Shown in pieces: positions 1-64,000 of a DNA stretch of 64,000 nucleotides (the stretch's first letter is position 1; every line of letters begins with the position of its first letter). Origin of the DNA: Rhodospirillaceae bacterium. GTDB lineage: Bacteria > Pseudomonadota > Alphaproteobacteria > Rhodospirillales > JABHCV01. The stretch covers positions 62,001 to 126,000 of the forward strand of contig JABJHA010000015.1 of NCBI GenBank assembly GCA_018662005.1, written 5' to 3'. The notes beneath the pieces are model-generated. The model had not been told where the DNA came from and did not search any database. It saw only the letters and a list, made by a program, of their open reading frames with translations. A program made the position numbers and the translations under genes.

Positions 1-127
1 TGTTGAATTTTCCGATCAGGATATTTTCGATATCACCGATGTGGTTGGCTTTTTTAACTACACCAACCGGCTCGCCCATGGCCTGGACATGATGCCCAAC
101 CCGGATTATCACGCCATGAGTCGCTAG
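1..127 (+). CDS. AhpD-like / carboxymuconolactone decarboxylase family protein, C-terminal end (partial)
   Basis: Only the last 41 codons are inside the window, read in the frame starting at base 2 and ending at TAG 125-127. The residues resemble the C-terminus of peroxidase-related AhpD-fold enzymes, where a segment like VVGFFNYTNRLA followed by a short Asp/Pro-rich tail closes the protein. The catalytic CxxC would lie upstream, outside the window, so activity cannot be judged. A strong terminator hairpin starts at the stop codon. The family call rests on a short segment and is moderately secure. Confidence 0.6.
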   Translation, partial: VEFSDQDIFDITDVVGFFNYTNRLAHGLDMMPNPDYHAMSR

Positions 128-193
128 AGCCGATCACACTTAAACGGTATCATTACTTGATTCAGTTTAAGTGTGTGAATCGGCTCGCTTTTT
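127..193 (+). terminator. Rho-independent terminator of the AhpD-like gene
   Basis: Left arm 127-145 (GAGCCGATCACACTTAAAC) pairs with 165-186, which is its reverse complement apart from a 3-nt bulge. The arms enclose a 19-nt loop. A GC step and a run of T follow at 189-193. The hairpin begins at the last base of the stop codon. Confidence 0.8.
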
Positions 194-201
194 AAAAAAT
201 C

Positions 202-259
202 GATCAGTTTTTCACGTTTCGTTTGAACACAACGTGTTCAAACGAAACGTGAACTGATC
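202..259 (-). terminator. Long hairpin overlapping the stop of the leftward gene
   Basis: Arm 202-230 pairs with 234-259 around a 3-nt AAC loop. The match is complete except for three extra T residues in the left arm. The hairpin reaches the first base of the leftward gene's stop codon (259-261). Beyond it on the minus strand comes the T-rich complement of the A-run at 194-199. It probably ends the leftward transcript and, with the neighbouring hairpin, separates the convergent genes. Confidence 0.65.
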
Positions 260-963
260 TAGTAATCTTCCCAGCTTTCGTATTTGTCGTCCTTTTTCGT
301 CTCTTCCAGGTCATCAAAGGTGCCGGGCTTGGCGGCTTCGCCTTCCTTCATGTCGTGCATATCACTGTCCTGCCACTCGGTATCACCATCGCCGTCGCCA
401 TGATGAACGTAGGCTTCCTGTTGGAAAAAGCTTTCCTCTCCATCTTCATCCTGGAGATTATCCTCGCGATCCTGTTGATCGGCAGGCTCGGTCTCGTCAC
501 TACTTGAAAGCAAACCGTAAAGAAAAACCATGGCATCGGCCCTTCTTCTGAAAAAACCAACAAGACGGTTGGGGCGGCGGTTATTTTTCCTGCCTGATTT
601 CTTACGCCTGGATTTTTTGCTCTTTTTCTTAACAAACGCGGCGGCTCTTTCTATACGGTTTTCTTTTACTTTGCCAAGCAACTGCCTGATGGTGGCTTTC
701 ATAACTGGCAAGCGTTCATCGCTGGCGTCTTCGGGGATCAGTTTTTCAAGAAAAGCCGTCAGTTTGCCCAAAACCGGCATGTCCCGTTCGCGGGTGAAAA
801 TCGTACGGATAATAGCGTCCGTTTGTTGTTTCAATTGGGCCGGTGTTTTGCACGCCGAAACAACAGCCAGCAACCCGGTTTCCTGATCTTCAAACAGGGC
901 CTGCCAATCCGTCGTGCCATCGCTGGTTGACGGCCAGTCGCTTTTTTTTGCAATCGCCACCAT
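259..963 (-). CDS. Hypothetical protein with basic middle and acidic tail
   Basis: I do not recognise the family. The 234-residue product has a mixed N-terminal part (about 1-105) that looks helical, a strongly basic stretch near 112-140 rich in Lys/Arg, and a C-terminal part of about 80 residues dominated by Asp/Glu with several HGDGDGD-like steps. No signal peptide or convincing membrane segment is visible. The opposite charge blocks suggest nucleic acid or protein interaction, but that is inference. The start is ATG at 963. It is the only long open frame here that is not a shadow of another gene. Confidence 0.6.
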   Translation of the reverse strand: MVAIAKKSDWPSTSDGTTDWQALFEDQETGLLAVVSACKTPAQLKQQTDAIIRTIFTRERDMPVLGKLTAFLEKLIPEDASDERLPVMKATIRQLLGKVKENRIERAAAFVKKKSKKSRRKKSGRKNNRRPNRLVGFFRRRADAMVFLYGLLSSSDETEPADQQDREDNLQDEDGEESFFQQEAYVHHGDGDGDTEWQDSDMHDMKEGEAAKPGTFDDLEETKKDDKYESWEDY

Positions 964-1112
964 TCAGATTTTCCGCTTTCACTCGTTTTTGCCCGCTCAC
1001 AGTATAAAAGTACAATTTCGAAAGCTGCACAGTGATGGAGATCACAGAACATAATTGATATGGTAGCAGCGATCGGGGCAGGAAACGTACTAACAAGGGG
1101 GGTTAGTTTAAA

Positions 1113-1556
1113 ATGAAGCTCAATCTGGGCTGCGATCGTGATGTCATATGTTCTTGAACACCTGGGCGCTGATCCACAGGTGTTCCTGGGAATCATGAAG
1201 GAGTTGTACCGTATTTGTGCACCCGACGCGCATATCATCATCACCGTTCCCCATCCGCGGCATGATCATTATCTTTGCGACCCAACCCATGTCCGCCCGG
1301 TTCTTCCCGAAATTCTCAATCTTTTTTCCAAGACTCTGAACCGCCAGTGGAAGGAAATGGGATTGGCCAACACGCCGCTTGGGCTTTATCTGGATGTCGA
1401 TTTTCATCTTGAAAAGATCGAGGTGGTGTTAGCGAGTGGGTTCAGAAGGAAGTCATCGCCGGTAACCTCACCGAGAACGACGTCGCCCACTTGGCAAAAA
1501 CCCAGAACAACATCATTCAGGCCATGCCCATGACTTTGCGGGCGTTAAAAACGTGA
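1113..1556 (+). pseudogene. Degenerate SAM-dependent methyltransferase gene
   Basis: ATG at 1113 opens with MKLNLGC, the usual start of motif I in small class I methyltransferases. The sequence then jumps at about 1135-1141 straight to the SYVLEHLG region, so roughly 50 codons between motif I and the middle of the fold are missing and the frame changes. The next open stretch (1138-1425) keeps PHPRHD and DPTHVRP blocks typical of this family. Near 1425-1432 the frame shifts again: the family-like C-terminus (EWVQKEVIAGNL...) continues in another frame to TGA 1554-1556. One deletion and one frameshift make a functional product very unlikely. Confidence 0.75.
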
Positions 1557-1572
1557 TTTAGAGAACAGAAAA

Positions 1573-2199
1573 ATGTATCAGCCATCACATTTTCAGGAAC
1601 AACGCATCCCGGTGATGCACGACCTTATGCGTGCGCACCCTTTTGCCACACTCATCAGCAACGGAAGCGACGGCTTGTCGGCAGACCACATCCCGCTGCT
1701 TGTTCACGATGACGGTAGCGAGTGCGGCGTCTTGCGCGGTCACATCGCTAAGGCAAACCCGCTGACCAAAAACATTGATCTGTCCGGGGACGTCTTAGCC
1801 GCCTTTCAGGGGCCCCACCATTACATCACACCAGCGTGGTATCCATCGAAGAAGGAACACGGGAAAGTCGTTCCAACCTGGAACTACGCCATCGTACATG
1901 CCCATGGATCCATACGATTTATCGAGGATGCGAACTGGTTGCTTGATCAGGTCACATCCCTGACATCCCAACAGGAAGCAGGGCAGGAACAGCCATGGGC
2001 TGTCAGCGATGCCCCGACGAATTACATAGAATTAATGCTAAAGGCCATCATTAGCCTGGAAATTCCAATCAACCGCCTGCACGGCAAGTGGAAAGTCAGC
2101 CAGAACCGGCCCGAAGCCGATCAGGAAGGCGTTGCCCAGGGGCTTAAAGATAAGGCAACCACCCCTGCCCTTCAGTTGGCAGATTTATCGCCGGATTAA
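1573..2199 (+). CDS. PaiB-family FMN-binding protein
   Basis: This 208-residue protein matches the length and layout of the PaiB group of split-barrel flavin-binding proteins, named after Bacillus subtilis PaiB (annotated as a negative transcriptional regulator) and also resembling FMN-dependent enzymes. Diagnostic blocks are MYQPSHF at the N-terminus, a GHIAKANPL segment, the ITPAWYPSK block and VPTWNYAIVHAHG. No partner such as a PaiA acetyltransferase gene is beside it. The upstream gene is a pseudogene and the downstream gap is AT-rich, so it is probably monocistronic. The family is secure; the function is not. Confidence 0.85.
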   Translation: MYQPSHFQEQRIPVMHDLMRAHPFATLISNGSDGLSADHIPLLVHDDGSECGVLRGHIAKANPLTKNIDLSGDVLAAFQGPHHYITPAWYPSKKEHGKVVPTWNYAIVHAHGSIRFIEDANWLLDQVTSLTSQQEAGQEQPWAVSDAPTNYIELMLKAIISLEIPINRLHGKWKVSQNRPEADQEGVAQGLKDKATTPALQLADLSPD

Positions 2200-2279
2200 A
2201 TTTTTTCACAAATTAATTATTTTCTTTAAAATTAATAACTTAGCAGTAATTACATTTAATTTATGTGTTAAATTTTTAT

Positions 2280-2307
2280 TTGACATTATTTTTTGTGTAT
2301 TTATAAT
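2280..2307 (+). promoter_or_regulatory. Consensus sigma-70 type promoter
   Basis: TTGACA at 2280-2285 and TATAAT at 2302-2307 match both hexamers perfectly with a 16-bp spacer. The region upstream (2200-2280) is extremely AT-rich, as in an UP element. Transcription would start near 2314 and run into the rhodanese-HTH gene at 2351. Confidence 0.7.
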
Positions 2308-2350
2308 ATGTTCTAACAATCAATTAGTGTGAATAAGAGTTAACCGCGCC

Positions 2351-3061
2351 ATGAATACAGAGCCTGAACAGATCGAACTGGAAGAAGCTGACGTTGAAAC
2401 CGTCGCCCACTGGCTTGCGACTGGCGAAGCCTTGCTGGTTGATGTGCGTGAAACATCGGAATTTGAGCAAGAGCACATCCCCGGGGCCATGCTGGTGCCG
2501 CTTTCCATGCTTGATGCCGACACCTTCCCGCGTATCACCATCAAGAAGCTGGTTCTCCATTGCGCCATCGGCAAACGGTCCGCCGCCGCCGCCAAACAAT
2601 TGATCAAGGCCGGGCATGTTCCGCCTATTAATATGACCGGCGGCATGAAGGCCTGGCGCGAAGCCGGGCTTGAAACGGAAATTTTCGATCTGCCCCCTGC
2701 CCCGCCGGAACAAAAGCCGGTGCTGGTCAGCGACTGCATCAAGCCATCGGAAGTTCCACCGGGTTCGGTATTGCTGGACGAGTTCATCAAGCCGCTTGAA
2801 CTAACCACAGATGAGCTGTCACAGGATATCGGTCTGCCACACAGCCATGTCATGGCAATCGTCGAGGGTGGTCGCGCCATTGACGCCGATACCGCCTTCA
2901 GGCTGGCGCGTTATTTCTCAACCACCGAGGAATTCTGGCTACACCTGCAAATGGCTTATGATCTGGAGCAGGCAAAACGCCTCTCAGGTGATGAAATCGC
3001 CCGCACCATCACACCCCGCAAATTCAAGGGCTCATTGAACAGTATTTCAATCGCCCTTTAA
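2351..3061 (+). CDS. Rhodanese domain fused to a HigA-like HTH domain
   Basis: Residues about 12-115 form a rhodanese domain: LLVDVRE near the start, EHIPGA, and the active-site loop with Cys71 (CAIGKRS), followed by a GGMKAW block. Residues about 140-210 resemble HigA/VapI antitoxins: LLDEFIKPLELT, an HTH segment, and an ARYFSTTEEFWLHLQ-like end. A rhodanese would move sulfane sulfur onto Cys71; the HTH suggests DNA binding, perhaps at its own promoter. No HigB toxin gene is adjacent. The domain calls are strong. That the fusion acts as a sulfur-responsive regulator is inference. Confidence 0.85.
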   Translation: MNTEPEQIELEEADVETVAHWLATGEALLVDVRETSEFEQEHIPGAMLVPLSMLDADTFPRITIKKLVLHCAIGKRSAAAAKQLIKAGHVPPINMTGGMKAWREAGLETEIFDLPPAPPEQKPVLVSDCIKPSEVPPGSVLLDEFIKPLELTTDELSQDIGLPHSHVMAIVEGGRAIDADTAFRLARYFSTTEEFWLHLQMAYDLEQAKRLSGDEIARTITPRKFKGSLNSISIAL

Positions 3062-3156
3062 TTAACGTCATCAGATCAAACAGCCATCAAAGGTAGTCAT
3101 TTGGTGGTTGATAATTTGATCGATTCAAAATGCTAGGGCAACTTATCTGCCCTAAC

Positions 3157-3915
3157 TTAAGGGCAGGTTGCACTACAAGCACCGCAGATCAGGAATTCCC
3201 GGTTACCTTCCGGACCCTTGATTGGGCTTTCGGTGACGCCCATAACGGTCCAGCCGGCAAGGCTTTCCAGCCAGTTTTGAATTTTTTCGCAAACTTCCCT
3301 GTGCAATTCCGGTTCACGCACCACCCCGCCCTTACCGACCCTGCCCTTGCCAACCTCGAACTGAGGCTTGATCAGGGCGATCAGGTGGGCGCCCGGTGCG
3401 GCCAGCGACAGGGCCGCAGGCAACACCGTCTGCAAGCCGATAAAACTGGCATCACAGACGATCAAATCTATGGGATCGGAAATTTGTTCAGCGGTTATGT
3501 AACGAGCATTGGTGCGCTCCAATACCTCGACTGCCGGGTTCTGGCGAATTTTCCAGGCCAACTGGCCGTGGCCGACATCAACGGCGTAAACCTTTTTCGC
3601 TCCGCCAACCAATAAAACATCCGTAAAACCGCCCGTCGAAGCACCGACATCCAAACAGATCAGACCATCCGGACTGATGTCAAAATGCTCCAGCCCTTTT
3701 GACAATTTCAACCCGCCGCGCGAAACCCAGGGATGGTCCTGGCCTTTCACTTCAAGGGGCAAATCTGCGCTCACTTTTTGGCCGGCCTTATCAAGGCGGC
3801 GGGTTTCAGAATATACCTTGCCTGCCATGATCAACCCTTGCGCCTTGGCGCGGCTTTCCACCAACCCACGATCAACGAGGACCTGATCAAGCCTGGGTTT
3901 GTCTGCTTTAGCCAT
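3157..3915 (-). CDS. tlyA: TlyA family rRNA (cytidine-2'-O)-methyltransferase
   Basis: TlyA enzymes 2'-O-methylate cytidines in rRNA; in mycobacteria this affects capreomycin sensitivity. The 252-residue product has an N-terminal S4 RNA-binding domain (LDQVLVDRGLVESRAKAQ) and a FtsJ-like Rossmann fold with SAM motif DVGASTGGFTD and the VDVGHGQLAWKIR block. I chose ATG at 3915 rather than the upstream in-frame ATG at 3939 because MAKADKPRLDQ is the usual start. This ATG overlaps the stop of the preceding dapB-like gene by a few bases, which implies translational coupling. It is the last gene of the leftward isoprenoid operon. Confidence 0.9.
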   Translation of the reverse strand: MAKADKPRLDQVLVDRGLVESRAKAQGLIMAGKVYSETRRLDKAGQKVSADLPLEVKGQDHPWVSRGGLKLSKGLEHFDISPDGLICLDVGASTGGFTDVLLVGGAKKVYAVDVGHGQLAWKIRQNPAVEVLERTNARYITAEQISDPIDLIVCDASFIGLQTVLPAALSLAAPGAHLIALIKPQFEVGKGRVGKGGVVREPELHREVCEKIQNWLESLAGWTVMGVTESPIKGPEGNREFLICGACSATCP

Positions 3916-4693
3916 CGTTGGCAAACAACAAGGCGTCAAGACCGCGCACCAGACCTTTTACGTCAACCGACATTTTCGCCGCCAGCAAGGTTCCTGAAAC
4001 ATAAGGTTCGGCGCTTTGCCCGGCTTCATGAACGACGCTCAAGCGTTCACCTTCCATGCCGAAGACAGCCTCGCAGCGCAATTTGTAACCGGGAAGGCGA
4101 ACAGAGTGGACTTGCACTCCATTGATATTGGCGCCGCGGGTTTCCGCCGGGCCATGCAGACTTTCAATGGCAAGGGCCTGTTTCGGTTTTTGCACATCTC
4201 CCAGTTTTTCGGCTAACTCGCGAGCGGTGCCGCTGGGCACATCTTCTTTTTCAGCCCAGGCGAAATCGAGAACTTCAAACTGCGGAATATGCTGGGCCGC
4301 GATGAGTGCCAGATGCTGCATCATCGTCGCCGTCACACTGAAATTGCCGCCACCAACAACACCGACGCCTTTTTCTTCGGCTTTGGCGGCGATGTCATCA
4401 TAATCCGCCGCCGTCATTCCCGATGAACCGACGACAACAGCAATCCCGCGCTCGATGGCGTACAGCACATGATCCTTGACCGGCCCGGCACCCGTGTAAT
4501 CGATTAAAACATCAGTTGGTGTTTGAAGTGCCTCGGCGAGGGTTGCACAAATCGTGACGCCGCCCATATCCTTGCCCGCAGCGCTACGCGCGACGGCACC
4601 GACAAGCTCGAAGGTATCGTCCCGCAGGATGCCCTGGGTTACAGCAGAGCCCGTCCAGCCGGTCGCACCGGCGACACAAACCCGAATACTCAT
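3908..4693 (-). CDS. dapB: DapB-family dihydrodipicolinate reductase-like protein (divergent)
   Basis: The 261-residue product has a Rossmann fold with VAGATGWTG in place of the usual GAxGRMG, then LIDYT, GTSG-like VGSSGM, GGGNFSV and VPSGTAREL blocks found in 4-hydroxy-tetrahydrodipicolinate reductase, a lysine-pathway enzyme. The paired histidines of the E. coli HHxxK motif are replaced by Ala145 and Trp146; Lys149 and the PSGT loop remain. It may therefore be a paralogue with another substrate. The start at 4693 has a GGGAGAA ribosome site; the open frame extends farther upstream into dxs. It lies 25 bp after dxs and overlaps tlyA. Confidence 0.75.
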   Translation of the reverse strand: MSIRVCVAGATGWTGSAVTQGILRDDTFELVGAVARSAAGKDMGGVTICATLAEALQTPTDVLIDYTGAGPVKDHVLYAIERGIAVVVGSSGMTAADYDDIAAKAEEKGVGVVGGGNFSVTATMMQHLALIAAQHIPQFEVLDFAWAEKEDVPSGTARELAEKLGDVQKPKQALAIESLHGPAETRGANINGVQVHSVRLPGYKLRCEAVFGMEGERLSVVHEAGQSAEPYVSGTLLAAKMSVDVKGLVRGLDALLFANDG

Positions 4694-4718
4694 AACGTTC
4701 TCCCGTTGATACTTAGAT

Positions 4719-6644
4719 TCAGGCTTCGGCCAACCCGGTTTTTTCGTCCGTCCGGCCAAGCGCCTTCAAGACTGTCTCGACAATAGCCGGAGCGGTCAGG
4801 CCCGCGTCTTCATATTGTTTGTCCGGGCTATCGTGATGGATCAGTTGATCGGGCAATGTCATCGGTCGAATTTTAACGCCGCGATCGAGCAGCCCTTGTT
4901 CGGCCATATACGAAATAACATGAGCGCCAAAACCGCCGGGGGATCCTTCTTCGATTGTGATCAACACCTCATGACGGCTAGCCAAATCCCTGATCAATGT
5001 CTGATCCAGCGGTTTGGCGAAACGGGCGTCAGCTACGGTTGTTGAGTAGCCCCTTGCGGCCAGTTCATCAGCGGCCTTGAGGGCTTCCTGCAAACGCCCG
5101 CCAAGGCTCAGAATGGCGACCACGCCGCCCTCGCGGAGGATACGACCTTTACCGATTTCCAGCACTTCACCTTTTTCAGGCATTTCGACGCCAGTGCCAT
5201 TACCGCGCGGATAGCGTACAGCCGAGGGCCCATCATCTATTTTCGCTGCCGTCGCCGTCATATGCATCAATTCTGCCTCATCGGACGGGGCCATGACGAC
5301 GATATCGGGCAAGCAACACAGATATGCCAGATCGAAAACACCTGCGTGGGTGGCCCCGTCAGCACCGACGAGCCCGGCCCTGTCGATGGCGAAGCGAACA
5401 GGCAGCTTTTGCAATACAACATCATGAACAAGCTGATCATAGCCGCGTTGCAGGAAGGTCGAATAAATGGCCGCAAACGGTTTATAGCCCTGACTGGCCA
5501 TACCGGCGGCAAAGGTCACAGCGTGCTGTTCAGCGATACCAACATCAAAACAACGCTCGGGGTATGCCTCACCAAACATGTCTAGACCGGTGCCCGATGG
5601 CATGGCGGCGGTGATCGCGGTGATTTTCTCATCAACGGCGGCCTCGGCAATCAGGGCCTTGGCGAAAACCTTGGTATAGGACGGTGTATTGGCGGTGCTT
5701 TTTTCAAGCTCGCCGGTAACCAGATCAAACTTGGAAACGCCGTGATATTTGTCAGCAGATTCCTCTGCCGGTCCGTAGCCATGGCCTTTTTGGGTAACCA
5801 CATGCAACAACACTGGTCCCTTTTCCTTGTCGTCCCGCAAGTTTTTCAAAACCGGCAACAGGTGATCAAGGTTATGGCCATCAATAGGGCCGACATAAAA
5901 GAAACCCATTTCCTCGAACAGGGTGCCACCGGTTACCATGCCACGGGCATATTCCTCTGCCCGCCGGGCTGCTTCTTCAATGGGGCGTGGGAACTTTTTC
6001 GACATTTCCTTGGCGAAATGGCGGATCGACCGGTAAGACTTCGATGAAATCAAACGCGACAGATAGGCGCTCATGGCGCCTACCGGCGGGGCGATGGACA
6101 TATCGTTATCGTTAAGAATAACAATCAGACGTGAGTCCATGGAACCGGCATTGTTCATAGCCTCATAGGCCATTCCGGCGCTCATCGCGCCATCACCAAT
6201 GACGGCAATGACATTGTTGTCTTCGCCCTTGAAATCACGGGCAACAGCCATCCCTAGGGCGGCAGAAATAGAGGTTGAGCTGTGACCCGCGCCGAACGGG
6301 TCGTAGATGCTTTCACTGCGATTGGTAAAGCCCGACAGACCCCCACCCTGGCGCAAGGACAGCATCTGTTCGCGCCGACCGGTAAGGATCTTGTGCGGAT
6401 AACACTGGTGCCCGACATCCCATATCAACCGGTCATCAGGGGTGTCAAAAACATGATGCAGGGCGACCGTCAGCTCGACGACGCCAAGGCTGGCGCCCAG
6501 ATGGCCACCCGTAATGGAGACAACGCGGATCGTGTCCTGGCGCAGTTCATCGGCCAGTTGGCTCAGTTTTTCGTTGGAAAAATCCCTGATATCGGCGGGT
6601 TTTGAGACAGTATCCAACAACGGTGTGTTATTTTTATTACTCAC
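4719..6644 (-). CDS. dxs: 1-deoxy-D-xylulose-5-phosphate synthase
   Basis: The enzyme joins pyruvate and glyceraldehyde 3-phosphate, the first step of the MEP isoprenoid pathway, using thiamine diphosphate. At 641 residues it is full length. Visible landmarks are GGHLGASLG and [10 protein letters not shown] in the N-terminal domain, the thiamine diphosphate motif [31 protein letters not shown] and [15 protein letters not shown] in the pyrimidine domain, and a transketolase C-terminal domain. It sits 10 bp downstream of ispA in the same operon, so precursor synthesis and prenyl chain assembly are co-transcribed. Confidence 0.97.
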
Positions 6645-6654
6645 GTTTTACCTA

Positions 6655-7542
6655 TCAAGCCCGGCGCTTTATGACAAACGCCGCTAATTCCCTTAAAGGG
6701 TCTGCCTTTTCACCGAAAAGATCAAGATGTTCGCACGCCTGGGCGACCAGCAATTCTGCCTGTTCGCGGGCGCGCTCCACTCCAAGCAGGGAAACGAACG
6801 TCGCTTTTCCAGCTTCTTCATCCTTGCCGGTCTTTTTGCCGACAGTCTTCTCGTCCCCTTCAACATCCAGTAAATCATCGGCTATCTGAAAGGCTAATCC
6901 CAGGTCATGGGCGTAGGCATGGAGGGCGTGTCTGGCGCCATCGGTAGCCTTGCCAAGAATGGCCCCGGCTTCACAGGCAACGGCGATCAGCATACCGGTC
7001 TTCATTCTTTGCAAGCGTGTGATTTCGGGCATGTTGAGGGTTTCGGTTTCGGCGATCAGATCAAGCATTTGACCACCGACCATCCCTTCGGAACCGGCGG
7101 CCCGCGCCAATGCTATCACCAGATCAGAGCGGACATGGGGATCGGGGTGCGTCTCATCACCGGCCAACACTTCAAAGGCCTTGGTCAGCAACGCGTCCCC
7201 GGCAAGGATCGCCGTGGCTTCACCAAATTTGATATGACAAGTCGGCTGACCGCGCCTGAGCTCATCATCATCCATGGCCGGCAGGTCGTCGTGAACCAGC
7301 GAATAACAATGCACCATCTCAATGGCGGCGGCGACGCGCAGTGCTCGCTGTGATTCAACATTAAACAGCCCGGCGGCGGCCAGGCTCAGGAAAGGGCGTA
7401 TCCGTTTGCCACCGTCAAGAACAGCGTAGCGCATGGCCTCGACAAGTTCCGCTTCCGGATCGTCATGCATTTTCAGCAGCCGCTCCAGGGTAAGGTTTAC
7501 CGCGTCGGCCGACGTGCTAAGGGTTGTTTGAAAATCGCTCAC
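6655..7542 (-). CDS. ispA: Farnesyl/geranyl diphosphate synthase
   Basis: A polyprenyl synthetase of 295 residues that condenses isopentenyl diphosphate with allylic diphosphates. The first aspartate-rich motif is in LVHDDLPAMDDDELRRG and the second in FQIADDLLDVEGD; GGKRIRP binds the diphosphate. The open frame runs farther upstream, but GTG at 7542 gives the family-like start SDFQTTLS and lies 5 bp after the xseB stop, so I chose it. The order xseB-ispA-dxs is a common bacterial isoprenoid operon arrangement. Confidence 0.93.
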   Translation of the reverse strand: MSDFQTTLSTSADAVNLTLERLLKMHDDPEAELVEAMRYAVLDGGKRIRPFLSLAAAGLFNVESQRALRVAAAIEMVHCYSLVHDDLPAMDDDELRRGQPTCHIKFGEATAILAGDALLTKAFEVLAGDETHPDPHVRSDLVIALARAAGSEGMVGGQMLDLIAETETLNMPEITRLQRMKTGMLIAVACEAGAILGKATDGARHALHAYAHDLGLAFQIADDLLDVEGDEKTVGKKTGKDEEAGKATFVSLLGVERAREQAELLVAQACEHLDLFGEKADPLRELAAFVIKRRA

Positions 7543-7546
7543 AGTC

Positions 7547-7798
7547 TTAATCCAGGTCAGCCGGTTCCAGTTCCGGTTCCCCGTCAACTCCCAGGACAAC
7601 CTTCTCAACGCGTTGCTGCGCTTGCTTCAACTTGGCTTCGCAATGGTTTTTCAGGTGGGCGCCCCGCTCGTAAGCCTTGATCGACGCGTCAAGTTCACCA
7701 GAGCCTTCTTCGAGCTGGCGGACAATATCTTCAAGTTGTTCAAGGGCGTCCTCGAAACTCAACTTGGCGATGTCGGAAGGAATGCTGTTTTTTGCCAT
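7547..7798 (-). CDS. xseB: Exodeoxyribonuclease VII small subunit
   Basis: An 83-residue protein of the expected size for XseB, which binds the large subunit XseA to form the nuclease that degrades single-stranded DNA to oligonucleotides. The characteristic SFEDALEQLEDIVRQLEEG helix and the second helix with AYERGAHL and CEAKLKQAQQRVE are present. It is located 5 bp upstream of ispA and 8 bp downstream of the HDAC-like gene. xseA is not in the window. Confidence 0.95.
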   Translation of the reverse strand: MAKNSIPSDIAKLSFEDALEQLEDIVRQLEEGSGELDASIKAYERGAHLKNHCEAKLKQAQQRVEKVVLGVDGEPELEPADLD

Positions 7799-7805
7799 AA
7801 CCCGC

Positions 7806-8744
7806 TTACCTTATATCAACGGCCATTAATTCACCAACGTGCAAAGCCACGCAAGCGGCCAGAGCATCGAGGTCATAGCCTCCCTCAAGCACTGAGACAA
7901 CCCTGTTTTCACAAACCTCGGCTGCCACTTCGAGCAATTGCCTGCTGACCCAGGCGAAATCATCATCCTGTAACTGAAGTTGCGCCAGTGGATCACGCAA
8001 ATGAGCGTCAAAACCGGCCGAAATCATCAATAACTGGGGTTTCCAGTCCCTGAGTGCTGGCAGAATTCGATCCGTGTAGGCTTTGCGGAAAATATCCGAG
8101 CCGCTACCCGGATCCAGTTCAACATTAATGATGTTTTTATTGAGACCGTGTTCCATCTCCGCACCGGTTCCCGGATAAGCTGGCGATTGGTGAGAAGATA
8201 CGTAGAGAAAATCCCTGTATCGCTCAAACGACGCCTGGGTGCCATTGCCGTGATGAACGTCGAAATCAACGACGGCAACCCGTTCGATCCCATGAACGTC
8301 TCTGGCCTGAAGAGCGCCAATGGCAATGTTGTTAAACAAGCAAAATCCCATGGCCTGGGACGGTTCGGCGTGGTGCCCTGGTGGGCGTAAAGCGCAAAAG
8401 GCGTTGGTTGCCTGACCACCGATGACCGCGTCAACCGCAGCACAGACCCCGCCCGCGGCGCGTAATGCAGCCTCGCCACTTTTTGGCGACATGGCGGTAT
8501 CCGGGTCGAGGTGAAAGAGGCCACTTTCGGGGACGTTCTCAAAAACCTTCTCGACATAATAGGCGGCATGAATCCGCTCAATCTGTGCCAGCGAAGCCTT
8601 TGGCGCAGAGACCCTGACGAGATTGTCAAAGGCTTCAGCCTCAAGGGCTTTAAGGACCGCGCGCAACCGGCCGGGTTGTTCCGGGTGGTGCGCACCCGGA
8701 TCGTGTTCAACACACACAGGATGGCTATAAAGGGATGTGCTCAT
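7806..8744 (-). CDS. Histone deacetylase superfamily (acetoin utilisation / acetylpolyamine deacetylase type) protein
   Basis: The 312-residue product has the complete arginase-deacetylase active site: RPPGHHA with the tandem catalytic histidines, the zinc ligands in VDFDVHHGNGT, the third zinc Asp in SAGFDAHLRDPL, and the tyrosine in LEGGYDL. Bacterial relatives deacetylate small amines or proteins; the substrate cannot be read from sequence. It is the first gene of the leftward operon with xseB, ispA and dxs, starting at ATG 8744, and is divergent from the RND pump genes. Confidence 0.9.
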   Translation of the reverse strand: MSTSLYSHPVCVEHDPGAHHPEQPGRLRAVLKALEAEAFDNLVRVSAPKASLAQIERIHAAYYVEKVFENVPESGLFHLDPDTAMSPKSGEAALRAAGGVCAAVDAVIGGQATNAFCALRPPGHHAEPSQAMGFCLFNNIAIGALQARDVHGIERVAVVDFDVHHGNGTQASFERYRDFLYVSSHQSPAYPGTGAEMEHGLNKNIINVELDPGSGSDIFRKAYTDRILPALRDWKPQLLMISAGFDAHLRDPLAQLQLQDDDFAWVSRQLLEVAAEVCENRVVSVLEGGYDLDALAACVALHVGELMAVDIR

Positions 8745-8823
8745 GCCCTATTGTGAGCGAAACAACGGGGCCTTGCCAACGATCTTGTGTAACGTTCACG
8801 CGGCATTGAACGAGAAATGGTTG

Positions 8824-8860
8824 AAACCGGCGCACATTAGGCTAAAACTGTCGCCGGTTT
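8824..8860 (+). promoter_or_regulatory. Inverted repeat upstream of the RND adaptor gene
   Basis: AAACCGGCG at 8824-8832 and its exact complement CGCCGGTTT at 8852-8860 are separated by 19 bp and followed by TATA. It lies in the 144-bp divergent gap between the HDAC-like gene and the efflux adaptor. It could be an operator or a leader hairpin; the sequence does not decide. Confidence 0.4.
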
Positions 8861-8888
8861 TATATGTCTAAAGCTTTAAGGAACGATC

Positions 8889-10004
8889 TTGATCCATTTA
8901 AAAATACCAAAGCTTATTTCCGGCCTTTTGTCGGGCCTCCTGCTGGTCAGCACACCTGTCCTGGCCGAGGACGCCACCCTGGTCGGTGTCGATGCAGTCA
9001 GGACCGAACCACTGAATCAGACCGTACCGGTGATTGGCCGTCTGATTGCCGACCACGGCGGGGTCATTGCCGCGCGCATTTCAGGCCCTGTCGGCGAGAT
9101 GATTTTCAAGGTTGGCGACAGGGTTGAGAAGGGTGACGTGATTGCCGTCCTGGTCGATGATGCCCTGCATTGGAGATACCAGTTAAGCAAAGCCGAGGCG
9201 AAAGAAGCCGAAGCCGCCCTGCAAACGGCCAAGGCGGCATATGATCTAAGGGTCCAGGAACAAAAACGCCTGAACAGGCTTAAAGAATCAGCGGCCTTTT
9301 CAGAAGCCCGCCTGGCCGATAAAAAACTTGAAGTAACCAGTGCAAAAAGCGCCATGGCTGAATCAGAAGCCGCGCTGGTGCGCAGCCACGCCAATCAGAA
9401 ACTGGCCGAAATCAATCTCTACAATACCAAGGTCAGGGCCCCCTTTGCCGGTGTCATATCCAAACGCCACACCGACGTCGGGGCTTACGTCGATGTGGGA
9501 AGCCCGGTCGTCGATCTGATCGATGATCGCCACCTGGAAATCGAAGCCAGTGTCCCGGCCATCAGAATTCAGGGCCTGACCCCCGGAACCGTTGTTTCGT
9601 TTATCCTGGAAGGGGAGCCGTCGGACGACAAGACGAGACTGCCAGCAACTGTCAGGGCCGTCATCCCCGATGAAAACCCGTTGACCCGCACCCGCATGGT
9701 TCGCTTCAGCACCAACTTCAGTATGTCCAAACGCAATTTGGCGACAAACCAAAGTGTCTTGTTAGCCCTACCCGCCGGACAGGAGAGTTCTGTCGTCACC
9801 GTGCATAAAGATGCCGTGATCAGCCGCAAGGGCAAGGACATCGTCTTTGTTGTCGAAGACGGGGAGGCCAATATCCGTCCCCTTAAATTGGGCGAAGCCA
9901 TTGGTCCCCGCTTTGTTGTTCTGGCAGGTTTGAAAAATGCCGACATCGTTGTCATTCGCGGCAATGAACGCCTGCGCCCGGGACAGAAAGTGCATCACCA
10001 ATGA
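8889..10004 (+). CDS. RND efflux periplasmic adaptor (membrane fusion protein)
   Basis: A 371-residue HlyD/AcrA-type adaptor linking an inner-membrane RND pump to an outer-membrane channel. Residues 1-26 form a signal peptide ending near TPVLAE. They are followed by a lipoyl half-motif (GDRVEKGDVIAVL), a long alpha-hairpin rich in Ala/Lys/Glu (about 95-165), the second lipoyl half (VRAPFAGVISKRHTDVGAYV) and a beta-barrel domain. The start appears to be TTG at 8889 after an AAGGAACG ribosome site; no ATG fits the signal peptide. The stop overlaps the permease start by 4 bp. No TolC-type gene is nearby. The substrate is unknown. Confidence 0.88.
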   Translation: MIHLKIPKLISGLLSGLLLVSTPVLAEDATLVGVDAVRTEPLNQTVPVIGRLIADHGGVIAARISGPVGEMIFKVGDRVEKGDVIAVLVDDALHWRYQLSKAEAKEAEAALQTAKAAYDLRVQEQKRLNRLKESAAFSEARLADKKLEVTSAKSAMAESEAALVRSHANQKLAEINLYNTKVRAPFAGVISKRHTDVGAYVDVGSPVVDLIDDRHLEIEASVPAIRIQGLTPGTVVSFILEGEPSDDKTRLPATVRAVIPDENPLTRTRMVRFSTNFSMSKRNLATNQSVLLALPAGQESSVVTVHKDAVISRKGKDIVFVVEDGEANIRPLKLGEAIGPRFVVLAGLKNADIVVIRGNERLRPGQKVHHQ

Positions 10005-13000
10005 ACCTGATTAAAATTGCCATCGAACGCCCGATTGCGGTTATGGCCGCTGTTCTGATGATCATCATGTTCGGGCTGGTGTCGTTGAAGACCATTCCCA
10101 TTCAGTTAACGCCCGATGTCCGCAAGCCGGTAATCACGGTGCGCACCAACTGGGCCGGTGCGGCGCCTGCCGAAATCGAGCGTGAAATCGTCAACCGCCA
10201 GGAAGAAGTTTTGCGTGGCCTTGAAGGCCTTGACGAAATGTCGAGCCGGGCACGCGATGGCCGCGGTTCGATCTCGCTGGAATTTTCCAATACCCAGGAC
10301 ATGGACAAAGCCCTGCTGTTGGTTGCCAACCGTCTTGACCGGGTCGGTGACTATCCCGACGAAGCCAATCAGCCGACGCTCGATACCGCTGGCAGCGAAG
10401 ACCGACCGATCGCCTGGTTCACCCTGTCACGCACCGGTGACAATGATCGGGACATCCATACTTATGGCGATTATATCGAAGATGTTATCCAGGACCGCCT
10501 TGAACGGGTGGCCGGGGTCGCCCGCGTTAATGTTTACGGTGGCACCAAACGGCAAATGGAAGTCATCGTCGATCCGGCTAAAATGGCCCGTTACGGGCTG
10601 ACCGTTCCGCAGGTTGTCAATTCACTGGCAGCCGCAAATTCATCGGTTTCCGCAGGTGATATCGAAGAAGGCAAACGCCGTTACGTGGTCCGCACAGAAG
10701 GCGACCTGACATCTATCAAACATATCGAGGACGTGGTTGTCAGAAGCATCGGCGACCCGCTTTCGGGTGGCGTCGCCCGTGTCACCATCGGTGATATCGC
10801 CACGGTCGGCTTCGGCTACAAGAAAGCGACGGCGACGATCCGCCGTCAGGGTGAACAAGCTATCGCCATGAACACAGTGCGCGAAACAGGCGCCAACGTT
10901 ATTGATACCATGGCCGGCATTCGCGCAGCCGTTGATGAACTCAACGAATTCTCGCTACCGGCTGAGCAACTAGCCCTTGACCAGGTGTATGATGAAACCG
11001 TCTATATCAATTCGGCTATCGATCTGGTCCAGCAGAATATTTACATCGGTGGCACCCTGGCCGCACTGGTCCTGTTCCTGTTCCTGCGTTCAGGTTCAGC
11101 GACGCTGATTGTTTCACTGGCCATTCCGGTTTCGGTGGTCGGTTCGTTCGTCGCCATGGCGGCCATGGGGCGCTCCATTAATGTTATCTCGCTGGCCGGT
11201 ATCGCCTTCGCCGTCGGCATGGTCGTTGATGCGGCTATTGTCGTGCTGGAAAACATCTATCGATTAAGACAAGAGGGTAAATCCGCCTCCGTCGCGGCGT
11301 ATCTGGGCGCCCAACAGGTTTGGGGGGCGGTCCTGGTGTCGGCGCTGACCACGGTGCTTGTGTTTATGCCGATCCTGATCATGAAACTGGAAATTGGCCA
11401 GTTGTTCCGGGATATCGCTGTCGCCATTTCCGTTGCTGTGACCTTGTCACTGATTGTCGCTGTCACTCTTATTCCTGCACTTTCAAATCGTCTGCTTCGG
11501 AAAGATCCGTCGAAAAATATCACCCGGCGGCTGCCCATTATTGACGATGTGGCGCGCTGGTTTACCGAAAGGGCCGTTGCCTTTACCCACGCCGTCGTCC
11601 ACAACAAGATCCTCGCCCTGGGAACCATCATCGTCCTTTCGGGTTCGGCCATCGCTTTTTCTGTACTGTTTTTGCCCAAACTTGAATACCTTCCCGAAGG
11701 CAATCGCAATCTGGTTATTGGCGTGCTTCTGCCACCACCCGGTTACAACCTGACAACGGCCGCAAGCATCGCCGAGGATGTCGAGGCCGCTGTGCGCCCG
11801 TTATGGGAATCGGAAACCGGACCGGTATCCGAACCCGGGCAACCGCCCAAGATCAAGAATTTCTTCTTCGTGGCCCGTTCATCAACAACCTTCGTTGGCG
11901 CCAGCGCCGTCGACCCAACACGGGTTGCCGAGTTGATCCCGGTCTTAAGGGAGCCCGTCTTCAAGGAACCGGGTACCTTCGGGTTTATTACCCAGCCTTC
12001 ATTATTCGGCCGCGCCATCGGCAGTGGCAGGTCTATTGATGTTGATATATCCGGCCCGGACCTTGAGCAGGTTCTGGAGATTGCCTTAAAAGGAACCGGC
12101 ATCATTTCCAAACTGCTGCCACGAGAAGAAGGCAACCAGTTACGCCCGAAACCGGGATTGGAACTGGGTGCGCCTGAGGTACGCGTGTACCCCGATCCGG
12201 TTCGTCTCGCCGACAATGGCGTTTCAGCACGGGAATTCAGCCAGACCCTTGATGCTTTTAATGACGATTTACGGGTTGCCGAGATTACCATTGGCGGCAA
12301 ACGCGTTGACCTGGCCCTGAGAGGGCCGCAGAACAGGATCACAGCAACGCAGGGCATTGGTAATTTGCCCGTCGTTACACGCTCCGGCGATATCATTCCC
12401 GTCAGTTCGCTTGCCGAAGTTCGGGTGACATCCGGCCCGACGGAAATCCGCCATAAGGAACGCGAACGCACGGTTACCCTGGAAGTTCGTCCGGCTCCGG
12501 ATATTCCTCTTGAACTGGCCATGGAAATTCTCACCGAAAAGGTCATTACCCCCCTGCGTGAGGCAGGGCTTCCGCCAGGCGTCAAGATCGACCTTTCAGG
12601 AACCGCTGACAAACTGACAGAGGCATGGGATAACATGGTCTTGAACCTGATTATCGCCGTGCTGATCGTTTACCTGGTGATGGCGGTTCTTTTTGAAAGC
12701 TTCATTTACCCGCTGATCATCATGTTGTCAGTTCCGCTGGCGACGGCGGGTGGTGTTGGCGGCTTGGTTATTCTCAACCTGTTTTCACCCCATCAGCTGG
12801 ATATGTTGACCTTACTGGGCTTTGTCATTCTGGTCGGTATCGTCGTCAACAACGCCATCCTGCTGGTTCACCAAACCCTCTATCACCATCGAAACGAGGG
12901 TATGAATTTCGAGGCCTCACTGATTGCCGCGACCCGCAACCGGATCAGGCCAATTTTTATGTCGACGCTGACAAGTGTCTTCGGCATGTTGCCTCTGGTC

Positions 13001-13174
13001 GTCTTCCCCGGTGCCGGTTCGGAACTGTATAGCGGCCTGGGGTCGGTTGTTGTTGGCGGTCTGGCGTTATCAGCCCTGCTAACATTGGCCATCATCCCGC
13101 CAATGATGTCACTGGTTTCAAATTTTGCCGAAAACAGCCACAAGGCTCAAGGCGAACCGGTCAGTGCTGAATAA
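10001..13174 (+). CDS. RND efflux transporter permease
   Basis: A 1057-residue inner-membrane pump with the AcrB plan: one N-terminal helix (IERPIAVMAAVLMIIMFGLV), a large porter loop, six helices, a second porter loop and six more helices. The first GNGNRN-like porter features and an FxGxxG-type TM4 segment are visible. In TM4 the paired proton-relay aspartates of AcrB (VDDA) are a single Asp (VDAA), and the lysine of TM10 is replaced (VVNNAILLV), so proton coupling differs from AcrB and resembles other RND subgroups. It is translationally coupled to the adaptor. Drug, lipid or metal substrate cannot be assigned. Confidence 0.92.
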   Translation: MNLIKIAIERPIAVMAAVLMIIMFGLVSLKTIPIQLTPDVRKPVITVRTNWAGAAPAEIEREIVNRQEEVLRGLEGLDEMSSRARDGRGSISLEFSNTQDMDKALLLVANRLDRVGDYPDEANQPTLDTAGSEDRPIAWFTLSRTGDNDRDIHTYGDYIEDVIQDRLERVAGVARVNVYGGTKRQMEVIVDPAKMARYGLTVPQVVNSLAAANSSVSAGDIEEGKRRYVVRTEGDLTSIKHIEDVVVRSIGDPLSGGVARVTIGDIATVGFGYKKATATIRRQGEQAIAMNTVRETGANVIDTMAGIRAAVDELNEFSLPAEQLALDQVYDETVYINSAIDLVQQNIYIGGTLAALVLFLFLRSGSATLIVSLAIPVSVVGSFVAMAAMGRSINVISLAGIAFAVGMVVDAAIVVLENIYRLRQEGKSASVAAYLGAQQVWGAVLVSALTTVLVFMPILIMKLEIGQLFRDIAVAISVAVTLSLIVAVTLIPALSNRLLRKDPSKNITRRLPIIDDVARWFTERAVAFTHAVVHNKILALGTIIVLSGSAIAFSVLFLPKLEYLPEGNRNLVIGVLLPPPGYNLTTAASIAEDVEAAVRPLWESETGPVSEPGQPPKIKNFFFVARSSTTFVGASAVDPTRVAELIPVLREPVFKEPGTFGFITQPSLFGRAIGSGRSIDVDISGPDLEQVLEIALKGTGIISKLLPREEGNQLRPKPGLELGAPEVRVYPDPVRLADNGVSAREFSQTLDAFNDDLRVAEITIGGKRVDLALRGPQNRITATQGIGNLPVVTRSGDIIPVSSLAEVRVTSGPTEIRHKERERTVTLEVRPAPDIPLELAMEILTEKVITPLREAGLPPGVKIDLSGTADKLTEAWDNMVLNLIIAVLIVYLVMAVLFESFIYPLIIMLSVPLATAGGVGGLVILNLFSPHQLDMLTLLGFVILVGIVVNNAILLVHQTLYHHRNEGMNFEASLIAATRNRIRPIFMSTLTSVFGMLPLVVFPGAGSELYSGLGSVVVGGLALSALLTLAIIPPMMSLVSNFAENSHKAQGEPVSAE

Positions 13175-13176
13175 AT

Positions 13177-13407
13177 TTAAGAGACGACCTCAAGACGAAT
13201 GATGAAGACGTCTTCCTGCTTTTCGCAGCCGAGGAATTGATGACCCGTATTGTCGCAAAAAATCTCGAAATCCTGAGGCGCATCTGAATCCGTCGCCAGA
13301 ATCTCAAGCGTGTCGCCGGGGATCATTTCCTTGACAGCCCTATTGGCCCTGAGAATAGGAACCGGGCATCCCAGACCCTTTACATCCAAAACAGTCGTGT
13401 CAGCCAT
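13177..13407 (-). CDS. TusA-family sulfur carrier protein
   Basis: A 76-residue TusA/SirA/YeeD-fold protein with the conserved CPxP motif in KGLGCPVPILRA near the N-terminus; this cysteine carries persulfide sulfur in TusA. The family is used in tRNA thiolation, molybdenum cofactor formation and sulfur oxidation. I chose the ATG at 13407 (MADTTVLD) over one 18 bp upstream because it matches the family start. It is convergent with the RND permease. A divergent ArsR-type gene with a sensor cysteine pair lies across a 505-bp gap, suggesting a sulfur-related locus. Confidence 0.85.
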   Translation of the reverse strand: MADTTVLDVKGLGCPVPILRANRAVKEMIPGDTLEILATDSDAPQDFEIFCDNTGHQFLGCEKQEDVFIIRLEVVS

Positions 13408-13912
13408 TCTCATCCCTGTTATCAAGTGTTCTTGGTTAAAATTCCCGTATTACACATACAGCAAGCTGCTTCCACAATCATCCCCTAGGGGCTTAATTAA
13501 GCAGAGAATCGTTTAATTGCTTGTGTGCACTGCAGCATTTATTTTGGGCTGCAAGTCCCATTTTTCATTTCAAAGATGACGCTTTGCGCACATTAAATCC
13601 ATGTGAGTTGATCTTGAAAAACACAATAAAAGCTTATCAAAAAATCTCATCTCATTGATAGATATGTACTCATTTACGCTTCTGTAATCTTTTTAAAATT
13701 TCTGATTGGACCGAACTTATGCTTCTGGCTTTATGCTGCATCGCAGCATAATTTCGCGATTTTATTCTGGTCGGGCTCGCGTATATTATGTAGGCTTAAT
13801 TTAGTGAATTCTTTTACTAACTTAATAATGATCGGTAAGTTTTATTCACAAGCTCTCGAGATTGATTTTTTGGGGGAATAAATAATTTTATTGTTTGCTG
13901 AGGAGCACCACA
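13408..13912. other. Long AT-rich divergent intergenic region
   Basis: About 505 bp separate the TusA-like gene from the ArsR-type gene. No open frame here looks coding. It contains a palindrome at 13482-13491 (CCCCTAGGGG), a 21-bp palindrome at 13731-13751 and a good ribosome site (GAGGAG) just before 13913. The base composition is clearly lower in GC than the flanking genes. Confidence 0.7.
13731..13751. promoter_or_regulatory. Perfect 9-3-9 palindrome, candidate operator
   Basis: TTATGCTGC (13731-13739), ATC, GCAGCATAA (13743-13751) is a perfect inverted repeat. A partial copy of its left half (TTATGCT) occurs about 13 bp upstream. It is placed about 160 bp before the ArsR-type gene and could bind a dimeric repressor or form a transcript hairpin. 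Confidence 0.45.
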
Positions 13913-14281
13913 ATGAGCGAGACAGAACACCAAGTGATTGATCTGGAGCGGATACAAGATAATGCAAGGCGCGCCAGCACCCTGCTTAAATCCATGAGCA
14001 ATCAACATCGGTTAATGATTCTATGCCAATTGGTGCCCGGCGAGAAATGCGTTGGCGAGCTGGAAAAAATCGTCGGACTCAGCCAGTCCGCCCTGTCCCA
14101 ACATCTTGCCCGTCTACGTCGTGACAACCTTGTCTCGACCCGTCGTGAAGCACAGACCATTCACTATTCATTATCGGGGGAGGAAGCCAGCGCGGTTATC
14201 GAGACCCTGTACGGCCTGTACTGCGGAACCGAAGCGGTGCTGACCTACGACGACGAGAACAAGGCCTCCATGGCCGTCTAA
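13913..14281 (+). CDS. ArsR-family repressor of the BigR/SqrR type
   Basis: A 122-residue winged-helix repressor: ASTLLKSMSNQHRLMILCQL, the recognition region VGLSQSALSQHLARLRRDNLV, and the wing STRREAQTIHYSL. Cys38 and Cys104 (LYGLYC) are 66 residues apart, the same spacing as the persulfide-sensing pair of Rhodobacter capsulatus SqrR and of BigR, proteins that derepress sulfide-detoxification genes when the cysteines join through sulfur. Metal-binding CxC motifs of true ArsR are absent; an extra Cys46 is present. The start at 13913 has a GAGGAG ribosome site. Sensing of sulfane sulfur is inference from family and cysteine spacing. Confidence 0.88.
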   Translation: MSETEHQVIDLERIQDNARRASTLLKSMSNQHRLMILCQLVPGEKCVGELEKIVGLSQSALSQHLARLRRDNLVSTRREAQTIHYSLSGEEASAVIETLYGLYCGTEAVLTYDDENKASMAV

Positions 14282-14301
14282 TCGCTGAACGTTCTAAGAA
14301 T

Positions 14302-15198
14302 TTAATTCCAGGGAATTTCCATCGATCCTGATGGTGTCGGGCTTTCGCCGGGCCGCCATGGACGCGTTTTCGGCTCTGCCGCGTTCGACTCTGGGGACAC
14401 ATCCACTTTATTCTCAGTTGAAGGCGCAAGCGGTGTTACCGGTTCCGGTTTGACTTTCCTGGCGGACCGTTCTTCCTTTGAGGCCATCCAGCGCAATTCC
14501 TCTTTGATGATCTCCATATGATGGCTGGGCTCGGCTTTCAACACTTCGCTAAGGATAGCCTTTTTCACCGGGTTGGGCAGACGGTCAAAATTTTCAAGAA
14601 ACAGAAACTTGATTGACGGGCGAATACTGTCTGAAACCAACAAGCTCAACACCAGCTTCTTCCTGATGTCACTGCGCATATTTCCGGCTTCGGTCAACTC
14701 GAAAAACTCGCTGACGAAGTAACGCGGCGCAATCGTTCCTTCCAGCAGGGCCTGCATATTGCGGCGCAGGGCCAGGGTATATTCCTGGCGCGAATTGACA
14801 ATAAACTGGCTGGCGTGTTTGCGGACCATGACGATGGCTTCGGGATCGAAGGCATTTTCGGTAATCAATGAAACACACTTGGCGATCAAGGGGTGCTTGG
14901 TTGTCTCGCCAACAACCTGAAAGACACCGCTAAGCAATTTTGATTTAACGCCCAGAGGGCTCAGTCGGGCTGCCGCCGCCAGGGCCATTGGTGCTTCGGG
15001 GTCGCGTGTTGCGATCATCGACAAGGCCAACGGATCTTCCAGTGTCATCAGATCAACATGATGGTTCATCAGATTTTCCGGCGTCAGAATGCGGGTTTTC
15101 TCGCCCGGAAGGCAGATCGGCTCGTGATCCTGATATTTCCCCTTGATACCCAACGCCGTTTTAAGGCCATCATGGCTAAGTCCGTCTAATTGGTTCAT
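14302..15198 (-). CDS. Hypothetical protein, mostly helical, with disordered C-terminus
   Basis: I do not recognise this 298-residue protein. Residues 1-235 look like a chain of amphipathic helices with HEAT-like spacing (for example the blocks around LALSMIATRDPEAPMALAAAARL and LPNPVKKAILSEVLK). Residues 240-298 are rich in Pro, Ser, Lys and Glu and probably disordered. No membrane segment or signal peptide is seen. Its ATG overlaps the stop of the upstream HTH-like gene by 4 bp, so the two are coupled and likely act together. It converges on the ArsR-type gene. Confidence 0.7.
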   Translation of the reverse strand: MNQLDGLSHDGLKTALGIKGKYQDHEPICLPGEKTRILTPENLMNHHVDLMTLEDPLALSMIATRDPEAPMALAAAARLSPLGVKSKLLSGVFQVVGETTKHPLIAKCVSLITENAFDPEAIVMVRKHASQFIVNSRQEYTLALRRNMQALLEGTIAPRYFVSEFFELTEAGNMRSDIRKKLVLSLLVSDSIRPSIKFLFLENFDRLPNPVKKAILSEVLKAEPSHHMEIIKEELRWMASKEERSARKVKPEPVTPLAPSTENKVDVSPESNAAEPKTRPWRPGESPTPSGSMEIPWN

Positions 15199-15665
15199 TC
15201 GTGTAAACTCTCATTCCAGGACGCATTTTCTGGTGCTTTCGTTCGCAAAGCCCCTTCTTGAAACCACCACGCACGAAACAGATGCGATCCTTCGCGAACC
15301 GTTTCAGGTGGCAGTGTTTGATTGATGACTTCCTGCTGAAAAAGGCAGCGCCGGGTCGTGTTGAGTCTGGTCTCGACTCTGGACCTGGGCCGCAAATCAC
15401 GATTGTCTGACAGGGCCTCAAGTTCATCAATCCAGTGGGCCAGCAATAACGTCAACAGAACCAGTTTACATTCAGGCACCCTTGCCCATCCTGCCCGCCA
15501 CCGTGAGAAAGTTGACGGTGTAACCCCGGCGATAGCCGCGATCTTTTTGCCGGAGATTGAAATGTCATCAAGGCCACGAAAAACCGGCAAGTATTCATCT
15601 ATAGATGAGGACACATCTCTTTCAGAAAGTGTTTCCACTGTCTCTTGCTGCCCGTTTACCGCCAT
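15195..15665 (-). CDS. Small protein with an HTH-like segment, unknown function
   Basis: The 156-residue product carries a probable helix-turn-helix at residues about 38-60 (ISGKKIAAIAGVTPSTFSR, then WRAGWARVP), like phage and XRE-type DNA-binding proteins. The rest is unassigned and has a helical LVLLTLLLAHWIDELEAL segment. I prefer ATG at 15665 to the upstream in-frame ATG at 15689, though either is possible. It is coupled to the next gene by a 4-bp overlap. A 650-bp AT-rich gap lies upstream. Confidence 0.65.
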   Translation of the reverse strand: MAVNGQQETVETLSERDVSSSIDEYLPVFRGLDDISISGKKIAAIAGVTPSTFSRWRAGWARVPECKLVLLTLLLAHWIDELEALSDNRDLRPRSRVETRLNTTRRCLFQQEVINQTLPPETVREGSHLFRAWWFQEGALRTKAPENASWNESLHE

Positions 15666-16338
15666 TATCCACCCTAAATCTTGAACCACGGGATATTATT
15701 TTTAACCCGCGACTCGCTGAAAATAGGTGGTTTATGGTGTCTAAATAGTTAATGGCCACTAGATATTGTTATTTTTTTCATCAATTGAAGCAGGAAATAG
15801 GTGCGAATCCGGGCCGAATCTGCCCTAAATTTGCTCATTGGGGAGCGCCTTTAGGTGTTTATTTGGCCAATTACCCCATGATTCATTAAAAAAAATTAAC
15901 CATGTTTTTTCAACTCAAACCAACAACATGAGTGAATCCAACGAGTCGCAAGGAAAAACCAACCGCCTTGCCGCCGCCTGATTCAAGGCATTGAAAAGAA
16001 TCTCTTTTTTCGGATTTTTAGATTTCCCCAGGTCAATATTTAAGTCCTGCAAAGTCAAAAATGTGATTCTATACAAGCCCTCTCCAAACAAGTTCTGACA
16101 AGCAAATATACAAGATGATGTGCTAGAGGTGTTGACACTACACCTCATATATAATATCCGGGATGAAGTTTAGTTTTGAAAAAGAGTCTAGCGATTCCAA
16201 CGAGTCGCATAGGGGGAAATAGCAAAGAACTCGTTTCGGGATTTACTTGTCAATCAAATGCGTAGGGGGCGCGTTTTATTGATTCCCGAGACCCAAAACA
16301 ACAAAGACCCCGGCAGGCTAAAGGGGAAATACGGAACC
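15666..16338. other. AT-rich gap with direct repeats, no convincing gene
   Basis: About 670 bp of low-GC sequence without a supportable gene. A short leftward open frame (15915-16148) has no ribosome site or recognisable content. The region carries a 17-bp imperfect direct repeat (15934-15950 and 16193-16209). It may be the remnant of an insertion or a regulatory region for the flanking genes. Confidence 0.6.
15934..16209. repeat. Direct repeat pair GAwTCCAACGAGTCGCA
   Basis: Copies at 15934-15950 and 16193-16209 match at 16 of 17 positions, with 14 identical bases in a row (TCCAACGAGTCGCA). Their starts are 259 bp apart. Nothing between them looks like a gene. Confidence 0.75.
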
Positions 16339-16686
16339 ATGCCTTCCAAAGACAAGGTCAAACAACCAACAAACAACATGGGTGAGGAAGCCCGGCCTTT
16401 TACGGTCTTTTATGTTAACCCGCAAACACCTGAAGAAGTCCACACCGACACCATTATGGCCGTGGATTGTGAAGACGCCCTGGCCATCGCGGCAGAACAG
16501 CATAAGGCGAACACCATTCTTCATGTTCGGGGTATCGGCGATGACGATTTTTCCGGGGGTGCCATAAACAGTGCGAACATGCACACCCATCAGCAGAAAA
16601 ATTTCCCCTGCGCCCGTTTCATCAACGGTAAATTTCATCAGGCCACATTCACCGATGACCGACTACTGGAAACCCTGCTCGATTAA
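16339..16686 (+). CDS. Hypothetical protein
   Basis: A 115-residue protein I cannot assign. The open frame begins farther upstream, but the ATG at 16339 (MPSKDKVK) follows an AGGGGAAA site and marks the change to normal codon use. The body contains an ARPFTVFYVNP strand, a DALAIAAEQHKANTILHV helix-strand unit and several histidines (NMHTHQQKNF). It looks like a small cytosolic alpha/beta protein. It sits 12 bp before the ROK kinase gene and may be co-transcribed with it. Confidence 0.6.
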   Translation: MPSKDKVKQPTNNMGEEARPFTVFYVNPQTPEEVHTDTIMAVDCEDALAIAAEQHKANTILHVRGIGDDDFSGGAINSANMHTHQQKNFPCARFINGKFHQATFTDDRLLETLLD

Positions 16687-16698
16687 CCTGTATCACCC

Positions 16699-17586
16699 AT
16701 GCGCATTGGCATTGACCTAGGCGGCACAAAGATCGAAGGCATTGTCCTTGACGCACAGGGGCACGAGGTCGCGCGTGTGCGCACCCCTACCCCGGCTGGT
16801 GACTACACAGGCACAGTGAATGCCATAACCCGTGTTGTTGATGATCTGGAAGCCCAGGCCGGCATCGTCGGGCGCTGTACCCCTGTTGGTGTTGGCATTC
16901 CCGGCACCCTGTCGCCGGCAACCTCACTCATCAAGAATGCCAATTCCACCTGTCTTATTGGAAATCCCCTGGACGTCGATCTAACCCGGGCCTTAAAGCG
17001 ACCGGTTCGTCTTGCCAATGACGCCAACTGTTTTGCCGCCTCCGAAGCAACCGACGGGGCCGGGGCCGGGGCGTCCGTTGTTTTCGGGGTCATTCTTGGA
17101 ACCGGGGTCGGCGGCGGCATCGCCATTGATGGCAAGGTGATGGGTGGTCCAAACGGTATTGCCGGTGAATGGGGACACAATCCCTTGCCCTGGCCAGATG
17201 ATGACGAACGCCCCGGCCCCGAATGTTATTGCGGACTGCACGGTTGTATCGAAACCTTCCTGTCGGGCCCCGCCCTGGCTGCCGATTTCAAACATTCAAG
17301 CGGCCTGGACTGTGAAACCCAAGACATCACCTCACTGACAAGCAAAGAAGCGGAGGACGCGCTGGGGCGCTATGAGAGGCGCCTGGCCAAGGCCCTGGCC
17401 GGTGTTATCAACATTCTTGATCCGGATGTCATCGTCCTGGGCGGCGGCTTGTCAAATACCACACGCCTGTATGAAAACGTACCTGCCCATTTGCTACAAT
17501 GGGTGTTCTCTGACCAGGTCGATACCCGACTGGTTGCCAACCAGTGGGGAGATTCAAGCGGTGTTCGCGGCGCCGCCTGGTTGTAG
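16699..17586 (+). CDS. ROK family sugar kinase (fructokinase / N-acetylglucosamine kinase type)
   Basis: A 295-residue ROK protein without the HTH domain of ROK repressors, so a kinase that phosphorylates a hexose or amino sugar. The phosphate-1 motif is in MRIGIDLGGTKIEG. The LANDANCFAASEA block carries the catalytic Asp, followed by GVILGTGVGGGI, then the ROK zinc signature: GEWGHNPLPWP with the His ligand and the CYCGLHGCIE cysteines. VIVLGGGLSN closes the adenosine site. The sugar specificity is not readable; E. coli Mak and NagK are the closest functional models. Confidence 0.9.
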   Translation: MRIGIDLGGTKIEGIVLDAQGHEVARVRTPTPAGDYTGTVNAITRVVDDLEAQAGIVGRCTPVGVGIPGTLSPATSLIKNANSTCLIGNPLDVDLTRALKRPVRLANDANCFAASEATDGAGAGASVVFGVILGTGVGGGIAIDGKVMGGPNGIAGEWGHNPLPWPDDDERPGPECYCGLHGCIETFLSGPALAADFKHSSGLDCETQDITSLTSKEAEDALGRYERRLAKALAGVINILDPDVIVLGGGLSNTTRLYENVPAHLLQWVFSDQVDTRLVANQWGDSSGVRGAAWL

Positions 17587-17779
17587 TCTTAAGGTCGCAA
17601 GGCGGAATCTTTTCCCTGCTCAAACCGCAATTTTCGCCTTACCCGGCAAATTTTGCCCTGTGGGTAACTCCTTAATCCATTGATTTAAAACGATTGTCTT
17701 CTTGGCACGAGCCTTGCTGGTAAAGAAGGCAAGCGGTGAAGGATTTGTTAACCATTGGCCGCACCAACAATGAAGGGAC

Positions 17780-18481
17780 GTGTCCGTGAACTCTATATCC
17801 CGTGCACCATCACGTGCAGTACCGGAGTTGAATTACCGGGAAAGGCTGTTTGGCAAGATCCGCTGTTTCGCGCACAGCCTTGGTCATTTGATTTATGGCT
17901 CCGACAGTCACACCCAGAACTCCGCGACGGCCTCGGCAATGCTCATCGACCACTTGCAAGGACGTATCGCCGAGTTGGAGCGACAGACAGAAACCGACGA
18001 GCTAACCGGGCTGTTGAATCGTCGTGGTTTTGACAAACAACTGCAACGGGTTCTCTCAGGCGTTGAGCGTTATGACGAACAGGGCGTGTTGATTTACATC
18101 GACCTGGATGCCTTCAAACCGATCAATGACAGTTACGGACATGCCGCCGGTGACGAGGTACTGCGCCATGTCGCAAATCTGCTGAGCGACGGCATCCGCG
18201 ATACGGATTTTGTCGGCAGGTTGGGCGGCGATGAATTTGCAATCCTGTTAACCCATTCCAATTGGGAAAACGGGTTAAGGCGGGCGGAACGGATCGAAAA
18301 TCAATTAAATAAATCCATCGTCCATTGGCAGGGACGGATGATTGCCATTAGCGCCAGTTTTGGTTTGCAGGAATACGGTGACAAAGAACAAGGCGGCGAC
18401 CTTTTAGCACGGGCCGATGATGCCATGTACAAGACCAAGCGGATGCGCACCGGGCGTGAGCGGTTTCGAGTGAACTTATGA
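17780..18481 (+). CDS. Diguanylate cyclase (GGDEF domain)
   Basis: A 233-residue protein: an N-terminal 70 residues without a known sensor domain and ending in a coiled-coil linker (LQGRIAELERQTETDELTG), then a complete GGDEF domain. The active site is GGDEF at 149-153. An RxxD inhibitory site (RDTD, 140-143) lies exactly five residues before it, so product feedback by cyclic di-GMP is expected. The start is GTG at 17780 after a GAAGGGA site. No membrane segment is visible, so the enzyme is probably cytosolic. Confidence 0.9.
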   Translation: MSVNSISRAPSRAVPELNYRERLFGKIRCFAHSLGHLIYGSDSHTQNSATASAMLIDHLQGRIAELERQTETDELTGLLNRRGFDKQLQRVLSGVERYDEQGVLIYIDLDAFKPINDSYGHAAGDEVLRHVANLLSDGIRDTDFVGRLGGDEFAILLTHSNWENGLRRAERIENQLNKSIVHWQGRMIAISASFGLQEYGDKEQGGDLLARADDAMYKTKRMRTGRERFRVNL

Positions 18482-18560
18482 ATGTGGGCACGGTAAGACA
18501 GGAGACGCCCTCCCCCGCCCCCTCTCAACCTCCGGGGCTCTCCCTCACCGTGGCAACCCC

Positions 18561-18589
18561 GCCCCGCCCGTTTGGACCACGGGCGGGGC
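18561..18589 (+). terminator. GC-rich hairpin after the diguanylate cyclase gene
   Basis: GCCCCGCCCGT (18561-18571) and ACGGGCGGGGC (18579-18589) form a perfect 11-bp stem with a 7-nt loop. The following sequence (ACCCTATTTCA) has no long T-run, so termination may be weak or the hairpin may stabilise the transcript. Confidence 0.55.
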
Positions 18590-18623
18590 ACCCTATTTCA
18601 GATATACATGTGTGGAGACGGCC

Positions 18624-19103
18624 ATGAAGATGGCCGTTAATTCCAATATTATGCCCATAGAACCCCTGGCACTGGGGCGTTCACTGGTTCCGGTTAAACA
18701 GAACCCTGTGGTTGCAAGTGGTTCGCTTGTTGACCGCTCACATGACCTGGAACACACACGCAGTCAAAAGCCTGCCATTCCTGCCATGGATGTTCGCCAA
18801 ATGAGCCCCCGAAAAATGGCCGGGTTGAGCATGGATTTGTATGTTGCCGGTATCATTGAATGGGAAGAGCACGAGATGCTGGCGTTCCAGGCAGAGCTGC
18901 ATCCAGACTATAATAAATCAATTGGCGCCCTGACAGGTAAACCCGCCCGGCCCGATCATCCAAAAGATTTTATTGAAGAATGGGAAGACAGATTAGCCTT
19001 CCAGCGACGATATAACCCCGACAACGTCCGTCGTATCAGACGAACGGAACATATCAAAAATATACTCAACCAGATTGACGCCCCAACCCATGTCCTCGTT
19101 TGA
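18624..19103 (+). CDS. Conserved-looking hypothetical protein
   Basis: A 159-residue protein. The first 60 residues are low in complexity. The C-terminal 90 contain strongly patterned blocks (MSPRKMAGLSMDLYVAGII, EEHEMLAFQAELHPDYN, IEEWEDRLAFQRRYNP) that I recall from small uncharacterised proteins of Rhodospirillales. The start ATG 18624 has a GGAGA site. Its last 111 bp overlap the 3' end of the opposite-strand SPOR lipoprotein gene, an unusually long antiparallel overlap for two frames that both look real. Function unknown. Confidence 0.65.
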   Translation: MKMAVNSNIMPIEPLALGRSLVPVKQNPVVASGSLVDRSHDLEHTRSQKPAIPAMDVRQMSPRKMAGLSMDLYVAGIIEWEEHEMLAFQAELHPDYNKSIGALTGKPARPDHPKDFIEEWEDRLAFQRRYNPDNVRRIRRTEHIKNILNQIDAPTHVLV

Positions 19104-20318
19104 GGAAGCAGGAGCCGTGCTCTTTTTAGCTACTTCGCGCTGATGCTCAACGACTGGATTTTCCGCAATTTCTTCATCGACCAACTCGGCTTCAACGGGT
19201 GTATCGGCCAGCAGAACATCACTGATGATCGCATCAGGATTCAGACTAAGGGCCCAAATATTGTCAATACCGGTTCTGGCCAGCACGCGGCGAACTTTAA
19301 GGCCTTCAGCTTCAGCATAAGGGCCGATAACGACCCGATGCCGCCATCCCTCGGCCGTTTCGGCCGAAATAATACGGGGTGAGAAACTTGCTTTGCTTTT
19401 GGCAAAGTTACTGGCGTTTTCGGCGCTCGAGAAACTGCCGATCACCAGGTGATGCTTTTTACTGTCGATATACTCAGAGGACTGCACAGCCTCTGTCTCG
19501 TCAGGGGTTTCGGCAATTTCATCAGGTTTAACAGACTTTACAACCGGTTCAGGCTTCACCTCTTGTGGAACCTCGGCGATCGATTGATCAGGCGCTGACA
19601 AAGCCTTCGGGCTGGCCAGTGTCCAGTCGCGATGATCGACACGCATGGCCCATGCATTGCCGATGCCTGCCAGCTTCAAATGAAGACGCATTTCTCTTTT
19701 TTGATCAGCCGCAAAGGGCCCGACGGCAACCCGGTAAACCTCGAGCCCGTCAAGCCGTGAGGCCATCACTGCAGGGCCCAGCTCTTTGTGCCTGCCAATC
19801 ATCCGACGGGCATTTTCACGTTTGGAAAAACTACCAATAACGAAATACAGGTCGGCGTCCAGGCGATCGGACCAGACACGCTTGCCAGAAATCATCAGGC
19901 GCTCACCGACCTTGGAATTTTGTTGGGGCCTGGAAACAACGGCGGGTTCAACCTGAGGAGTTCCGGCAGCGGTTTCAAAGTTGGCGAGGGAAGCAACATC
20001 AAGCTCGCTTTGCGCGGCTTGCGCTGAAGGCTGCGCATCCGATACAGAAGAATCAGCCGAGGCAACAGCGAACGTTCCGGCATCATCATTTTCACTGCAA
20101 ATTTCGTCACCCTTCAAACTACGCCAAATAGCGCAATCCTTTTGCGCGACCATCGACAGTCCATGGTCGGAAAGAGATTTCTTGGTTGCCAAAAAAGAGA
20201 TGCCGTCAAGGGCCCAGGAAGCAATTTGCACAGGAACCGGCAAGGCACAACCCGACAGGATCACCGTACAAACGATGATCGAGAGACCATTCCCCAAACC
20301 CTTTACCCTGTTTTTCAT
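18993..20318 (-). CDS. SPOR-domain lipoprotein
   Basis: A 441-residue envelope protein. Residues 1-25 are a lipoprotein signal with lipobox LSGC (cysteine just before ALPVPVQ). A segment ALDGISFLATKKSLSDHGLS, seen in related alphaproteobacterial proteins, follows. Two SPOR-like repeats are present, near 155-230 (LYFVIGSFSKRENARRM...) and 290-365 (HHLVIGSFSSAENASNF...). SPOR domains bind denuded glycan strands of septal peptidoglycan, so a role at the division site is likely. Pro/Glu-rich linkers separate the parts. I chose ATG 20318; an upstream ATG at 20339 is also possible. Confidence 0.82.
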   Translation of the reverse strand: MKNRVKGLGNGLSIIVCTVILSGCALPVPVQIASWALDGISFLATKKSLSDHGLSMVAQKDCAIWRSLKGDEICSENDDAGTFAVASADSSVSDAQPSAQAAQSELDVASLANFETAAGTPQVEPAVVSRPQQNSKVGERLMISGKRVWSDRLDADLYFVIGSFSKRENARRMIGRHKELGPAVMASRLDGLEVYRVAVGPFAADQKREMRLHLKLAGIGNAWAMRVDHRDWTLASPKALSAPDQSIAEVPQEVKPEPVVKSVKPDEIAETPDETEAVQSSEYIDSKKHHLVIGSFSSAENASNFAKSKASFSPRIISAETAEGWRHRVVIGPYAEAEGLKVRRVLARTGIDNIWALSLNPDAIISDVLLADTPVEAELVDEEIAENPVVEHQREVAKKSTAPASSNEDMGWGVNLVEYIFDMFRSSDTTDVVGVISSLEG

Positions 20319-20579
20319 ATTTATCGAACTTTTTAGCATTCTTCTCGTTTCTCTGCCCACGGCCCGCATTATGGCCATGATTGCGTCTCATGCCCAGCTT
20401 AAATAGGCATTTTCCAGCATCACTATTTATTTCATTTGCACTTTTGTCACACCTCAACAGACGTATTTTCCGCTGTTTTAAGTACTATTGGGACTTTTTC
20501 CATCAAATTCAGAGTAATTCACGCACCATTAAGTCACATGGGGTTTTCCTTCGCCAACTTTCCCTATATACGTTTCAAC

Positions 20580-21740
20580 ATGCCTATGATCACCGACTCA
20601 GGCGCTCTTGCCGCCTTCTGCAAGACCCTTTCCGGAACGCCGTTTATCACTGTCGATACGGAATTCATGCGCGAGACGACCTACTGGCCGGTTTTGTGCC
20701 TGATCCAGGTTGCCGGACCTGATGACGCCCGGGCCATTGATGCCTTGGCCCCCGGCCTTGACCTTGCACCCTTGTTTGACCTTTTCGATGATACGTCCAT
20801 TCTCAAGGTCTTCCATGCGGCCAGACAGGACCTGGAAATTTTTTACCATTTGATGGGACACCTGCCGAGCCCGCTTTTCGACACGCAGGTTGCGGCCATG
20901 GTCTGCGGGTTTGGCGATTCGGTCGGCTATCAAACCCTGATCGCCAAACTGACGAAAGCCCGAATCGATAAATCATCGCGCTTTACTGACTGGTCATTGC
21001 GCCCGCTTAGCGATCGGCAGATTTCCTATGCGCTGTCCGACGTAACCCACCTGCGTGATGCCTACCGCAAATTGGCGCAAAAACTTGAAGCGAACGGACG
21101 CGAAAGCTGGCTCGGCGAAGAAATGGCTATTTTGGAGGCTCCCGAAACCTATGACCCGGACCCCCATCAAACGTTCCGCCGCATTAAATCGCGAGGTTCC
21201 AGCCCGCGTTTTCTGGCCATCCTGCGCGAGTTGGCTGCCTGGCGGGAGCTTGAGGCGCGAAACCGTGACCAGCCACGCAACCGAATATTAAGGGACGAAG
21301 CGCTGCTGGAAATTGCCCATCACACACCAAAGACAGTGGGTGACCTGGAACGCACCCGTGGCCTTGGCCGGAAAATGGCCGAAGGGCCAGCCGGCGCACG
21401 CTTGCTTGAGGCCGTCACAAAAGGCATCGCCGTTGATGATGCCGATTGCCCGAAACCCGAACACAAACCCGATATGCCTCGAGGACTGGGACCGGTCATC
21501 GATCTACTCAGGGTGCTTTTGAAAATGAAGTGCGATGAAGGAGACGTCGCCCAGAAATTGCTGGCCTCGGCAAACGATATTGAACTGATCGCAGCCTTTG
21601 GCGAGGACGCCGATGTGCGCGCCATGCATGGCTGGCGCCGGGAATTATTCGGCGAGGACGCTCTGAAGCTCCGCCGCGGCGATATCGGTTTTGTTATTAA
21701 AAACAAACACCTGGCCTTAATGAAACCGGAAAACCTTTAG
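20580..21740 (+). CDS. rnd: Ribonuclease D
   Basis: A 386-residue 3'-5' exoribonuclease that trims tRNA and other stable RNA 3' ends. The DEDD exonuclease motifs are visible: VDTEFMRE (motif I), ILKVFHAARQDLEIF (motif II) and YALSDVTHLRDAY (motif III). An HRDC domain follows at about 205-285 and a C-terminal HRDC-like domain completes the usual RNase D plan. The open frame extends upstream, but the ATG at 20580 fits the family start (MPMITDSGALA). The stop overlaps that of the convergent ppx by 4 bp. Confidence 0.93.
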   Translation: MPMITDSGALAAFCKTLSGTPFITVDTEFMRETTYWPVLCLIQVAGPDDARAIDALAPGLDLAPLFDLFDDTSILKVFHAARQDLEIFYHLMGHLPSPLFDTQVAAMVCGFGDSVGYQTLIAKLTKARIDKSSRFTDWSLRPLSDRQISYALSDVTHLRDAYRKLAQKLEANGRESWLGEEMAILEAPETYDPDPHQTFRRIKSRGSSPRFLAILRELAAWRELEARNRDQPRNRILRDEALLEIAHHTPKTVGDLERTRGLGRKMAEGPAGARLLEAVTKGIAVDDADCPKPEHKPDMPRGLGPVIDLLRVLLKMKCDEGDVAQKLLASANDIELIAAFGEDADVRAMHGWRRELFGEDALKLRRGDIGFVIKNKHLALMKPENL

Positions 21741-23236
21741 CCGGTAGCGCCCTTCAACCCCAATGAACGCGCCAGGGTTTTCAAGCGGCGTTCGACAGTT
21801 TCACTGATGAATAACTCACTGTCTTTGGGAACAACAAGTGTCAATTTACTGTCACTGACTTTCAGGCGGGTTTGTTCCAGCCGTCCCGGCGCACTGCCCG
21901 ACAAAGTATGTGCAAGACGCAATGCCAACCCGACAACCTGAACCCAGGCCTGCTGGCCCGGATCAAGCAGGGAGCGGACTGGCGACACCAGTTTCGAGTC
22001 CGGGTCGCCGTTGTATCGAACGTAAACGGCCTCGGCGAGCAACACCCGGTTAGGATGTGTCAGTCCGGCGAAGGGAACTCTTAGCACCCGGTGGAAGGCG
22101 TGTTCGGCGCGATAATCGGGATGCTCGCTCCAGCCGATATCACTGAGCAAACATGCAGCCAGCCGCAACCGACGTTCCGCATTGGATTCATCATCAAACA
22201 GCGGATTCATCCATTCCAGAATTTCACCACCACGGATGGCGAAACGGCCAACCCGTTCTGAATAACTTTTGCAGGCATCGATCAGGGTATCCTGCTCGCG
22301 CAATTTGTCGGGAAGGATTTTCAGCAATTGCCCCTCGCGCATACCGAAGCCCGAAAAAGTCAAAGCCTGCGGCTCAATAACGCGAATCAGGGCCTCCATA
22401 ACCATCGCCGCAGCGGGCAGGGTCTCCATGCGGCGACGGGCAATGCCCGGAATGCGTTGCAGACTGTCGTTGCTTTGAGCTGCGACGATTTTACTTAAAT
22501 GCAGAGCGTCAGCCCGGCGCAGGGTGAAGTTATCCACCACATGCAGGGGATGGCCGATCTGGCTGATAAAAATGCGCGCCAGCGCACGCCATGACCCGCC
22601 AATGGCATAGAAGGTCCTGCCCTTTGCTTGTTTAATCCACGGAAGTTCGGCAAGGCTTTCGACGATCAGGTTTGCCGCGCGCTCTGACCCCTGTTCCATT
22701 GCTTCGGCCATCCGCAGGTGGCCTAAGGGAAGAGTTCCCTGCTCTCCAAAACTGCCCTTTTCAAGGGTCACCAGATCAAGACTGCCGCCACCCAGGTCGC
22801 CGACCAGACCATCTGCGTGGGGGACGCCGCTCAGCAACCCCATGGCTGCCAGTTTAGCCTCTTCGGGGCCGCTTAGAACCTTAACATCCAATCCAAAACG
22901 ACGCTTGATCTCGGCGACGAAATCCGGGCCGTCAACAGCTTCGCGCACCGCTGACGTCGCCACCAGTTCCAGATGATCCGCACCCATTGAATGGCTCAGA
23001 TTGATAAACCGGGACAAACTGTCCATGGCCAGCAAAACACCTTCCGGATTTAGACGTCCACTGGCGGCCAGTCCCCGTCCCAGTTCGCACTGGGCTTTTT
23101 CGTTAAACATGGGAATAGGAAGGCGCAAGGGCGCGTCGTAGACAACAAGGCGAAGTGTGTTCGAGCCAATGTCGATGATGGCGACTTTGCCGGGGCCGTC
23201 CGTATCGGCATCAGATAAAGGAGAAACCCCGTTCAT
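21737..23236 (-). CDS. ppx: Exopolyphosphatase / guanosine pentaphosphatase (Ppx/GppA family)
   Basis: A 499-residue Ppx/GppA protein with the ASKHA ATPase-like fold: IIDIGSNTLRLVVYD at the start, ATSAVREA, SGPEEAKLAAMG, and the GDLGGGSLDL phosphate loop. The C-terminal half looks like the HD-type helical domain of the family. It removes terminal phosphate from polyphosphate, and possibly converts pppGpp. Its ATG overlaps the ppk stop (TGATG), so synthesis and breakdown of polyphosphate are translationally coupled. Confidence 0.93.
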   Translation of the reverse strand: MNGVSPLSDADTDGPGKVAIIDIGSNTLRLVVYDAPLRLPIPMFNEKAQCELGRGLAASGRLNPEGVLLAMDSLSRFINLSHSMGADHLELVATSAVREAVDGPDFVAEIKRRFGLDVKVLSGPEEAKLAAMGLLSGVPHADGLVGDLGGGSLDLVTLEKGSFGEQGTLPLGHLRMAEAMEQGSERAANLIVESLAELPWIKQAKGRTFYAIGGSWRALARIFISQIGHPLHVVDNFTLRRADALHLSKIVAAQSNDSLQRIPGIARRRMETLPAAAMVMEALIRVIEPQALTFSGFGMREGQLLKILPDKLREQDTLIDACKSYSERVGRFAIRGGEILEWMNPLFDDESNAERRLRLAACLLSDIGWSEHPDYRAEHAFHRVLRVPFAGLTHPNRVLLAEAVYVRYNGDPDSKLVSPVRSLLDPGQQAWVQVVGLALRLAHTLSGSAPGRLEQTRLKVSDSKLTLVVPKDSELFISETVERRLKTLARSLGLKGATG

Positions 23237-25494
23237 CAGGTTTTTTTCAACACCAACTGCGGGGATGTGTCTGGATTTTTATCACGCGAACTACCGCGAC
23301 CCGACAGGCTTGGGTTGGTGATAAAATATTTATGGGCGTTAAATACCGAAACGGACGGTTGATCCGAATCCCCTTCGTCAACAGCGGGATCAATAATCCG
23401 TGTATAGTCCCCATTGGGTCCTAAAGCCCAACTCTGTTCGCTATCGTTCAAGTTAGCGACCATGATTTCATCAAGGATCTGGGCATGTACTGTTTCATCT
23501 TCTACAGGAACCAGAACTTCGACCCGCCAGTCCATATTTCGCTGCATCCAATCGGCTGACGATATGTACACTTTGGCTTTTCTGGAAGGTAGCTTGTGAC
23601 CACTGCCGAAGGCGACGATACGGCTGTGCTCAAGGAATCGCCCGACGATGCTCTTGACCCGAATATTTTCCGACAATCCCGGAATACCAGGTCTTAGACA
23701 ACAGATACCGCGAACCACAAGATCAACTTTAACACCGGCGTTAGAAGCCCTGTACAGGGTGTCGATGATTTCGGCATCGACAAGTGAATTCAATTTGGCC
23801 CAGATGGTGGCCGGTCTACCAGCCTTGGCGTGCTCAATTTCCTCTTCAAAATGTTTAGCCAGCGTGTCCCGCATATCAATTGGCGATGCCGACAGATGTT
23901 CCAAAGTTTCGGGGCGCGCTGTGCCGGTCATGAAGTTGAACATCTTCGCCGCGTCCCGGCACAGTCCTTCATCGCTGGTAAAGAACGACAGGTCCGTATA
24001 GACCTTCGCCGTATCAGGATGGTAGTTGCCGGTACCAAAATGCACATAGGCGCGCATCCCCTTGCCGCTACTGGAATGACGAACGACCAAGCTAACCTTG
24101 GCGTGGACTTTTTTGTCGGGCAGGCCATAAACCACCTGTGCCCCGGCCCGTTCCAAATCGCGAGCCCAGCGAATATTGGCTTCCTCATCAAAACGGGCCT
24201 TTAATTCGACCATCGCCGTAACAGATTTTCCGGCTTCGGCCGCTTCAACCAGCGCCTTGACGATTGGTGAATTATCGCTGGTCCGGTACAGGGTTTGCTT
24301 GATCGCCACCACTTTCGGATCCTGCGCAGCCTGCCGCAAGAACTGCACCACCACGTCAAAACTTTCATAAGGGTGGTGTACGACGATGTCTTTTTTACGA
24401 ATAGCAGCAAAGCAATTACCGGAAAAATCCCTTATCCGTTCAGGGAAGCGGGCATTGAAAGGATCGAACAACAGGTCCGGGCGTTCGTCGACAATCAATT
24501 GCCGCGTTTCCCCGACCCCCAAAAGCCCTTCGCGGTAAATAATATCCTCCGGGGCGAGCCCCAGATTTTCGGTTACCAACTGGCGCAATTCTTTGGGTGT
24601 ATCAAGACTGAAGGAAAGCAGGATGGTGCTGCCCCGGCGACGCCGTTTAAGCGCCGTCTCGAACGTCCGCACCAGATCTTCAGCTTCCTCGTCTACTTCA
24701 ACAACGCTATCGCGAATAATGCGGAAAGAGCCTGACTTGAGTAGCGTAAAATCAGGAAACAACTTGTTCAGAAACAGCCCGATCAGGTCTTCAATAGGGA
24801 TAAAACGAATGTCCTCGCCGGGCAGCCGGAAGAAGCGGTTAAGCATTCTGGGGATCGGAAGCAAGGCGCGAAGCTCTTCATCATCATCGTTGCGACGCAT
24901 TTTCAGGATTAGTGAAAATCCCAGATTGGGAATGAACGGAAAAGGATGAGCAGGATCGATGGCCAATGGCGTCAGCACCGGAAACACCTGTTCCATAAAA
25001 CGCTCTTCAAGCCATTGCCTGTCATCATCTGATAACTCGTCAGGGGCCAGCAAAGTCAGCCCGGCATCACGCAACTCACCCAGTAACGTATGCAGACAGG
25101 TTTGTTGATCTGTGAACAAGGCCATCGCCGACTGGTGAATGGCAACCAGTTGCTGGGCCGGGGTCAGGCCATCCTGACTTTGGGTGACAACACCAGCGCG
25201 CACCTGGCCTTTAAGGCCGGCGACACGAACCATGTAGAATTCATCAAGGTTAATTGCCGAAATGGATAAAAAACGTAAGCGCTCCAGCAGCGGATGTTTT
25301 GGGTTGTTGGCATCACCCAACACACGCGAGTTAAAGGCCAGCCAGGAAAGTTCCCGATTGATAAAACGGCGTCTTGAGCCGGGCTCAACGCTTTTCCAGT
25401 CGGCAGTGGCGGTTGAATCAACGAGCTTGGCCACCGCTGCACCTTTACCAGGTGCCCGGGGAGGTTTGCCGGATTTTATTTGGTCTTCACTCAT
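23236..25494 (-). CDS. ppk1: Polyphosphate kinase 1
   Basis: Full-length PPK1 (752 residues from ATG 25494). It makes polyphosphate from ATP through a phosphohistidine. The N-domain start [17 protein letters not shown], the head domain, and the two phospholipase-D-like C-domains are clear. The autophosphorylated histidine lies in the [12 protein letters not shown] block; [12 protein letters not shown] and the TGNYH segment flank the ATP site. The open frame extends 29 codons upstream; MSEDQIKSG is chosen because earlier codons encode no family sequence. It is coupled to ppx. Confidence 0.95.
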
Positions 25495-25633
25495 GTCACT
25501 GATTCTACAGATAAAAAAACCATTTGTCATGCCGGTCCGTGGAAGCCCAATAAGTTGAAGGCAATTCCGATCAGGCGGCAAGAATCTGTTCGGGCCTGAA
25601 AATACGTAACTTTTCTGATCGCTCTATAAATTC

Positions 25634-26413
25634 CTAAAATGTGCCCGGATAACCGCCACCGTCAATCAGCAAGTTCTGGCCGGTGATGTAACCGGCCTGG
25701 GCGCTGCAAATGAAAGCGCACAGTTCCCCGAATTCAGCCGGATCACCGAAACGTCCCGCCGGGTTTGAAGCCCTGCGCTCTTCAGTTATTTCAGCAACAG
25801 ATTTGCCGGCCGCTTTGGCCGCCCCTTCAAGGGTGGCGCTCAAGCGGTCTGTATCGAATGGTCCCGGTAATATGGCGTTCAGGGTAACGTTGTGGCGGAC
25901 GGTTTTGCGGGCCAGCCCGGCGCAAAAACCGGTCAGCCCCGAACGCGCCCCGTTGGACAGGCCAAGAACTTCAATCGGCGCCTTGACCGCACCAGAAGTA
26001 ATATTGACGATGCGCCCGAACTTGCGTTCGATCATGCCGTCGACCGTCGCCTTGATCATAAAAATCGGGCTCAACATGTTGGCGTCGAGGGCGGCAAGCC
26101 AGATATCGCGATCCCAATCACGGAAATCGCCGGGCGGTGGACCACCTGCGTTATTAACCAGAATATCCGGGTTTGGGCAGACGCCCAGAGTTGCCTCGCG
26201 ACCTTCCTCGGTGGCGATATCGGCAGCCAGCGTGTGAACAGTCGCACCGGTGGCTTTGCGAATGTCCTCCGCCGTTTCCTCAAGCGGTCCTGCGGTCCTG
26301 GCGGTTATGGTCAGTTCAACACCTTCAGCCGCCAGCGACATCGCGCAAGCCCGGCCCAGGCCCTTTGAGGCGGCGCTCACCAATGCCTTTTTTCCGGCAA
26401 TTCCCAAATCCAT
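25634..26413 (-). CDS. SDR-family protein with altered catalytic residues
   Basis: A 259-residue Rossmann protein related to 3-oxoacyl-ACP reductases: the cofactor loop SAASKGLGRA replaces the usual TGxxxGIG, and NNAGG plus the GRIVNITS strand are normal. At the catalytic triad, Ser140 is kept but the Tyr position (13 residues on) is Ser153 and the Lys position is Arg157 (LGLSNGARSGL). Classical SDR hydride transfer needs Tyr and Lys, so this is either a catalytically different subgroup or a non-enzymatic member. It sits 11 bp downstream of hdaA and is probably co-transcribed. Confidence 0.85.
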   Translation of the reverse strand: MDLGIAGKKALVSAASKGLGRACAMSLAAEGVELTITARTAGPLEETAEDIRKATGATVHTLAADIATEEGREATLGVCPNPDILVNNAGGPPPGDFRDWDRDIWLAALDANMLSPIFMIKATVDGMIERKFGRIVNITSGAVKAPIEVLGLSNGARSGLTGFCAGLARKTVRHNVTLNAILPGPFDTDRLSATLEGAAKAAGKSVAEITEERRASNPAGRFGDPAEFGELCAFICSAQAGYITGQNLLIDGGGYPGTF

Positions 26414-26424
26414 GATGTAATCCT

Positions 26425-27126
26425 CTATTCGTCAGCTTTGTTCAGATCATGCAACACCTGGCGAACCAGGGGTACCGTAATCCGTCTTTTTTCAAGCATC
26501 GCCATTTTGTCCACGGCATCGACCAGTTTTTCCAGAGCGGCAAAAGATCGTTCGATCCTGAGTTGCACAAAAGCAACCACATCGCTGTCAATTTTAAGTT
26601 GCCGATCAGCGAACTGCTTGACCAGGACAGCGGCCAGCAAGGCATCATCGGGCGGTCCTATTTCTGCGACAGTCGCCGTCTTCAGTCGGGATGACAAATC
26701 CGCCAGTTGCAATGGCCAGCGTGAAGGCGGCACCCTGCCTGTCATCATCATCGTAGCGCCTGCTTCCCGAACCGTGTTGTAGAGGTGCAAGAGCGCTACC
26801 TCAAGCCCGTCCTTGTCATGTTTATCGAAGGCTCCGTCCAGATCATCGAGCAGACACGCCCCGGCCCCGGCAAGCAAGGCCGGTGGATCATTTCGGGTAA
26901 GCTCCATTGTGGTGATCGCGACAGCATTCGTTTTGGCTTGAAACACTTGCGCCAGATGGCTTTTTCCACAGCCTGCCGGACCATGCAGGAAAAGCGCGGG
27001 TGATGGCCAGTCCGGCCAACGGTCAATCCAGGCGACCGCGTCACTGTTGCAGGGTGCGACGAGAAAATCCTCAGCCCCAAGGGCCGGGCGGTGTTCAAAA
27101 TCCAGAAGAAGCTGCGTTGTGTTCAC
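26425..27126 (-). CDS. hdaA: HdaA/Hda, regulatory inactivator of DnaA
   Basis: A 233-residue AAA+ protein related to the DnaA ATPase domain but lacking DnaA's DNA-binding domain IV. The N-terminal QLLLDF hexapeptide matches the beta-clamp binding motif of Hda. Walker A is HGPAGCGKSHLAQ and Walker B is ACLLDDLDGA. Clamp-bound Hda stimulates ATP hydrolysis by DnaA to prevent re-initiation, as HdaA does in Caulobacter. The start overlaps the stop of the AI-2E family gene by 4 bp. Confidence 0.92.
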   Translation of the reverse strand: MNTTQLLLDFEHRPALGAEDFLVAPCNSDAVAWIDRWPDWPSPALFLHGPAGCGKSHLAQVFQAKTNAVAITTMELTRNDPPALLAGAGACLLDDLDGAFDKHDKDGLEVALLHLYNTVREAGATMMMTGRVPPSRWPLQLADLSSRLKTATVAEIGPPDDALLAAVLVKQFADRQLKIDSDVVAFVQLRIERSFAALEKLVDAVDKMAMLEKRRITVPLVRQVLHDLNKADE

Positions 27127-28211
27127 TCGGCCTGACCGCCGTCATAAAACGGACTTTCCAGATACTGACTGACACCGAAACGGATCAGCACCCCAATGAC
27201 AGCGGTTACGGGCACCGCCAGCAGGACACCCGTCAGGCCGAACAAAGCCCCCCCGGCAAGAAGCGCAAAAATAATCCAGATCGGGTGAAGACCGACCCGC
27301 CCGCCAACCAGTCTGGGCGTCAGGATGTAGCTTTCAGCAGTTTGCCCGGCAATGAAAATAGCGGCGACAATCAGCACCGGTTGCCAGTCAGAAAACTGGG
27401 CCAGAGCAATACCGACACCGCTGATCAAGCCAATCGATGCCCCCACATAGGGGATAAAAGCCAACAGGCCGGTGCCAAGGCCGACCAGCAGACCAAAGTC
27501 GAGCCCGGCCAACGTCAACCCGATAGCGTAGTAGACGGCCAACACCAGACAGACACTGGCCTGACCACGTACAAATGCGGCAATGGTGTTATCAATAGCC
27601 GCAAACTGCTGATGGAAGGTATCAATGGAGCGGCGTGGCAACAGGTGGTCAAACCGGTCAACAATTTGATCCCAGTCGCGCAGCAGATAAAAGGCGACAA
27701 GCGGGGTAATCACGACCAGCGAGACGACATTGAAAAACGCCATGCCGCCGCTCCACACGCCCTTCAGCAAACCGCCAAACCAGGCCAGGATATCACCGGC
27801 GAAGGCTTCGACAGCACCCTTCAGGTTGTCGATCTCGCCGCTCGACAAATTCTCGTACACCAATTCCATAATCGGCCGGATGCGCTCTCGCAAAAGCTCG
27901 ACGAGATCAGGAACCGTGGCCACCAGGCCCAGAATCTGCGCCTGTAATAATGGCAGTAACAGCACCAAAATGGCGGTGGCGAGCCCCAGAAATGCCAAAA
28001 TGACAAGCCCGGCGGCAAGTCCCCTGGAAACACCCGCCTTTTCCATACGGTCGGCCACTGGATCAAAAAAGTAGGCTACCGCAAGGCCAGCGACAAAAGG
28101 CGCCAGAATGCTGCTTAAGGCGTAAAGCAGGACAGCAAAGGCAACGAACCCGGCAATCCAGAAAAAAGCCTTGCGATCACCATTCATTTGCTCACTGGAA
28201 CCCTCGCTCAT
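27123..28211 (-). CDS. AI-2E family transporter (PerM/YdiK-like)
   Basis: A 362-residue polytopic membrane protein. Eight hydrophobic segments are visible: two near 15-45 and 60-90, a long periplasmic region (about 95-150), and a cluster from 155 to 345. Family landmarks are the FVAGLAVAYFFDPVADRME N-terminal segment, FNVVSLVVITPLVAFYLLRDW, and GTGLLAFIPYVG. Members export diverse small molecules or act as Na+/H+ antiporters; TqsA exports AI-2. Its place upstream of hdaA is common in alphaproteobacteria, with no known functional link. Confidence 0.88.
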   Translation of the reverse strand: MSEGSSEQMNGDRKAFFWIAGFVAFAVLLYALSSILAPFVAGLAVAYFFDPVADRMEKAGVSRGLAAGLVILAFLGLATAILVLLLPLLQAQILGLVATVPDLVELLRERIRPIMELVYENLSSGEIDNLKGAVEAFAGDILAWFGGLLKGVWSGGMAFFNVVSLVVITPLVAFYLLRDWDQIVDRFDHLLPRRSIDTFHQQFAAIDNTIAAFVRGQASVCLVLAVYYAIGLTLAGLDFGLLVGLGTGLLAFIPYVGASIGLISGVGIALAQFSDWQPVLIVAAIFIAGQTAESYILTPRLVGGRVGLHPIWIIFALLAGGALFGLTGVLLAVPVTAVIGVLIRFGVSQYLESPFYDGGQAE

Positions 28212-28233
28212 CGCTGTTCCCCCTTCTTCGTTT

Positions 28234-28776
28234 TCATGACTTCAAATCCTCGAGATTCAAAATCATGACCAGATACGATACGCCGGAAATAAGCGTTGTC
28301 ACGGCAACTATACCAATCATCAACTCCATGAACAGGCCCGTATCAATGTTATAACCGCTCGCCCCCAGCACCATGGCGGCCAGGGTGATCTGTGCCACGG
28401 TGTTGACCTTGCTGATAAATAATGGCGACATTTCCAGTGTCCGCACCATGGTCTGGAACAAAATCACCGCACCGACGATCATGACATCGCGAAAAACAAC
28501 CGTAATCACCAGCCAGTTTTCAAGATAGCCCTGTGCGCCGAGCGTAATGTAGATACTGACCAGCAGGGCCTTGTCAGCAATAGGGTCCAGGTAAGAACCA
28601 ATTTCGGTGACCTCGTCCCAGCGTTTGGCAAGGTATCCGTCAACGGCGTCACTGATACCGGCAGCGACGAAAAGCCAGAAGGCAGCCAGGATAAAATCAT
28701 TGAGAATCAACCACACCGTGACAGGCACGGCGATCAGTCGCCCCAACGTGATCATGTTGGGGATGTTCAGGTCCAT
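28234..28776 (-). CDS. CDP-alcohol phosphatidyltransferase family protein (PgsA-like)
   Basis: A 180-residue integral membrane enzyme with the CDP-alcohol motif spread over SDAVDGYLAKRWDEVTEIG and SYLDPIADKALL (Dx2DGx2Ax..Gx3Dx3D), which binds two metal ions and CDP-diacylglycerol. By size and sequence it is closest to phosphatidylglycerophosphate synthase or bacterial cardiolipin synthase. I use ATG 28776 (MDLNIPNMITLGR) because it fits the family and avoids overlap with the upstream gene. The exact acceptor alcohol is uncertain. Confidence 0.87.
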   Translation of the reverse strand: MDLNIPNMITLGRLIAVPVTVWLILNDFILAAFWLFVAAGISDAVDGYLAKRWDEVTEIGSYLDPIADKALLVSIYITLGAQGYLENWLVITVVFRDVMIVGAVILFQTMVRTLEMSPLFISKVNTVAQITLAAMVLGASGYNIDTGLFMELMIGIVAVTTLISGVSYLVMILNLEDLKS

Positions 28777-28799
28777 ATCCTTGCCGTGAAATCGTTGTA

Positions 28800-29933
28800 T
28801 TATTTTCCCAGCTCCAATACCCAACCATCGCCTTCACGATTAATCACAAGGTCGGCTTGTTCAAGGGCCAGGGCGAGTTGTCCGGGTTCGCCGATGTAAT
28901 GCAAATTCACCCTGACTTCATCCAGAGACAAGAGCACCAGGTCACTTTTGCGAATAACAGCTACACCGCCCAACCGGTTACGAATGTCGAGCCAGTCAGC
29001 AAGTCCGCCAATCCGGATTTTAACGGCGACCACAGCCTGCTGGCCAAACTGCAAAAGATTGTCGCGCTTCCAGTTATCCTCGATCTGACGGGTCAATTCG
29101 ACGGCCGCCCTGGTGAGCATCATGTCGAGGGTTTCCTGTTCGCCGGAGGTAAAGCTTTTGACCACCGTCTGCTCCTGCTGGGCGGTGCCGTAGCGGGTCA
29201 CATAGACTTCCAGATCAGGCCGCCCGCGATCCATATTCATGGTCGCGTGAGCAACAATCGTGTCACCGGCGTCATAGCGACCGGCAATCGCCGACAGGCG
29301 TTGCTCATCGCCGGAAACGGCCTGCTCAGGCCCGATTGTCGCGATATCGGACAAATCGCCACCCGGCAAGATCGCTGGCACCAGCGAGAATATTTCAGGT
29401 CGTTCGGCCCAGGCATGACGCCAGGGGTTGGGATCATCCCATAGCAGCAAAGCCCCGGCGGCCTGATAGACAGGCAACACCAGCACCGGTTTGGAGGTGG
29501 TTTCGGCAAACGCGATTTCCCGGTCAATCAACATGCGGCGTACCGCGTCAGCCTTGAAACTGTAGTTCAGGGTCGCCAGATAACGCACGGCGGATGCCTT
29601 CTCCTGGGCAACCTCGAAATCGAGCACGAAGGCGGCGATTTCTGCGGCGCTGAAAGCGGGCAGTCGAAAATGATCGCGACGCATGGTCAGGCGTTCAAGC
29701 AACTGGCGAAAAGCCGCCCGCTCGCCCATCGCCAGCGCCTTGTCACGGGCTTCTGCGGTCGAGGCGGCAGTCACATCAACCTTCAGGCCACTGGTCACGA
29801 AAACATCGTTCTGGGCGGCCTGTCCGGTGCCCACCAATGCACATAACAAACCAACAAAAAGCACAAATGTGCGAATTGACTTGGCTAACCACGGATCGAT
29901 CATTGCAAACAGTTCCAGAACATTTATCTTCAT
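28800..29933 (-). CDS. DUF2066 family periplasmic protein
   Basis: A 377-residue protein with a signal-peptide-like hydrophobic stretch (FVLFVGLLCALVGTGQAA) starting about 25 residues in. An internal ATG at 29903 might therefore be the true start. The mature part shows the DUF2066 pattern: ASTAEARDKALAMGERAAFRQLLERLT, a VLPVYQ strand followed by LLLWDDPNPWRHAW, and alternating helices and strands to the end. The function is unknown. The gene heads the leftward pgsA-like/AI-2E/hdaA group and is normally found beside purM in related genomes; here another gene separates them. Confidence 0.85.
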   Translation of the reverse strand: MKINVLELFAMIDPWLAKSIRTFVLFVGLLCALVGTGQAAQNDVFVTSGLKVDVTAASTAEARDKALAMGERAAFRQLLERLTMRRDHFRLPAFSAAEIAAFVLDFEVAQEKASAVRYLATLNYSFKADAVRRMLIDREIAFAETTSKPVLVLPVYQAAGALLLWDDPNPWRHAWAERPEIFSLVPAILPGGDLSDIATIGPEQAVSGDEQRLSAIAGRYDAGDTIVAHATMNMDRGRPDLEVYVTRYGTAQQEQTVVKSFTSGEQETLDMMLTRAAVELTRQIEDNWKRDNLLQFGQQAVVAVKIRIGGLADWLDIRNRLGGVAVIRKSDLVLLSLDEVRVNLHYIGEPGQLALALEQADLVINREGDGWVLELGK

Positions 29934-30121
29934 AAGTTTTTTCTTTATTTACAATGGTTTACAAATTTATAACCACGGAAAACCGTTCACACATTACTCA
30001 CACAAGCCCCTGAAACATAAGTGAATGTACTTTACACTTTACACATTATTCACACAAAAATTGCTCCTTGATTTACACGGTGTACTGCCTTTTCTCGGAC
30101 AATAACCGGACATCGCCTACA
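29934..30121. repeat. AT-rich gap with repeated ACACATTAyTCACACAA motif
   Basis: ACACATTACTCACACAA at 29989-30005 and ACACATTATTCACACAA at 30041-30057 differ at one base. Their starts are 52 bp apart, close to five helical turns. A related TTCACACATATTTCACAC lies at 31257-31274, before purM. The pairs ACAATGGTTTACAAAT (29951-29966) and ACAATGGTTCACACAT (31250-31265) also match at 14 of 16 positions. The repeats therefore bracket the intervening gene. Confidence 0.65.
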
Positions 30122-30997
30122 TTACCTAATTAGCTGATCCATTGAGGCATTTACAGATAATCCCGATTGAACATCAGAACGGTAAATTCGGTTCAATATG
30201 TCGATATCGATGTTTGTCAAATAGACAGGATCAAGTGTTGGTGTTCGCACGGTATTACCGCTTTTGACCATACCACGCAGTCCTAAAATTCCAGCAAAAT
30301 TTCCTGCTATGCACTTGTGAGTTTGATCATCTTTCAAAGTACTGTCCCAATATATCACCGCACTAACAATGTATTTTTGTTCATCATCAAGTTGAATTCG
30401 GTGTCCACACTTTGAAATATTATTCTCTGCATAAAAGCTCTGAGAGAAATTAGGACCGCTCGCAAAACCAGGCAGTGATCTAAGGACCTTAAGATGTTTT
30501 TCCGTTACTAACTTTAGATCGTCAGAAGAAATGAGCAATACGTTGGCCGCATTTTTGGTGGCGGCAGTGATGCTAATTGGAGTGTTATCGGAAATCCGTT
30601 TCAGAATTCCATCAAATGCCATTTGGTCATAATAAGGAAGCTCCGTGAGGACGTGAATTTTCAACTCAGATTTCCATTTGTAGATTTTTCCTGGCTCTTC
30701 ACCAGCAGACGCTACAAGCGCATTAATATAGGACTGTAGTTGCTCTTGAGTTTGTTCATGACTGCTCACGTTTTCAGGCAAAGATACATCTGCCGAATGC
30801 AAGATATCTGGAATATACCTGCTGATCAGGTAAGTAGACAGGTACGCCATGAGGACAATCATGCCGACCATTTTTATTTTTCCCCATTTAGTTTTGGGCC
30901 GGTATTTTTTCTTCCATTCTTTTATTACATTTTTCTGCTTTTCACCCAAATGGGCGAGGTATTCCTCCTTGTCCCATTCGTCATTTTGTACGCTCAT
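30122..30997 (-). CDS. Single-pass membrane protein, DUF2927-like
   Basis: A 291-residue protein with a charged cytoplasmic N-terminus (about 1-42), one membrane helix (MVGMIVLMAYLSTYLISRYI, about 44-63) and an extracytoplasmic domain. The C-terminal part (KCIAGNFAGILGLRG, then LTNIDIDILNRIY, and SGLSVNASMDQLI) resembles the end of DUF2927, a family with remote metalloprotease-like features, but the active-site pattern is not clear. Codon use is markedly more AT-rich than in the neighbours and the gene splits DUF2066 from purM, suggesting acquisition. Function unknown. Confidence 0.7.
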   Translation of the reverse strand: MSVQNDEWDKEEYLAHLGEKQKNVIKEWKKKYRPKTKWGKIKMVGMIVLMAYLSTYLISRYIPDILHSADVSLPENVSSHEQTQEQLQSYINALVASAGEEPGKIYKWKSELKIHVLTELPYYDQMAFDGILKRISDNTPISITAATKNAANVLLISSDDLKLVTEKHLKVLRSLPGFASGPNFSQSFYAENNISKCGHRIQLDDEQKYIVSAVIYWDSTLKDDQTHKCIAGNFAGILGLRGMVKSGNTVRTPTLDPVYLTNIDIDILNRIYRSDVQSGLSVNASMDQLIR

Positions 30998-31403
30998 CGG
31001 CCACTCTCCAAAATAAGAATTTTTGCCGCCGTTGCGTTATGGTTGTACAGATTTAATGAATTTACAATTGGTAAAATTCATTTAAAGGCATATTAAATTA
31101 GAGAAATGTTCGGTCTAGGCTAAGTCCGTAGCCTTTCCCTTTTAACCGCGAAGCTATGATTGTAGTATGCGGAAAATGCGAGTCTAGAAGGTGAAGATAC
31201 AAAACCATTTTGCTTATACAAATTTTGGCTAAGTTATTCTAAATACTCAACAATGGTTCACACATATTTCACACGCGAACAAAATGTGTTTATTTGATGT
31301 TTGTTTTCAATACGTTAAAAATTGAGCAATCAGTTCCAGATCAAGTATCTTCTGCTTTCTCGGTGAGAGCGGAACTTAGCATAGTTGAAGCAGGGAGGAA
31401 GCC
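30998..31403. other. AT-rich region upstream of purM
   Basis: About 400 bp without a supportable gene. It contains the right-hand copies of the ACAATGGTT and CACACAT repeats (31250-31274), a promoter candidate and a strong ribosome site (GGGAGGAAG at 31394-31402) for purM. I see no terminator-like hairpin that would mark a riboswitch. Confidence 0.6.
31322..31351 (+). promoter_or_regulatory. Candidate promoter of purM
   Basis: TTGAGC at 31322-31327 and TATCTT at 31346-31351 with an 18-bp spacer each match four of six sigma-70 consensus bases. This would give a leader of about 45 nt before purM. It is a weak call from pattern only. Confidence 0.35.
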
Positions 31404-32462
31404 ATTAACGGCCTAAATTACAAGGATGCTGGTGTTGACATCGATGCGGGTGAAGCGCTGGTCGATGCGATCAAGCCTTTGGCCAAATCGACGGCCCGTG
31501 ACGGCGTTGCATCGGGACTCGGTGGTTTCGGGGCCATGTTCGACCTTAAAGCCGCCGGTTTCCAGGATCCCGTATTGGTTGCTGGCACGGACGGCGTCGG
31601 CACCAAGCTGAAAGTCGCCATCGAAGCGGGCAAACATGACACGGTTGGTATCGATCTGGTTGCCATGTGCGTTAATGATCTGATCGTTCAAGGCGCAGAG
31701 CCCTTGTTTTTCCTTGATTACTTCGCCACTGCTAAACTTGATGTGGCGGCCGGAACCGACATCGTTTCAGGCATTGCCGAAGGTTGCCGCCGCTCCGGCT
31801 GCGCCCTGATTGGCGGCGAGACAGCCGAAATGCCCGGCATGTACGCCAGCGGTGATTATGATCTGGCCGGTTTTTGCGTCGGCGCGGTCGAACGCGACGC
31901 TATTTTAAGCGGCGATAAGGTCGGCGATGGTGATGTTATTCTCGGCCTTGCCTCTAGCGGTTTGCACTCAAACGGATTCTCGCTGGTGCGCCGGGTTGTA
32001 GAACTCGCAGGCCTGGATTATAGCGCCGACGCCCCCTTCCAGCCCGGCGTCAGTCTTGCCGATGCATTGCTGGAACCGACACGTATCTACGTCAAAAGTT
32101 GCCTCACGGCGATTGCTGCAGGCGGTGTCCATGGCCTCGCTCACATCACTGGCGGCGGCTTGCTTGAAAATATCCCGCGCGTCCTGCCCGAAGGTCTGGG
32201 CGCTGATCTTGATGCCGCCGCCTGGGATTTGCCGCCTGTCTTCGACTGGCTGGCCAGAGCCGGTGGCATAGCCCAAAACGAAATGGCCCGCACCTTTAAC
32301 TGCGGCATCGGCATGGCGGTTATCGTTGCCGCAGATCGTGCTGAAGACCTTGCCCAGGTGTTTATCGACAATGGCGAAACGGTCGCCACGATTGGCCGGG
32401 TCGTCGCCCGCGAGGGTGGCGGCGTTGAAATTACAAATATCGAAGACAAATGGCCAATCTGA
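31404..32462 (+). CDS. purM: Phosphoribosylformylglycinamidine cyclo-ligase (AIR synthase)
   Basis: PurM closes the imidazole ring in purine synthesis. The 352-residue reading has [23 protein letters not shown], a [21 protein letters not shown] segment, [11 protein letters not shown] and [16 protein letters not shown], all standard. The conserved N-terminus ([22 protein letters not shown]) lies upstream of the first ATG/GTG/TTG-type codon of the conserved core. In frame back to TGA there is no ATG, GTG or TTG, only ATT at 31404, placed 5 nt after GGAGG and exactly where the family has its Met. I therefore annotate an ATT start, with 31479 (TTG) as a truncating alternative. It overlaps purN by 13 bp. 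Confidence 0.93.
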
Positions 32463-33067
32463 AACTCTGTGTCCTGATATCGGGACGGGGATCAAACCTG
32501 CAATCCCTGATCGACGCGTGTGCAGACAATGCCTTCCCGGCGGAAATCGCCCTTGTCGTCTCCAACATCGATGGTGTGCAAGGACTTGAGCGCGCCAAAA
32601 AGGCCGGCATTCCGACCACGGTGCTGAGCCATAAAGATTTCAAAAGCCGTGAAACATTCGATGCCTCATTAACGCAAACCATCAGCCGCTTTGATGTGGA
32701 CTTGCTGTGTCTGGCAGGGTTTATGCGTATTTTAAGCGACGGGTTCGTCAATCACTGGTTTGACCGGCTGATCAACATCCACCCTTCTTTGCTACCAGAT
32801 TACAAGGGCCTGCATGTGCATGAACGGGTCATCGAAGCCGGTGAGGATTTTTCGGGCTGCACGGTCCACTACGTTCGCCCCGACATGGATTCAGGGCCGA
32901 TCATCAAACAGGCAAAAGTCGCCGTTGAAGCGGACGATAACGCCGATACCCTTGCCGCAAGAGTGCTGGAGCAGGAACACATCATCTACCCCGAAGCCGT
33001 CCGCCTGATCGCCGAAGGCCGGGTCCGTATCGAAAATGAATGCGTCGTTATCAATGCTGGCACCTAG
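32450..33067 (+). CDS. purN: Phosphoribosylglycinamide formyltransferase
   Basis: A 205-residue folate-dependent GAR transformylase, third step of purine synthesis. [15 protein letters not shown] starts the Rossmann fold. The catalytic triad residues are in [24 protein letters not shown] (Asn, His) and [16 protein letters not shown] (Asp). The CLAGFMRIL block is also typical. The start overlaps the purM end by 13 bp, so the pair is coupled. No further pur genes follow; the next genes are on the other strand. Confidence 0.96.
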
Positions 33068-33077
33068 GCCCGTAAAT

Positions 33078-33290
33078 TCAGGAGCAACAGTTGCCTTCCT
33101 GAATGGGCGGACATGGGACATCGGCATAGGAACAGAAGACGCAACAGTCCCCCGGTAGTGCCTTCAAAACGACCCCGCAACCCTTGCAATCGTAGAAGAA
33201 CTGACAGGCGTCCGTCGGCATAACCTCGGTTTCCGTGTGCCCACATTCAGGGCAAATAATCGTTGAATTTAACTGGATTTCAGTCGCCAC
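33078..33290 (-). CDS. GDCCVxC-motif small cysteine-rich protein
   Basis: A 70-residue protein with ten cysteines. It starts with a zinc-ribbon-like CPECGH, has a CKGC pair, then the signature GDCCVFCSYADVPCPP, and ends in NCCS. It belongs to the small family annotated as GDCCVxC domain-containing (seleno)protein, some members of which carry selenocysteine at the last position of the motif; here it is Cys (TGC codon). The gene starts with GTG at 33290, overlapping the end of merF by 22 bp. Family members often neighbour merF, consistent with thiol handling of mercury, but the role is unproven. Confidence 0.82.
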   Translation of the reverse strand: MATEIQLNSTIICPECGHTETEVMPTDACQFFYDCKGCGVVLKALPGDCCVFCSYADVPCPPIQEGNCCS

Positions 33291-33472
33291 AATCCAAATC
33301 CTGTCAGGGCCAAAAATGCAACCAACGCCGGAAGCAGCAGGTAATCAAGCCAGCCAAGCCACGCTGACAAGCCGACCCCGCCCAACAGCACCACCAGCAA
33401 AGGTGTGAAACAACATAGCATTGATATGACCGAGCCAATAACGCCGGTTTTTATAAGCGTGCGATTTTTCAT
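33269..33472 (-). CDS. merF: MerF-like mercury transport protein
   Basis: A 67-residue membrane protein with two hydrophobic helices. The first carries the vicinal cysteine pair in ISMLCCFTPLLVVLLGGVGL, the hallmark of MerF/MerT mercuric-ion importers. The second ends in LTGFGLWRL. The C-terminal Cys pair of plasmid MerF is missing, but the overlapping downstream gene supplies a cysteine-rich partner. No merR, merA or merP is seen in the window. This is either a minimal mercury cassette or a transporter for another thiophilic ion. Confidence 0.85.
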   Translation of the reverse strand: MKNRTLIKTGVIGSVISMLCCFTPLLVVLLGGVGLSAWLGWLDYLLLPALVAFLALTGFGLWRLKSS

Positions 33473-33486
33473 TTAAAATTCAACCC

Positions 33487-33524
33487 GAAATGCCTGACGT
33501 AACGTATCGTAATTTTGGCATTTC
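33487..33524 (-). promoter_or_regulatory. Inverted repeat before merF
   Basis: GAAATGCC (33487-33494) and GGCATTTC (33517-33524) are perfect complements separated by 22 bp, directly upstream of the merF start at 33472. The spacing suits a dimer bound on two turns of DNA. It does not match the GTAC-type mer operator. Confidence 0.35.
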
Positions 33525-33554
33525 TTGAGTCACAATCCTGTGACGCAGAACAAG

Positions 33555-33588
33555 AAAAAGCCCCCCGACCTGCGCCGGAGGGCTTTTT
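33555..33588. terminator. Bidirectional rho-independent terminator after ndk
   Basis: AAAAAGCCC (from 33555) pairs with GGGCTTTTT (to 33588) around a GC-rich centre. A-run and T-run flank the stem, so it can work in both directions. It separates ndk from merF, so merF needs its own promoter. Confidence 0.85.
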
Positions 33589-33610
33589 AAATTCATGCGC
33601 CTGAGTTTGT

Positions 33611-34033
33611 TCAGCCGACGATTTCGGCGTCCGAGAAGAAGAAGCTGATTTCCTTGGCGGCGTTCTCGACACTGTCAGAGCCATGCACCGAGTTTTCCTG
33701 AACGTTAAGCGCAAATTCCTTGCGCACGGTGCCTTCATCGGCCTGGGCCGGGTTGGTGGCACCCATGATTTCGCGGTGGTGGGCGACGGCGTTTTCGCCT
33801 TCCAAAACCTGTGCGACGACCGGTGCTGAAATCATGTAATCAACGAGTTCACCGAAGAACGAGCGTTCATTGTGAACTTCGTAAAAGGTTTCAGCCTGTT
33901 CCCGCGACAACCGGATACGGCGCTGCGCGACGATGCGCAATCCAGCATCTTCAAACAGGGCATTGATCTTGCCGGTGATGTTGCGTTCGGTGGCGTCCGG
34001 TTTAATGATAGACAAAGTCCGCTCGATAGCCAT
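33611..34033 (-). CDS. ndk: Nucleoside diphosphate kinase
   Basis: A 140-residue enzyme that equilibrates nucleoside di- and triphosphates through a phosphohistidine. [14 protein letters not shown] is the N-terminal signature, and the active-site His lies in [13 protein letters not shown]. The length is standard. It is monocistronic: a clear terminator follows and the divergent ABC-F gene lies upstream. Confidence 0.97.
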
Positions 34034-34147
34034 TACCCGATAGTCTCCAACTTAATTAGTGAATTCCTGCCGGTATCTGATGCCTAAATCAGTGCAAGTC
34101 CCATGGCCCGGCATTAAGGCCGCGGTTTATAGCCCCATCGAAGGGTA

Positions 34148-34183
34148 TTGGCAAGGGCTTGCAAAATTCATTATTAAGCCCTT
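34148..34183 (+). promoter_or_regulatory. Candidate promoter with overlapping hairpin before the ABC-F gene
   Basis: TTGGCA (34148-34153) and TATTAA (34172-34177) with an 18-bp spacer suggest a sigma-70 promoter. The repeat AAGGGCTT (34153-34160) / AAGCCCTT (34176-34183) overlaps it and is followed by TT. It may be an operator, or instead a terminator of an upstream transcript. Confidence 0.35.
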
Positions 34184-34218
34184 TTCCATCCTAGCGTCTC
34201 CGTGCTATCAGACCGCCC

Positions 34219-36105
34219 ATGTTACATATCAATGACCTTACCTACCGCATTGGCGGCCGCGTTTTGTTCGATGGAGCCTCCGTCGCCTTGTCCGTTGGCC
34301 ACAAGGCCGGACTTGTCGGCCGAAATGGCACTGGCAAGACGACCCTGTTCAAATTGATTCTGGGTGAACTTCACGCCGATGGCGGTTCGACCAGTGTTCG
34401 CAAGCGCGCTCGTATCGGCACTGTCGCCCAGGAAGCCCCGGGCGGCGAGACAAGCCTTGTCGATGCTGTTCTGGCCGCCGACACTGAACGATCCGCATTA
34501 TTGATTGAGGCAGACAGTGCCAGCGACCCCGAACGGATCGCCGAAATCCACAACCGTCTCGCCGATATCGATGCTCATTCGGCACCGTCGCGGGCGGCAA
34601 CGATCCTGTCCGGCCTGGGTTTCAATGAAGAAGCCCAGCAACGGGCGTGCTCGGATTTTTCCGGCGGCTGGCGTATGCGCGTCGCCCTTGCCGCCGTGTT
34701 GTTCTCGAACCCTGACGTATTGCTGCTCGATGAACCGACAAACCACCTGGACCTTGAAGCGACACTGTGGCTGGAAAGTTATCTCGCCAATTGGCGCGGC
34801 ACCATGCTGGTGATCAGTCATGACCGCACCTTGCTCAATGCATCTGTGAGTGAAATCATCCACTTGCAGGGCGGCAAACTGACACGTTACGCAGGCGGTT
34901 ATGACCGTTTTGAGAAAACCCGTGCCGAACGTCTTGCCAACGAGTCAAAAATGCGGACCAAGCAATTGGCCGCCCAGCGCCATATCCAGTCTTTCGTCGA
35001 TCGCTTCCGGGCCCAGGCCAACAAGGCCAAGCAAGCCCAAAGCCGCATTAAAATGCTCGCCCGTATGCAACCGATTACCTCGATGATGGAAGACCGTACC
35101 GTTTCCTTCGACTTTCCCAACCCCGAGCAACTAGCGCCCCCGCTGATCACCCTCGATGAGACAGAAGTCGGATACGAAGCCGACAAACCGGTCCTGCGCG
35201 GACTCGACCTGCGCATTGATATGGATGACCGTATCGGCCTGATTGGCGCCAACGGCAATGGCAAATCAACCCTGGTCAAACTGCTGTCTGACCGCCTGAA
35301 ACCGATGGCCGGCAACCTTCGCAAATCATCTAAATTGCGGATCGGATATTTCGCCCAGCATCAAACTGATGAATTGAATGTGGAATCTACCGCCTATCAG
35401 GTGATGGCGGCGAAGGTTCCCGATGCCACTGAATCAAAGGTTCGCGCCCTGCTGGGACACTTCGGTTTCGGCAGTGAAAAAGTTGAAACACTTATCGCCG
35501 ATCTTTCCGGTGGCGAGAAAGCCCGGCTGCTGTTTGCGATAATGAGCATCGACAAGCCCCATGTTTTGTTGCTGGATGAACCAACAAACCATCTGGATGT
35601 TGATGCCCGCGAATCCCTCGTCCATGCGCTCAATGATTATGAAGGGGCGGTGATCCTTGTCAGCCACGACCCGCATTTAATCGAACTGGTTTGTGACCGT
35701 CTGTGGTTGGTCGATGGCGGCGGCTGTCAGGTCTGGGACGGAGACTTATCCGAATACCGGAAGAAACTTCTTGATGAGCAACGCGGCGGCAACAAAACCG
35801 GCAACGCCGGCAAGGGCCAGGGATCGAAAAATCGCAAACAGGTGCGCCAGGAGCGCGCCAAGGCCAGGGCCGAAACAAACGGCCTCAGAACATCTGCGAA
35901 GGAAGCCCTGAAAACTTTCGAGAAACTGGAAAAGCAGAAAACAGAAATGGAAACCCGTCTCGCCTCCAGCGACGTCTACGAGGGATCGACCGCAGAATTG
36001 ATGGCGTTGCAGGTCAAATTGGGTAACATCAAATCAGCACTGGGTGAAGCCGAAGACGCCTGGTTGGCTGCCGAAGCCGCAATCGAAGCCGCGAAAACTG
36101 ATTAA
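34219..36105 (+). CDS. ABC-F family ATPase (YheS-like)
   Basis: A 628-residue soluble protein with two ABC domains and no membrane part. Walker A motifs are GRNGTGKTTLFKL and GANGNGKSTLVKLL. The signatures are FSGGWRMRVALA in the first domain (typical of YheS/ABCF3) and LSGGEKARLLF in the second; both Walker B strands end in LLLDEPTNHLD. The interdomain linker (about 225-300) is helical and charged, and a basic, coiled C-terminal extension follows from about 530. ABC-F proteins bind the ribosomal E site to relieve stalled or antibiotic-bound ribosomes; the exact role here is unknown. It is convergent with the PAS protein by 4 bp. Confidence 0.93.
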   Translation: MLHINDLTYRIGGRVLFDGASVALSVGHKAGLVGRNGTGKTTLFKLILGELHADGGSTSVRKRARIGTVAQEAPGGETSLVDAVLAADTERSALLIEADSASDPERIAEIHNRLADIDAHSAPSRAATILSGLGFNEEAQQRACSDFSGGWRMRVALAAVLFSNPDVLLLDEPTNHLDLEATLWLESYLANWRGTMLVISHDRTLLNASVSEIIHLQGGKLTRYAGGYDRFEKTRAERLANESKMRTKQLAAQRHIQSFVDRFRAQANKAKQAQSRIKMLARMQPITSMMEDRTVSFDFPNPEQLAPPLITLDETEVGYEADKPVLRGLDLRIDMDDRIGLIGANGNGKSTLVKLLSDRLKPMAGNLRKSSKLRIGYFAQHQTDELNVESTAYQVMAAKVPDATESKVRALLGHFGFGSEKVETLIADLSGGEKARLLFAIMSIDKPHVLLLDEPTNHLDVDARESLVHALNDYEGAVILVSHDPHLIELVCDRLWLVDGGGCQVWDGDLSEYRKKLLDEQRGGNKTGNAGKGQGSKNRKQVRQERAKARAETNGLRTSAKEALKTFEKLEKQKTEMETRLASSDVYEGSTAELMALQVKLGNIKSALGEAEDAWLAAEAAIEAAKTD

Positions 36106-39029
36106 TTCAGGCCCGTTTTTTCGTCCGCCAGATACTCTGTCATCTCATCCACCGACAAAGGGTGACTGAAATGAAAGCCCTGAATAAGATGGCAGCCACG
36201 CGCCTTCAATAGCTCCAGCTGTTCCGGTGTTTCCACCCCTTCAACGACAACTGTAAGCCCCAGGCTTTTGCTCATGGCGATAATCGCATCGACCAGGGCC
36301 AGATCACCATCGTTGGTGGCGATATCGCGAATAAACGTTTGATCAATCTTCAGGGTATCGACCTGGAATTTCTTCAGGTATGCCAGCGACGAATAGCCGG
36401 TTCCAAAATCATCAAGAGCCAGTTTGACCCCCATGGCTGTCAGCTCGCGCAAGCGATCAAGGATTTGGACTGAATCATCCATCAGCAGGTTTTCCGTAAT
36501 CTCGATCGTCAAAGCTGCCGCCGGCAAGCCACTGTCGGCAAGCACGCCTCTAACGGACTCAACCAAATCGGAACTTCTGAAATGGGCATTTGAAACATTG
36601 ACGCTAAGCTGCAACTGCGGCGCAACCCCGGTCCGCCATGCAGCAACCTGAACGCAGGCTTCAGCCAGCACCCACTTGTCTATCGGCAGGATAAACCCAG
36701 TTTCTTCCGCCACCTTGATAAGTTGTTCGGGATCAACGGCTTTCAGGACGCTGTCATTCCAGCGTATCAGGGCCTCGATCGAAGCCAGCCTATCCCCGGC
36801 TATATCAACGACAGGCTGGAAGTAGAGTTCCAGATCGCCCCGGTCCAGCGCATGGCGAAGACGCTCGGCAATTCGGCCATGGTGTTCGGCTTGATCATTG
36901 AGACCGGGGGTGAAGAAACGGAAGGTGTTGCGACCACTTCGTTTCGACTTGTACATGGCGGCGTCAGCATTTTGCAAAAGAATTTCTGCCTCCTCGCCAT
37001 CATCAGGGAAAATCGAAATACCAAGGCTGACAGTGGCAAATGTCTCGTCGCCATCAAGGTCGAACGGATTGATAAAAGCATCGATAATCTTCTTGGCAAC
37101 AATTTCAGGACCACTGGGCAATTCAACGTCATTGAGCAGAATAATAAATTCATCCCCGCCCAAACGCGCCACAGTGTCCTCTTGACGAATGAGGTTACTA
37201 AGCCTTTGACCAACCTTTTCCAGTAGTTGATCGCCGGCAACGTGACCACGGGAATCATTGATCTGTTTAAAATGATCAAGATCGACAAAAATTAAGCAAA
37301 CATTACGCTGCTCACGCCGGGCATGTTCCATAGCCAGGGCAAGCCTGTCGAAAAGTAGCGCCCGGTTTGGAAGCCCGGTGACAAAATCAATTGTTGCCTG
37401 TTCAAGCAACTGTTCTTCAGCAAGTTTACGAGCCGTTATATCTTCGTGACTGGAAATAACCACGGACCAGTCATTAGCCGGATTTTTGATAACCCGGCTC
37501 GTGCATCTGATTTCAATAGCAGTACCATCGGCCGTAACATCGTGAAGCTCTGCCGTAAACGTCGACGCCCCCGAAGCCATGGAAACCAACTCACCGATAT
37601 AAAATCGACGCCAGCTGGTATCAGCCCAAAGATCGTTATCGGCTTCATATTTCTTGTATTCCTCAAGTGTGTTTACGCCAAACATTCTGATCTGGGTATC
37701 GTTGGCGTCGACAACTTCAACTTCCAAAACGATCGATTTCAGCACATCCTCATTTTCCTCTAAGTATTTGGCTAAATCATTCACGCCTTCGCTGGCTAAA
37801 CGTTCAATCGAAATTTTAACCTGGGAATAATCCTCAAGTGTGACGCCTGTGGGAAATTGATGGAAAAGAGAACGAAACTGATGCTCGCTTTCACTCAATT
37901 TTTTTTCTGCCTGCTTACGAACCGTAATATCCCTGCCGGTTCCATAGTAGCCATCGAAAGAACCATCCGCCTTGAATACCGGATTGCCGCTAATTGAAAT
38001 GGTCAGAGTTTTCCCACCTGCTATCATCAGGTCGTATTCAAAATTACGAAATTCACGGTGTTCATCCACGACTTGCAGATGCTGCTTCCAATTTTCATCA
38101 TCATCTGTCCCGTAACGAATTTCACGACGGGTTTTGCCGATATAAATATCGGGATCAAAGCCGGTAATTTCCTTGTTACGCGCCGAGAAATAAGTGAAGC
38201 GCAAATCCGCATCCATCTCCCAGAACCAATCCGATGAAATTTTAGCGAATTCCCGGAATTTCGCCTCACTTTCCCGCAGGGCTCTTTCGACCGTTTTGCG
38301 ATCAGAAATATCGGAATAAAGGGTTACGAAGCCTCCACCCAGGGTTGGCTGGCGGCGAATTTCCAGAATCCGGCCATCGGTGGTAGTTCTTTCAAAATGA
38401 AAGGACTCGAATTGTTTGGCTTTATTGACGCGTTCAAGCACCTTTTCATCAACATCACCTGAACCATATTCTCCCCGTTCGACCAGAAATCTGATGAAAG
38501 ATTCAAAAGGATCACCGGGATGAAACCGATCTTTAGGTAAATTCAACAATTCAAGAAACCGGCTGTTGAAAGCGACAATATTAAAATCCGCATCAACCAT
38601 ACTGATGCCATCGGCCATATTTTCAAAAGTCGTTTCAAGAAATTCGGTTTTTGCTTTTAGTTCCTGGGCTGTCTTGCTGATGGCGATGTCTTCGACACTT
38701 GACCAGATCAAATCTTCATCGTTTTCACGGATCAGCACACCCGACAGGCGAACAGGAATCCGGTGGCCGTCCTTGTGGATATACTCCTTCTCGTAGGGTC
38801 CGTAGTGACCGCTCTCACTCAATGACGCCAGTTGCGCCTGTTCCTGTTTTTCGTAATCAATTGGCGTCACCTGCCAGTAGGTCAGCTTCAACGCCTCTTC
38901 GACGCTATATCCGATCATCAAGGCAAAGGCCTCGTTGACATAGGACAGGCGTCCGTCCATGTGGCAGATCGCCAGGCCTATGGGCAAGGCCTCGAACAAC
39001 TGATGACTGAATCGATCACGATCACTCAA
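36102..39029 (-). CDS. PAS-GGDEF-EAL cyclic di-GMP signalling protein
   Basis: A 975-residue cytosolic-looking protein. About four PAS domains occupy residues 8-530 (the first near 8-115, then 125-245, 255-375 and 385-530). GGDEF (about 540-705) has an intact RLGGDEF with an RxxD inhibitory site (RQED) five residues before it. EAL (about 720-970) keeps IEALIRW, the ENLLMDD, DDFGTGYSSL and KIDQTFIRD metal and catalytic blocks, and VVEGVET. Both synthesis and hydrolysis of cyclic di-GMP are possible. No membrane helix is seen, so signals are probably redox, ligand or partner proteins. It lies 8 bp downstream of holC. Confidence 0.93.
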   Translation of the reverse strand: MSDRDRFSHQLFEALPIGLAICHMDGRLSYVNEAFALMIGYSVEEALKLTYWQVTPIDYEKQEQAQLASLSESGHYGPYEKEYIHKDGHRIPVRLSGVLIRENDEDLIWSSVEDIAISKTAQELKAKTEFLETTFENMADGISMVDADFNIVAFNSRFLELLNLPKDRFHPGDPFESFIRFLVERGEYGSGDVDEKVLERVNKAKQFESFHFERTTTDGRILEIRRQPTLGGGFVTLYSDISDRKTVERALRESEAKFREFAKISSDWFWEMDADLRFTYFSARNKEITGFDPDIYIGKTRREIRYGTDDDENWKQHLQVVDEHREFRNFEYDLMIAGGKTLTISISGNPVFKADGSFDGYYGTGRDITVRKQAEKKLSESEHQFRSLFHQFPTGVTLEDYSQVKISIERLASEGVNDLAKYLEENEDVLKSIVLEVEVVDANDTQIRMFGVNTLEEYKKYEADNDLWADTSWRRFYIGELVSMASGASTFTAELHDVTADGTAIEIRCTSRVIKNPANDWSVVISSHEDITARKLAEEQLLEQATIDFVTGLPNRALLFDRLALAMEHARREQRNVCLIFVDLDHFKQINDSRGHVAGDQLLEKVGQRLSNLIRQEDTVARLGGDEFIILLNDVELPSGPEIVAKKIIDAFINPFDLDGDETFATVSLGISIFPDDGEEAEILLQNADAAMYKSKRSGRNTFRFFTPGLNDQAEHHGRIAERLRHALDRGDLELYFQPVVDIAGDRLASIEALIRWNDSVLKAVDPEQLIKVAEETGFILPIDKWVLAEACVQVAAWRTGVAPQLQLSVNVSNAHFRSSDLVESVRGVLADSGLPAAALTIEITENLLMDDSVQILDRLRELTAMGVKLALDDFGTGYSSLAYLKKFQVDTLKIDQTFIRDIATNDGDLALVDAIIAMSKSLGLTVVVEGVETPEQLELLKARGCHLIQGFHFSHPLSVDEMTEYLADEKTGLN

Positions 39030-39037
39030 AGCGACCC

Positions 39038-39493
39038 CTAACCACTGGCTTTTTCCTGCCAGCCGCCGTGTTCTGATTGTTGTAAATACTTCAACTGATA
39101 GCCCGCGCTCTTGTAGGACTTCCAGCGTTCGCGTGCAGCCGCCACCTGGGCTCCGTCATTGCCGTCGAAAAGTTCAAAACAGCGCTCAAAACCGTCCAGG
39201 TCAGCACGCTCCGCCCCGTCGGTCAAAAAAACAAAGGTGGCGTCATTTGGATTTTCTTCAAGCTCAGTTAACCAAATCGGCTGGTCCTCACTGCGTCCAT
39301 CCTTTTTACCGCCATGGGGTAGCCACGAGTCTTTTTTATAACTCCACAGGGTTTGACCAAGGTGTTCGGCACGGGCGCCCGAAGCGGTCATGACAAGGGC
39401 GCGCTTGCCCGCGCCAAGTGTCTTTTCCAACAACATGGGCAAAACATCCTCAAGACGGGATTTCTGCAAGTGGTAGAAAGACACCTCGGTCAT
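39038..39493 (-). CDS. holC: DNA polymerase III chi subunit
   Basis: A 151-residue HolC protein starting at ATG 39493 (MTEVSFYHLQ); the frame upstream of this lies inside pepA and is not conserved. Family landmarks are the LEDVLPMLLEKTLGAGKRALV helix-strand, HLGQTLWSY followed by SWLPHGG, IWLT, NDATFVFLTDGAE and the ERCFELFDGND block. Chi links the clamp loader to single-stranded DNA-binding protein. It lies 14 bp after pepA, a pairing conserved from E. coli to alphaproteobacteria. Confidence 0.92.
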   Translation of the reverse strand: MTEVSFYHLQKSRLEDVLPMLLEKTLGAGKRALVMTASGARAEHLGQTLWSYKKDSWLPHGGKKDGRSEDQPIWLTELEENPNDATFVFLTDGAERADLDGFERCFELFDGNDGAQVAAARERWKSYKSAGYQLKYLQQSEHGGWQEKASG

Positions 39494-39507
39494 ATCTGTA
39501 GAAAACC

Positions 39508-41010
39508 TTATTTTTCGTAATGATCGGCAACCAGACGATCTAGCAGGCGAACGCCAAACGCCGTGCCACCCTTGGGCGTTGTCGAAGATGCCTTGGAGGA
39601 CCAGGTTACCCCGGCGATATCCAGATGCGCCCACGGCGTCTTGTCGACGAAGCGTTTCAGGAATTGCGCCGCAGTAATCGAACCGGCGCCGCGTCCGCCG
39701 GATATATTTTTCATGTCGGCGGCGTCGCAATTGAGCATCTTGTCATAGTTGTCGCCCATGGGCAGCCGCCAGACACTTTCGCCGACGGCCTCGCCAGCGT
39801 CGCTCAACTGACCAGATAATTTGTCATCGTTTGAGAACATGCCGGCTTTTTCGTTGCCCAGACAGATAATAATGGCGCCGGTCAATGTTGCCAGATCGAC
39901 CATGAATTTTGGTTTGAAGCGTTCCTTCGTATACCACAGTGCGTCAGCCAGCACGAGACGCCCTTCGGCATCCGTATTGAGCACTTCGATGGTTTGCCCT
40001 GACATGGAGGTGACAATATCGCCGGGTCGTTGGGCCGCTCCAGACGGCATGTTTTCAACCAGCCCGACGACACCAACCACATTGGCGTTGGCCTTGCGTC
40101 CGGCCAGCGCTTTCATCAGGCCGATGACGACGCCTGAGCCGCCCATATCCCATTTCATGTCTTCCATACCACCCGATGGCTTGATCGAGATGCCGCCGGT
40201 ATCAAAGGTCACACCCTTGCCCACGAAGGCGACGGGAGCATCGGACTTGGCTTTGCCCTTTTTGCCGTTCCAGCGCATGACCACCATCTTGGATTCCCTG
40301 ATGCTGCCCTGACCGACGCCCAGCAAAGCGCCCATGCCAAGCTTGCGCATCTGTACCTCGCCCAAGACTTCGACCTTGACGCCAAGTTTGCTTAAAGACT
40401 GAGCCTGTTTGGCCAGTGTTTCGGGGTACAGAACATTGGCAGGTTCGGAAACCAGATCGCGTGTCATAAAGACACCACTTGCAACCTTGTCCATAGGTGC
40501 AAACGCCTTGCGCGCCCGGGTTGCGCCCGCGCAGGCAATTTTCAATGCCTTGAGGCTGGGCTTGCTTTCAGGTTTTTCCTTGGTCCGGTACTTATCAAAC
40601 CGGTACGAGCGCAAGCGCGCCCCCAGGGCCATTTCGGCAGCCATCTGATCAGGTTTCATGGCGCACTTTTCAATGGCGTCGACCATTACCTGTACGGTGG
40701 CGTGACCCTTGGTCGAAAGGGCTGCGTATATTTCGCCGCCAAGACCTTGCATGGCCTTGGCATCAATGGCCTTGGCCTTACCCATACCGACAAGCAAAAT
40801 ACGCGTAAAGCCGGTTCCGCCCGGCGCCAAAAGCGGCAAGCTACTGGTTCTGCCACCCTTAAAGCGGCTCGCCTTGATAGCCCGAACCAGACCGCCGGAC
40901 ATCATTTTATCCAGCGCCTTGGCGCTATCGGTGAGCTTGCGTCCGTCCAGAACACCGACAACGACGACGCCGGTTTTTGGCAATCCGGGATTGGTAAAGG
41001 TAATTTTCAT
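39508..41010 (-). CDS. pepA: Leucyl aminopeptidase
   Basis: A 500-residue M17 dizinc aminopeptidase. The C-terminal catalytic domain is complete: GKGVTFDTGGISIKPSGGME supplies Lys and Asp ligands, MKWDMGGSG follows, and NTDAEGRLVLADAL is the PepA signature carrying metal ligands and the bicarbonate-site Arg. The N-terminal domain is normal in length. PepA homologues also bind DNA in E. coli. It is followed by holC, as usual, but lptF, its divergent neighbour in E. coli, is about 10.7 kb away. Confidence 0.96.
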   Translation of the reverse strand: MKITFTNPGLPKTGVVVVGVLDGRKLTDSAKALDKMMSGGLVRAIKASRFKGGRTSSLPLLAPGGTGFTRILLVGMGKAKAIDAKAMQGLGGEIYAALSTKGHATVQVMVDAIEKCAMKPDQMAAEMALGARLRSYRFDKYRTKEKPESKPSLKALKIACAGATRARKAFAPMDKVASGVFMTRDLVSEPANVLYPETLAKQAQSLSKLGVKVEVLGEVQMRKLGMGALLGVGQGSIRESKMVVMRWNGKKGKAKSDAPVAFVGKGVTFDTGGISIKPSGGMEDMKWDMGGSGVVIGLMKALAGRKANANVVGVVGLVENMPSGAAQRPGDIVTSMSGQTIEVLNTDAEGRLVLADALWYTKERFKPKFMVDLATLTGAIIICLGNEKAGMFSNDDKLSGQLSDAGEAVGESVWRLPMGDNYDKMLNCDAADMKNISGGRGAGSITAAQFLKRFVDKTPWAHLDIAGVTWSSKASSTTPKGGTAFGVRLLDRLVADHYEK

Positions 41011-41013
41011 GGA

Positions 41014-41382
41014 TCAGGAGTCCTTTTTTAATTCTTTGACGGCAGCAAGACGGTTCTGCCAGATTTCCAGGTCATCAGGGTCGGCGTCGATGTCGTTTTC
41101 TTCGATCATTTTCGTATGTATGGCGACCTGCTCTTTAATGCAGACCGTGACCTCGGCCAGATGTTCGGCAGGGATATCATTGATCGTCACCTTGCCATCG
41201 AACAGCATGTCGGCCCGATCCATCATCGACAGTTTTTCAACCTTGGCTTCAACTTCGCGCCATTGTTGATACCAGGCGTCATAGATGGCGGACTCGCCCT
41301 TAAATCCTGTCTTTTCCATATGCTCATCAAGGGTTCCCATAATGGCCAGGAACTCGTGAACCGTCAGCTGCAAATTACTCAC
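41014..41382 (-). CDS. Hypothetical protein upstream of pepA
   Basis: A 122-residue, acidic, largely helical protein that I do not recognise. No signal peptide, membrane segment or cysteine motif is present apart from a single CIKEQ. Its stop lies 3 bp before the pepA start, so the two genes are almost certainly co-transcribed. Regularly spaced charged and hydrophobic residues (EHMEKTGF, WREVEAKVEKLSMMDR) suggest a helical bundle. Confidence 0.7.
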   Translation of the reverse strand: MSNLQLTVHEFLAIMGTLDEHMEKTGFKGESAIYDAWYQQWREVEAKVEKLSMMDRADMLFDGKVTINDIPAEHLAEVTVCIKEQVAIHTKMIEENDIDADPDDLEIWQNRLAAVKELKKDS

Positions 41383-41452
41383 TTGTCTTCCCCTTTATTG
41401 TACCGGCCAGATAAATGTAACGATGCTGGCGGCATTATAAAATAATTAGTTG

Positions 41453-42418
41453 TCATTTGGCCCCAATATCGTCAATCGCTTCGATCTTTCTGTCGGCGCT
41501 CATCAGCCAGACGACACCACCGGGAAGCCCGAACAGCAAAGCAATCAATCCGAACAGGATCGACAGCGCCAAGGCTCCTTCACCGGGAACCCCGATCAGG
41601 GCGAAGGCGGTGACCATGGCTTGTTCGCGAACCCCCCAACCGGCAATGGAAATGGGCAAGGTCATCACCAGCAGCACCGGAGGGATCAGAACCATGCAAT
41701 CAAGCCAGGTGATTTGAAGGTCCAGCGACAGGGCCAATAAGTAAACCATCAAGGTGACGTTGACATGACCGGCAAGTGACCAACCGAGCGCCCGGGTAGC
41801 GTGTGCCGGTGACAGAAAGACCCTGCGGGTATCAGTGGCCAACATCGCCAACCCGTGAACAAAGCGCCAATGGGAAATTTTTGAAGGCAACCGGTCAAGA
41901 AACATCAGCAGCAGCAACCCGGCGACCCCGCCAAACCCTAACAGGCTGGCGAAAGGCACAATCCAGGTCGCCTCATCAGGGCCGACCCGGTCAATAAAAA
42001 ATGGCGTCGCAATGACAACCAGTAAAACCAGGCCCAGAACGGTCGCCACCCTCTCCAGCATCACGCCGTTGATGGCGCAATGCAGACTTAAGCCCCCCTT
42101 GTAGGCTTTGTAGACGCGAACCGCATCACCACCGACCGAAGAAGGCAACGCCTGATTGAAGAAGAAACCCATCATGTAGATGCGCAGACCGTCAGCAAAT
42201 GAAAGAACCGCTTTGATAGCGCTCAGAACTACCCGCCAACGGATCACGCAGATGCCGACCTGGACTATCGAAACGAGACAAGCCAAACCCAGCATTTTCA
42301 TGTCAGCAGCAAGAATTCTGTCCCGTGCGGCCCCCAGATTGATGCCGTCAACCAACATCCAGATCAGGCCACCGGACACCAGGAATTTCAGCGCCAGGGC
42401 AATATGTTTTTTACTCAT
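41453..42418 (-). CDS. Lysylphosphatidylglycerol synthase transmembrane (YbhN/UPF0104) family protein
   Basis: A 321-residue polytopic membrane protein with about eight helices, matching the flippase-like N-terminal domain of MprF without its cytosolic aminoacyl-transferase domain. Typical blocks are VSIVQVGICVIRWRVVLSAI, the FFFNQALPSSVGGDAVRVYKA segment, and GWGVREQAMVTAF near the end. Members are proposed lipid flippases or involved in glycolipid and hopanoid metabolism; the substrate is not known here. It starts 68 bp from the radical SAM gene on the same strand. Confidence 0.87.
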   Translation of the reverse strand: MSKKHIALALKFLVSGGLIWMLVDGINLGAARDRILAADMKMLGLACLVSIVQVGICVIRWRVVLSAIKAVLSFADGLRIYMMGFFFNQALPSSVGGDAVRVYKAYKGGLSLHCAINGVMLERVATVLGLVLLVVIATPFFIDRVGPDEATWIVPFASLLGFGGVAGLLLLMFLDRLPSKISHWRFVHGLAMLATDTRRVFLSPAHATRALGWSLAGHVNVTLMVYLLALSLDLQITWLDCMVLIPPVLLVMTLPISIAGWGVREQAMVTAFALIGVPGEGALALSILFGLIALLFGLPGGVVWLMSADRKIEAIDDIGAK

Positions 42419-42486
42419 TGGATATTTACTTATTCGTCAGGAATCCGAAGCAGGCCATGGTTTAACAGCATCGACTGCCGCTGTCA

Positions 42487-43587
42487 TTACCGGAGAACGA
42501 CCCGCTGACGTTTTGGCCCCCAGGTGCCCGGCGGACCATCGAAGACACCGGCGCACGCCGTGCCGCAGTTTTGGCAATGCCCATCGGCGCTTAAGGCCCA
42601 GGTAGAAAGTTGATACCAGTCACGGCCGATCAGCATTTCGCCGCAGTTGTGGCAATAGGTGCTCTCGCCCTCGAAGTCGTGGACATTGCCCGTATAGGCG
42701 TAGCGGACGCCATTTTTAAGGGCGATTCGGCGAGCCATCTTCAAGGTTTCAAATGGCGTCGCCGGAATATCCATCATCTTCCAGTCCGGATGAAAGGCCG
42801 AAAAATGCATGGGCACGTTCGGCCCCAGGTTTTCAACCACCCACTGAGTCATCTCCTCGATTTCACCCTCGGAATCATTCTCGCCGGGGATCAGCAAGGT
42901 GGTGATTTCAAACCACACATCGGTTTCATGTTTCAGATAGCTCAGGGTTTCGAGCACCGGCGCCAGTTCGGTTGAGCACAGGCGTTTATAGAAATCCTCG
43001 GTAAAAGCCTTAAGGTCAATATTGGCGGCGTCCATGTGCTGATAGAATTCAACCCGCGGTTCCGGGCAGACATAACCCGCCGTCACCGCCACATTGCTGA
43101 CGCCGCGCTCACGGCAGGCTTTGGCCACATCAACGGCGTATTCATGAAAAATGGTCGGATCATTGTAGGTATAGGCGACCGACTTGCATCCGGATTTCAG
43201 CGCCGCCTCGGCAATCATCTCAGGCGAGGCCAGATCCTGCAGCTTGTCAAATTCCCGCGACTTGCTGATGTCCCAGTTCTGGCAAAACTTACAGGTCAGA
43301 TTGCATCCCGCCGTGCCAAAGGACAGAACCGGGGTGCCGGGCAGGAAGTGGCCGAGCGGTTTCTTCTCAATTGGATCGATACAGAAGCCGGATGAGCGCC
43401 CGTAAGTGGTCAGGACGATTTCGCCGCCTGAGCAGGCGCGAACGAAACACAGGCCACGCTGACCGTCATGCAGCTTGCAGAAACGCGGGCACAAATCGCA
43501 CTGTACCCGCCCGTCATCAAGGCCGTGCCAGTAACGACCGGGAAAGGCGTCGGGGAAATTCTCGGCTGGCGCACTGTTATTCATCAT
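42487..43587 (-). CDS. amrS: AmmeMemoRadiSam system radical SAM enzyme
   Basis: A 366-residue radical SAM protein. The iron-sulfur ligands are in GCNLTCKFCQNW (CxxxCxxC). Extra cysteine clusters occur at the N-terminus (QCDLCPRFCKLHDGQRGLC) and in two C-terminal zinc-ribbon-like pairs (YCHNCGEML, CQNCGTAC), as in the AmrS group named for its association with AMMECR1 and Memo proteins. The reaction has not been established to my knowledge. Its start overlaps the dioxygenase stop by 4 bp, so the two are coupled. The Memo-AMMECR1 fusion is divergent just beyond. Confidence 0.92.
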   Translation of the reverse strand: MMNNSAPAENFPDAFPGRYWHGLDDGRVQCDLCPRFCKLHDGQRGLCFVRACSGGEIVLTTYGRSSGFCIDPIEKKPLGHFLPGTPVLSFGTAGCNLTCKFCQNWDISKSREFDKLQDLASPEMIAEAALKSGCKSVAYTYNDPTIFHEYAVDVAKACRERGVSNVAVTAGYVCPEPRVEFYQHMDAANIDLKAFTEDFYKRLCSTELAPVLETLSYLKHETDVWFEITTLLIPGENDSEGEIEEMTQWVVENLGPNVPMHFSAFHPDWKMMDIPATPFETLKMARRIALKNGVRYAYTGNVHDFEGESTYCHNCGEMLIGRDWYQLSTWALSADGHCQNCGTACAGVFDGPPGTWGPKRQRVVLR

Positions 43588-44363
43588 TCAACCTGCAGCA
43601 GACAATTGTCCGCCAAAGTTTCAATGGGTGTTAAATCCTGGTGATGTTTGAAATCAGGACGTGTCGGGCGACGCAGGGCGTTTGAGACCGGATTGACAAT
43701 CAGTGAAAAAATCGACCGGTCCCACGGTGACATATTATTTGGGGAACCATGAACCAGATTATCGAAGAAGATCAGCGCGGTTCCCTTTTTCCCCGTAGCC
43801 GAAACCATTCCATGCTGCTTAGTCAGTTCGCTGACCACATCTTCACCGACCGTCCAAAGCGGATAACTGGTGGTTTGAATATCCAGCGCCGTTTCATGTT
43901 CGCCGTATTTGTGTGATTGGGGGATGAAAAACAGAGGCCCGTTGAATTCAGATACATCATCGAGAAAAATATGCAGGTTCAAGGCCAGCGGTTTTTCAAC
44001 ACCATCTTCTCCGCGATGGGTGGCGAAATCATAATGCCATTGCCAGATTTCTCCTGAAAAGGCAGCTTTAACATTGACCTTCACCTGCTGAACATAAAGT
44101 GGTTCTGCGTATATCTGCTGCGCCATGTCGATCAATCGCGGATGTCGCACCAGCTTGGAAAACACCTCATCACGAAGATGCAAACCCATGGATGTTCTGA
44201 CCACCTTCGATGATTGCTCAACAATATTGGCTGGGTGCTCTTCGGTGAAAAGAGACGGCAACCGTGACTTGATCACCTCGACCTCATCAACTGAAAACCG
44301 TTCAGGGAGGACCAAATATCCCTGATGATTTAGTTGTTTAATCTGTTGATCCGACAGTTTCAC
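43584..44363 (-). CDS. Phytanoyl-CoA dioxygenase (PhyH/EctD-like) family protein
   Basis: A 259-residue Fe(II)/2-oxoglutarate dioxygenase. The facial triad is visible as HxD in IWQWHYDFATHRGEDG and the distal His in DNLVHGSPNNMSPWDR, followed by an Arg for the 2-oxoglutarate carboxylate. The surrounding FLDDVSEFNGPLFFIPQSHK resembles ectoine hydroxylase and its relatives, but no ectABC genes are nearby. I chose GTG 44363 (VKLSDQQIKQL) because residues upstream look non-coding. Overlap with amrS suggests that it serves the same pathway. Confidence 0.85.
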   Translation of the reverse strand: MKLSDQQIKQLNHQGYLVLPERFSVDEVEVIKSRLPSLFTEEHPANIVEQSSKVVRTSMGLHLRDEVFSKLVRHPRLIDMAQQIYAEPLYVQQVKVNVKAAFSGEIWQWHYDFATHRGEDGVEKPLALNLHIFLDDVSEFNGPLFFIPQSHKYGEHETALDIQTTSYPLWTVGEDVVSELTKQHGMVSATGKKGTALIFFDNLVHGSPNNMSPWDRSIFSLIVNPVSNALRRPTRPDFKHHQDLTPIETLADNCLLQVE

Positions 44364-44507
44364 TAGGCATTTCCCACATAAATTCCAAATCCAGGATAAT
44401 GCTAGCCAACTTGCTCCAATGCAGGAAGATTTTTCGAAGGCCACGCTTTGAAATTCAAGCCGCCGCAGCCCCTTTACTTCACGTCCCGGCGGGACTACTT
44501 TTTTGGA

Positions 44508-45887
44508 ATGGGCTCAATCAGACCACCTGCCGTTGCCGGAACCTTCTATTCGGGCAGTTCAGAACAGCTTGGCGCCGACGTTGCCGGTTTTCTGGCCGCT
44601 GCCGAAACCGGGACAGCCGTCCCCAAGGCGATCATCGTTCCCCATGCGGGCTTTATATATTCCGGTTCCACCGCGGCCAGCGCTTTTGTGCTGCTGAAAG
44701 CCGCCGCCGCGACGATCAGGCGGGTGGTTTTGCTGGGACCGTGTCACCGGGTGCCTTTGAGCGGACTGGCCTTGAGCAGTGCCGAGGCCTTTTCGACACC
44801 GCTTGGCAACGTCGCCATCGATAGCGAGGCGGCCCGCGCCATTGCCAACCTGCCCCAGGTTCAGGTGTTTGACGAGACCCACGCCCAGGAACATTCACTG
44901 GAAGTGCAATTGCCGTTCCTGCAAGCGGTGCTTGAGGATTTTAAAGTGCTGCCGCTGGTGGTTGGCGACGCAAATCCAGACATGGTCGCCGAAATTCTCG
45001 ATGCCCTGTGGGGAGGTCCCGAAACGCTGATCGTGATTTCCTCGGACCTGAGCCACTTCCTTGATTATGAGCGGGCCCGAAGTCTCGACGCCAGCACCAG
45101 CCGGGCCATTGAAAACCTGGACCCCGCCGCCATCGGCGATGATCAGGCTTGCGGGCGCAACCCCGTTAAAGGTTTGCTGGCGCTGGCCAAACGACGCGGC
45201 CTGAAAGTCGAAACGCTGGGCCTGTGTAATTCAGGCGACACCGCAGGAACCAAAGACCGTGTCGTTGGCTATGGCGCCTGGGCGTTTTATGAGGGCGACA
45301 AAAGTGAAGATTTTGAAGCCAGGACTCGCACCCTTCTCGATGAACACGGCGTGACCCTGCTTGCCCTGGCTAGTGACAGCATCAACCACGGCCTTGCCGA
45401 TGGAACGCCTGCCCCGATCAATCTGGTCGATTTTCCAGCCGCCATCACCGCCCCCGGCGCCTCTTTTGTGACCCTGAAAAAGAACGGCCAGTTGCGCGGA
45501 TGCATTGGATCGGCACAGGCCCATAGGCCGCTGGTGACTGACGTTACCGACAACGCATTTGCCTCGGCCTTCCGCGATCATCGTTTCTCGCCGTTGATGG
45601 TAGATGAATTGGTCGGGCTGGAGCTTTCCATATCCGTGTTAAGCCCGTCTTCACCAATGAGCATTACAAGCGAGAAGGATTTGCTAAAACAACTGAGGCC
45701 ACAAATTGACGGGCTGATCATTGAAGATAAAGGGATGCGCGCCCTGTTCCTGCCTTCGGTTTGGCGACAGCTGCCCCAGCCTGAACAGTTTCTCGGTCAT
45801 TTGAAGGCCAAGGCCGGAATGGCCAGGGGCCACTGGTCACCAACATTTAAAGCATGGCGTTTTATCGCCGCCGAAATATCCGCTTAA
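44508..45887 (+). CDS. amrB-amrA: Memo-AMMECR1 fusion (AmmeMemoRadiSam proteins B and A)
   Basis: A 459-residue fusion. Residues 1-265 are a Memo domain related to class III extradiol dioxygenases, with conserved metal-type histidines in IIVPHAGFIYSGS and LGPCHRVPL and a late LGLCNSGDTAG block. Residues about 280-459 are an AMMECR1 domain with the invariant LRGCIGS motif and LELSISVLSP. Start ATG 44508 gives MGSIRPPAVAGTFY, the usual Memo opening. The two domains are fused in many bacteria. Their joint reaction with the radical SAM enzyme is unknown. It is divergent from the dioxygenase and followed by an isochorismatase-like gene 20 bp on. Confidence 0.92.
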   Translation: MGSIRPPAVAGTFYSGSSEQLGADVAGFLAAAETGTAVPKAIIVPHAGFIYSGSTAASAFVLLKAAAATIRRVVLLGPCHRVPLSGLALSSAEAFSTPLGNVAIDSEAARAIANLPQVQVFDETHAQEHSLEVQLPFLQAVLEDFKVLPLVVGDANPDMVAEILDALWGGPETLIVISSDLSHFLDYERARSLDASTSRAIENLDPAAIGDDQACGRNPVKGLLALAKRRGLKVETLGLCNSGDTAGTKDRVVGYGAWAFYEGDKSEDFEARTRTLLDEHGVTLLALASDSINHGLADGTPAPINLVDFPAAITAPGASFVTLKKNGQLRGCIGSAQAHRPLVTDVTDNAFASAFRDHRFSPLMVDELVGLELSISVLSPSSPMSITSEKDLLKQLRPQIDGLIIEDKGMRALFLPSVWRQLPQPEQFLGHLKAKAGMARGHWSPTFKAWRFIAAEISA

Positions 45888-45907
45888 GCAAAAAGGAATA
45901 ATAGAAA

Positions 45908-46513
45908 GTGTCTGAACCCAAAACCCTGTTGTCAATGGCCGGTGCGCCGATGGACCCGTCGAAACTCTCCGATTCCGCGCTGGTACTGATTGACTGTCAG
46001 AATGAATATGTCTCGGGTGTACTCGCCCTGCCCGCCGTCGCCCCGGCTTTGGCCGAAGCGGCAAAAGTGTTGGCCCGGGCCCGCGACGCGGGTACACCTG
46101 TTGTCCATGTGGTCCACCACGGTCGCCCGGGCGGCGGTGTCTTCGACCCGGATGGACCATCCTCGGAAATTGCACCGCAAGTGGCGGCTGTCGAAGGCGA
46201 AGCGCAGGTTACCAAGGCGCTGCCCAATGCTTTCGCCGGAACCAATCTGGATGACATTCTTAAAGCAACCGGCAAGAAGGAACTGATCCTTGTCGGTTTC
46301 ATGACCCACATGTGCATCAGCGCCACGGCCCGGGTGGCGACGGACCTGGGCTACCGGGTCAGTATTGTCGCAGACGCCACCGCGACCCGTGATTTGCCGG
46401 GACCCGGCGGTGACGGGGTGGTCGGGGCCGAAGACCTGAAACGGGTGGAACTGGCGGCCCTTGCCGATCGTTTCGCCATTATCGTAAAATCTGCCGCAGA
46501 GTTGGGGGAATAG
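45908..46513 (+). CDS. Isochorismatase-like cysteine hydrolase
   Basis: A 201-residue alpha/beta hydrolase of the cysteine hydrolase family. The catalytic triad is complete: Asp in LVLIDCQNEY, Lys in VTKALPNAF, Cys in THMCISATARVATD. Substrates of such enzymes include ureidoacrylate, nicotinamide, N-carbamoyl compounds and isochorismate; none is indicated. The start appears to be GTG 45908. It follows the Memo-AMMECR1 gene by 20 bp and precedes cysQ by 4 bp, forming a likely operon. Confidence 0.9.
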   Translation: MSEPKTLLSMAGAPMDPSKLSDSALVLIDCQNEYVSGVLALPAVAPALAEAAKVLARARDAGTPVVHVVHHGRPGGGVFDPDGPSSEIAPQVAAVEGEAQVTKALPNAFAGTNLDDILKATGKKELILVGFMTHMCISATARVATDLGYRVSIVADATATRDLPGPGGDGVVGAEDLKRVELAALADRFAIIVKSAAELGE

Positions 46514-46517
46514 CCGC

Positions 46518-47294
46518 GTGACACTAAACATCACAATCGACCTGATGGAACAGATTGGTGACCTTGCCAAAAGTGCCGGCAAGGAAATCATGAAAATCTA
46601 CAACAGCGACTTCACCGTCGACACCAAGGCTGATAACTCCCCCGTAACCGAGGCAGACCGCATCGCCGAAGAACTGATCATCCGTGGCCTGCGTGAAGGC
46701 GTCACAGCCCAGTTTCCGATTATCGGCGAGGAAGCCTTCGCCGCCGGGACCGCGCCCGAAATTGGCTCCGGCCCGTTCTGGCTGGTTGACGCCCTTGACG
46801 GCACCAAGAGCTTTATTTCCAAAAGCGCCGAGTTCACCGTCAACATTGCCCTGATTGATGGCGGCCTTCCGACCCTTGGCGTCGTTCACGCCCCTGCCTT
46901 AGGCGATACCTACTGGGGTAGTCGCAGCGGTGCGTTTTGGGAATCGGCGGACGAAACACCGAAAACCATCTCGTGCCGGGCCCCCGGCGGTGATGGCCTG
47001 GTCGTCGTTGCCAGCCGCAATCATCGCTCACCTGAACTGGAAGACTATATTGCCGAACTGGAGGTCAAAAATTCAACCAGCGCCGGCAGTTCTCTTAAAT
47101 TTTGTCTGGTCGCCGCAGGCCTTGCCGATATCTATCCGCGGCTGGGCCGGACCATGGAATGGGACACCGCTGCTGGACACGCCGTCGTCATGGCCGCAGG
47201 GGGTAGTGTGCGCAAACTCGACGACAGCCCACTGACTTACGCCAAGGCCGGGTTCGAGAACCCGCATTTCGTCGTTCGTGGGCTCGACGAGTAG
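46518..47294 (+). CDS. cysQ: 3'(2'),5'-bisphosphate nucleotidase
   Basis: A 258-residue member of the inositol monophosphatase fold. It removes phosphate from 3'-phosphoadenosine 5'-phosphate, a by-product of sulfate assimilation. Metal-binding motifs are the IIGEEAFA block with its Glu pair, WLVDALDGTKSF (DxLDGT) and the WDTAAGHAVVMAAGG block. The start is GTG 46518. It ends before a candidate small RNA and the sua5 gene. Confidence 0.9.
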   Translation: MTLNITIDLMEQIGDLAKSAGKEIMKIYNSDFTVDTKADNSPVTEADRIAEELIIRGLREGVTAQFPIIGEEAFAAGTAPEIGSGPFWLVDALDGTKSFISKSAEFTVNIALIDGGLPTLGVVHAPALGDTYWGSRSGAFWESADETPKTISCRAPGGDGLVVVASRNHRSPELEDYIAELEVKNSTSAGSSLKFCLVAAGLADIYPRLGRTMEWDTAAGHAVVMAAGGSVRKLDDSPLTYAKAGFENPHFVVRGLDE

Positions 47295-47318
47295 GCAGAA
47301 AATAACGACTTTCAAGTC

Positions 47319-47347
47319 TTGACGGTGATTTTCTATAGGCGCAATAT
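47319..47347 (+). promoter_or_regulatory. Promoter candidate for the leader or small RNA
   Basis: TTGACG (47319-47324) with a 17-bp spacer before CAATAT (47342-47347). The -35 hexamer matches five of six consensus bases. Transcription would start near 47354, just before a series of hairpins. Confidence 0.45.
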
Positions 47348-47353
47348 AGTCCA

Positions 47354-47496
47354 CAGGTAGCCGGGAAACCGGCCCCTGAAAAAGCCGCCGTAACCCTTAC
47401 GGTGACTGCTGACCGGGTCATTACCGCGGATGGTCCAGTCATTAGCAGAACAGAGAGTAAAGAGCCGTTGGCTGGTCCGGCGGCTCTTTCTTTGGT
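47354..47496 (+). ncRNA. Candidate structured small RNA or leader, about 140 nt
   Basis: Four consecutive stem-loops are readable. SL1 is GCCGG-GAAA-CCGGC (47360-47373), with a GNRA-type tetraloop. SL2 is CCGTAA-CCC-TTACGG (47388-47402). SL3 is GACTG-ct-GACC (47404-47414) pairing with GGTCCAGTC (47432-47440). SL4 is AAAGAGCCG (47459-47467) pairing with CGGCTCTTT (47481-47489), followed by CTTTCTTT like an intrinsic terminator. A promoter candidate lies upstream. The region could be an independent RNA or an attenuator-type leader of sua5. I found no match to riboswitch consensus sequences I know. Confidence 0.5.
47459..47496 (+). terminator. Intrinsic terminator (or attenuator) before sua5
   Basis: A 9-bp perfect stem (47459-47467 with 47481-47489), 13-nt loop and a T-rich tail. 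It lies 20 bp before the preferred sua5 start. Confidence 0.6.
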
Positions 47497-47515
47497 GATC
47501 AGTAAAGGCAAACCC

Positions 47516-48451
47516 TTGCTTCAGGAAAATTCCGAAAATATCGCCAAAGCCGCCACCATCATTACTAACGGCGGACTGGTCGCCTTTCCTACTGAAACCG
47601 TATACGGCCTGGGCGGCGACGCCACCAACGATGACGCCATCGCCGGTATATTCGAGGCCAAGGAGCGGCCCCGCTTTAATCCGCTGATTATCCACTTTGC
47701 TGATCATGAAAGCGCCGCCGCCACCGTTGAATTCAACGAAACGGCAGAAGCACTGGCCGGTGCTTTCTGGCCCGGCGCCTTGACCCTGGTTTTGAAGCGC
47801 CAACCCGATTGCCCGGTTTCCCTGCTCGCCAGCGCCGGGCTCGACACCCTGGCGGTGCGGGTTCCCAACCATCCCCTCGCCCACGCCCTGCTAAAAGCGG
47901 CAAAGACACCCATCGCGGCACCCAGCGCCAACCGCTCGGGACACATCAGCCCAACGACAGCCGCCCACGTCGAGGAAAGCCTCGGTGATGACATTGACGC
48001 CATAATCGATGGTGGCCCCTGTGTTATTGGTCTGGAATCGACGGTTATCGATTTAAGCACCGATACCCCGACCCTGTTGCGACACGGTGGCACCGCCCGC
48101 GAGGACATCGAAGCTGTCATTGGAACCCTTGAAATTTCGGACGGCGGCGAAGAAATGCCGCGTTCTCCGGGTATGTTAAAGCGTCATTACGCGCCTATGA
48201 TCCCGCTGCGTCTGAACGCTGAAAAACCCGAGCCCGGCGAGGCATTGCTCGCCTTCGGGCCCAAGGTCAGCGCCCGCCATGCCAACTTAAGCCGCAGCGG
48301 CGACTTAAAAGAAGCAGCGGCCAACCTGTTCGCCATGCTACACATGCTCGATCAACCGGGCTTAAAAGGCATCGCCGTCATGACAATCCCCAACACCGGA
48401 CTGGGCGTCGCCATCAACGACCGGCTGAAGCGGGCGGTGAGTTCGTCATGA
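47516..48451 (+). CDS. tsaC: L-threonylcarbamoyladenylate synthase (Sua5/YrdC type)
   Basis: This enzyme makes threonylcarbamoyl-AMP from threonine, bicarbonate and ATP for the t6A modification of ANN-decoding tRNAs. The YrdC domain shows GGLVAFPTETVYGLGGDA, RPRFNPLIIHF, FWPGALTLVL, AAPSANRSGHISPT and GLESTVIDL. It is followed by the SPGMLKRHYAP linker and a Sua5 C-terminal domain, so it is the long form. The frame is open back to GTG 47402, but those codons overlap the hairpins and resemble no family sequence; TTG 47516 after AAAGG gives the usual start. GTG 47495 is a further option. It overlaps the next gene by 4 bp. Confidence 0.9.
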   Translation: MLQENSENIAKAATIITNGGLVAFPTETVYGLGGDATNDDAIAGIFEAKERPRFNPLIIHFADHESAAATVEFNETAEALAGAFWPGALTLVLKRQPDCPVSLLASAGLDTLAVRVPNHPLAHALLKAAKTPIAAPSANRSGHISPTTAAHVEESLGDDIDAIIDGGPCVIGLESTVIDLSTDTPTLLRHGGTAREDIEAVIGTLEISDGGEEMPRSPGMLKRHYAPMIPLRLNAEKPEPGEALLAFGPKVSARHANLSRSGDLKEAAANLFAMLHMLDQPGLKGIAVMTIPNTGLGVAINDRLKRAVSSS

Positions 48452-49860
48452 CCAAGCATTCCCCCGCGCTGGAAAGCATCCGCGACATTGTCGGGCCGAA
48501 GGGCTGGATTGATTCGCAAGCTGACATGCAGCCTTATTTAAGTGAACAACGCGGTGTCTATGAGGGTGTCGCGCCGGCGATTGTCAAACCGGCCTCGACC
48601 GAAGACGTCGCCGGGGTTCTGAAGATTTGTTCACAGGCCGGGTTGGCCGTCGTTCCCCAGGGCGGCAACACCGGACTGGTCGGTGGCGGTGTTCCTGATT
48701 TTCCGGACGGCGACGGTATTGTCCTGAGTACCGAAAGGCTGAACAGCATTCGCAACATTGACCCCTTAAACCAGACCATGACCGTCGAGGCCGGGGTTAT
48801 TCTTGCCGATATCCAGCAAGCCGCCGATGACGTTGAGGCGTTTTTTCCGTTAAGTCTGGGGGCTGAAGGATCATGTCGGATTGGCGGCAATCTTTCGACC
48901 AACGCCGGCGGCGTGCAGGTTTTACGCTACGGCAATGCCCGCGATCTGGTGCTTGGGCTTGAAGTGGTGCTGGCCGACGGGCGCATCTGGGATGGCCTTC
49001 GTTCGTTGCGCAAAGACAATACCGGCTATGATCTTAAACACCTGTTTATGGGCGCCGAAGGGACGCTGGGCATTATTACCGCCGCCGTCCTGAAAACCTT
49101 TCCTCGCCCAAAAGCCAAAGCAACGGCCATCTGCGCGGCTAAGGATACGGCGTCGATCATGGGACTGTTCAGCCGCGCCAGGGATCGTCTCGGCGATGGT
49201 CTGAACACCTTTGAAATCATGAACCGCTTCGCCTTCGACATTGCGACACGCCATATTCCCGGCAACAAGGACCCTTTCGAGGCTCCGCACGGCCAGTACG
49301 CCCTGCTGGAGGCAACCGGCACGGGCTCCCATATTAACGAAGCCCTGCACGATCTGCTGGAGGATGGCTTCAGGGATGGCGTCATTGAAGACGCGGTCGT
49401 CGCCGCAAACAGTTCCCAAACCAAAGAACTCTGGCGCATTCGTGAAACCATCCCTGAATCCCAGCATTTTGAGGGCGGTTCCATTTCCCACGATGTTTCG
49501 GTTCCCGTTGCCCGGGTTGAAGAATTCCTGGGGCGGGCGACAACCATGTTCGAGGCGGAAATGGAGGGTATTCGTATCTGCGTCTTCGGCCACGCGGGCG
49601 ACGGCAACATCCATTTCAATTTGAGCCAGCCCGTAGGCATGGACAAACAGGACTATCTGGATCACAAAAAGCATCTTAACCGGCTGATCTATGATTTGGC
49701 CGTCGGCATGGATGGCAGCTTTAGCGCCGAACACGGTATTGGACAGTTGAAACGCGACGATCTTGCCCTTTATAAATCAGATGTCGAACTGGATCTGATG
49801 CGGGCCATGAAGAAAGCACTCGACCCGTCCAATATTATGAACCCCGGAAAGATCATCTGA
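48448..49860 (+). CDS. FAD-binding D-2-hydroxyacid dehydrogenase (GlcD / D-2-hydroxyglutarate dehydrogenase family)
   Basis: A 470-residue flavoprotein of the vanillyl-alcohol-oxidase fold. The FAD domain has VVPQGGNTGLVGGGVP, SLGAEGSCRIGGNLSTNAGG and GAEGTLGIITAAVLK. The C-terminal FAD-oxidase domain contains the metal-binding CVFGHAGDGNIHFNL and SAEHGIGQLK histidine motifs typical of D-2-hydroxyglutarate and D-lactate dehydrogenases. The exact substrate is unclear. It is coupled upstream to sua5 (4 bp) and downstream to the acyl-CoA dehydrogenase (1-bp TGATG overlap). Confidence 0.9.
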   Translation: MTKHSPALESIRDIVGPKGWIDSQADMQPYLSEQRGVYEGVAPAIVKPASTEDVAGVLKICSQAGLAVVPQGGNTGLVGGGVPDFPDGDGIVLSTERLNSIRNIDPLNQTMTVEAGVILADIQQAADDVEAFFPLSLGAEGSCRIGGNLSTNAGGVQVLRYGNARDLVLGLEVVLADGRIWDGLRSLRKDNTGYDLKHLFMGAEGTLGIITAAVLKTFPRPKAKATAICAAKDTASIMGLFSRARDRLGDGLNTFEIMNRFAFDIATRHIPGNKDPFEAPHGQYALLEATGTGSHINEALHDLLEDGFRDGVIEDAVVAANSSQTKELWRIRETIPESQHFEGGSISHDVSVPVARVEEFLGRATTMFEAEMEGIRICVFGHAGDGNIHFNLSQPVGMDKQDYLDHKKHLNRLIYDLAVGMDGSFSAEHGIGQLKRDDLALYKSDVELDLMRAMKKALDPSNIMNPGKII

Positions 49861-51641
49861 TGAGCACATACACAGCCCCGACCCAGGATATTCACTTCGT
49901 TCTCAACGAGATTGCCGGTCTTGGTGATGTCGCTACCCTGCCTGGGTTTGAAGACGCGACGCCCGATCTGGTTGAAGCCGTCATTGAGGAAGCAGGCAAA
50001 CTGGCATCAGATGTTCTGGCCCCCTTAAATCGCAGTGGTGATATCGAAAACTGTCACTTTGAAAATGGTGTCGTGCGCACCCCGAAGGGTTCCAAAGACG
50101 CTTACAGGCAATTTATCGAAGGTGGCTGGAACGGCGTCCCCTTTGACCCGGACTTCGGCGGCCAGGGTCTGCCCTGGTTGGTTTCGACCGCCGTTTCTGA
50201 AATCTGGAATTCCGCCAACATGGCCTTTAGCCTGTGCCCACTGCTAACCCAGGGCACGATCGAGTTATTGACCACCCATGGTTCTGATGAACTACAGGCG
50301 ACATTTCTGGAAAAACTGATTTCGGGCGAGTGGAACGGCACCATGAACCTGACCGAGTCACAGGCCGGAACAGACCTTGCACGGATCAAATCCAAGGCCG
50401 CGCGGGATGGTCAGCATTACCGCATCAGTGGTCAGAAAATTTTCATCACCTTCGGTGAACATGACCTGACCGATAACATCATTCATATGGTATTGGCGCG
50501 CCTGCCGGACGCACCCGAAGGGGTAAAAGGCATTTCATTGTTCCTGGTGCCTAAATTCCTGGTCAACCCGGATGGCAGTCTTGGCGAACGCAATGATCTG
50601 AAGTGCGTGTCCATTGAACATAAGCTTGGCATCAATGCCAGCCCCACCGCCGTTATGTCTTACGGCGATAACGATGGTGCCATTGGTTATCTGGTCGGGG
50701 CTGAAAATGAAGGCATCAAATGCATGTTCACGATGATGAACAACGCCCGCCTGGCGGTCGGCCTGGAAGGCGTCGCTATCGCCGAACGGGCCTATCAGCA
50801 AGCCCGTGATTATGCGTTGGAACGGGTTCAGAGTCGTGACGCATCAAGCAAGAGTCATGACGCGGTGACCATCATTCACCATCCGGATGTCAAACGCATG
50901 TTGCTGTCCATGAAATCCCGAACCGAGGCAACCCGCGCCCTGGCTTACAGCACTGCGGCAACCCTGGACACCGCCAATCGTCACCCCGACAGTGAAAAGA
51001 GGGCAAGCGCGCAAGCGATGCTCGACCTTTTGATACCCGTGGTCAAAGCCTGGAGCACGGATATCGGTATTGACGTCGCCAACATCGGTGTCCAGGTCCA
51101 TGGTGGCATGGGATATATCGAGGAAACCGGTGCCGCCCAGCATTTACGGGATGCCCGCATCGCCTCTATTTACGAAGGCACCAACGGCATTCAGGCCATT
51201 GATCTGGTCGGTCGCAAGGTGGTGCGCGAAAACGGTGAAACCATCGGCACCCTGATCGCAGACATTCGCCGTTTTGCACCGAAAGCCGCCAACGATGACC
51301 TGACCGCCATCGCCGAACGACTTGAAACGGCGACAAATGCCCTGGAAAAGGCGACAGCGTGGGTGGTTGAAACATTTCCCACAGACCCCAATGCTGTCCT
51401 TGCCGGCGCCAATTCTTATCTATCCTTGCTCGGGCTCACGCTGGGCGGCTGGATGATGGGCAGAGCTGCCGAAATCTCGCTTAAAAAACTCGAAATGGGG
51501 CAAGGCGACCCGGCCTTTTACAAGGCAAAAATCAACTCGGCCCGCTTTTTTGCCGATCAGGTTCTCGTCGAGGCCGCGAGTCACTGTGAAAAAATCGTTT
51601 CAGGATCGGTTTCGATCACTCAAAGCGATTTTTCCAGTTAG
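49860..51641 (+). CDS. Acyl-CoA dehydrogenase (DmdC-like, long form)
   Basis: A 593-residue flavoenzyme, about 200 residues longer than short acyl-CoA dehydrogenases. It has an N-terminal extension (YTAPTQDIHFVLNEI) and a C-terminal domain, as in DmdC (3-methylmercaptopropionyl-CoA dehydrogenase) and related long forms. Core motifs are MNLTESQAGTDLARIK (FAD and substrate loop), QKIFITFGEHDL, and VQVHGGMGYIEETGAAQHLRDARIASIYEGTNGIQA with the expected Glu near the end. Acyl chain preference cannot be stated. Together with the preceding dehydrogenase it may form a small catabolic unit. Confidence 0.9.
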   Translation: MSTYTAPTQDIHFVLNEIAGLGDVATLPGFEDATPDLVEAVIEEAGKLASDVLAPLNRSGDIENCHFENGVVRTPKGSKDAYRQFIEGGWNGVPFDPDFGGQGLPWLVSTAVSEIWNSANMAFSLCPLLTQGTIELLTTHGSDELQATFLEKLISGEWNGTMNLTESQAGTDLARIKSKAARDGQHYRISGQKIFITFGEHDLTDNIIHMVLARLPDAPEGVKGISLFLVPKFLVNPDGSLGERNDLKCVSIEHKLGINASPTAVMSYGDNDGAIGYLVGAENEGIKCMFTMMNNARLAVGLEGVAIAERAYQQARDYALERVQSRDASSKSHDAVTIIHHPDVKRMLLSMKSRTEATRALAYSTAATLDTANRHPDSEKRASAQAMLDLLIPVVKAWSTDIGIDVANIGVQVHGGMGYIEETGAAQHLRDARIASIYEGTNGIQAIDLVGRKVVRENGETIGTLIADIRRFAPKAANDDLTAIAERLETATNALEKATAWVVETFPTDPNAVLAGANSYLSLLGLTLGGWMMGRAAEISLKKLEMGQGDPAFYKAKINSARFFADQVLVEAASHCEKIVSGSVSITQSDFSS

Positions 51642-51729
51642 TGACCCCATCAGCTTAAAATTCGTTAAACCTTGATTTTTTTGTGTTTTTCAGACATTTT
51701 ACGCTGGAAGTTAGGGTGATATTTCATCA

Positions 51730-52848
51730 ATGAGTGGCCTGAATAAATACGTCCTCAAGCAATTGCTTGTGGGAATGATCCTCGTCACAGCGGGGTTAAC
51801 CTGTGTCATATGGCTGACCCAGTCGCTGAAGTTCGTCGAAATGATCGTCAATCGTGGCCTGACGACAGGCGTCTTCATGTATTTTACGATGTTGCTGCTG
51901 CCGAATTTTCTCTCCATCGTCCTGCCAATCGCCCTGTTTACGGTCATCGTCTTCACCTATTCAAAACTGATCACAGATCGGGAAATGGTTGTCATGCGGG
52001 CCGCGGGTCTGAGCCAACATGCGTTGGCAAAGCCGGGTTTGATTTTGACTTTTATCGTTGTCATTCTGGGTTACCTGATCAATATCTACCTGCTGCCCCA
52101 CTCCTACAGAATGTTCAGGGAATTACAGTGGGAAATCCGCAACAGTTACACCCACATTCTGTTGCAGGAAGGCGCTTTTAACGAGGCATCCGAAGACATC
52201 ATTGTCTACATTCGCAAACGATCCACCGATGGCCAACTGCACGGCATTCTGGTCCATGACGGGCGCGATAAAAACAAACCCTACACCCTGCTTGCCGAAC
52301 GTGGTGCCATGTTGCAAGGCGAGGAAGGATCCCGGGTCGTCATGTACAACGGTAACCGTCAGGAAGTTGATCCGGACACTCATCAATTTTCGATCCTGTA
52401 TTTTGATCGCTATATCTTTGAAATGGCCGCCACGTCCAATAGCAACGCCGGGCGGTTCCGCGAAGCGCGGGAAAGAACGGTTTATGAACTGTTCAACCTT
52501 GATAAAGACCCCGATATGTTGCCCCGAAACGTAGGCAAATTTACAGTCGAGGGACACAAAAGGCTGATTTCCCCAATTTCAGCCTTGGGTTATGCGCTTG
52601 TCGGGCTGGCAATTCTTATTTCCAGCAGTTTCAGCAGGCGCACACAATCAAGAAGGATCGTTCTGGCGGCCGTTATTGTTGTCACCTTGCAAGCGGCAAT
52701 GCTGGCCCTGGAAAATGCCACGGCAAAAAATCTCTCATTGGTACCGGCCCTGTACGTCCTGGGCTTGTTGCCGGTGTTCGCAGGTTATCTGCTAATGTTG
52801 AAATCACCGAAAACGAGAGCCACCAGGCGGTTTGGGGCGGCGGGTTAG
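51730..52848 (+). CDS. lptF: LPS export permease LptF
   Basis: A 372-residue YjgP/YjgQ-family inner-membrane permease of the LptB2FGC transporter, which lifts lipopolysaccharide from the inner membrane. Three N-terminal helices (from LKQLLVGMILVTAGLTCVIWL), a periplasmic beta-jellyroll region (about 135-265) and three C-terminal helices are apparent. LITDREMVVMRAAGLS is the conserved coupling segment. It starts the LPS operon; lptG follows after 2 bp. Confidence 0.93.
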   Translation: MSGLNKYVLKQLLVGMILVTAGLTCVIWLTQSLKFVEMIVNRGLTTGVFMYFTMLLLPNFLSIVLPIALFTVIVFTYSKLITDREMVVMRAAGLSQHALAKPGLILTFIVVILGYLINIYLLPHSYRMFRELQWEIRNSYTHILLQEGAFNEASEDIIVYIRKRSTDGQLHGILVHDGRDKNKPYTLLAERGAMLQGEEGSRVVMYNGNRQEVDPDTHQFSILYFDRYIFEMAATSNSNAGRFREARERTVYELFNLDKDPDMLPRNVGKFTVEGHKRLISPISALGYALVGLAILISSSFSRRTQSRRIVLAAVIVVTLQAAMLALENATAKNLSLVPALYVLGLLPVFAGYLLMLKSPKTRATRRFGAAG

Positions 52849-52850
52849 TC

Positions 52851-53951
52851 ATGCGCCTTTCTACAACCATGTCCCTGTATATTGGCAGACAATTCATTGT
52901 CAGCTTTTTGGCCATCTTCACGATCCTTCTGACCCTGATTTTATTAGTCGATGTGATCGAACTATTAAGACGCGCCGCGTCAAAACCGCAGGTAAATTTC
53001 GCCATGGTCATGGAAATGGCCGTTCTGAAACTTCCCCATATGGGCCAACAGCTTTTCCCCTTTGCCATCCTATTCGGCGGGATGTCCGCATTTTGGCGTC
53101 TGACCCGCAATCACGAACTTGTTGTATCACGCGCAGCGGGCGTATCGGCTTGGCAATTTCTTCTGCCGGTACTGGTTTTGGCTTTTATCTTGGGCATTGT
53201 AAAAATTTCCATTTTTAATCCACTGGCTTCGACCATGCTGACCCGTTTTGAACGGGTTGAAGCGGCAGCCTTTAAAGGGCAGGAAAGTTTCCTCGCCCTT
53301 TCAAGTTCCGGGTTATGGCTGCGCCAGTCCGATGGCACGGATCAATCGGTTATCCATGCCAAGAGTTTTTTACAACAAGGCAAAGAGGTCGAATTAGGAG
53401 CCGTCAATGTGTTCATTTACAAGGGGGTGGGTGAATTCATAAAACGCATTGATGCCAGTGGAGCTATTTTGGAAGATGGCTTCTGGCATATGAATGATGT
53501 CTGGATTCATCAACCCGATGTCCCCTCTCAACACGAAGAGGAATTCTGGCTGGAAACGGACCTGACACTGGGCTCCATTCAGGATAATTTCGCGCCTCCT
53601 GAAACAATGTCGTTCTGGGATTTGCCCGCCTTTATTGAAACCCTTGAAGGATCAGGATTTTCTGCGGTCCGTCATCGTTTACATTGGCATTCCCTGCTGG
53701 CGGCACCCTTGCTAATGTGCGCCATGGTGCTCATCGCGGCTACTTTTACACTGCGCCATGCACGACGAGGAGGGACAGTTTTTGTTATTTCAGGTGGCGT
53801 TTTAACCGGCTTTGTACTTTATTTTTTCTCGGATGTCGTTTTTGCCCTTGGCCTTTCGGACTCGATCCCTGTAACACTTGCCGCCTGGACCCCATCAGGT
53901 GTGACTTTATTGCTGGGACTTGCGATGTTGCTCCATCTTGAGGATGGTTAG
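52851..53951 (+). CDS. lptG: LPS export permease LptG
   Basis: The 366-residue partner of LptF, with the same 3 + 3 helix plan around a periplasmic domain. The N-terminal YIGRQFIVSFLAIFTILLTLILLVD helix, the coupling segment LTRNHELVVSRAAGVSAW and the C-terminal LLAAPLLMCAMVLIAATF helix are typical. The start may be the first ATG or an ATG six codons later. It is followed closely by lptD. Confidence 0.93.
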   Translation: MRLSTTMSLYIGRQFIVSFLAIFTILLTLILLVDVIELLRRAASKPQVNFAMVMEMAVLKLPHMGQQLFPFAILFGGMSAFWRLTRNHELVVSRAAGVSAWQFLLPVLVLAFILGIVKISIFNPLASTMLTRFERVEAAAFKGQESFLALSSSGLWLRQSDGTDQSVIHAKSFLQQGKEVELGAVNVFIYKGVGEFIKRIDASGAILEDGFWHMNDVWIHQPDVPSQHEEEFWLETDLTLGSIQDNFAPPETMSFWDLPAFIETLEGSGFSAVRHRLHWHSLLAAPLLMCAMVLIAATFTLRHARRGGTVFVISGGVLTGFVLYFFSDVVFALGLSDSIPVTLAAWTPSGVTLLLGLAMLLHLEDG

Positions 53952-53958
53952 GGTCGAA

Positions 53959-56205
53959 ATGAATACGCTGGGCTTTATGCATAAAATTACCGGACCATTC
54001 TTATTGCTGCTTGTCATTCTGGCCCTTGCGCCCGGTCGGGTCCAAGCCGCCTTACCTGACGGCTTCACCCAGGTTTCGCAAAACAGCCCAGCATCCACTG
54101 AAGAGGACCAAAGCGGCGAAGTTCGCTTCAGCGCCGATGAAATGCAGCATGATCAAGGACTCGACATTGTCACTGCCCGTGGAAATGTTCAGGTTCAGCA
54201 TCAGGACCGCATCCTTACTGCCGATGTTATCGTTTACAACCGCAAGCAGGAATTTGTCACCGCTTCGGGAAACGTCACTTTGCTGGAACCGTCGGGTGAC
54301 GTTCTTTTCGCCGAATTTATGGAACTGTCCGGCGATTTGAGAGATGGCGTCGTCGCCGATTTGCGAGCCATATTAAAAGATGGTTCACTGCTCGCCGCCA
54401 ATGGCGGCAGGCGGACTGACGCCAATATTCTTGATATGCGCAACGCTGTCTATTCACCCTGCCGCCTGTGTGAAGAAGATCCTTCAGCTGCACCATTGTG
54501 GCAGGTAAAGGCCGTCAAGGTCATTCATGATAAAAAACGCCAAACAATTGAATATCGCGATGCCTGGCTTGAATTTGCTGGTGTCCCGGTTCTTTACACC
54601 CCTTATCTTTCACACCCTGATCCAACGGTAAAAAGAAAGAGTGGTTTTCTGACGCCATCCTTTGGGACTTCTAATGCAGTGGGATCGTTTGTTACGACAC
54701 CGTATTTCTTCAATATTGCTACCAATGCAGACGCTACACTAAGCCCGTCATTTACTGATGATGAAGGCATTATTATGGCTGGCGAATACCGTCACAAATT
54801 CACCGAAGGTGATTTCAAGGTTCGCGGCAGCCTCAAGGATAACACGTCGTCATCAAAGCTGACCTACTCCACCGAAAGCGGAATTTCCGGAATTCGGGGA
54901 CATATCGCCGCCAAAGGACGTTTCGATTATGATCAGACCTGGCGTTGGGGTTTCGATATAAATAGACAATCTGATCAAGCCTATATGTCGAGGTTTGGTT
55001 ATGCCAGTGACAACACACTTCCTGAAATCACTAATGCCTTGCCGTCCCAGGGCTTTGTAGAAGGTTTCCGCGGCCGCAATTTCATACAGGCCCGTGGTCT
55101 TCATTTTCAAAACACCCTGACAAATCAGGACGATAACTCGACCCCCCTGATACTCCCGCTCATTGATTTCAACCATGTCAGCGAGCCTGATCGCTACGGT
55201 GGTTATTCAACACTTGACGTCAATGCATTGGCTTTAAGCAGGGCAGAAGGTTCCGATACCCGCCGGCTGTCCATTCGCGGTGGATGGAACCTTCCCTACA
55301 TAGCGCCGGCGGGGGATGTTTATACCTTATCGACAAAACTGATCGGCGATTTCTACAATACCAGCAGTCTTACAGTCGTCGGTCAGAACAATACATCTAA
55401 TTTTGCCCACCGCCTTCTTCCGCAGGTCGCCCTTGATTGGCGTTATCCTTTCGTCAGCGGTCGTGGCGACGTCTATCAAATGTTTGAGCCCATAGCCTCT
55501 GTCGTTGTTAGTCCTTACGGTGGAAACTCTCCTGATATTCCCAATGAGGACTCTCAAAACCTTGAATTTGACGACACCAATTTGTTTAGCGACAACCGCT
55601 TTACGGGCCTGGATCGTGTCGAGGGGGGGCCCAGACTTAACTATGGTTTCAAATGGGGCGTGTTCGGCAAAAATGGCGGCTCGACAAGTTTGCTTCTTGG
55701 CCAAAGTTACCGTTACAAAACCGATGACAGTTTCGCTGATGGTTCAGGCCTTGAAGATAATGTGTCCGATATTGTCGGCCGCGTTCACGTATCGCCGAAT
55801 TCAATGCTGGATATCTATTACCGGACCCGGCTTGATCAATCCAATCTTGAATCCCGGCGAAACGAAATTGATGTCAGTGCTGGCGTCCCCGCACTGCGTT
55901 TGAATACCCGTTATGTCTATTTCGACCGGCAGCAAGGCAGTGAGTTTGCCGGCCGTGAGGAAATCAAAGGTTCTCTCTCATCTCAAATAAACAAAACATG
56001 GCGTAGCAGCATCAGTGCAACACAGGATTTGGTTGAAGGTGATTTACGCAGGATGAGTGTAAATCTGACCTATGAAGACGAGTGTTTTCTTTTTTCCACA
56101 AACTTCAATCGTGAATTATACCAAAACAGTGAATTACAGCCTGATAATTCTATAATTTTCCGTATTCTTTTCAAAACTCTGGGCGAGGTTTCCCCAGGTG
56201 TTTAA
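53959..56205 (+). CDS. lptD: LPS assembly outer membrane protein LptD
   Basis: A 748-residue outer-membrane translocon that places LPS in the outer leaflet together with LptE. A signal peptide (LLLLVILALAPGRVQA) precedes the OstA/LptA-like periplasmic domain (VRFSADEMQHDQGLDIVTARG) and a long beta-barrel rich in aromatic alternation, ending with an FRILFKTLGE strand. A CxxC pair (SPCRLCEED) and a late Cys (EDECFLF) could form the interdomain disulfide needed in LptD. I start at ATG 53959, 7 bp after lptG; the open frame extends upstream into lptG. Confidence 0.94.
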   Translation: MNTLGFMHKITGPFLLLLVILALAPGRVQAALPDGFTQVSQNSPASTEEDQSGEVRFSADEMQHDQGLDIVTARGNVQVQHQDRILTADVIVYNRKQEFVTASGNVTLLEPSGDVLFAEFMELSGDLRDGVVADLRAILKDGSLLAANGGRRTDANILDMRNAVYSPCRLCEEDPSAAPLWQVKAVKVIHDKKRQTIEYRDAWLEFAGVPVLYTPYLSHPDPTVKRKSGFLTPSFGTSNAVGSFVTTPYFFNIATNADATLSPSFTDDEGIIMAGEYRHKFTEGDFKVRGSLKDNTSSSKLTYSTESGISGIRGHIAAKGRFDYDQTWRWGFDINRQSDQAYMSRFGYASDNTLPEITNALPSQGFVEGFRGRNFIQARGLHFQNTLTNQDDNSTPLILPLIDFNHVSEPDRYGGYSTLDVNALALSRAEGSDTRRLSIRGGWNLPYIAPAGDVYTLSTKLIGDFYNTSSLTVVGQNNTSNFAHRLLPQVALDWRYPFVSGRGDVYQMFEPIASVVVSPYGGNSPDIPNEDSQNLEFDDTNLFSDNRFTGLDRVEGGPRLNYGFKWGVFGKNGGSTSLLLGQSYRYKTDDSFADGSGLEDNVSDIVGRVHVSPNSMLDIYYRTRLDQSNLESRRNEIDVSAGVPALRLNTRYVYFDRQQGSEFAGREEIKGSLSSQINKTWRSSISATQDLVEGDLRRMSVNLTYEDECFLFSTNFNRELYQNSELQPDNSIIFRILFKTLGEVSPGV

Positions 56206-57520
56206 ATTTCCAATTTCCATCAAACGTGCCCAAATGGGCAATTCCGCCACGAAGAAAATCTGGCGACATATCGTTTTGTCAACGTTGATGGCATTGACCA
56301 TAACTCTTATCCCTTTACCCGCAGCAACCCAGACCCTTGGCATTGCCGCTGTTGTCAATGACGACGTCATCTCGATCTACGATCTGCAAGCCAGAATGTT
56401 GATGCTTATCGTCACATCCAATCAGAAAGACACCCCTGAATTGCGCCGCCGACTTACCCGGCAAGTTCTTAATAATCTGATCGATGAAAAACTGAAAATG
56501 CAAGAAGCCAAGCGCCTGGATATCAGGGTTCCAACCGAGGCGCTGGAACGCACCTACGCAGACATGGAAGCCGGCAACAATTTGCCCAAAGGCGGATTGA
56601 CGCAATACCTGTCCAAAAACGGTGTCGACCGACTGGTGTTAATCGACCAGATTGAAGCCACTATTGCCTGGGCCGATAGCATTAACATGTTGTTTCGCGG
56701 TCAAACCACCATCAGTGAGGAAGAAATTGATGAGGTTGTAAACGAAATAAAAGAAGGCAAGGGAAAGCCGGAATATCTGACTGCGGAAATTTTTCTTCCC
56801 GTCAACAATCCCGCTAAGGCCAATGAAGTTCTTAACAACACGCTGCGTCTTATCGAGCAACTTAAGAGCGGTGCCAGCTTTAGTGTTCTGGCCAGGAATT
56901 ATTCACAAAGCGCCTCTGCCGCCGTCGGCGGTGACCTGGGATGGGTTCGTCAGGGGCAATTGCCACAGGAAATTGACAAGAACCTGATCCCCTTGAGAAA
57001 GGGCGAGATATCAGACCCCCTGCGCAGTGTGTCCGGATATCATATCATTTTCAAAAGAGATGATCGCATCGGGCAGGGCATACCCTTATCACAAGAGAAA
57101 ATTGATCTTAGACAAGTGTTTTTACCGCTTGCTGCGACAAGCAATGAAAGTGATAAAACAAACTTGATGGGAAAAGCCAAAACAATGGCCGCAGGTGCTT
57201 CTGGTTGTACCGTTATGGAAAAACTGGAAGAAGAAAGCGCCTCACCCTTATCGGGCAGTCTGGGCGTTGTCGAAACATCATCATTGCCAGGCACAATCCA
57301 AAAGGTCGTAAAGGGCCTGCCGGTTGGCGTCGCGAGTGATCCGATCCCAGCAGACGGGGGAATTATATTCCTGATGATTTGTAAGCGCACTGGCACATCG
57401 GCGCTGGATATTCTGCGGCCACAAATCAGGCAGCGCCTGATGACGGAACGCCTCGACAATGCGGCCAGGGGACATCTGCGTGATTTGCGCCAGGCTGCTT
57501 TTCTGGATATCAGGATATGA
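56198..57520 (+). CDS. surA: Periplasmic chaperone / peptidyl-prolyl isomerase SurA
   Basis: A 440-residue SurA protein that escorts outer-membrane proteins such as LptD. A hydrophobic signal (HIVLSTLMALTITLIPLPAATQ) is preceded by a positively charged leader. The SurA N-domain starts at GIAAVVNDDVISIYDLQAR. One good parvulin domain (about 185-290) contains FSVLARNYSQSASAAVGGDLGW and the GYHIIFKRDD end; the second is weak. The start is GTG 56198, overlapping lptD by 8 bp. Confidence 0.93.
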   Translation: MFKFPISIKRAQMGNSATKKIWRHIVLSTLMALTITLIPLPAATQTLGIAAVVNDDVISIYDLQARMLMLIVTSNQKDTPELRRRLTRQVLNNLIDEKLKMQEAKRLDIRVPTEALERTYADMEAGNNLPKGGLTQYLSKNGVDRLVLIDQIEATIAWADSINMLFRGQTTISEEEIDEVVNEIKEGKGKPEYLTAEIFLPVNNPAKANEVLNNTLRLIEQLKSGASFSVLARNYSQSASAAVGGDLGWVRQGQLPQEIDKNLIPLRKGEISDPLRSVSGYHIIFKRDDRIGQGIPLSQEKIDLRQVFLPLAATSNESDKTNLMGKAKTMAAGASGCTVMEKLEEESASPLSGSLGVVETSSLPGTIQKVVKGLPVGVASDPIPADGGIIFLMICKRTGTSALDILRPQIRQRLMTERLDNAARGHLRDLRQAAFLDIRI

Positions 57521-58542
57521 GCAACGCCGCGTCGCCGGTTAGCGGCAGCGGCCTACCCCGCCCCCTGGCCTTGACCATGGGAGAACCTGCCGGCATTGGC
57601 GGTGATATTACCCTTAAGGTTTGGTTGGCAAATCAAAGCATTCCATTTTTCGTCATTGATGATCTGGAACGTCTTAAGCGACTGGCAGATAAACTTGAAC
57701 TTGATGTTCCCCTGGTCGAAATCCGTGATCCGGCCGAAACGTCTGATATCTTTTCCAAAGCCCTGCCGATCCTGCACCGCCCTTTGAAAGCCGATCCCGT
57801 TCCGGGACATCCTGATCCTGAAAATACCGGAGCTGTCATTGAGTCAATCAAATTGGCCGTCGAAATAGTAAATGCCGGTCAGGGATCGGGCGTCGTTACC
57901 AATCCCATTCACAAGAAATCGCTTTATGACGCTGGATTCAAATATCCCGGACATACAGAATTTCTGGCTGGGTTGGCCGCTATCGACACGCCACCAGTGA
58001 TGATGTTGGCCTCGCCCGAAATAAGAGTCGTGCCGGTCAGCGTTCACGTCAGCATGGCTCAGGCCATTGCCAGCCTGAATGCTGAAGATATCATCACCTT
58101 GAGCACAATCACCGCCAGGGCACTGGAAAAGGATTTCGCCATTTCTGCGCCCAGATTGGCCATCGCCGGGCTTAACCCTCACGCCGGGGAAGGTGGCGAA
58201 ATGGGACTGGAAGAAAGCCAAATAATCGCCCCGGCCATTGCAAAATTACAGGAACTGGGGATTGATGCCAGTGGCCCCTGGCCACCTGATACCCTGTTCC
58301 ATGCGGCAGCCCGCAAAACCTACGACGCCGCCATTTGCATGTATCACGATCAAGCCCTGATCCCCATCAAGACCATCGATTTCGATGGCGCCGTCAACGT
58401 CACACTGGGTTTGCCCTTTGTCCGCACCTCACCCGATCACGGTACTGCCTTCGACATCGCCGGAACCGGCAAGGCCAGTGAGACAAGCCTGCTTGCAGCT
58501 TTGCAGATGGCTTCCGATATAGCTGCCCGGCGAACCCAATGA
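57517..58542 (+). CDS. pdxA: 4-hydroxythreonine-4-phosphate dehydrogenase
   Basis: A 341-residue PdxA, which oxidises 4-phosphohydroxy-threonine in pyridoxal phosphate synthesis. Landmarks are [13 protein letters not shown] at the start, [39 protein letters not shown], and [19 protein letters not shown] with metal-binding histidines, ending with [18 protein letters not shown]. It overlaps both surA and rsmA by 4 bp, as in E. coli and alphaproteobacteria. Confidence 0.96.
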
Positions 58543-59348
58543 CAGCCGAACTTCCGCCGCTGCGGGACATCATCAGTCGTTTTGGCCTGGATGCCCGCAA
58601 GAGATTCGGCCAGCACTTCCTCCTCGACCTGAACCTGACCGCCCGCATTGCCCGCAGTGCCGGTGATTTGTCAAACTGCACAGTGATAGAAGTTGGCCCC
58701 GGGCCTGGCGGACTGACCCGGGCGCTTCTGGAAGCCGGAGCAAGGCAGGTCATCGCCATCGAACGTGATCCACGTTGCGTAGAAGCAATGGAAGACCTGA
58801 GCCAGTATTTTGAAGGCAGGCTTATGGTTATCGACGCCGATGCGATGGAACTTGATATCAGCAGCCTAGCCAAGGGACCTAAAAAGATCGTCGCCAATCT
58901 GCCGTATAATGTGGCAACACCGCTTTTGATTGGCTGGCTGCACCAGATCGCGTGCTATGAAAGCCTGACCTTGATGTTTCAGAAGGAAGTCGCCGACAGA
59001 CTGACCGCCAATCCCGGCAACAAAACTTATGGTCGCCTGTCAGTGCTGACACAATGGCTGTGCCACACCACCCACGATTTTAATATCGCCCGAACGGCTT
59101 TTACCCCGCCGCCCAAAGTTGAAAGCACCGTGGTCACCTTGACACCCCGTCCGGCCCCCCTGGCCGAATGCAATTGGCAGGCATTGGAACAAGTCACCGC
59201 AGCCGCCTTCGGTCAGCGCCGAAAGATGCTGCGCGCCAGCCTGAAATCCTTGAATGCTGATCTGGGAAAAATAGGCATCGACCCGACTGCCAGGGCCGAA
59301 ACCCTAAGCCCTGAACAGTTTTGCGCGATTGCCCGTTTAATCGAATAA
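58539..59348 (+). CDS. rsmA: 16S rRNA (adenine(1518)-N(6)/adenine(1519)-N(6))-dimethyltransferase
   Basis: A 269-residue KsgA/RsmA that dimethylates two adenines in the last hairpin of 16S rRNA. Motifs: [18 protein letters not shown] at the start, [20 protein letters not shown] for SAM, and [13 protein letters not shown] (the NLPY catalytic motif). The helical C-terminal domain has [13 protein letters not shown]. The end overlaps the convergent hydratase gene by 12 bp. Confidence 0.96.
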
Positions 59349-60116
59349 AGCCTGCACGTCGCCCAGCCCGTCGATAGAAATAACCGCCCTGGCAGGTGCC
59401 GTATCCAGCCATTGCACAGGGGTCAGTGAGCCGGTCAGGATAAACTCACCGGCCTTCAAACCCCGGCCCAGCGCCGACATGCGATTAGCCAGCCACAGGA
59501 CTGCCTGCAGCGGATGACCAAGAACTTCGGCGCCAAGACCGCTGCCTTGCTGGCTGCCATCAATGTAGACACGCCCTTCCACTGCGGCCAAATCGAGCCC
59601 ACGCCAGTCCGTGACCTCTGCCCCCAGCACACAGGCGGATTGGAAAAAATCATCGGCAATCAGGACTGTCGCCGGCAGGGATAAAAAATCCCCGTAGCGG
59701 TTGTCAACGACCTCAATAGCCGCCATGCAGGCGCCGATGGCCGCCTCAATCTGTGACATGTCGTATAGGGTTTCACTGGCTGGCAAGTCCGACGAAAGCC
59801 TGACGGCGACTTCGCACTCAATACCAACACGCTGGAAATCCTTTGCGTTAAAGTTGCCGCTTCCCTGATGCACCGTGGATTCCACAACGCCGCCAAAACA
59901 CGGATTTGGGACACCGACGATTTCCTGCATGACCGCCGTCGTGCAGCCGATTTTGTAGCCGCGGACCGGCCCTTGTCCTTGTGCGTTTTGCCATTCATGC
60001 AGGGCCGCCTGTACCCTGTAGGCATCATCTTCATTTACCGGAACAAGATTTGCTGCCAACGAAACGCCGGTATTGCCAAGACGGGCCCGGCCAAGAATGT
60101 TCGCTGCCTCACTCAC
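59337..60116 (-). CDS. 2-keto-4-pentenoate hydratase family protein
   Basis: A 259-residue member of the MhpD/fumarylacetoacetate hydrolase C-terminal fold. GYKIGCT, the [13 protein letters not shown] metal-ligand segment (Glu-x-Glu) and the [24 protein letters not shown] end are characteristic. Such hydratases or decarboxylases act in aromatic meta-cleavage pathways, but no other pathway gene is present. It starts at GTG 60116, overlapping gmk by 8 bp, a position between gmk and rsmA that is not standard and suggests insertion. Confidence 0.88.
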
Positions 60117-60747
60117 CGCTAATATCGCTTACAAAATCATGCAGGCCGATCAGCCGCGCCGTTCTTTGGCGTTCGGCGTTAAGAATCGACACGACCCTGC
60201 TGACACTGTCGTCAATATCCGTATTGACGACGATGTAATCATATTCTGGATAATGGCTCATTTCCGCGGCCGCTTCGGCCATGCGTTTTTTGACCACCTC
60301 CTCAGAATCCTGGGCACGGGTATAGAGACGCCGTTCAAGTTCTTCCATGCTCGGGGGCAGGATGAACACGCGAACCAGATCCTTCGACGCATTTTCCGCC
60401 AACTGCTGGGTTCCCTGCCAGTCCACATCAAACATCACGTCACGGCCTTCCTTCAGGGCCGCTTCGACCGGATCTTTTGGAGTACCGTAAAAATTATCAA
60501 AGACCTGGGCGTGTTCGAGCATATTGCCCTCACCGACCATGGCGTCGAAGGTCGCTTTATCGACAAAGTAATAATCCTTACCATCGACTTCACCAGGTCG
60601 GGGGGCGCGAGTCGTCGCCGACACGGACATGGTCAGGTTGTCGTCGCGTTCCATCAATGCGCGGGAAATCGTCGATTTACCGGCACCGGATGGTGATGAC
60701 AAAACGATCATCAGGCCGCGACGGTTAAGGGTGGGATCAGTGTTCAT
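60109..60747 (-). CDS. gmk: Guanylate kinase
   Basis: A 212-residue GMP kinase. The P-loop is LSSPSGAGKSTISRAL; the TTRAPRPGEVDGKDYYFVD segment binds GMP, and VDWQGTQQL follows. I chose ATG 60747 (MNTDPTLNRRG) rather than the earlier in-frame ATG at 60789 that lies inside yicC. The start is 4 bp after the yicC stop. The yicC-gmk order is widely conserved. Confidence 0.95.
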   Translation of the reverse strand: MNTDPTLNRRGLMIVLSSPSGAGKSTISRALMERDDNLTMSVSATTRAPRPGEVDGKDYYFVDKATFDAMVGEGNMLEHAQVFDNFYGTPKDPVEAALKEGRDVMFDVDWQGTQQLAENASKDLVRVFILPPSMEELERRLYTRAQDSEEVVKKRMAEAAAEMSHYPEYDYIVVNTDIDDSVSRVVSILNAERQRTARLIGLHDFVSDISGE

Positions 60748-60751
60748 TTTT

Positions 60752-61642
60752 CTACTCGATATTCTGCACTTGCTCGCGGAACTGTTCAATCATCGCCTTC
60801 ATATCCAGGCCAATACGGGTCAGTTCCACATCACCGGATTTTGAGCACAGGGTATTTGCTTCCCGGTTGAATTCCTGACACAGGAAATCCAGCTTGCGGC
60901 CGATCGCACCATTTTCATTCAAAAGATCCCGTGCGGCCCCGACGTGGGCGCTTAAGCGATCCAGTTCCTCGTTGATATCGGCTTTCGTCATCAATAGCGC
61001 CGCTTCCTGCTCAAGGCGTTCCGCCGACAAGGTGGGAACGTCTTCCAACAATGCCTCGACCTGTTGTTTCAAGCGCTGGCGGATGGTTTCGGGGCGGGTC
61101 GCAGCGGTTTTTGAGGCGGCGGCGCAAAATTCTTCGATTGTGGCGATCTGTTGACCAAGAACACCAGCCAGTCGCGCCCCTTCATCGGCGCGCATGACAA
61201 GCAGGGCATCCAGCGTTTGATCAAGGCTGACAAGCAACACCGCCTGCAAGTCCTCGCAGGCGTCTTCGGATACGCCCTCGTCGCGCGTTTCGATGACACC
61301 TTTTAAGGCGAGCAATCCATTGAGACTGGCCGGCCTGGTATCGGGCACGCGCCCCGCCAGTTCAGGTAACAATGCAAGATACCCGTCAAGGATGTCCTTG
61401 TTGATGGTGTAAGGACTGCCCTGGCCCTGCCAGTCGATGCTCAGGGACAACGAGATATTGCCACGGCCAAGGCGTTTTTTGACCCGCTCACGAACCTCGG
61501 ACTCCATGAAATCAAAGCCACCGGGCAGGCGGCAGCGCACATCCAGCCCCTTGCCATTGACGCCCCGCGCCTCCCAGACCCAGGAGCACTGATCGTCAGA
61601 GCCTTCGGTACGGGCGTAGCCGGTCATGGAATGTATAGGCAA
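60752..61642 (-). CDS. yicC: YicC-family endoribonuclease
   Basis: A 296-residue protein of the YicC/YloC family, reported in E. coli to be an RNase. Typical features are the N-terminal SMTGYART, the VNGKGLDVRCRLP strand, and the C-terminal NEELDRLSAHVGAARDLL and KLDFLCQEFNREANTLCSKS blocks. The length is standard. It is the first gene of the leftward yicC-gmk-hydratase group; the SDR gene is divergent. Confidence 0.93.
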   Translation of the reverse strand: MPIHSMTGYARTEGSDDQCSWVWEARGVNGKGLDVRCRLPGGFDFMESEVRERVKKRLGRGNISLSLSIDWQGQGSPYTINKDILDGYLALLPELAGRVPDTRPASLNGLLALKGVIETRDEGVSEDACEDLQAVLLVSLDQTLDALLVMRADEGARLAGVLGQQIATIEEFCAAASKTAATRPETIRQRLKQQVEALLEDVPTLSAERLEQEAALLMTKADINEELDRLSAHVGAARDLLNENGAIGRKLDFLCQEFNREANTLCSKSGDVELTRIGLDMKAMIEQFREQVQNIE

Positions 61643-61704
61643 GCGGGTTCTCCGTTTGGGTTATCGCAGGTGCAACTTATATCAAGGTTGACTATAACAG
61701 AGCC

Positions 61705-62472
61705 ATGAAAAACCCCCGCTGCATTTTGATTACCGGCGCTTCGAGCGGTATTGGCGAGGCATTGGCCCATTATTTTGCCATGCCTGGCGTCTTTTTGGCC
61801 TTAAGTGGGCGTGATCAGGCCCGCCTTGATAAGGTCGCGCAGGTTTGTCGGGATAAAGGGGCCGAGGTCAGCGCCGAGCTTGTCGATGTTTGTGACCGGG
61901 ACGCCATGGCGGACTGGATAAAGCGCACCGATCAAGTGCAGCCCCTTGATCTGGTTATCGCCAACGCCGGTATCTCGGGCGACAGCGGCAGCAACAGCAT
62001 TGACTTGAATGAAAACCTCACCCGCGACATCTTCGCTGTCAACTTTGCCGGCGTTTTGAACACCATCTTCCCGGCCCTGACACCGATGCGAAAACGACAG
62101 CGCGGACAGCTGGCGCTGGTCAGTTCCATGGCCGGGTTTCGGGGTTTGCCCAGCGCCCCCGCTTACTCGACCTCAAAAGTCATGGTCAAAGCTTACGGGG
62201 AGGCCCTGCACGGCGTACTCGCAAAAGAGGGCATCGGGGTCAGTGTCATCTGTCCGGGCTTTGTGGAAAGCCGGATCACGGCGAAGAATAAATTTCCCAT
62301 GCCGCTGCTGATGAAAGCCCCTAAAGCGGCCCGCATTATTGCGGGAGGCCTGGCTAAAAACCGCCTGCTGATTGCCTTCCCGTGGCCTTTTGTCGCCTTC
62401 ATGTGGAGCCTCAACCTGCTGCCCCCCTGCTGGGCAAACAAACTGCTCAGCCGCTTGCCTAAGAAGGGCTGA
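61705..62472 (+). CDS. SDR-family NAD(P)-dependent oxidoreductase
   Basis: A 255-residue classical short-chain dehydrogenase: TGASSGIGEALAHYF for cofactor, the NAGI segment, LVSSMAGFRG with the catalytic Ser, and PAYSTSKVMVKAYGEAL with intact Tyr and Lys. The C-terminal 45 residues are hydrophobic and basic (LLIAFPWPFVAFMWSLNLLPP), which suggests membrane attachment and a lipid-type substrate, as in ketosphinganine reductase relatives. The substrate is unknown. Confidence 0.88.
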   Translation: MKNPRCILITGASSGIGEALAHYFAMPGVFLALSGRDQARLDKVAQVCRDKGAEVSAELVDVCDRDAMADWIKRTDQVQPLDLVIANAGISGDSGSNSIDLNENLTRDIFAVNFAGVLNTIFPALTPMRKRQRGQLALVSSMAGFRGLPSAPAYSTSKVMVKAYGEALHGVLAKEGIGVSVICPGFVESRITAKNKFPMPLLMKAPKAARIIAGGLAKNRLLIAFPWPFVAFMWSLNLLPPCWANKLLSRLPKKG

Positions 62473-62548
62473 CCATATTGTCAGCCACCCGGAAACCTTG
62501 TTTAATATCTGCTCATAACATCAGCAATATTTTACCGGGGGATATTAA

Positions 62549-63577
62549 GTGACTGCATCACCCTTGCCGCCACAACAGGATACGGCCGCTTCGTGGTCGG
62601 GCCGAGAACTGGCCGCTGATCCAGAATCCTGGACCATTGTCCTGTCAAAAGATCACATCGCCGAACTTGAAAGCGCCAGTGCTGAGGAAACCAACATTGA
62701 CGCCATATCAGCTGAGACCTTTCCACTTCCAACCTTGAGGCCTGTGCTAATGGCATTGCGTCAAGAACTGGTCCGGGGTCGTGGTTTCGCCCTGGTCCGC
62801 GGACTTGATATCGGGCGCTACGCCGAAGATCAGATCGCCGCCATGTTTTATGGCCTTGGCAGCCATATTGGTCACGCCCGTTCACAAAACGCGGTCGGTG
62901 ATGTTCTGGGGCATGTACGGGATGTCGGTATGCAAGGAGCGGACACCAATGTGCGTATCTACCAGACCAGCGAGCGGCAAACTTTTCACACCGACAGTAG
63001 CGACGTTGTCGGGCTTATCTGCCTGGCACAGGCAAAATCAGGTGGGTCATCGATGCTCGTCAGTGGCGAGAGTATTTACAATGAATTCCTGAAAAGACGG
63101 CCTGATTTACTGCCCCTGCTGTTCGATCCCATCGCCACGGACCGGCGCGGTGAAGTGCCAGAAGGGATGAAGCCGTATTTTGAAATTCCGGTTTTCACCT
63201 GGCACCAGCAACACCTGAACGTCATGTATCAGCGCCAGTATATTCAGTCGGCCCAACGTTTTTCAGATGCCATGCCGTTAAGTCCGGATCATATAGAGGC
63301 CCTGGACTTGTTCGACGAGCTTGCCAATGATTCCGAACTGGCCCTGTCCATGAAACTTGAACCCGGCGACATGCAGTTTGTCCACAATCATTCCATGTTG
63401 CATGACCGCATGGGGTTTGAGGATTGGCCAGAGCCTGAACGCAGCCGTCATCTGTTGCGGCTATGGCTGAGTATACCGGACGACCGTCCCCTGCCCGACT
63501 GCTTCGCCGAACGCTTTGGCAGCACCACGATTGGTGATCGGGGTGGCATTGTGGTGGGAAGGGATCAAACGCATTAA
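62549..63577 (+). CDS. TauD/TfdA-family dioxygenase
   Basis: A 342-residue Fe(II)/2-oxoglutarate-dependent enzyme. The facial triad is QTFHTDSSDVVGLICL (His, Asp) and the distal His in FVHNHSMLHDR, followed by RSRHLLRLWLS with the 2-oxoglutarate Arg. The RGRGFALVRGLDIGRY segment is typical of the TfdA group. The start is GTG 62549. It is likely a hydroxylase for a small acid or amine; context gives no substrate. It ends 4 bp before a long palindromic element. Confidence 0.87.
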   Translation: MTASPLPPQQDTAASWSGRELAADPESWTIVLSKDHIAELESASAEETNIDAISAETFPLPTLRPVLMALRQELVRGRGFALVRGLDIGRYAEDQIAAMFYGLGSHIGHARSQNAVGDVLGHVRDVGMQGADTNVRIYQTSERQTFHTDSSDVVGLICLAQAKSGGSSMLVSGESIYNEFLKRRPDLLPLLFDPIATDRRGEVPEGMKPYFEIPVFTWHQQHLNVMYQRQYIQSAQRFSDAMPLSPDHIEALDLFDELANDSELALSMKLEPGDMQFVHNHSMLHDRMGFEDWPEPERSRHLLRLWLSIPDDRPLPDCFAERFGSTTIGDRGGIVVGRDQTH

Positions 63578-63580
63578 GGA

Positions 63581-63768
63581 TCAAGCCCCTCAGTCGCCGG
63601 GCGCTCACTCCGTTCGCTTGGCTGGACCTCTGGAAGTCAAGTTTCAAATGGCAACAGGTGCCATTACTGGCGTCGCCAAACTTGGTTCCCCAAGCCCGCG
63701 ACTGCGGGCCGCCGCTTATGCGGCGAGCCAAGGGGGCGGAGACCCCGCCCGGCGCCTGAGGGGCTTGA
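63581..63768. repeat. 188-bp nested palindromic element
   Basis: Outer arms 63581-63603 and 63746-63768 are complementary at 22 of 23 positions. Inner arms 63608-63623 and 63726-63741 match at 13 of 16. Smaller hairpins lie inside: ATGGCA/TGCCAT (63648-63664, flanked by AAGTTT/AAACTT) and CCCGC/GCGGG (63695-63708). The structure fills the gap between the dioxygenase and mltG and looks like a MITE or REP-type element that could also end both transcripts. Confidence 0.7.
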
Positions 63769-63771
63769 ACC

Positions 63772-64000
63772 CTAACCGCCGTCTCTTATCTTGCGCCACT
63801 TGGCGGCGTTGCGATTGTGCTCTTTCAGGGTTTTGGCGAAGACGTGACCGCCGTTGCCATCGGCGACAAAGTAAAGATCATCCGTTGCTGTCGGGTTTAG
63901 TACCGCTTTGATGGCGGCCAGCCCCGGGTTGCAAATGGGCCCCGGCGGCAATCCTTTGATCAGATAAGTATTGTAGGGATTATTAACCTTAAGATCAGCG
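63772..64000 (-). CDS. mltG: Endolytic murein transglycosylase MltG, C-terminal end (partial)
   Basis: The last 75 codons read on the minus strand to TAG 63772-63774. [20 protein letters not shown] is the MltG/YceG signature, followed by [30 protein letters not shown] and a basic end. MltG cleaves nascent glycan strands. The 5' part continues beyond the window. In alphaproteobacteria it commonly lies near yicC and gmk, as here. Confidence 0.93.

Follow-up and report, generated by a model that had tools for sequence, protein, structure and literature searches.

A predicted small RNA gene of Rhodospirillales-type alphaproteobacteria with a palindromic loop that covaries with itself

The window, i.e. 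the whole stretch of 64,000 nucleotides that was analysed, derives from contig JABJHA010000015.1 of a Rhodospirillaceae bacterium. Within it, the interval between the genes cysQ and sua5 carries a promoter-like element followed by four stem-loops (Table 1). Further 5', the open reading frames at 42487–46513 appear by eye to encode a radical SAM activase, a phytanoyl-CoA dioxygenase-like protein and a MEMO/AMMECR1 fusion. An initial annotation had pointed to the hexamers and to the order of the hairpins, with the GAAA tetraloop first and the T-rich tail last, and all are present in the sequence as and where described; its unit of about 140 nt corresponds to a predicted RNA spanning 47354–47493. 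The 178-nt stretch containing these features has a predicted folding energy of −67.7 kcal/mol, compared with −56.0 ± 4.2 kcal/mol in 200 dinucleotide shuffles (z −2.8; none of the shuffles was as low). In the minimum-energy fold, stem-loop 2 has the 3-nt loop reported previously on a stem of 8 bp rather than 6, and stem-loop 3 is a single unbranched hairpin with bulges. The sua5 frame is open from GTG 47495, just 2 nt past the T tract, and by eye the next in-frame start is TTG 47516.

Table 1. Features of the interval between cysQ and sua5 (window coordinates)
Feature	Positions	Strand	Basis
Upstream gene cysQ (inositol monophosphatase family)	46518..47294	+	ORF; Pfam Inositol_P, E 2e-48; name cysQ from the initial annotation
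Promoter-like hexamers: −35 TTGACG (47319–47324), 17-nt spacer, −10 CAATAT (47342–47347)	47319..47347	+	Read in sequence
Stem-loop 1; variable in sequence among members, with a GAAA tetraloop in the window	47354..47378	+	Window fold; folds of 12 members
Stem-loop 2; most conserved part, loop CCC, AG on 5' flank	47386..47404	+	Fold; covariation (helix 1)
Stem-loop 3; bearer of the palindromic apical loop	47406..47448	+	Fold; covariation (helices 2–4); de novo consensus
Self-complementary 6-nt segment CCGCGG of the loop; proposed contact of a kissing-loop dimer	47424..47429	+	Nine palindromes at the site among members
Purine-rich single-stranded linker	47449..47458	+	Read in sequence
Stem-loop 4 and T-rich tail TTTCTTT; intrinsic terminator, predicted 3' end	~47459..47493	+	Fold; terminator scan; helix 5 covariation
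Downstream gene sua5 (threonylcarbamoyl-AMP synthase)	47495..48451	+	Reading frame; Pfam Sua5_yciO_yrdC, E 7.5e-59

When 60 related genomes were searched at the DNA level, clear homologues (E 1.3e-8 or better) were returned from four relatives within the family of the window, two of which share its genus, and from six genomes belonging to other families; by the same search, a 90% complete genome of the same genus (G002) gave none. At E ≤ 0.01, a covariance model of stem-loops 2–4 built from a 12-sequence alignment, A2 (model R1), matched 106 of the 317 genomes in the order, with doubt attaching to the weak matches, and it matched 22 of 385 genomes in a sample of the class at E ≤ 0.001, many of them weakly. 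The second model (R2), built from the 59-row alignment A4, matched 87 of the 317 genomes at E ≤ 1e-4, among which the matches in G224, G249 and G152 looked chance-like when read, and, in the Pelagibius order, 37 of 61 genomes at E ≤ 1e-3, with 29 reaching E ≤ 1.9e-6. In the class sample, R2 matched 14 of the 385 genomes at E ≤ 1e-4, the other 371 giving nothing at this cut-off, and seven strong matches lie outside the order of the window (G317, G323, G374, G386, G474, G525 and G666). As a rule, there is one strong model match per genome; any others either score weakly or fall on the complementary strand of that element. A pattern scan using stem-loop 2 alone returned 58 named records, 51 of which are members by eye. 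Named carriers include Paramagnetospirillum caucaseum, Magnetospirillum fulvum and M. molischianum, Terasakiella brassicae, Pelagibius litoralis and P. marinus, Denitrobaculum tricleocarpae and Telmatospirillum, together with many metagenome-assembled genomes of Kiloniellaceae and Rhodospirillales; a distant search found no plasmid copies. The predicted RNA gene is conserved in Rhodospirillales-type alphaproteobacteria.

The comparisons below use 115 distinct members gathered with R1, R2 and the DNA pattern on stem-loop 2, none of which demands a palindrome, although R1 and R2 favour CCGCGG. Removal of identical sequences reduced 119 to 94, and subsequently 121 loci to 115. Members were taken from part of the R1 and R2 matches, and weak matches left unread were excluded, as were fourteen loci that have a terminator-like stem only and, among the 58 records of the pattern scan, three that are cut or broken and seven judged by eye to be chance matches (Nocardia, Planctomycetaceae, Anaerolineae, Hyphomicrobiaceae, Gemmatimonadetes, Alcaligenaceae and Herminiimonas). 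Two weak matches (L117 and L125) were retained, as both have CysQ upstream. In one genome (G041), two contigs hold half of an element each, by a contig end, and this is probably an assembly break. Two loci labelled Methylocystaceae (L134 and L136) carry the same element as the Terasakiella-type loci L055 and L053 of family f16; they probably come from the same genomes, and the Methylocystaceae names may be wrong.

At gathering cut-offs, no Rfam 15 family matches anywhere in the window, in line with the initial annotation, which had recognized no known riboswitch consensus. A permissive search of 47250–47600 (E up to 10) gave three chance-level matches, none of them at cut-off, the best being SNORD11B on the opposite strand with 16.8 bits against a cut-off of 50; at 20 member loci no family matched the element, the sole match being a tRNA elsewhere in L168. 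A riboswitch or other known RNA was rejected as an identification for want of any such match. No description of the RNA was found in the literature, as covered by papers mostly from non-subscription journals and without their supplements, nor was any paper found that joins cysQ, sua5 and an sRNA; the accessible part of one Magnetospirillum transcriptome paper does not name cysQ.

Comparison of the members establishes that the predicted structure covaries. In A2, whose structure was drawn from the folds of single members, 94.7% of cells pair and 13 pairs change on both sides, values that none of 500 shuffles reached; in its count of further pair types the alignment is unremarkable, being equalled or exceeded by 142 of the 500 shuffles. 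RNAalifold run on A2 alone arrives at the same helices, with 34 pairs, 13 of them with double changes. A4 comprises 59 members from a hand-chosen list, aligned to R1, with those whose stem-loop 3 has been rebuilt left out. Here, 92.4% of cells are paired, 30 of 35 pairs have changed on both sides, and there are 371 double-change cells compared with 119 in shuffles (0 of 500 as high); shifting the partner by one to three columns lowers pairing to 36–58%. The A4 counts lean towards the model because the alignment was fitted to its structure, a bias from which A2 and RNAalifold are free. The conservation and compensatory changes in relatives that the initial annotation had named as support are, therefore, both present.

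Stem-loop 2 is conserved beyond what base pairing alone would require: AGCCGCCG, at 47383–47390 on its 5' side, is common to 99 of the 115 members, and CGG(T/C)GAC(T/G) is present in 107. The 40 nt before the model start, where stem-loop 1 lies, have a mean fold z of −1.66 against letter shuffles (115 members). In 54 of the 115 members, G(T/C)GACG closes the 3' strand of stem-loop 1 immediately ahead of stem-loop 2, and stem-loop 2 in turn has CGG(T/C)GAC at its end; such tandem hairpins with the same odd 3' strand occur in Kiloniellaceae and in members of the genus g31 (e.g. L152, L167 and L091), and may represent the duplication of a protein-binding hairpin. In the branch to which the window belongs, stem-loop 1 is without this 3' strand. 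The linker between stem-loops 3 and 4 is a possible protein-binding stretch, and contains GAGAG (at model offsets 60–110) in 33 of the 115 members.

On the single sequence, the window's promoter is a resemblance only, since CAATAT, a poor hexamer, matches three of six consensus letters and a generic promoter scan of the window found nothing at 47319–47347. It is the place of the element among the members that comparison establishes: a −35-like element (TTGAC, TTGAT, TTGCA or TTGCT) lies 50–95 nt upstream of the model start in 104 of the 115 distinct members, against 17.6 expected from letter shuffling, and in 94 of those 104 it lies at 55–64 nt. The TTGC forms were joined to the pattern after the Magnetospirillum members had been read; TTGAC alone, counted without a shuffle comparison, is upstream in 80 of the 115. 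This nearly fixed distance leads us to infer that transcription starts at the foot of stem-loop 1, at about 47354; at the level of sequence, the predicted gene has a promoter-like element of its own directly upstream. Ten of the 115 members, all from the two families f1 and f16, have the inverted repeat CAAGNCTTG across or next to the −35 element; they are the window (47313–47321) and nine other loci, and the repeat is possibly a regulator site or a conserved form of the promoter.

At the 3' end, a terminator scan lists 47470–47485, which is no evidence by itself because two terminators were found where 1.5 were expected. The stem, in contrast, is kept across the members: all 13 pairs of helix 5, in stem-loop 4, change on both sides in some of the 59 members of A4, indicating an intrinsic terminator. 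A T-rich run following it satisfies a strict pattern in 71 of the 115 members only.

The initial annotation missed what is the most interesting part of the element, the self-complementary apical loop of stem-loop 3. The loop carries CCGCGG in most members and CCTAGG, CCATGG, CGATCG, TGATCA, GCGCGC or CTGCAG in others, all of them palindromes; in all, nine different 6-nt palindromes occur at this site among the 115 distinct members. In A4, where the loop is 8 nt long in most members, a 6-nt palindrome is present in 59 of 59 stem-loop 3 loops (8.5 expected when the loop letters are shuffled), compared with 0 of 59 stem-loop 2 loops and 3 of 59 terminator loops, although the 59 of 59 is not unbiased because the list was hand-picked and members with a rebuilt stem-loop 3 were left out. 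Over all 115 members, a rule that requires a stem-closed palindrome is satisfied by 87, against a mean of 14.0 and a maximum of 24 in 100 letter shuffles; this rule had been relaxed, allowing one mismatch in the stem, after a stricter one missed most of genus g31 (68 of 115, against 13.8 by shuffling). By eye, five of the 87 passing members are fortuitous (L057, L065, L101, L147 and L213), and three of the 28 failing members do hold CCGCGG (L182, L184 and L201); once doubtful members have been read, about 85 of the 115 have a palindrome and about 30 are without. CCGCGG is the commonest form, in 58 of the 87, and in 78 of 82 members the letter before the palindrome is a purine.

When hairpins are sought by a rule that ignores palindromes, 88 of the 115 members have one with a loop of 7–9 nt at the canonical place, and in 68 of these the last six loop letters are palindromic, where one in 64 random hexamers would be; of the other 20, nine have CCGCGG, CTGCAG or CCTAGG one to four letters away and eleven have none. 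When loop positions 1–6, 2–5 and 3–4 are treated as pairs (88 hexamers, with one choice of register unlike that in the palindrome-blind count), 85% of cells are paired compared with 64% after shuffling, and there are 37 double changes compared with 6.5, values that none of 1000 shuffles reached; in its count of pair types the loop is unremarkable, being equalled or exceeded by 97 of the 1000 shuffles. Sequence counts of this sort overstate the evidence because members share ancestry, whereas a count of changes on a tree does not. On a tree of CysQ from 79 members, of which 57 carry a palindrome, at least 10 changes from one palindrome to another are required, or 16 if absence is counted as a state. 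The tree was made quickly, and 20 of its 76 inner branches are starred; within genus g31, CTGCAG appears at three separate places, at forks with SH-aLRT values of 82–98, several being open. Loci read after the idea had been formed fall on both sides: L215 (CTGCAG), L217 (CGCGCG), L209 and L216 (CCCGGG), L199 (CCTAGG), L196, L203 and L204 (CCGCGG) and 11 loci of g31 (eight CCGCGG, three CTGCAG) fit, whereas L205–L208, L210, L211, L213 and five loci of family f22 (L233–L237) do not. A 6-nt palindrome in the apical loop is observed, and it is kept as its letters change; as far as comparison of members can tell, the loop covaries with itself.

The palindrome is not found in every member, and dimerization through the loop of stem-loop 3, as proposed below, is predicted not to be universal. 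The largest palindrome-less group is the Magnetospirillum-like genus g79; others are family f14, part of f21, Denitrobaculum-like records, L145 and its relatives, and the further singles L065, L101, L147, L208, L210, L211 and L213. In six Magnetospirillum-like loci (L087, L092, L106, L133, L155 and L177), a longer stem stands in place of the palindromic loop, and a second GC-rich hairpin has been inserted. In the palindrome-less members, dimerization may have been lost or the contact may have moved.

The genes on either side bear on whether the element serves sua5. Over the 115 distinct members, with the Sua5 frame taken from 47495, CysQ is directly upstream in 72, Sua5 is directly downstream in 67 and both are in place in 40; either gene can also adjoin the element without the other. 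The predicted RNA gene probably lay between cysQ and sua5 ancestrally. Elsewhere, in a sample of downstream regions that were read (L138, twelve loci and ten loci, with eight proteins scanned against Pfam), the next gene encodes an SCP2-family protein in the Terasakiella group (L053; f16), where two genes that by eye are U32-like follow, a GNAT protein in L087 (g79) and a serine hydroxymethyltransferase in L199; the downstream protein of L158 has no Pfam match. In four loci, the next gene is on the opposite strand and encodes an MFS transporter (L110), a Sel1-repeat protein (L061), RecO (L215) or a histidine kinase (L217).

A cis-acting attenuator or riboswitch-like leader, in which an alternative fold would switch the terminator and so decide transcription of sua5, would account for sua5 being the next same-strand gene in 67 of the 115 members, in 20 of which no cysQ is seen upstream, and in the window, by eye, AGCCGCCG on the 5' strand of stem-loop 2 could pair with CGGCGGCT on the 3' strand of the terminator. 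Against this, the element is not always upstream of, and on the strand of, sua5: the next gene differs in other members, and at the loci where it is convergent a leader role is excluded because a leader cannot serve such a gene. Moreover, pairing runs of at least 7 between stem-loop 2 and the terminator occur in 60 of 115 cases within members and in 1224 of 2300 between members, so that for this single pairing no terminator/antiterminator coupling is seen, and Rfam gives no riboswitch or leader match. A sua5 leader is accordingly very unlikely, and we give next to no credence to the hairpins being a translated 5' extension of sua5 from GTG 47402, or unrelated intergenic DNA. The window does have a 349-codon open frame from 47402, and the sua5 frame opens before the terminator in 18 of the 67 members with sua5 next, the window included; in the remaining 49, however, it opens after the element (39) or inside the terminator (10), and in L002, a relative with 96% identity, one extra nucleotide is inserted downstream of 47402 and ahead of the terminator. 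The initial annotation had put forward translation that starts at 47402 and runs through the hairpins as evidence to the contrary; this finds no support, and the sequence changes keep the base pairs. As far as the sua5 frame is concerned, no reading frame appears to be conserved across the element. Taken together, neighbours that vary or converge, no pairing of stem-loop 2 with its own terminator in particular, a −35 element in place and an unconserved frame argue for a free-standing small RNA gene: of the two options offered initially, an undescribed sRNA is well supported by the sequence, and a leader of sua5 is not, on grounds of gene order, strand and the missing coupling.

That the loop covaries with itself makes a kissing-loop homodimer the simplest mechanism, and the competing accounts have to explain the same observation. 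An sRNA whose palindrome is instead the site of a dimeric protein, a site acting at the DNA level, or a segment that pairs with a target bearing the same palindrome, is improbable in our view. A two-fold symmetric protein or a restriction-type enzyme would also recognize palindromes, and the prevalence of CCGCGG in the members that pass the stem rule would suit such a site; nine palindromes at one place, on the other hand, leave no common sequence for a protein to read. A distant target would need to have the same palindrome and to change along with it each time. Nearby, in ~1 kb on each side of 20 members with variant palindromes, a member's own hexamer occurs 0.90 times per locus, compared with 0.89 in loci with another loop, and a local target with the same palindrome was rejected, there being no enrichment. 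An antisense match of ATTACCGCGG to CCGCGGTAAT, which we take to be a segment of the 530 loop of 16S rRNA, was considered separately and dropped, as the members with CTGCAG, CGATCG and other forms lose it.

Our preferred reading is that 47354–47493 encodes an independently transcribed, intrinsically terminated sRNA of ~140 nt, of an undescribed family, for which a kissing-loop homodimer is the working or stored form, and we regard this as highly likely. Sequence comparison shows selection both for pairing within the helices and for self-complementarity in one loop. As to its parts, there is very probably a small RNA gene of about this length, present in many relatives and absent from the library of RNA families, and it is probable that the RNA functions as a pair. 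Transcription would begin from the promoter-like element and end at the intrinsic terminator, and two copies of the RNA would then pair in the cell through the apical palindromes of stem-loop 3 (CCGCGG in the window). The dimer would act in trans on other RNAs or on a protein, presumably through the near-invariant stem-loop 2, the likely partner-binding part, two of which it would present. Dimerization would thereby either tie the activity to the concentration of the RNA itself, or render the RNA bivalent. It also seems likely that this is a chromosomal sRNA family built as a homodimer, in which selection on self-pairing is strong enough to drive the swaps between palindromes through recurrent double substitutions, and in which it is the quaternary structure, and not the sequence of the loop, that is conserved.

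Evolution alone supplies the evidence for the dimer, which is unusually clean: the letters of the loop have changed many times, and self-complementarity has been kept. The natural compensatory mutants that result, some of them within one genus, make it directly testable whether sRNA dimerization is functional. An sRNA family is also added that is carried by named strains, e.g. of Pelagibius and Terasakiella, and of Magnetospirillum, where it is without the palindrome.

Among the closest known systems are palindromic kissing-loop dimers such as the HIV-1 dimerization initiation site (DIS), which has a purine-flanked palindrome of 6 nt that differs between HIV-1 subtypes, in a loop of 9 nt. The DIS is described as a hairpin with a palindromic apical loop through which two copies pair, loop to identical loop (PMC4066764). 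The present RNA is similarly proposed to pair with a second copy through a palindromic apical loop, here on the strength of comparative data; it differs in being a bacterial small RNA with a promoter-like element and a terminator and no kinship to retroviral leaders, in having a loop of 8 nt in most members rather than 9, and in having at least nine palindromes in use. Palindromic kissing loops of two and four nucleotides are tabulated for the guanidine-II (mini-ykkC) riboswitch and the hatchet ribozyme in another study, according to which the guanidine-II loop is conserved in sequence, and the main text of which does not contain the word sRNA (PMC7357161). Those dimers belong to cis-regulatory or catalytic RNAs, whereas the palindrome here is 6 nt long and its letters change. 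In its overall organization, i.e. a short intergenic gene with a promoter-like element, several stem-loops and an intrinsic terminator, the predicted RNA resembles the trans-encoded sRNAs of alphaproteobacteria (e.g. those of Rhizobiales), from which it is set apart by having no Rfam 15 match (in the window and at 20 loci), by its occurrence in other taxa and by a loop that covaries with itself.
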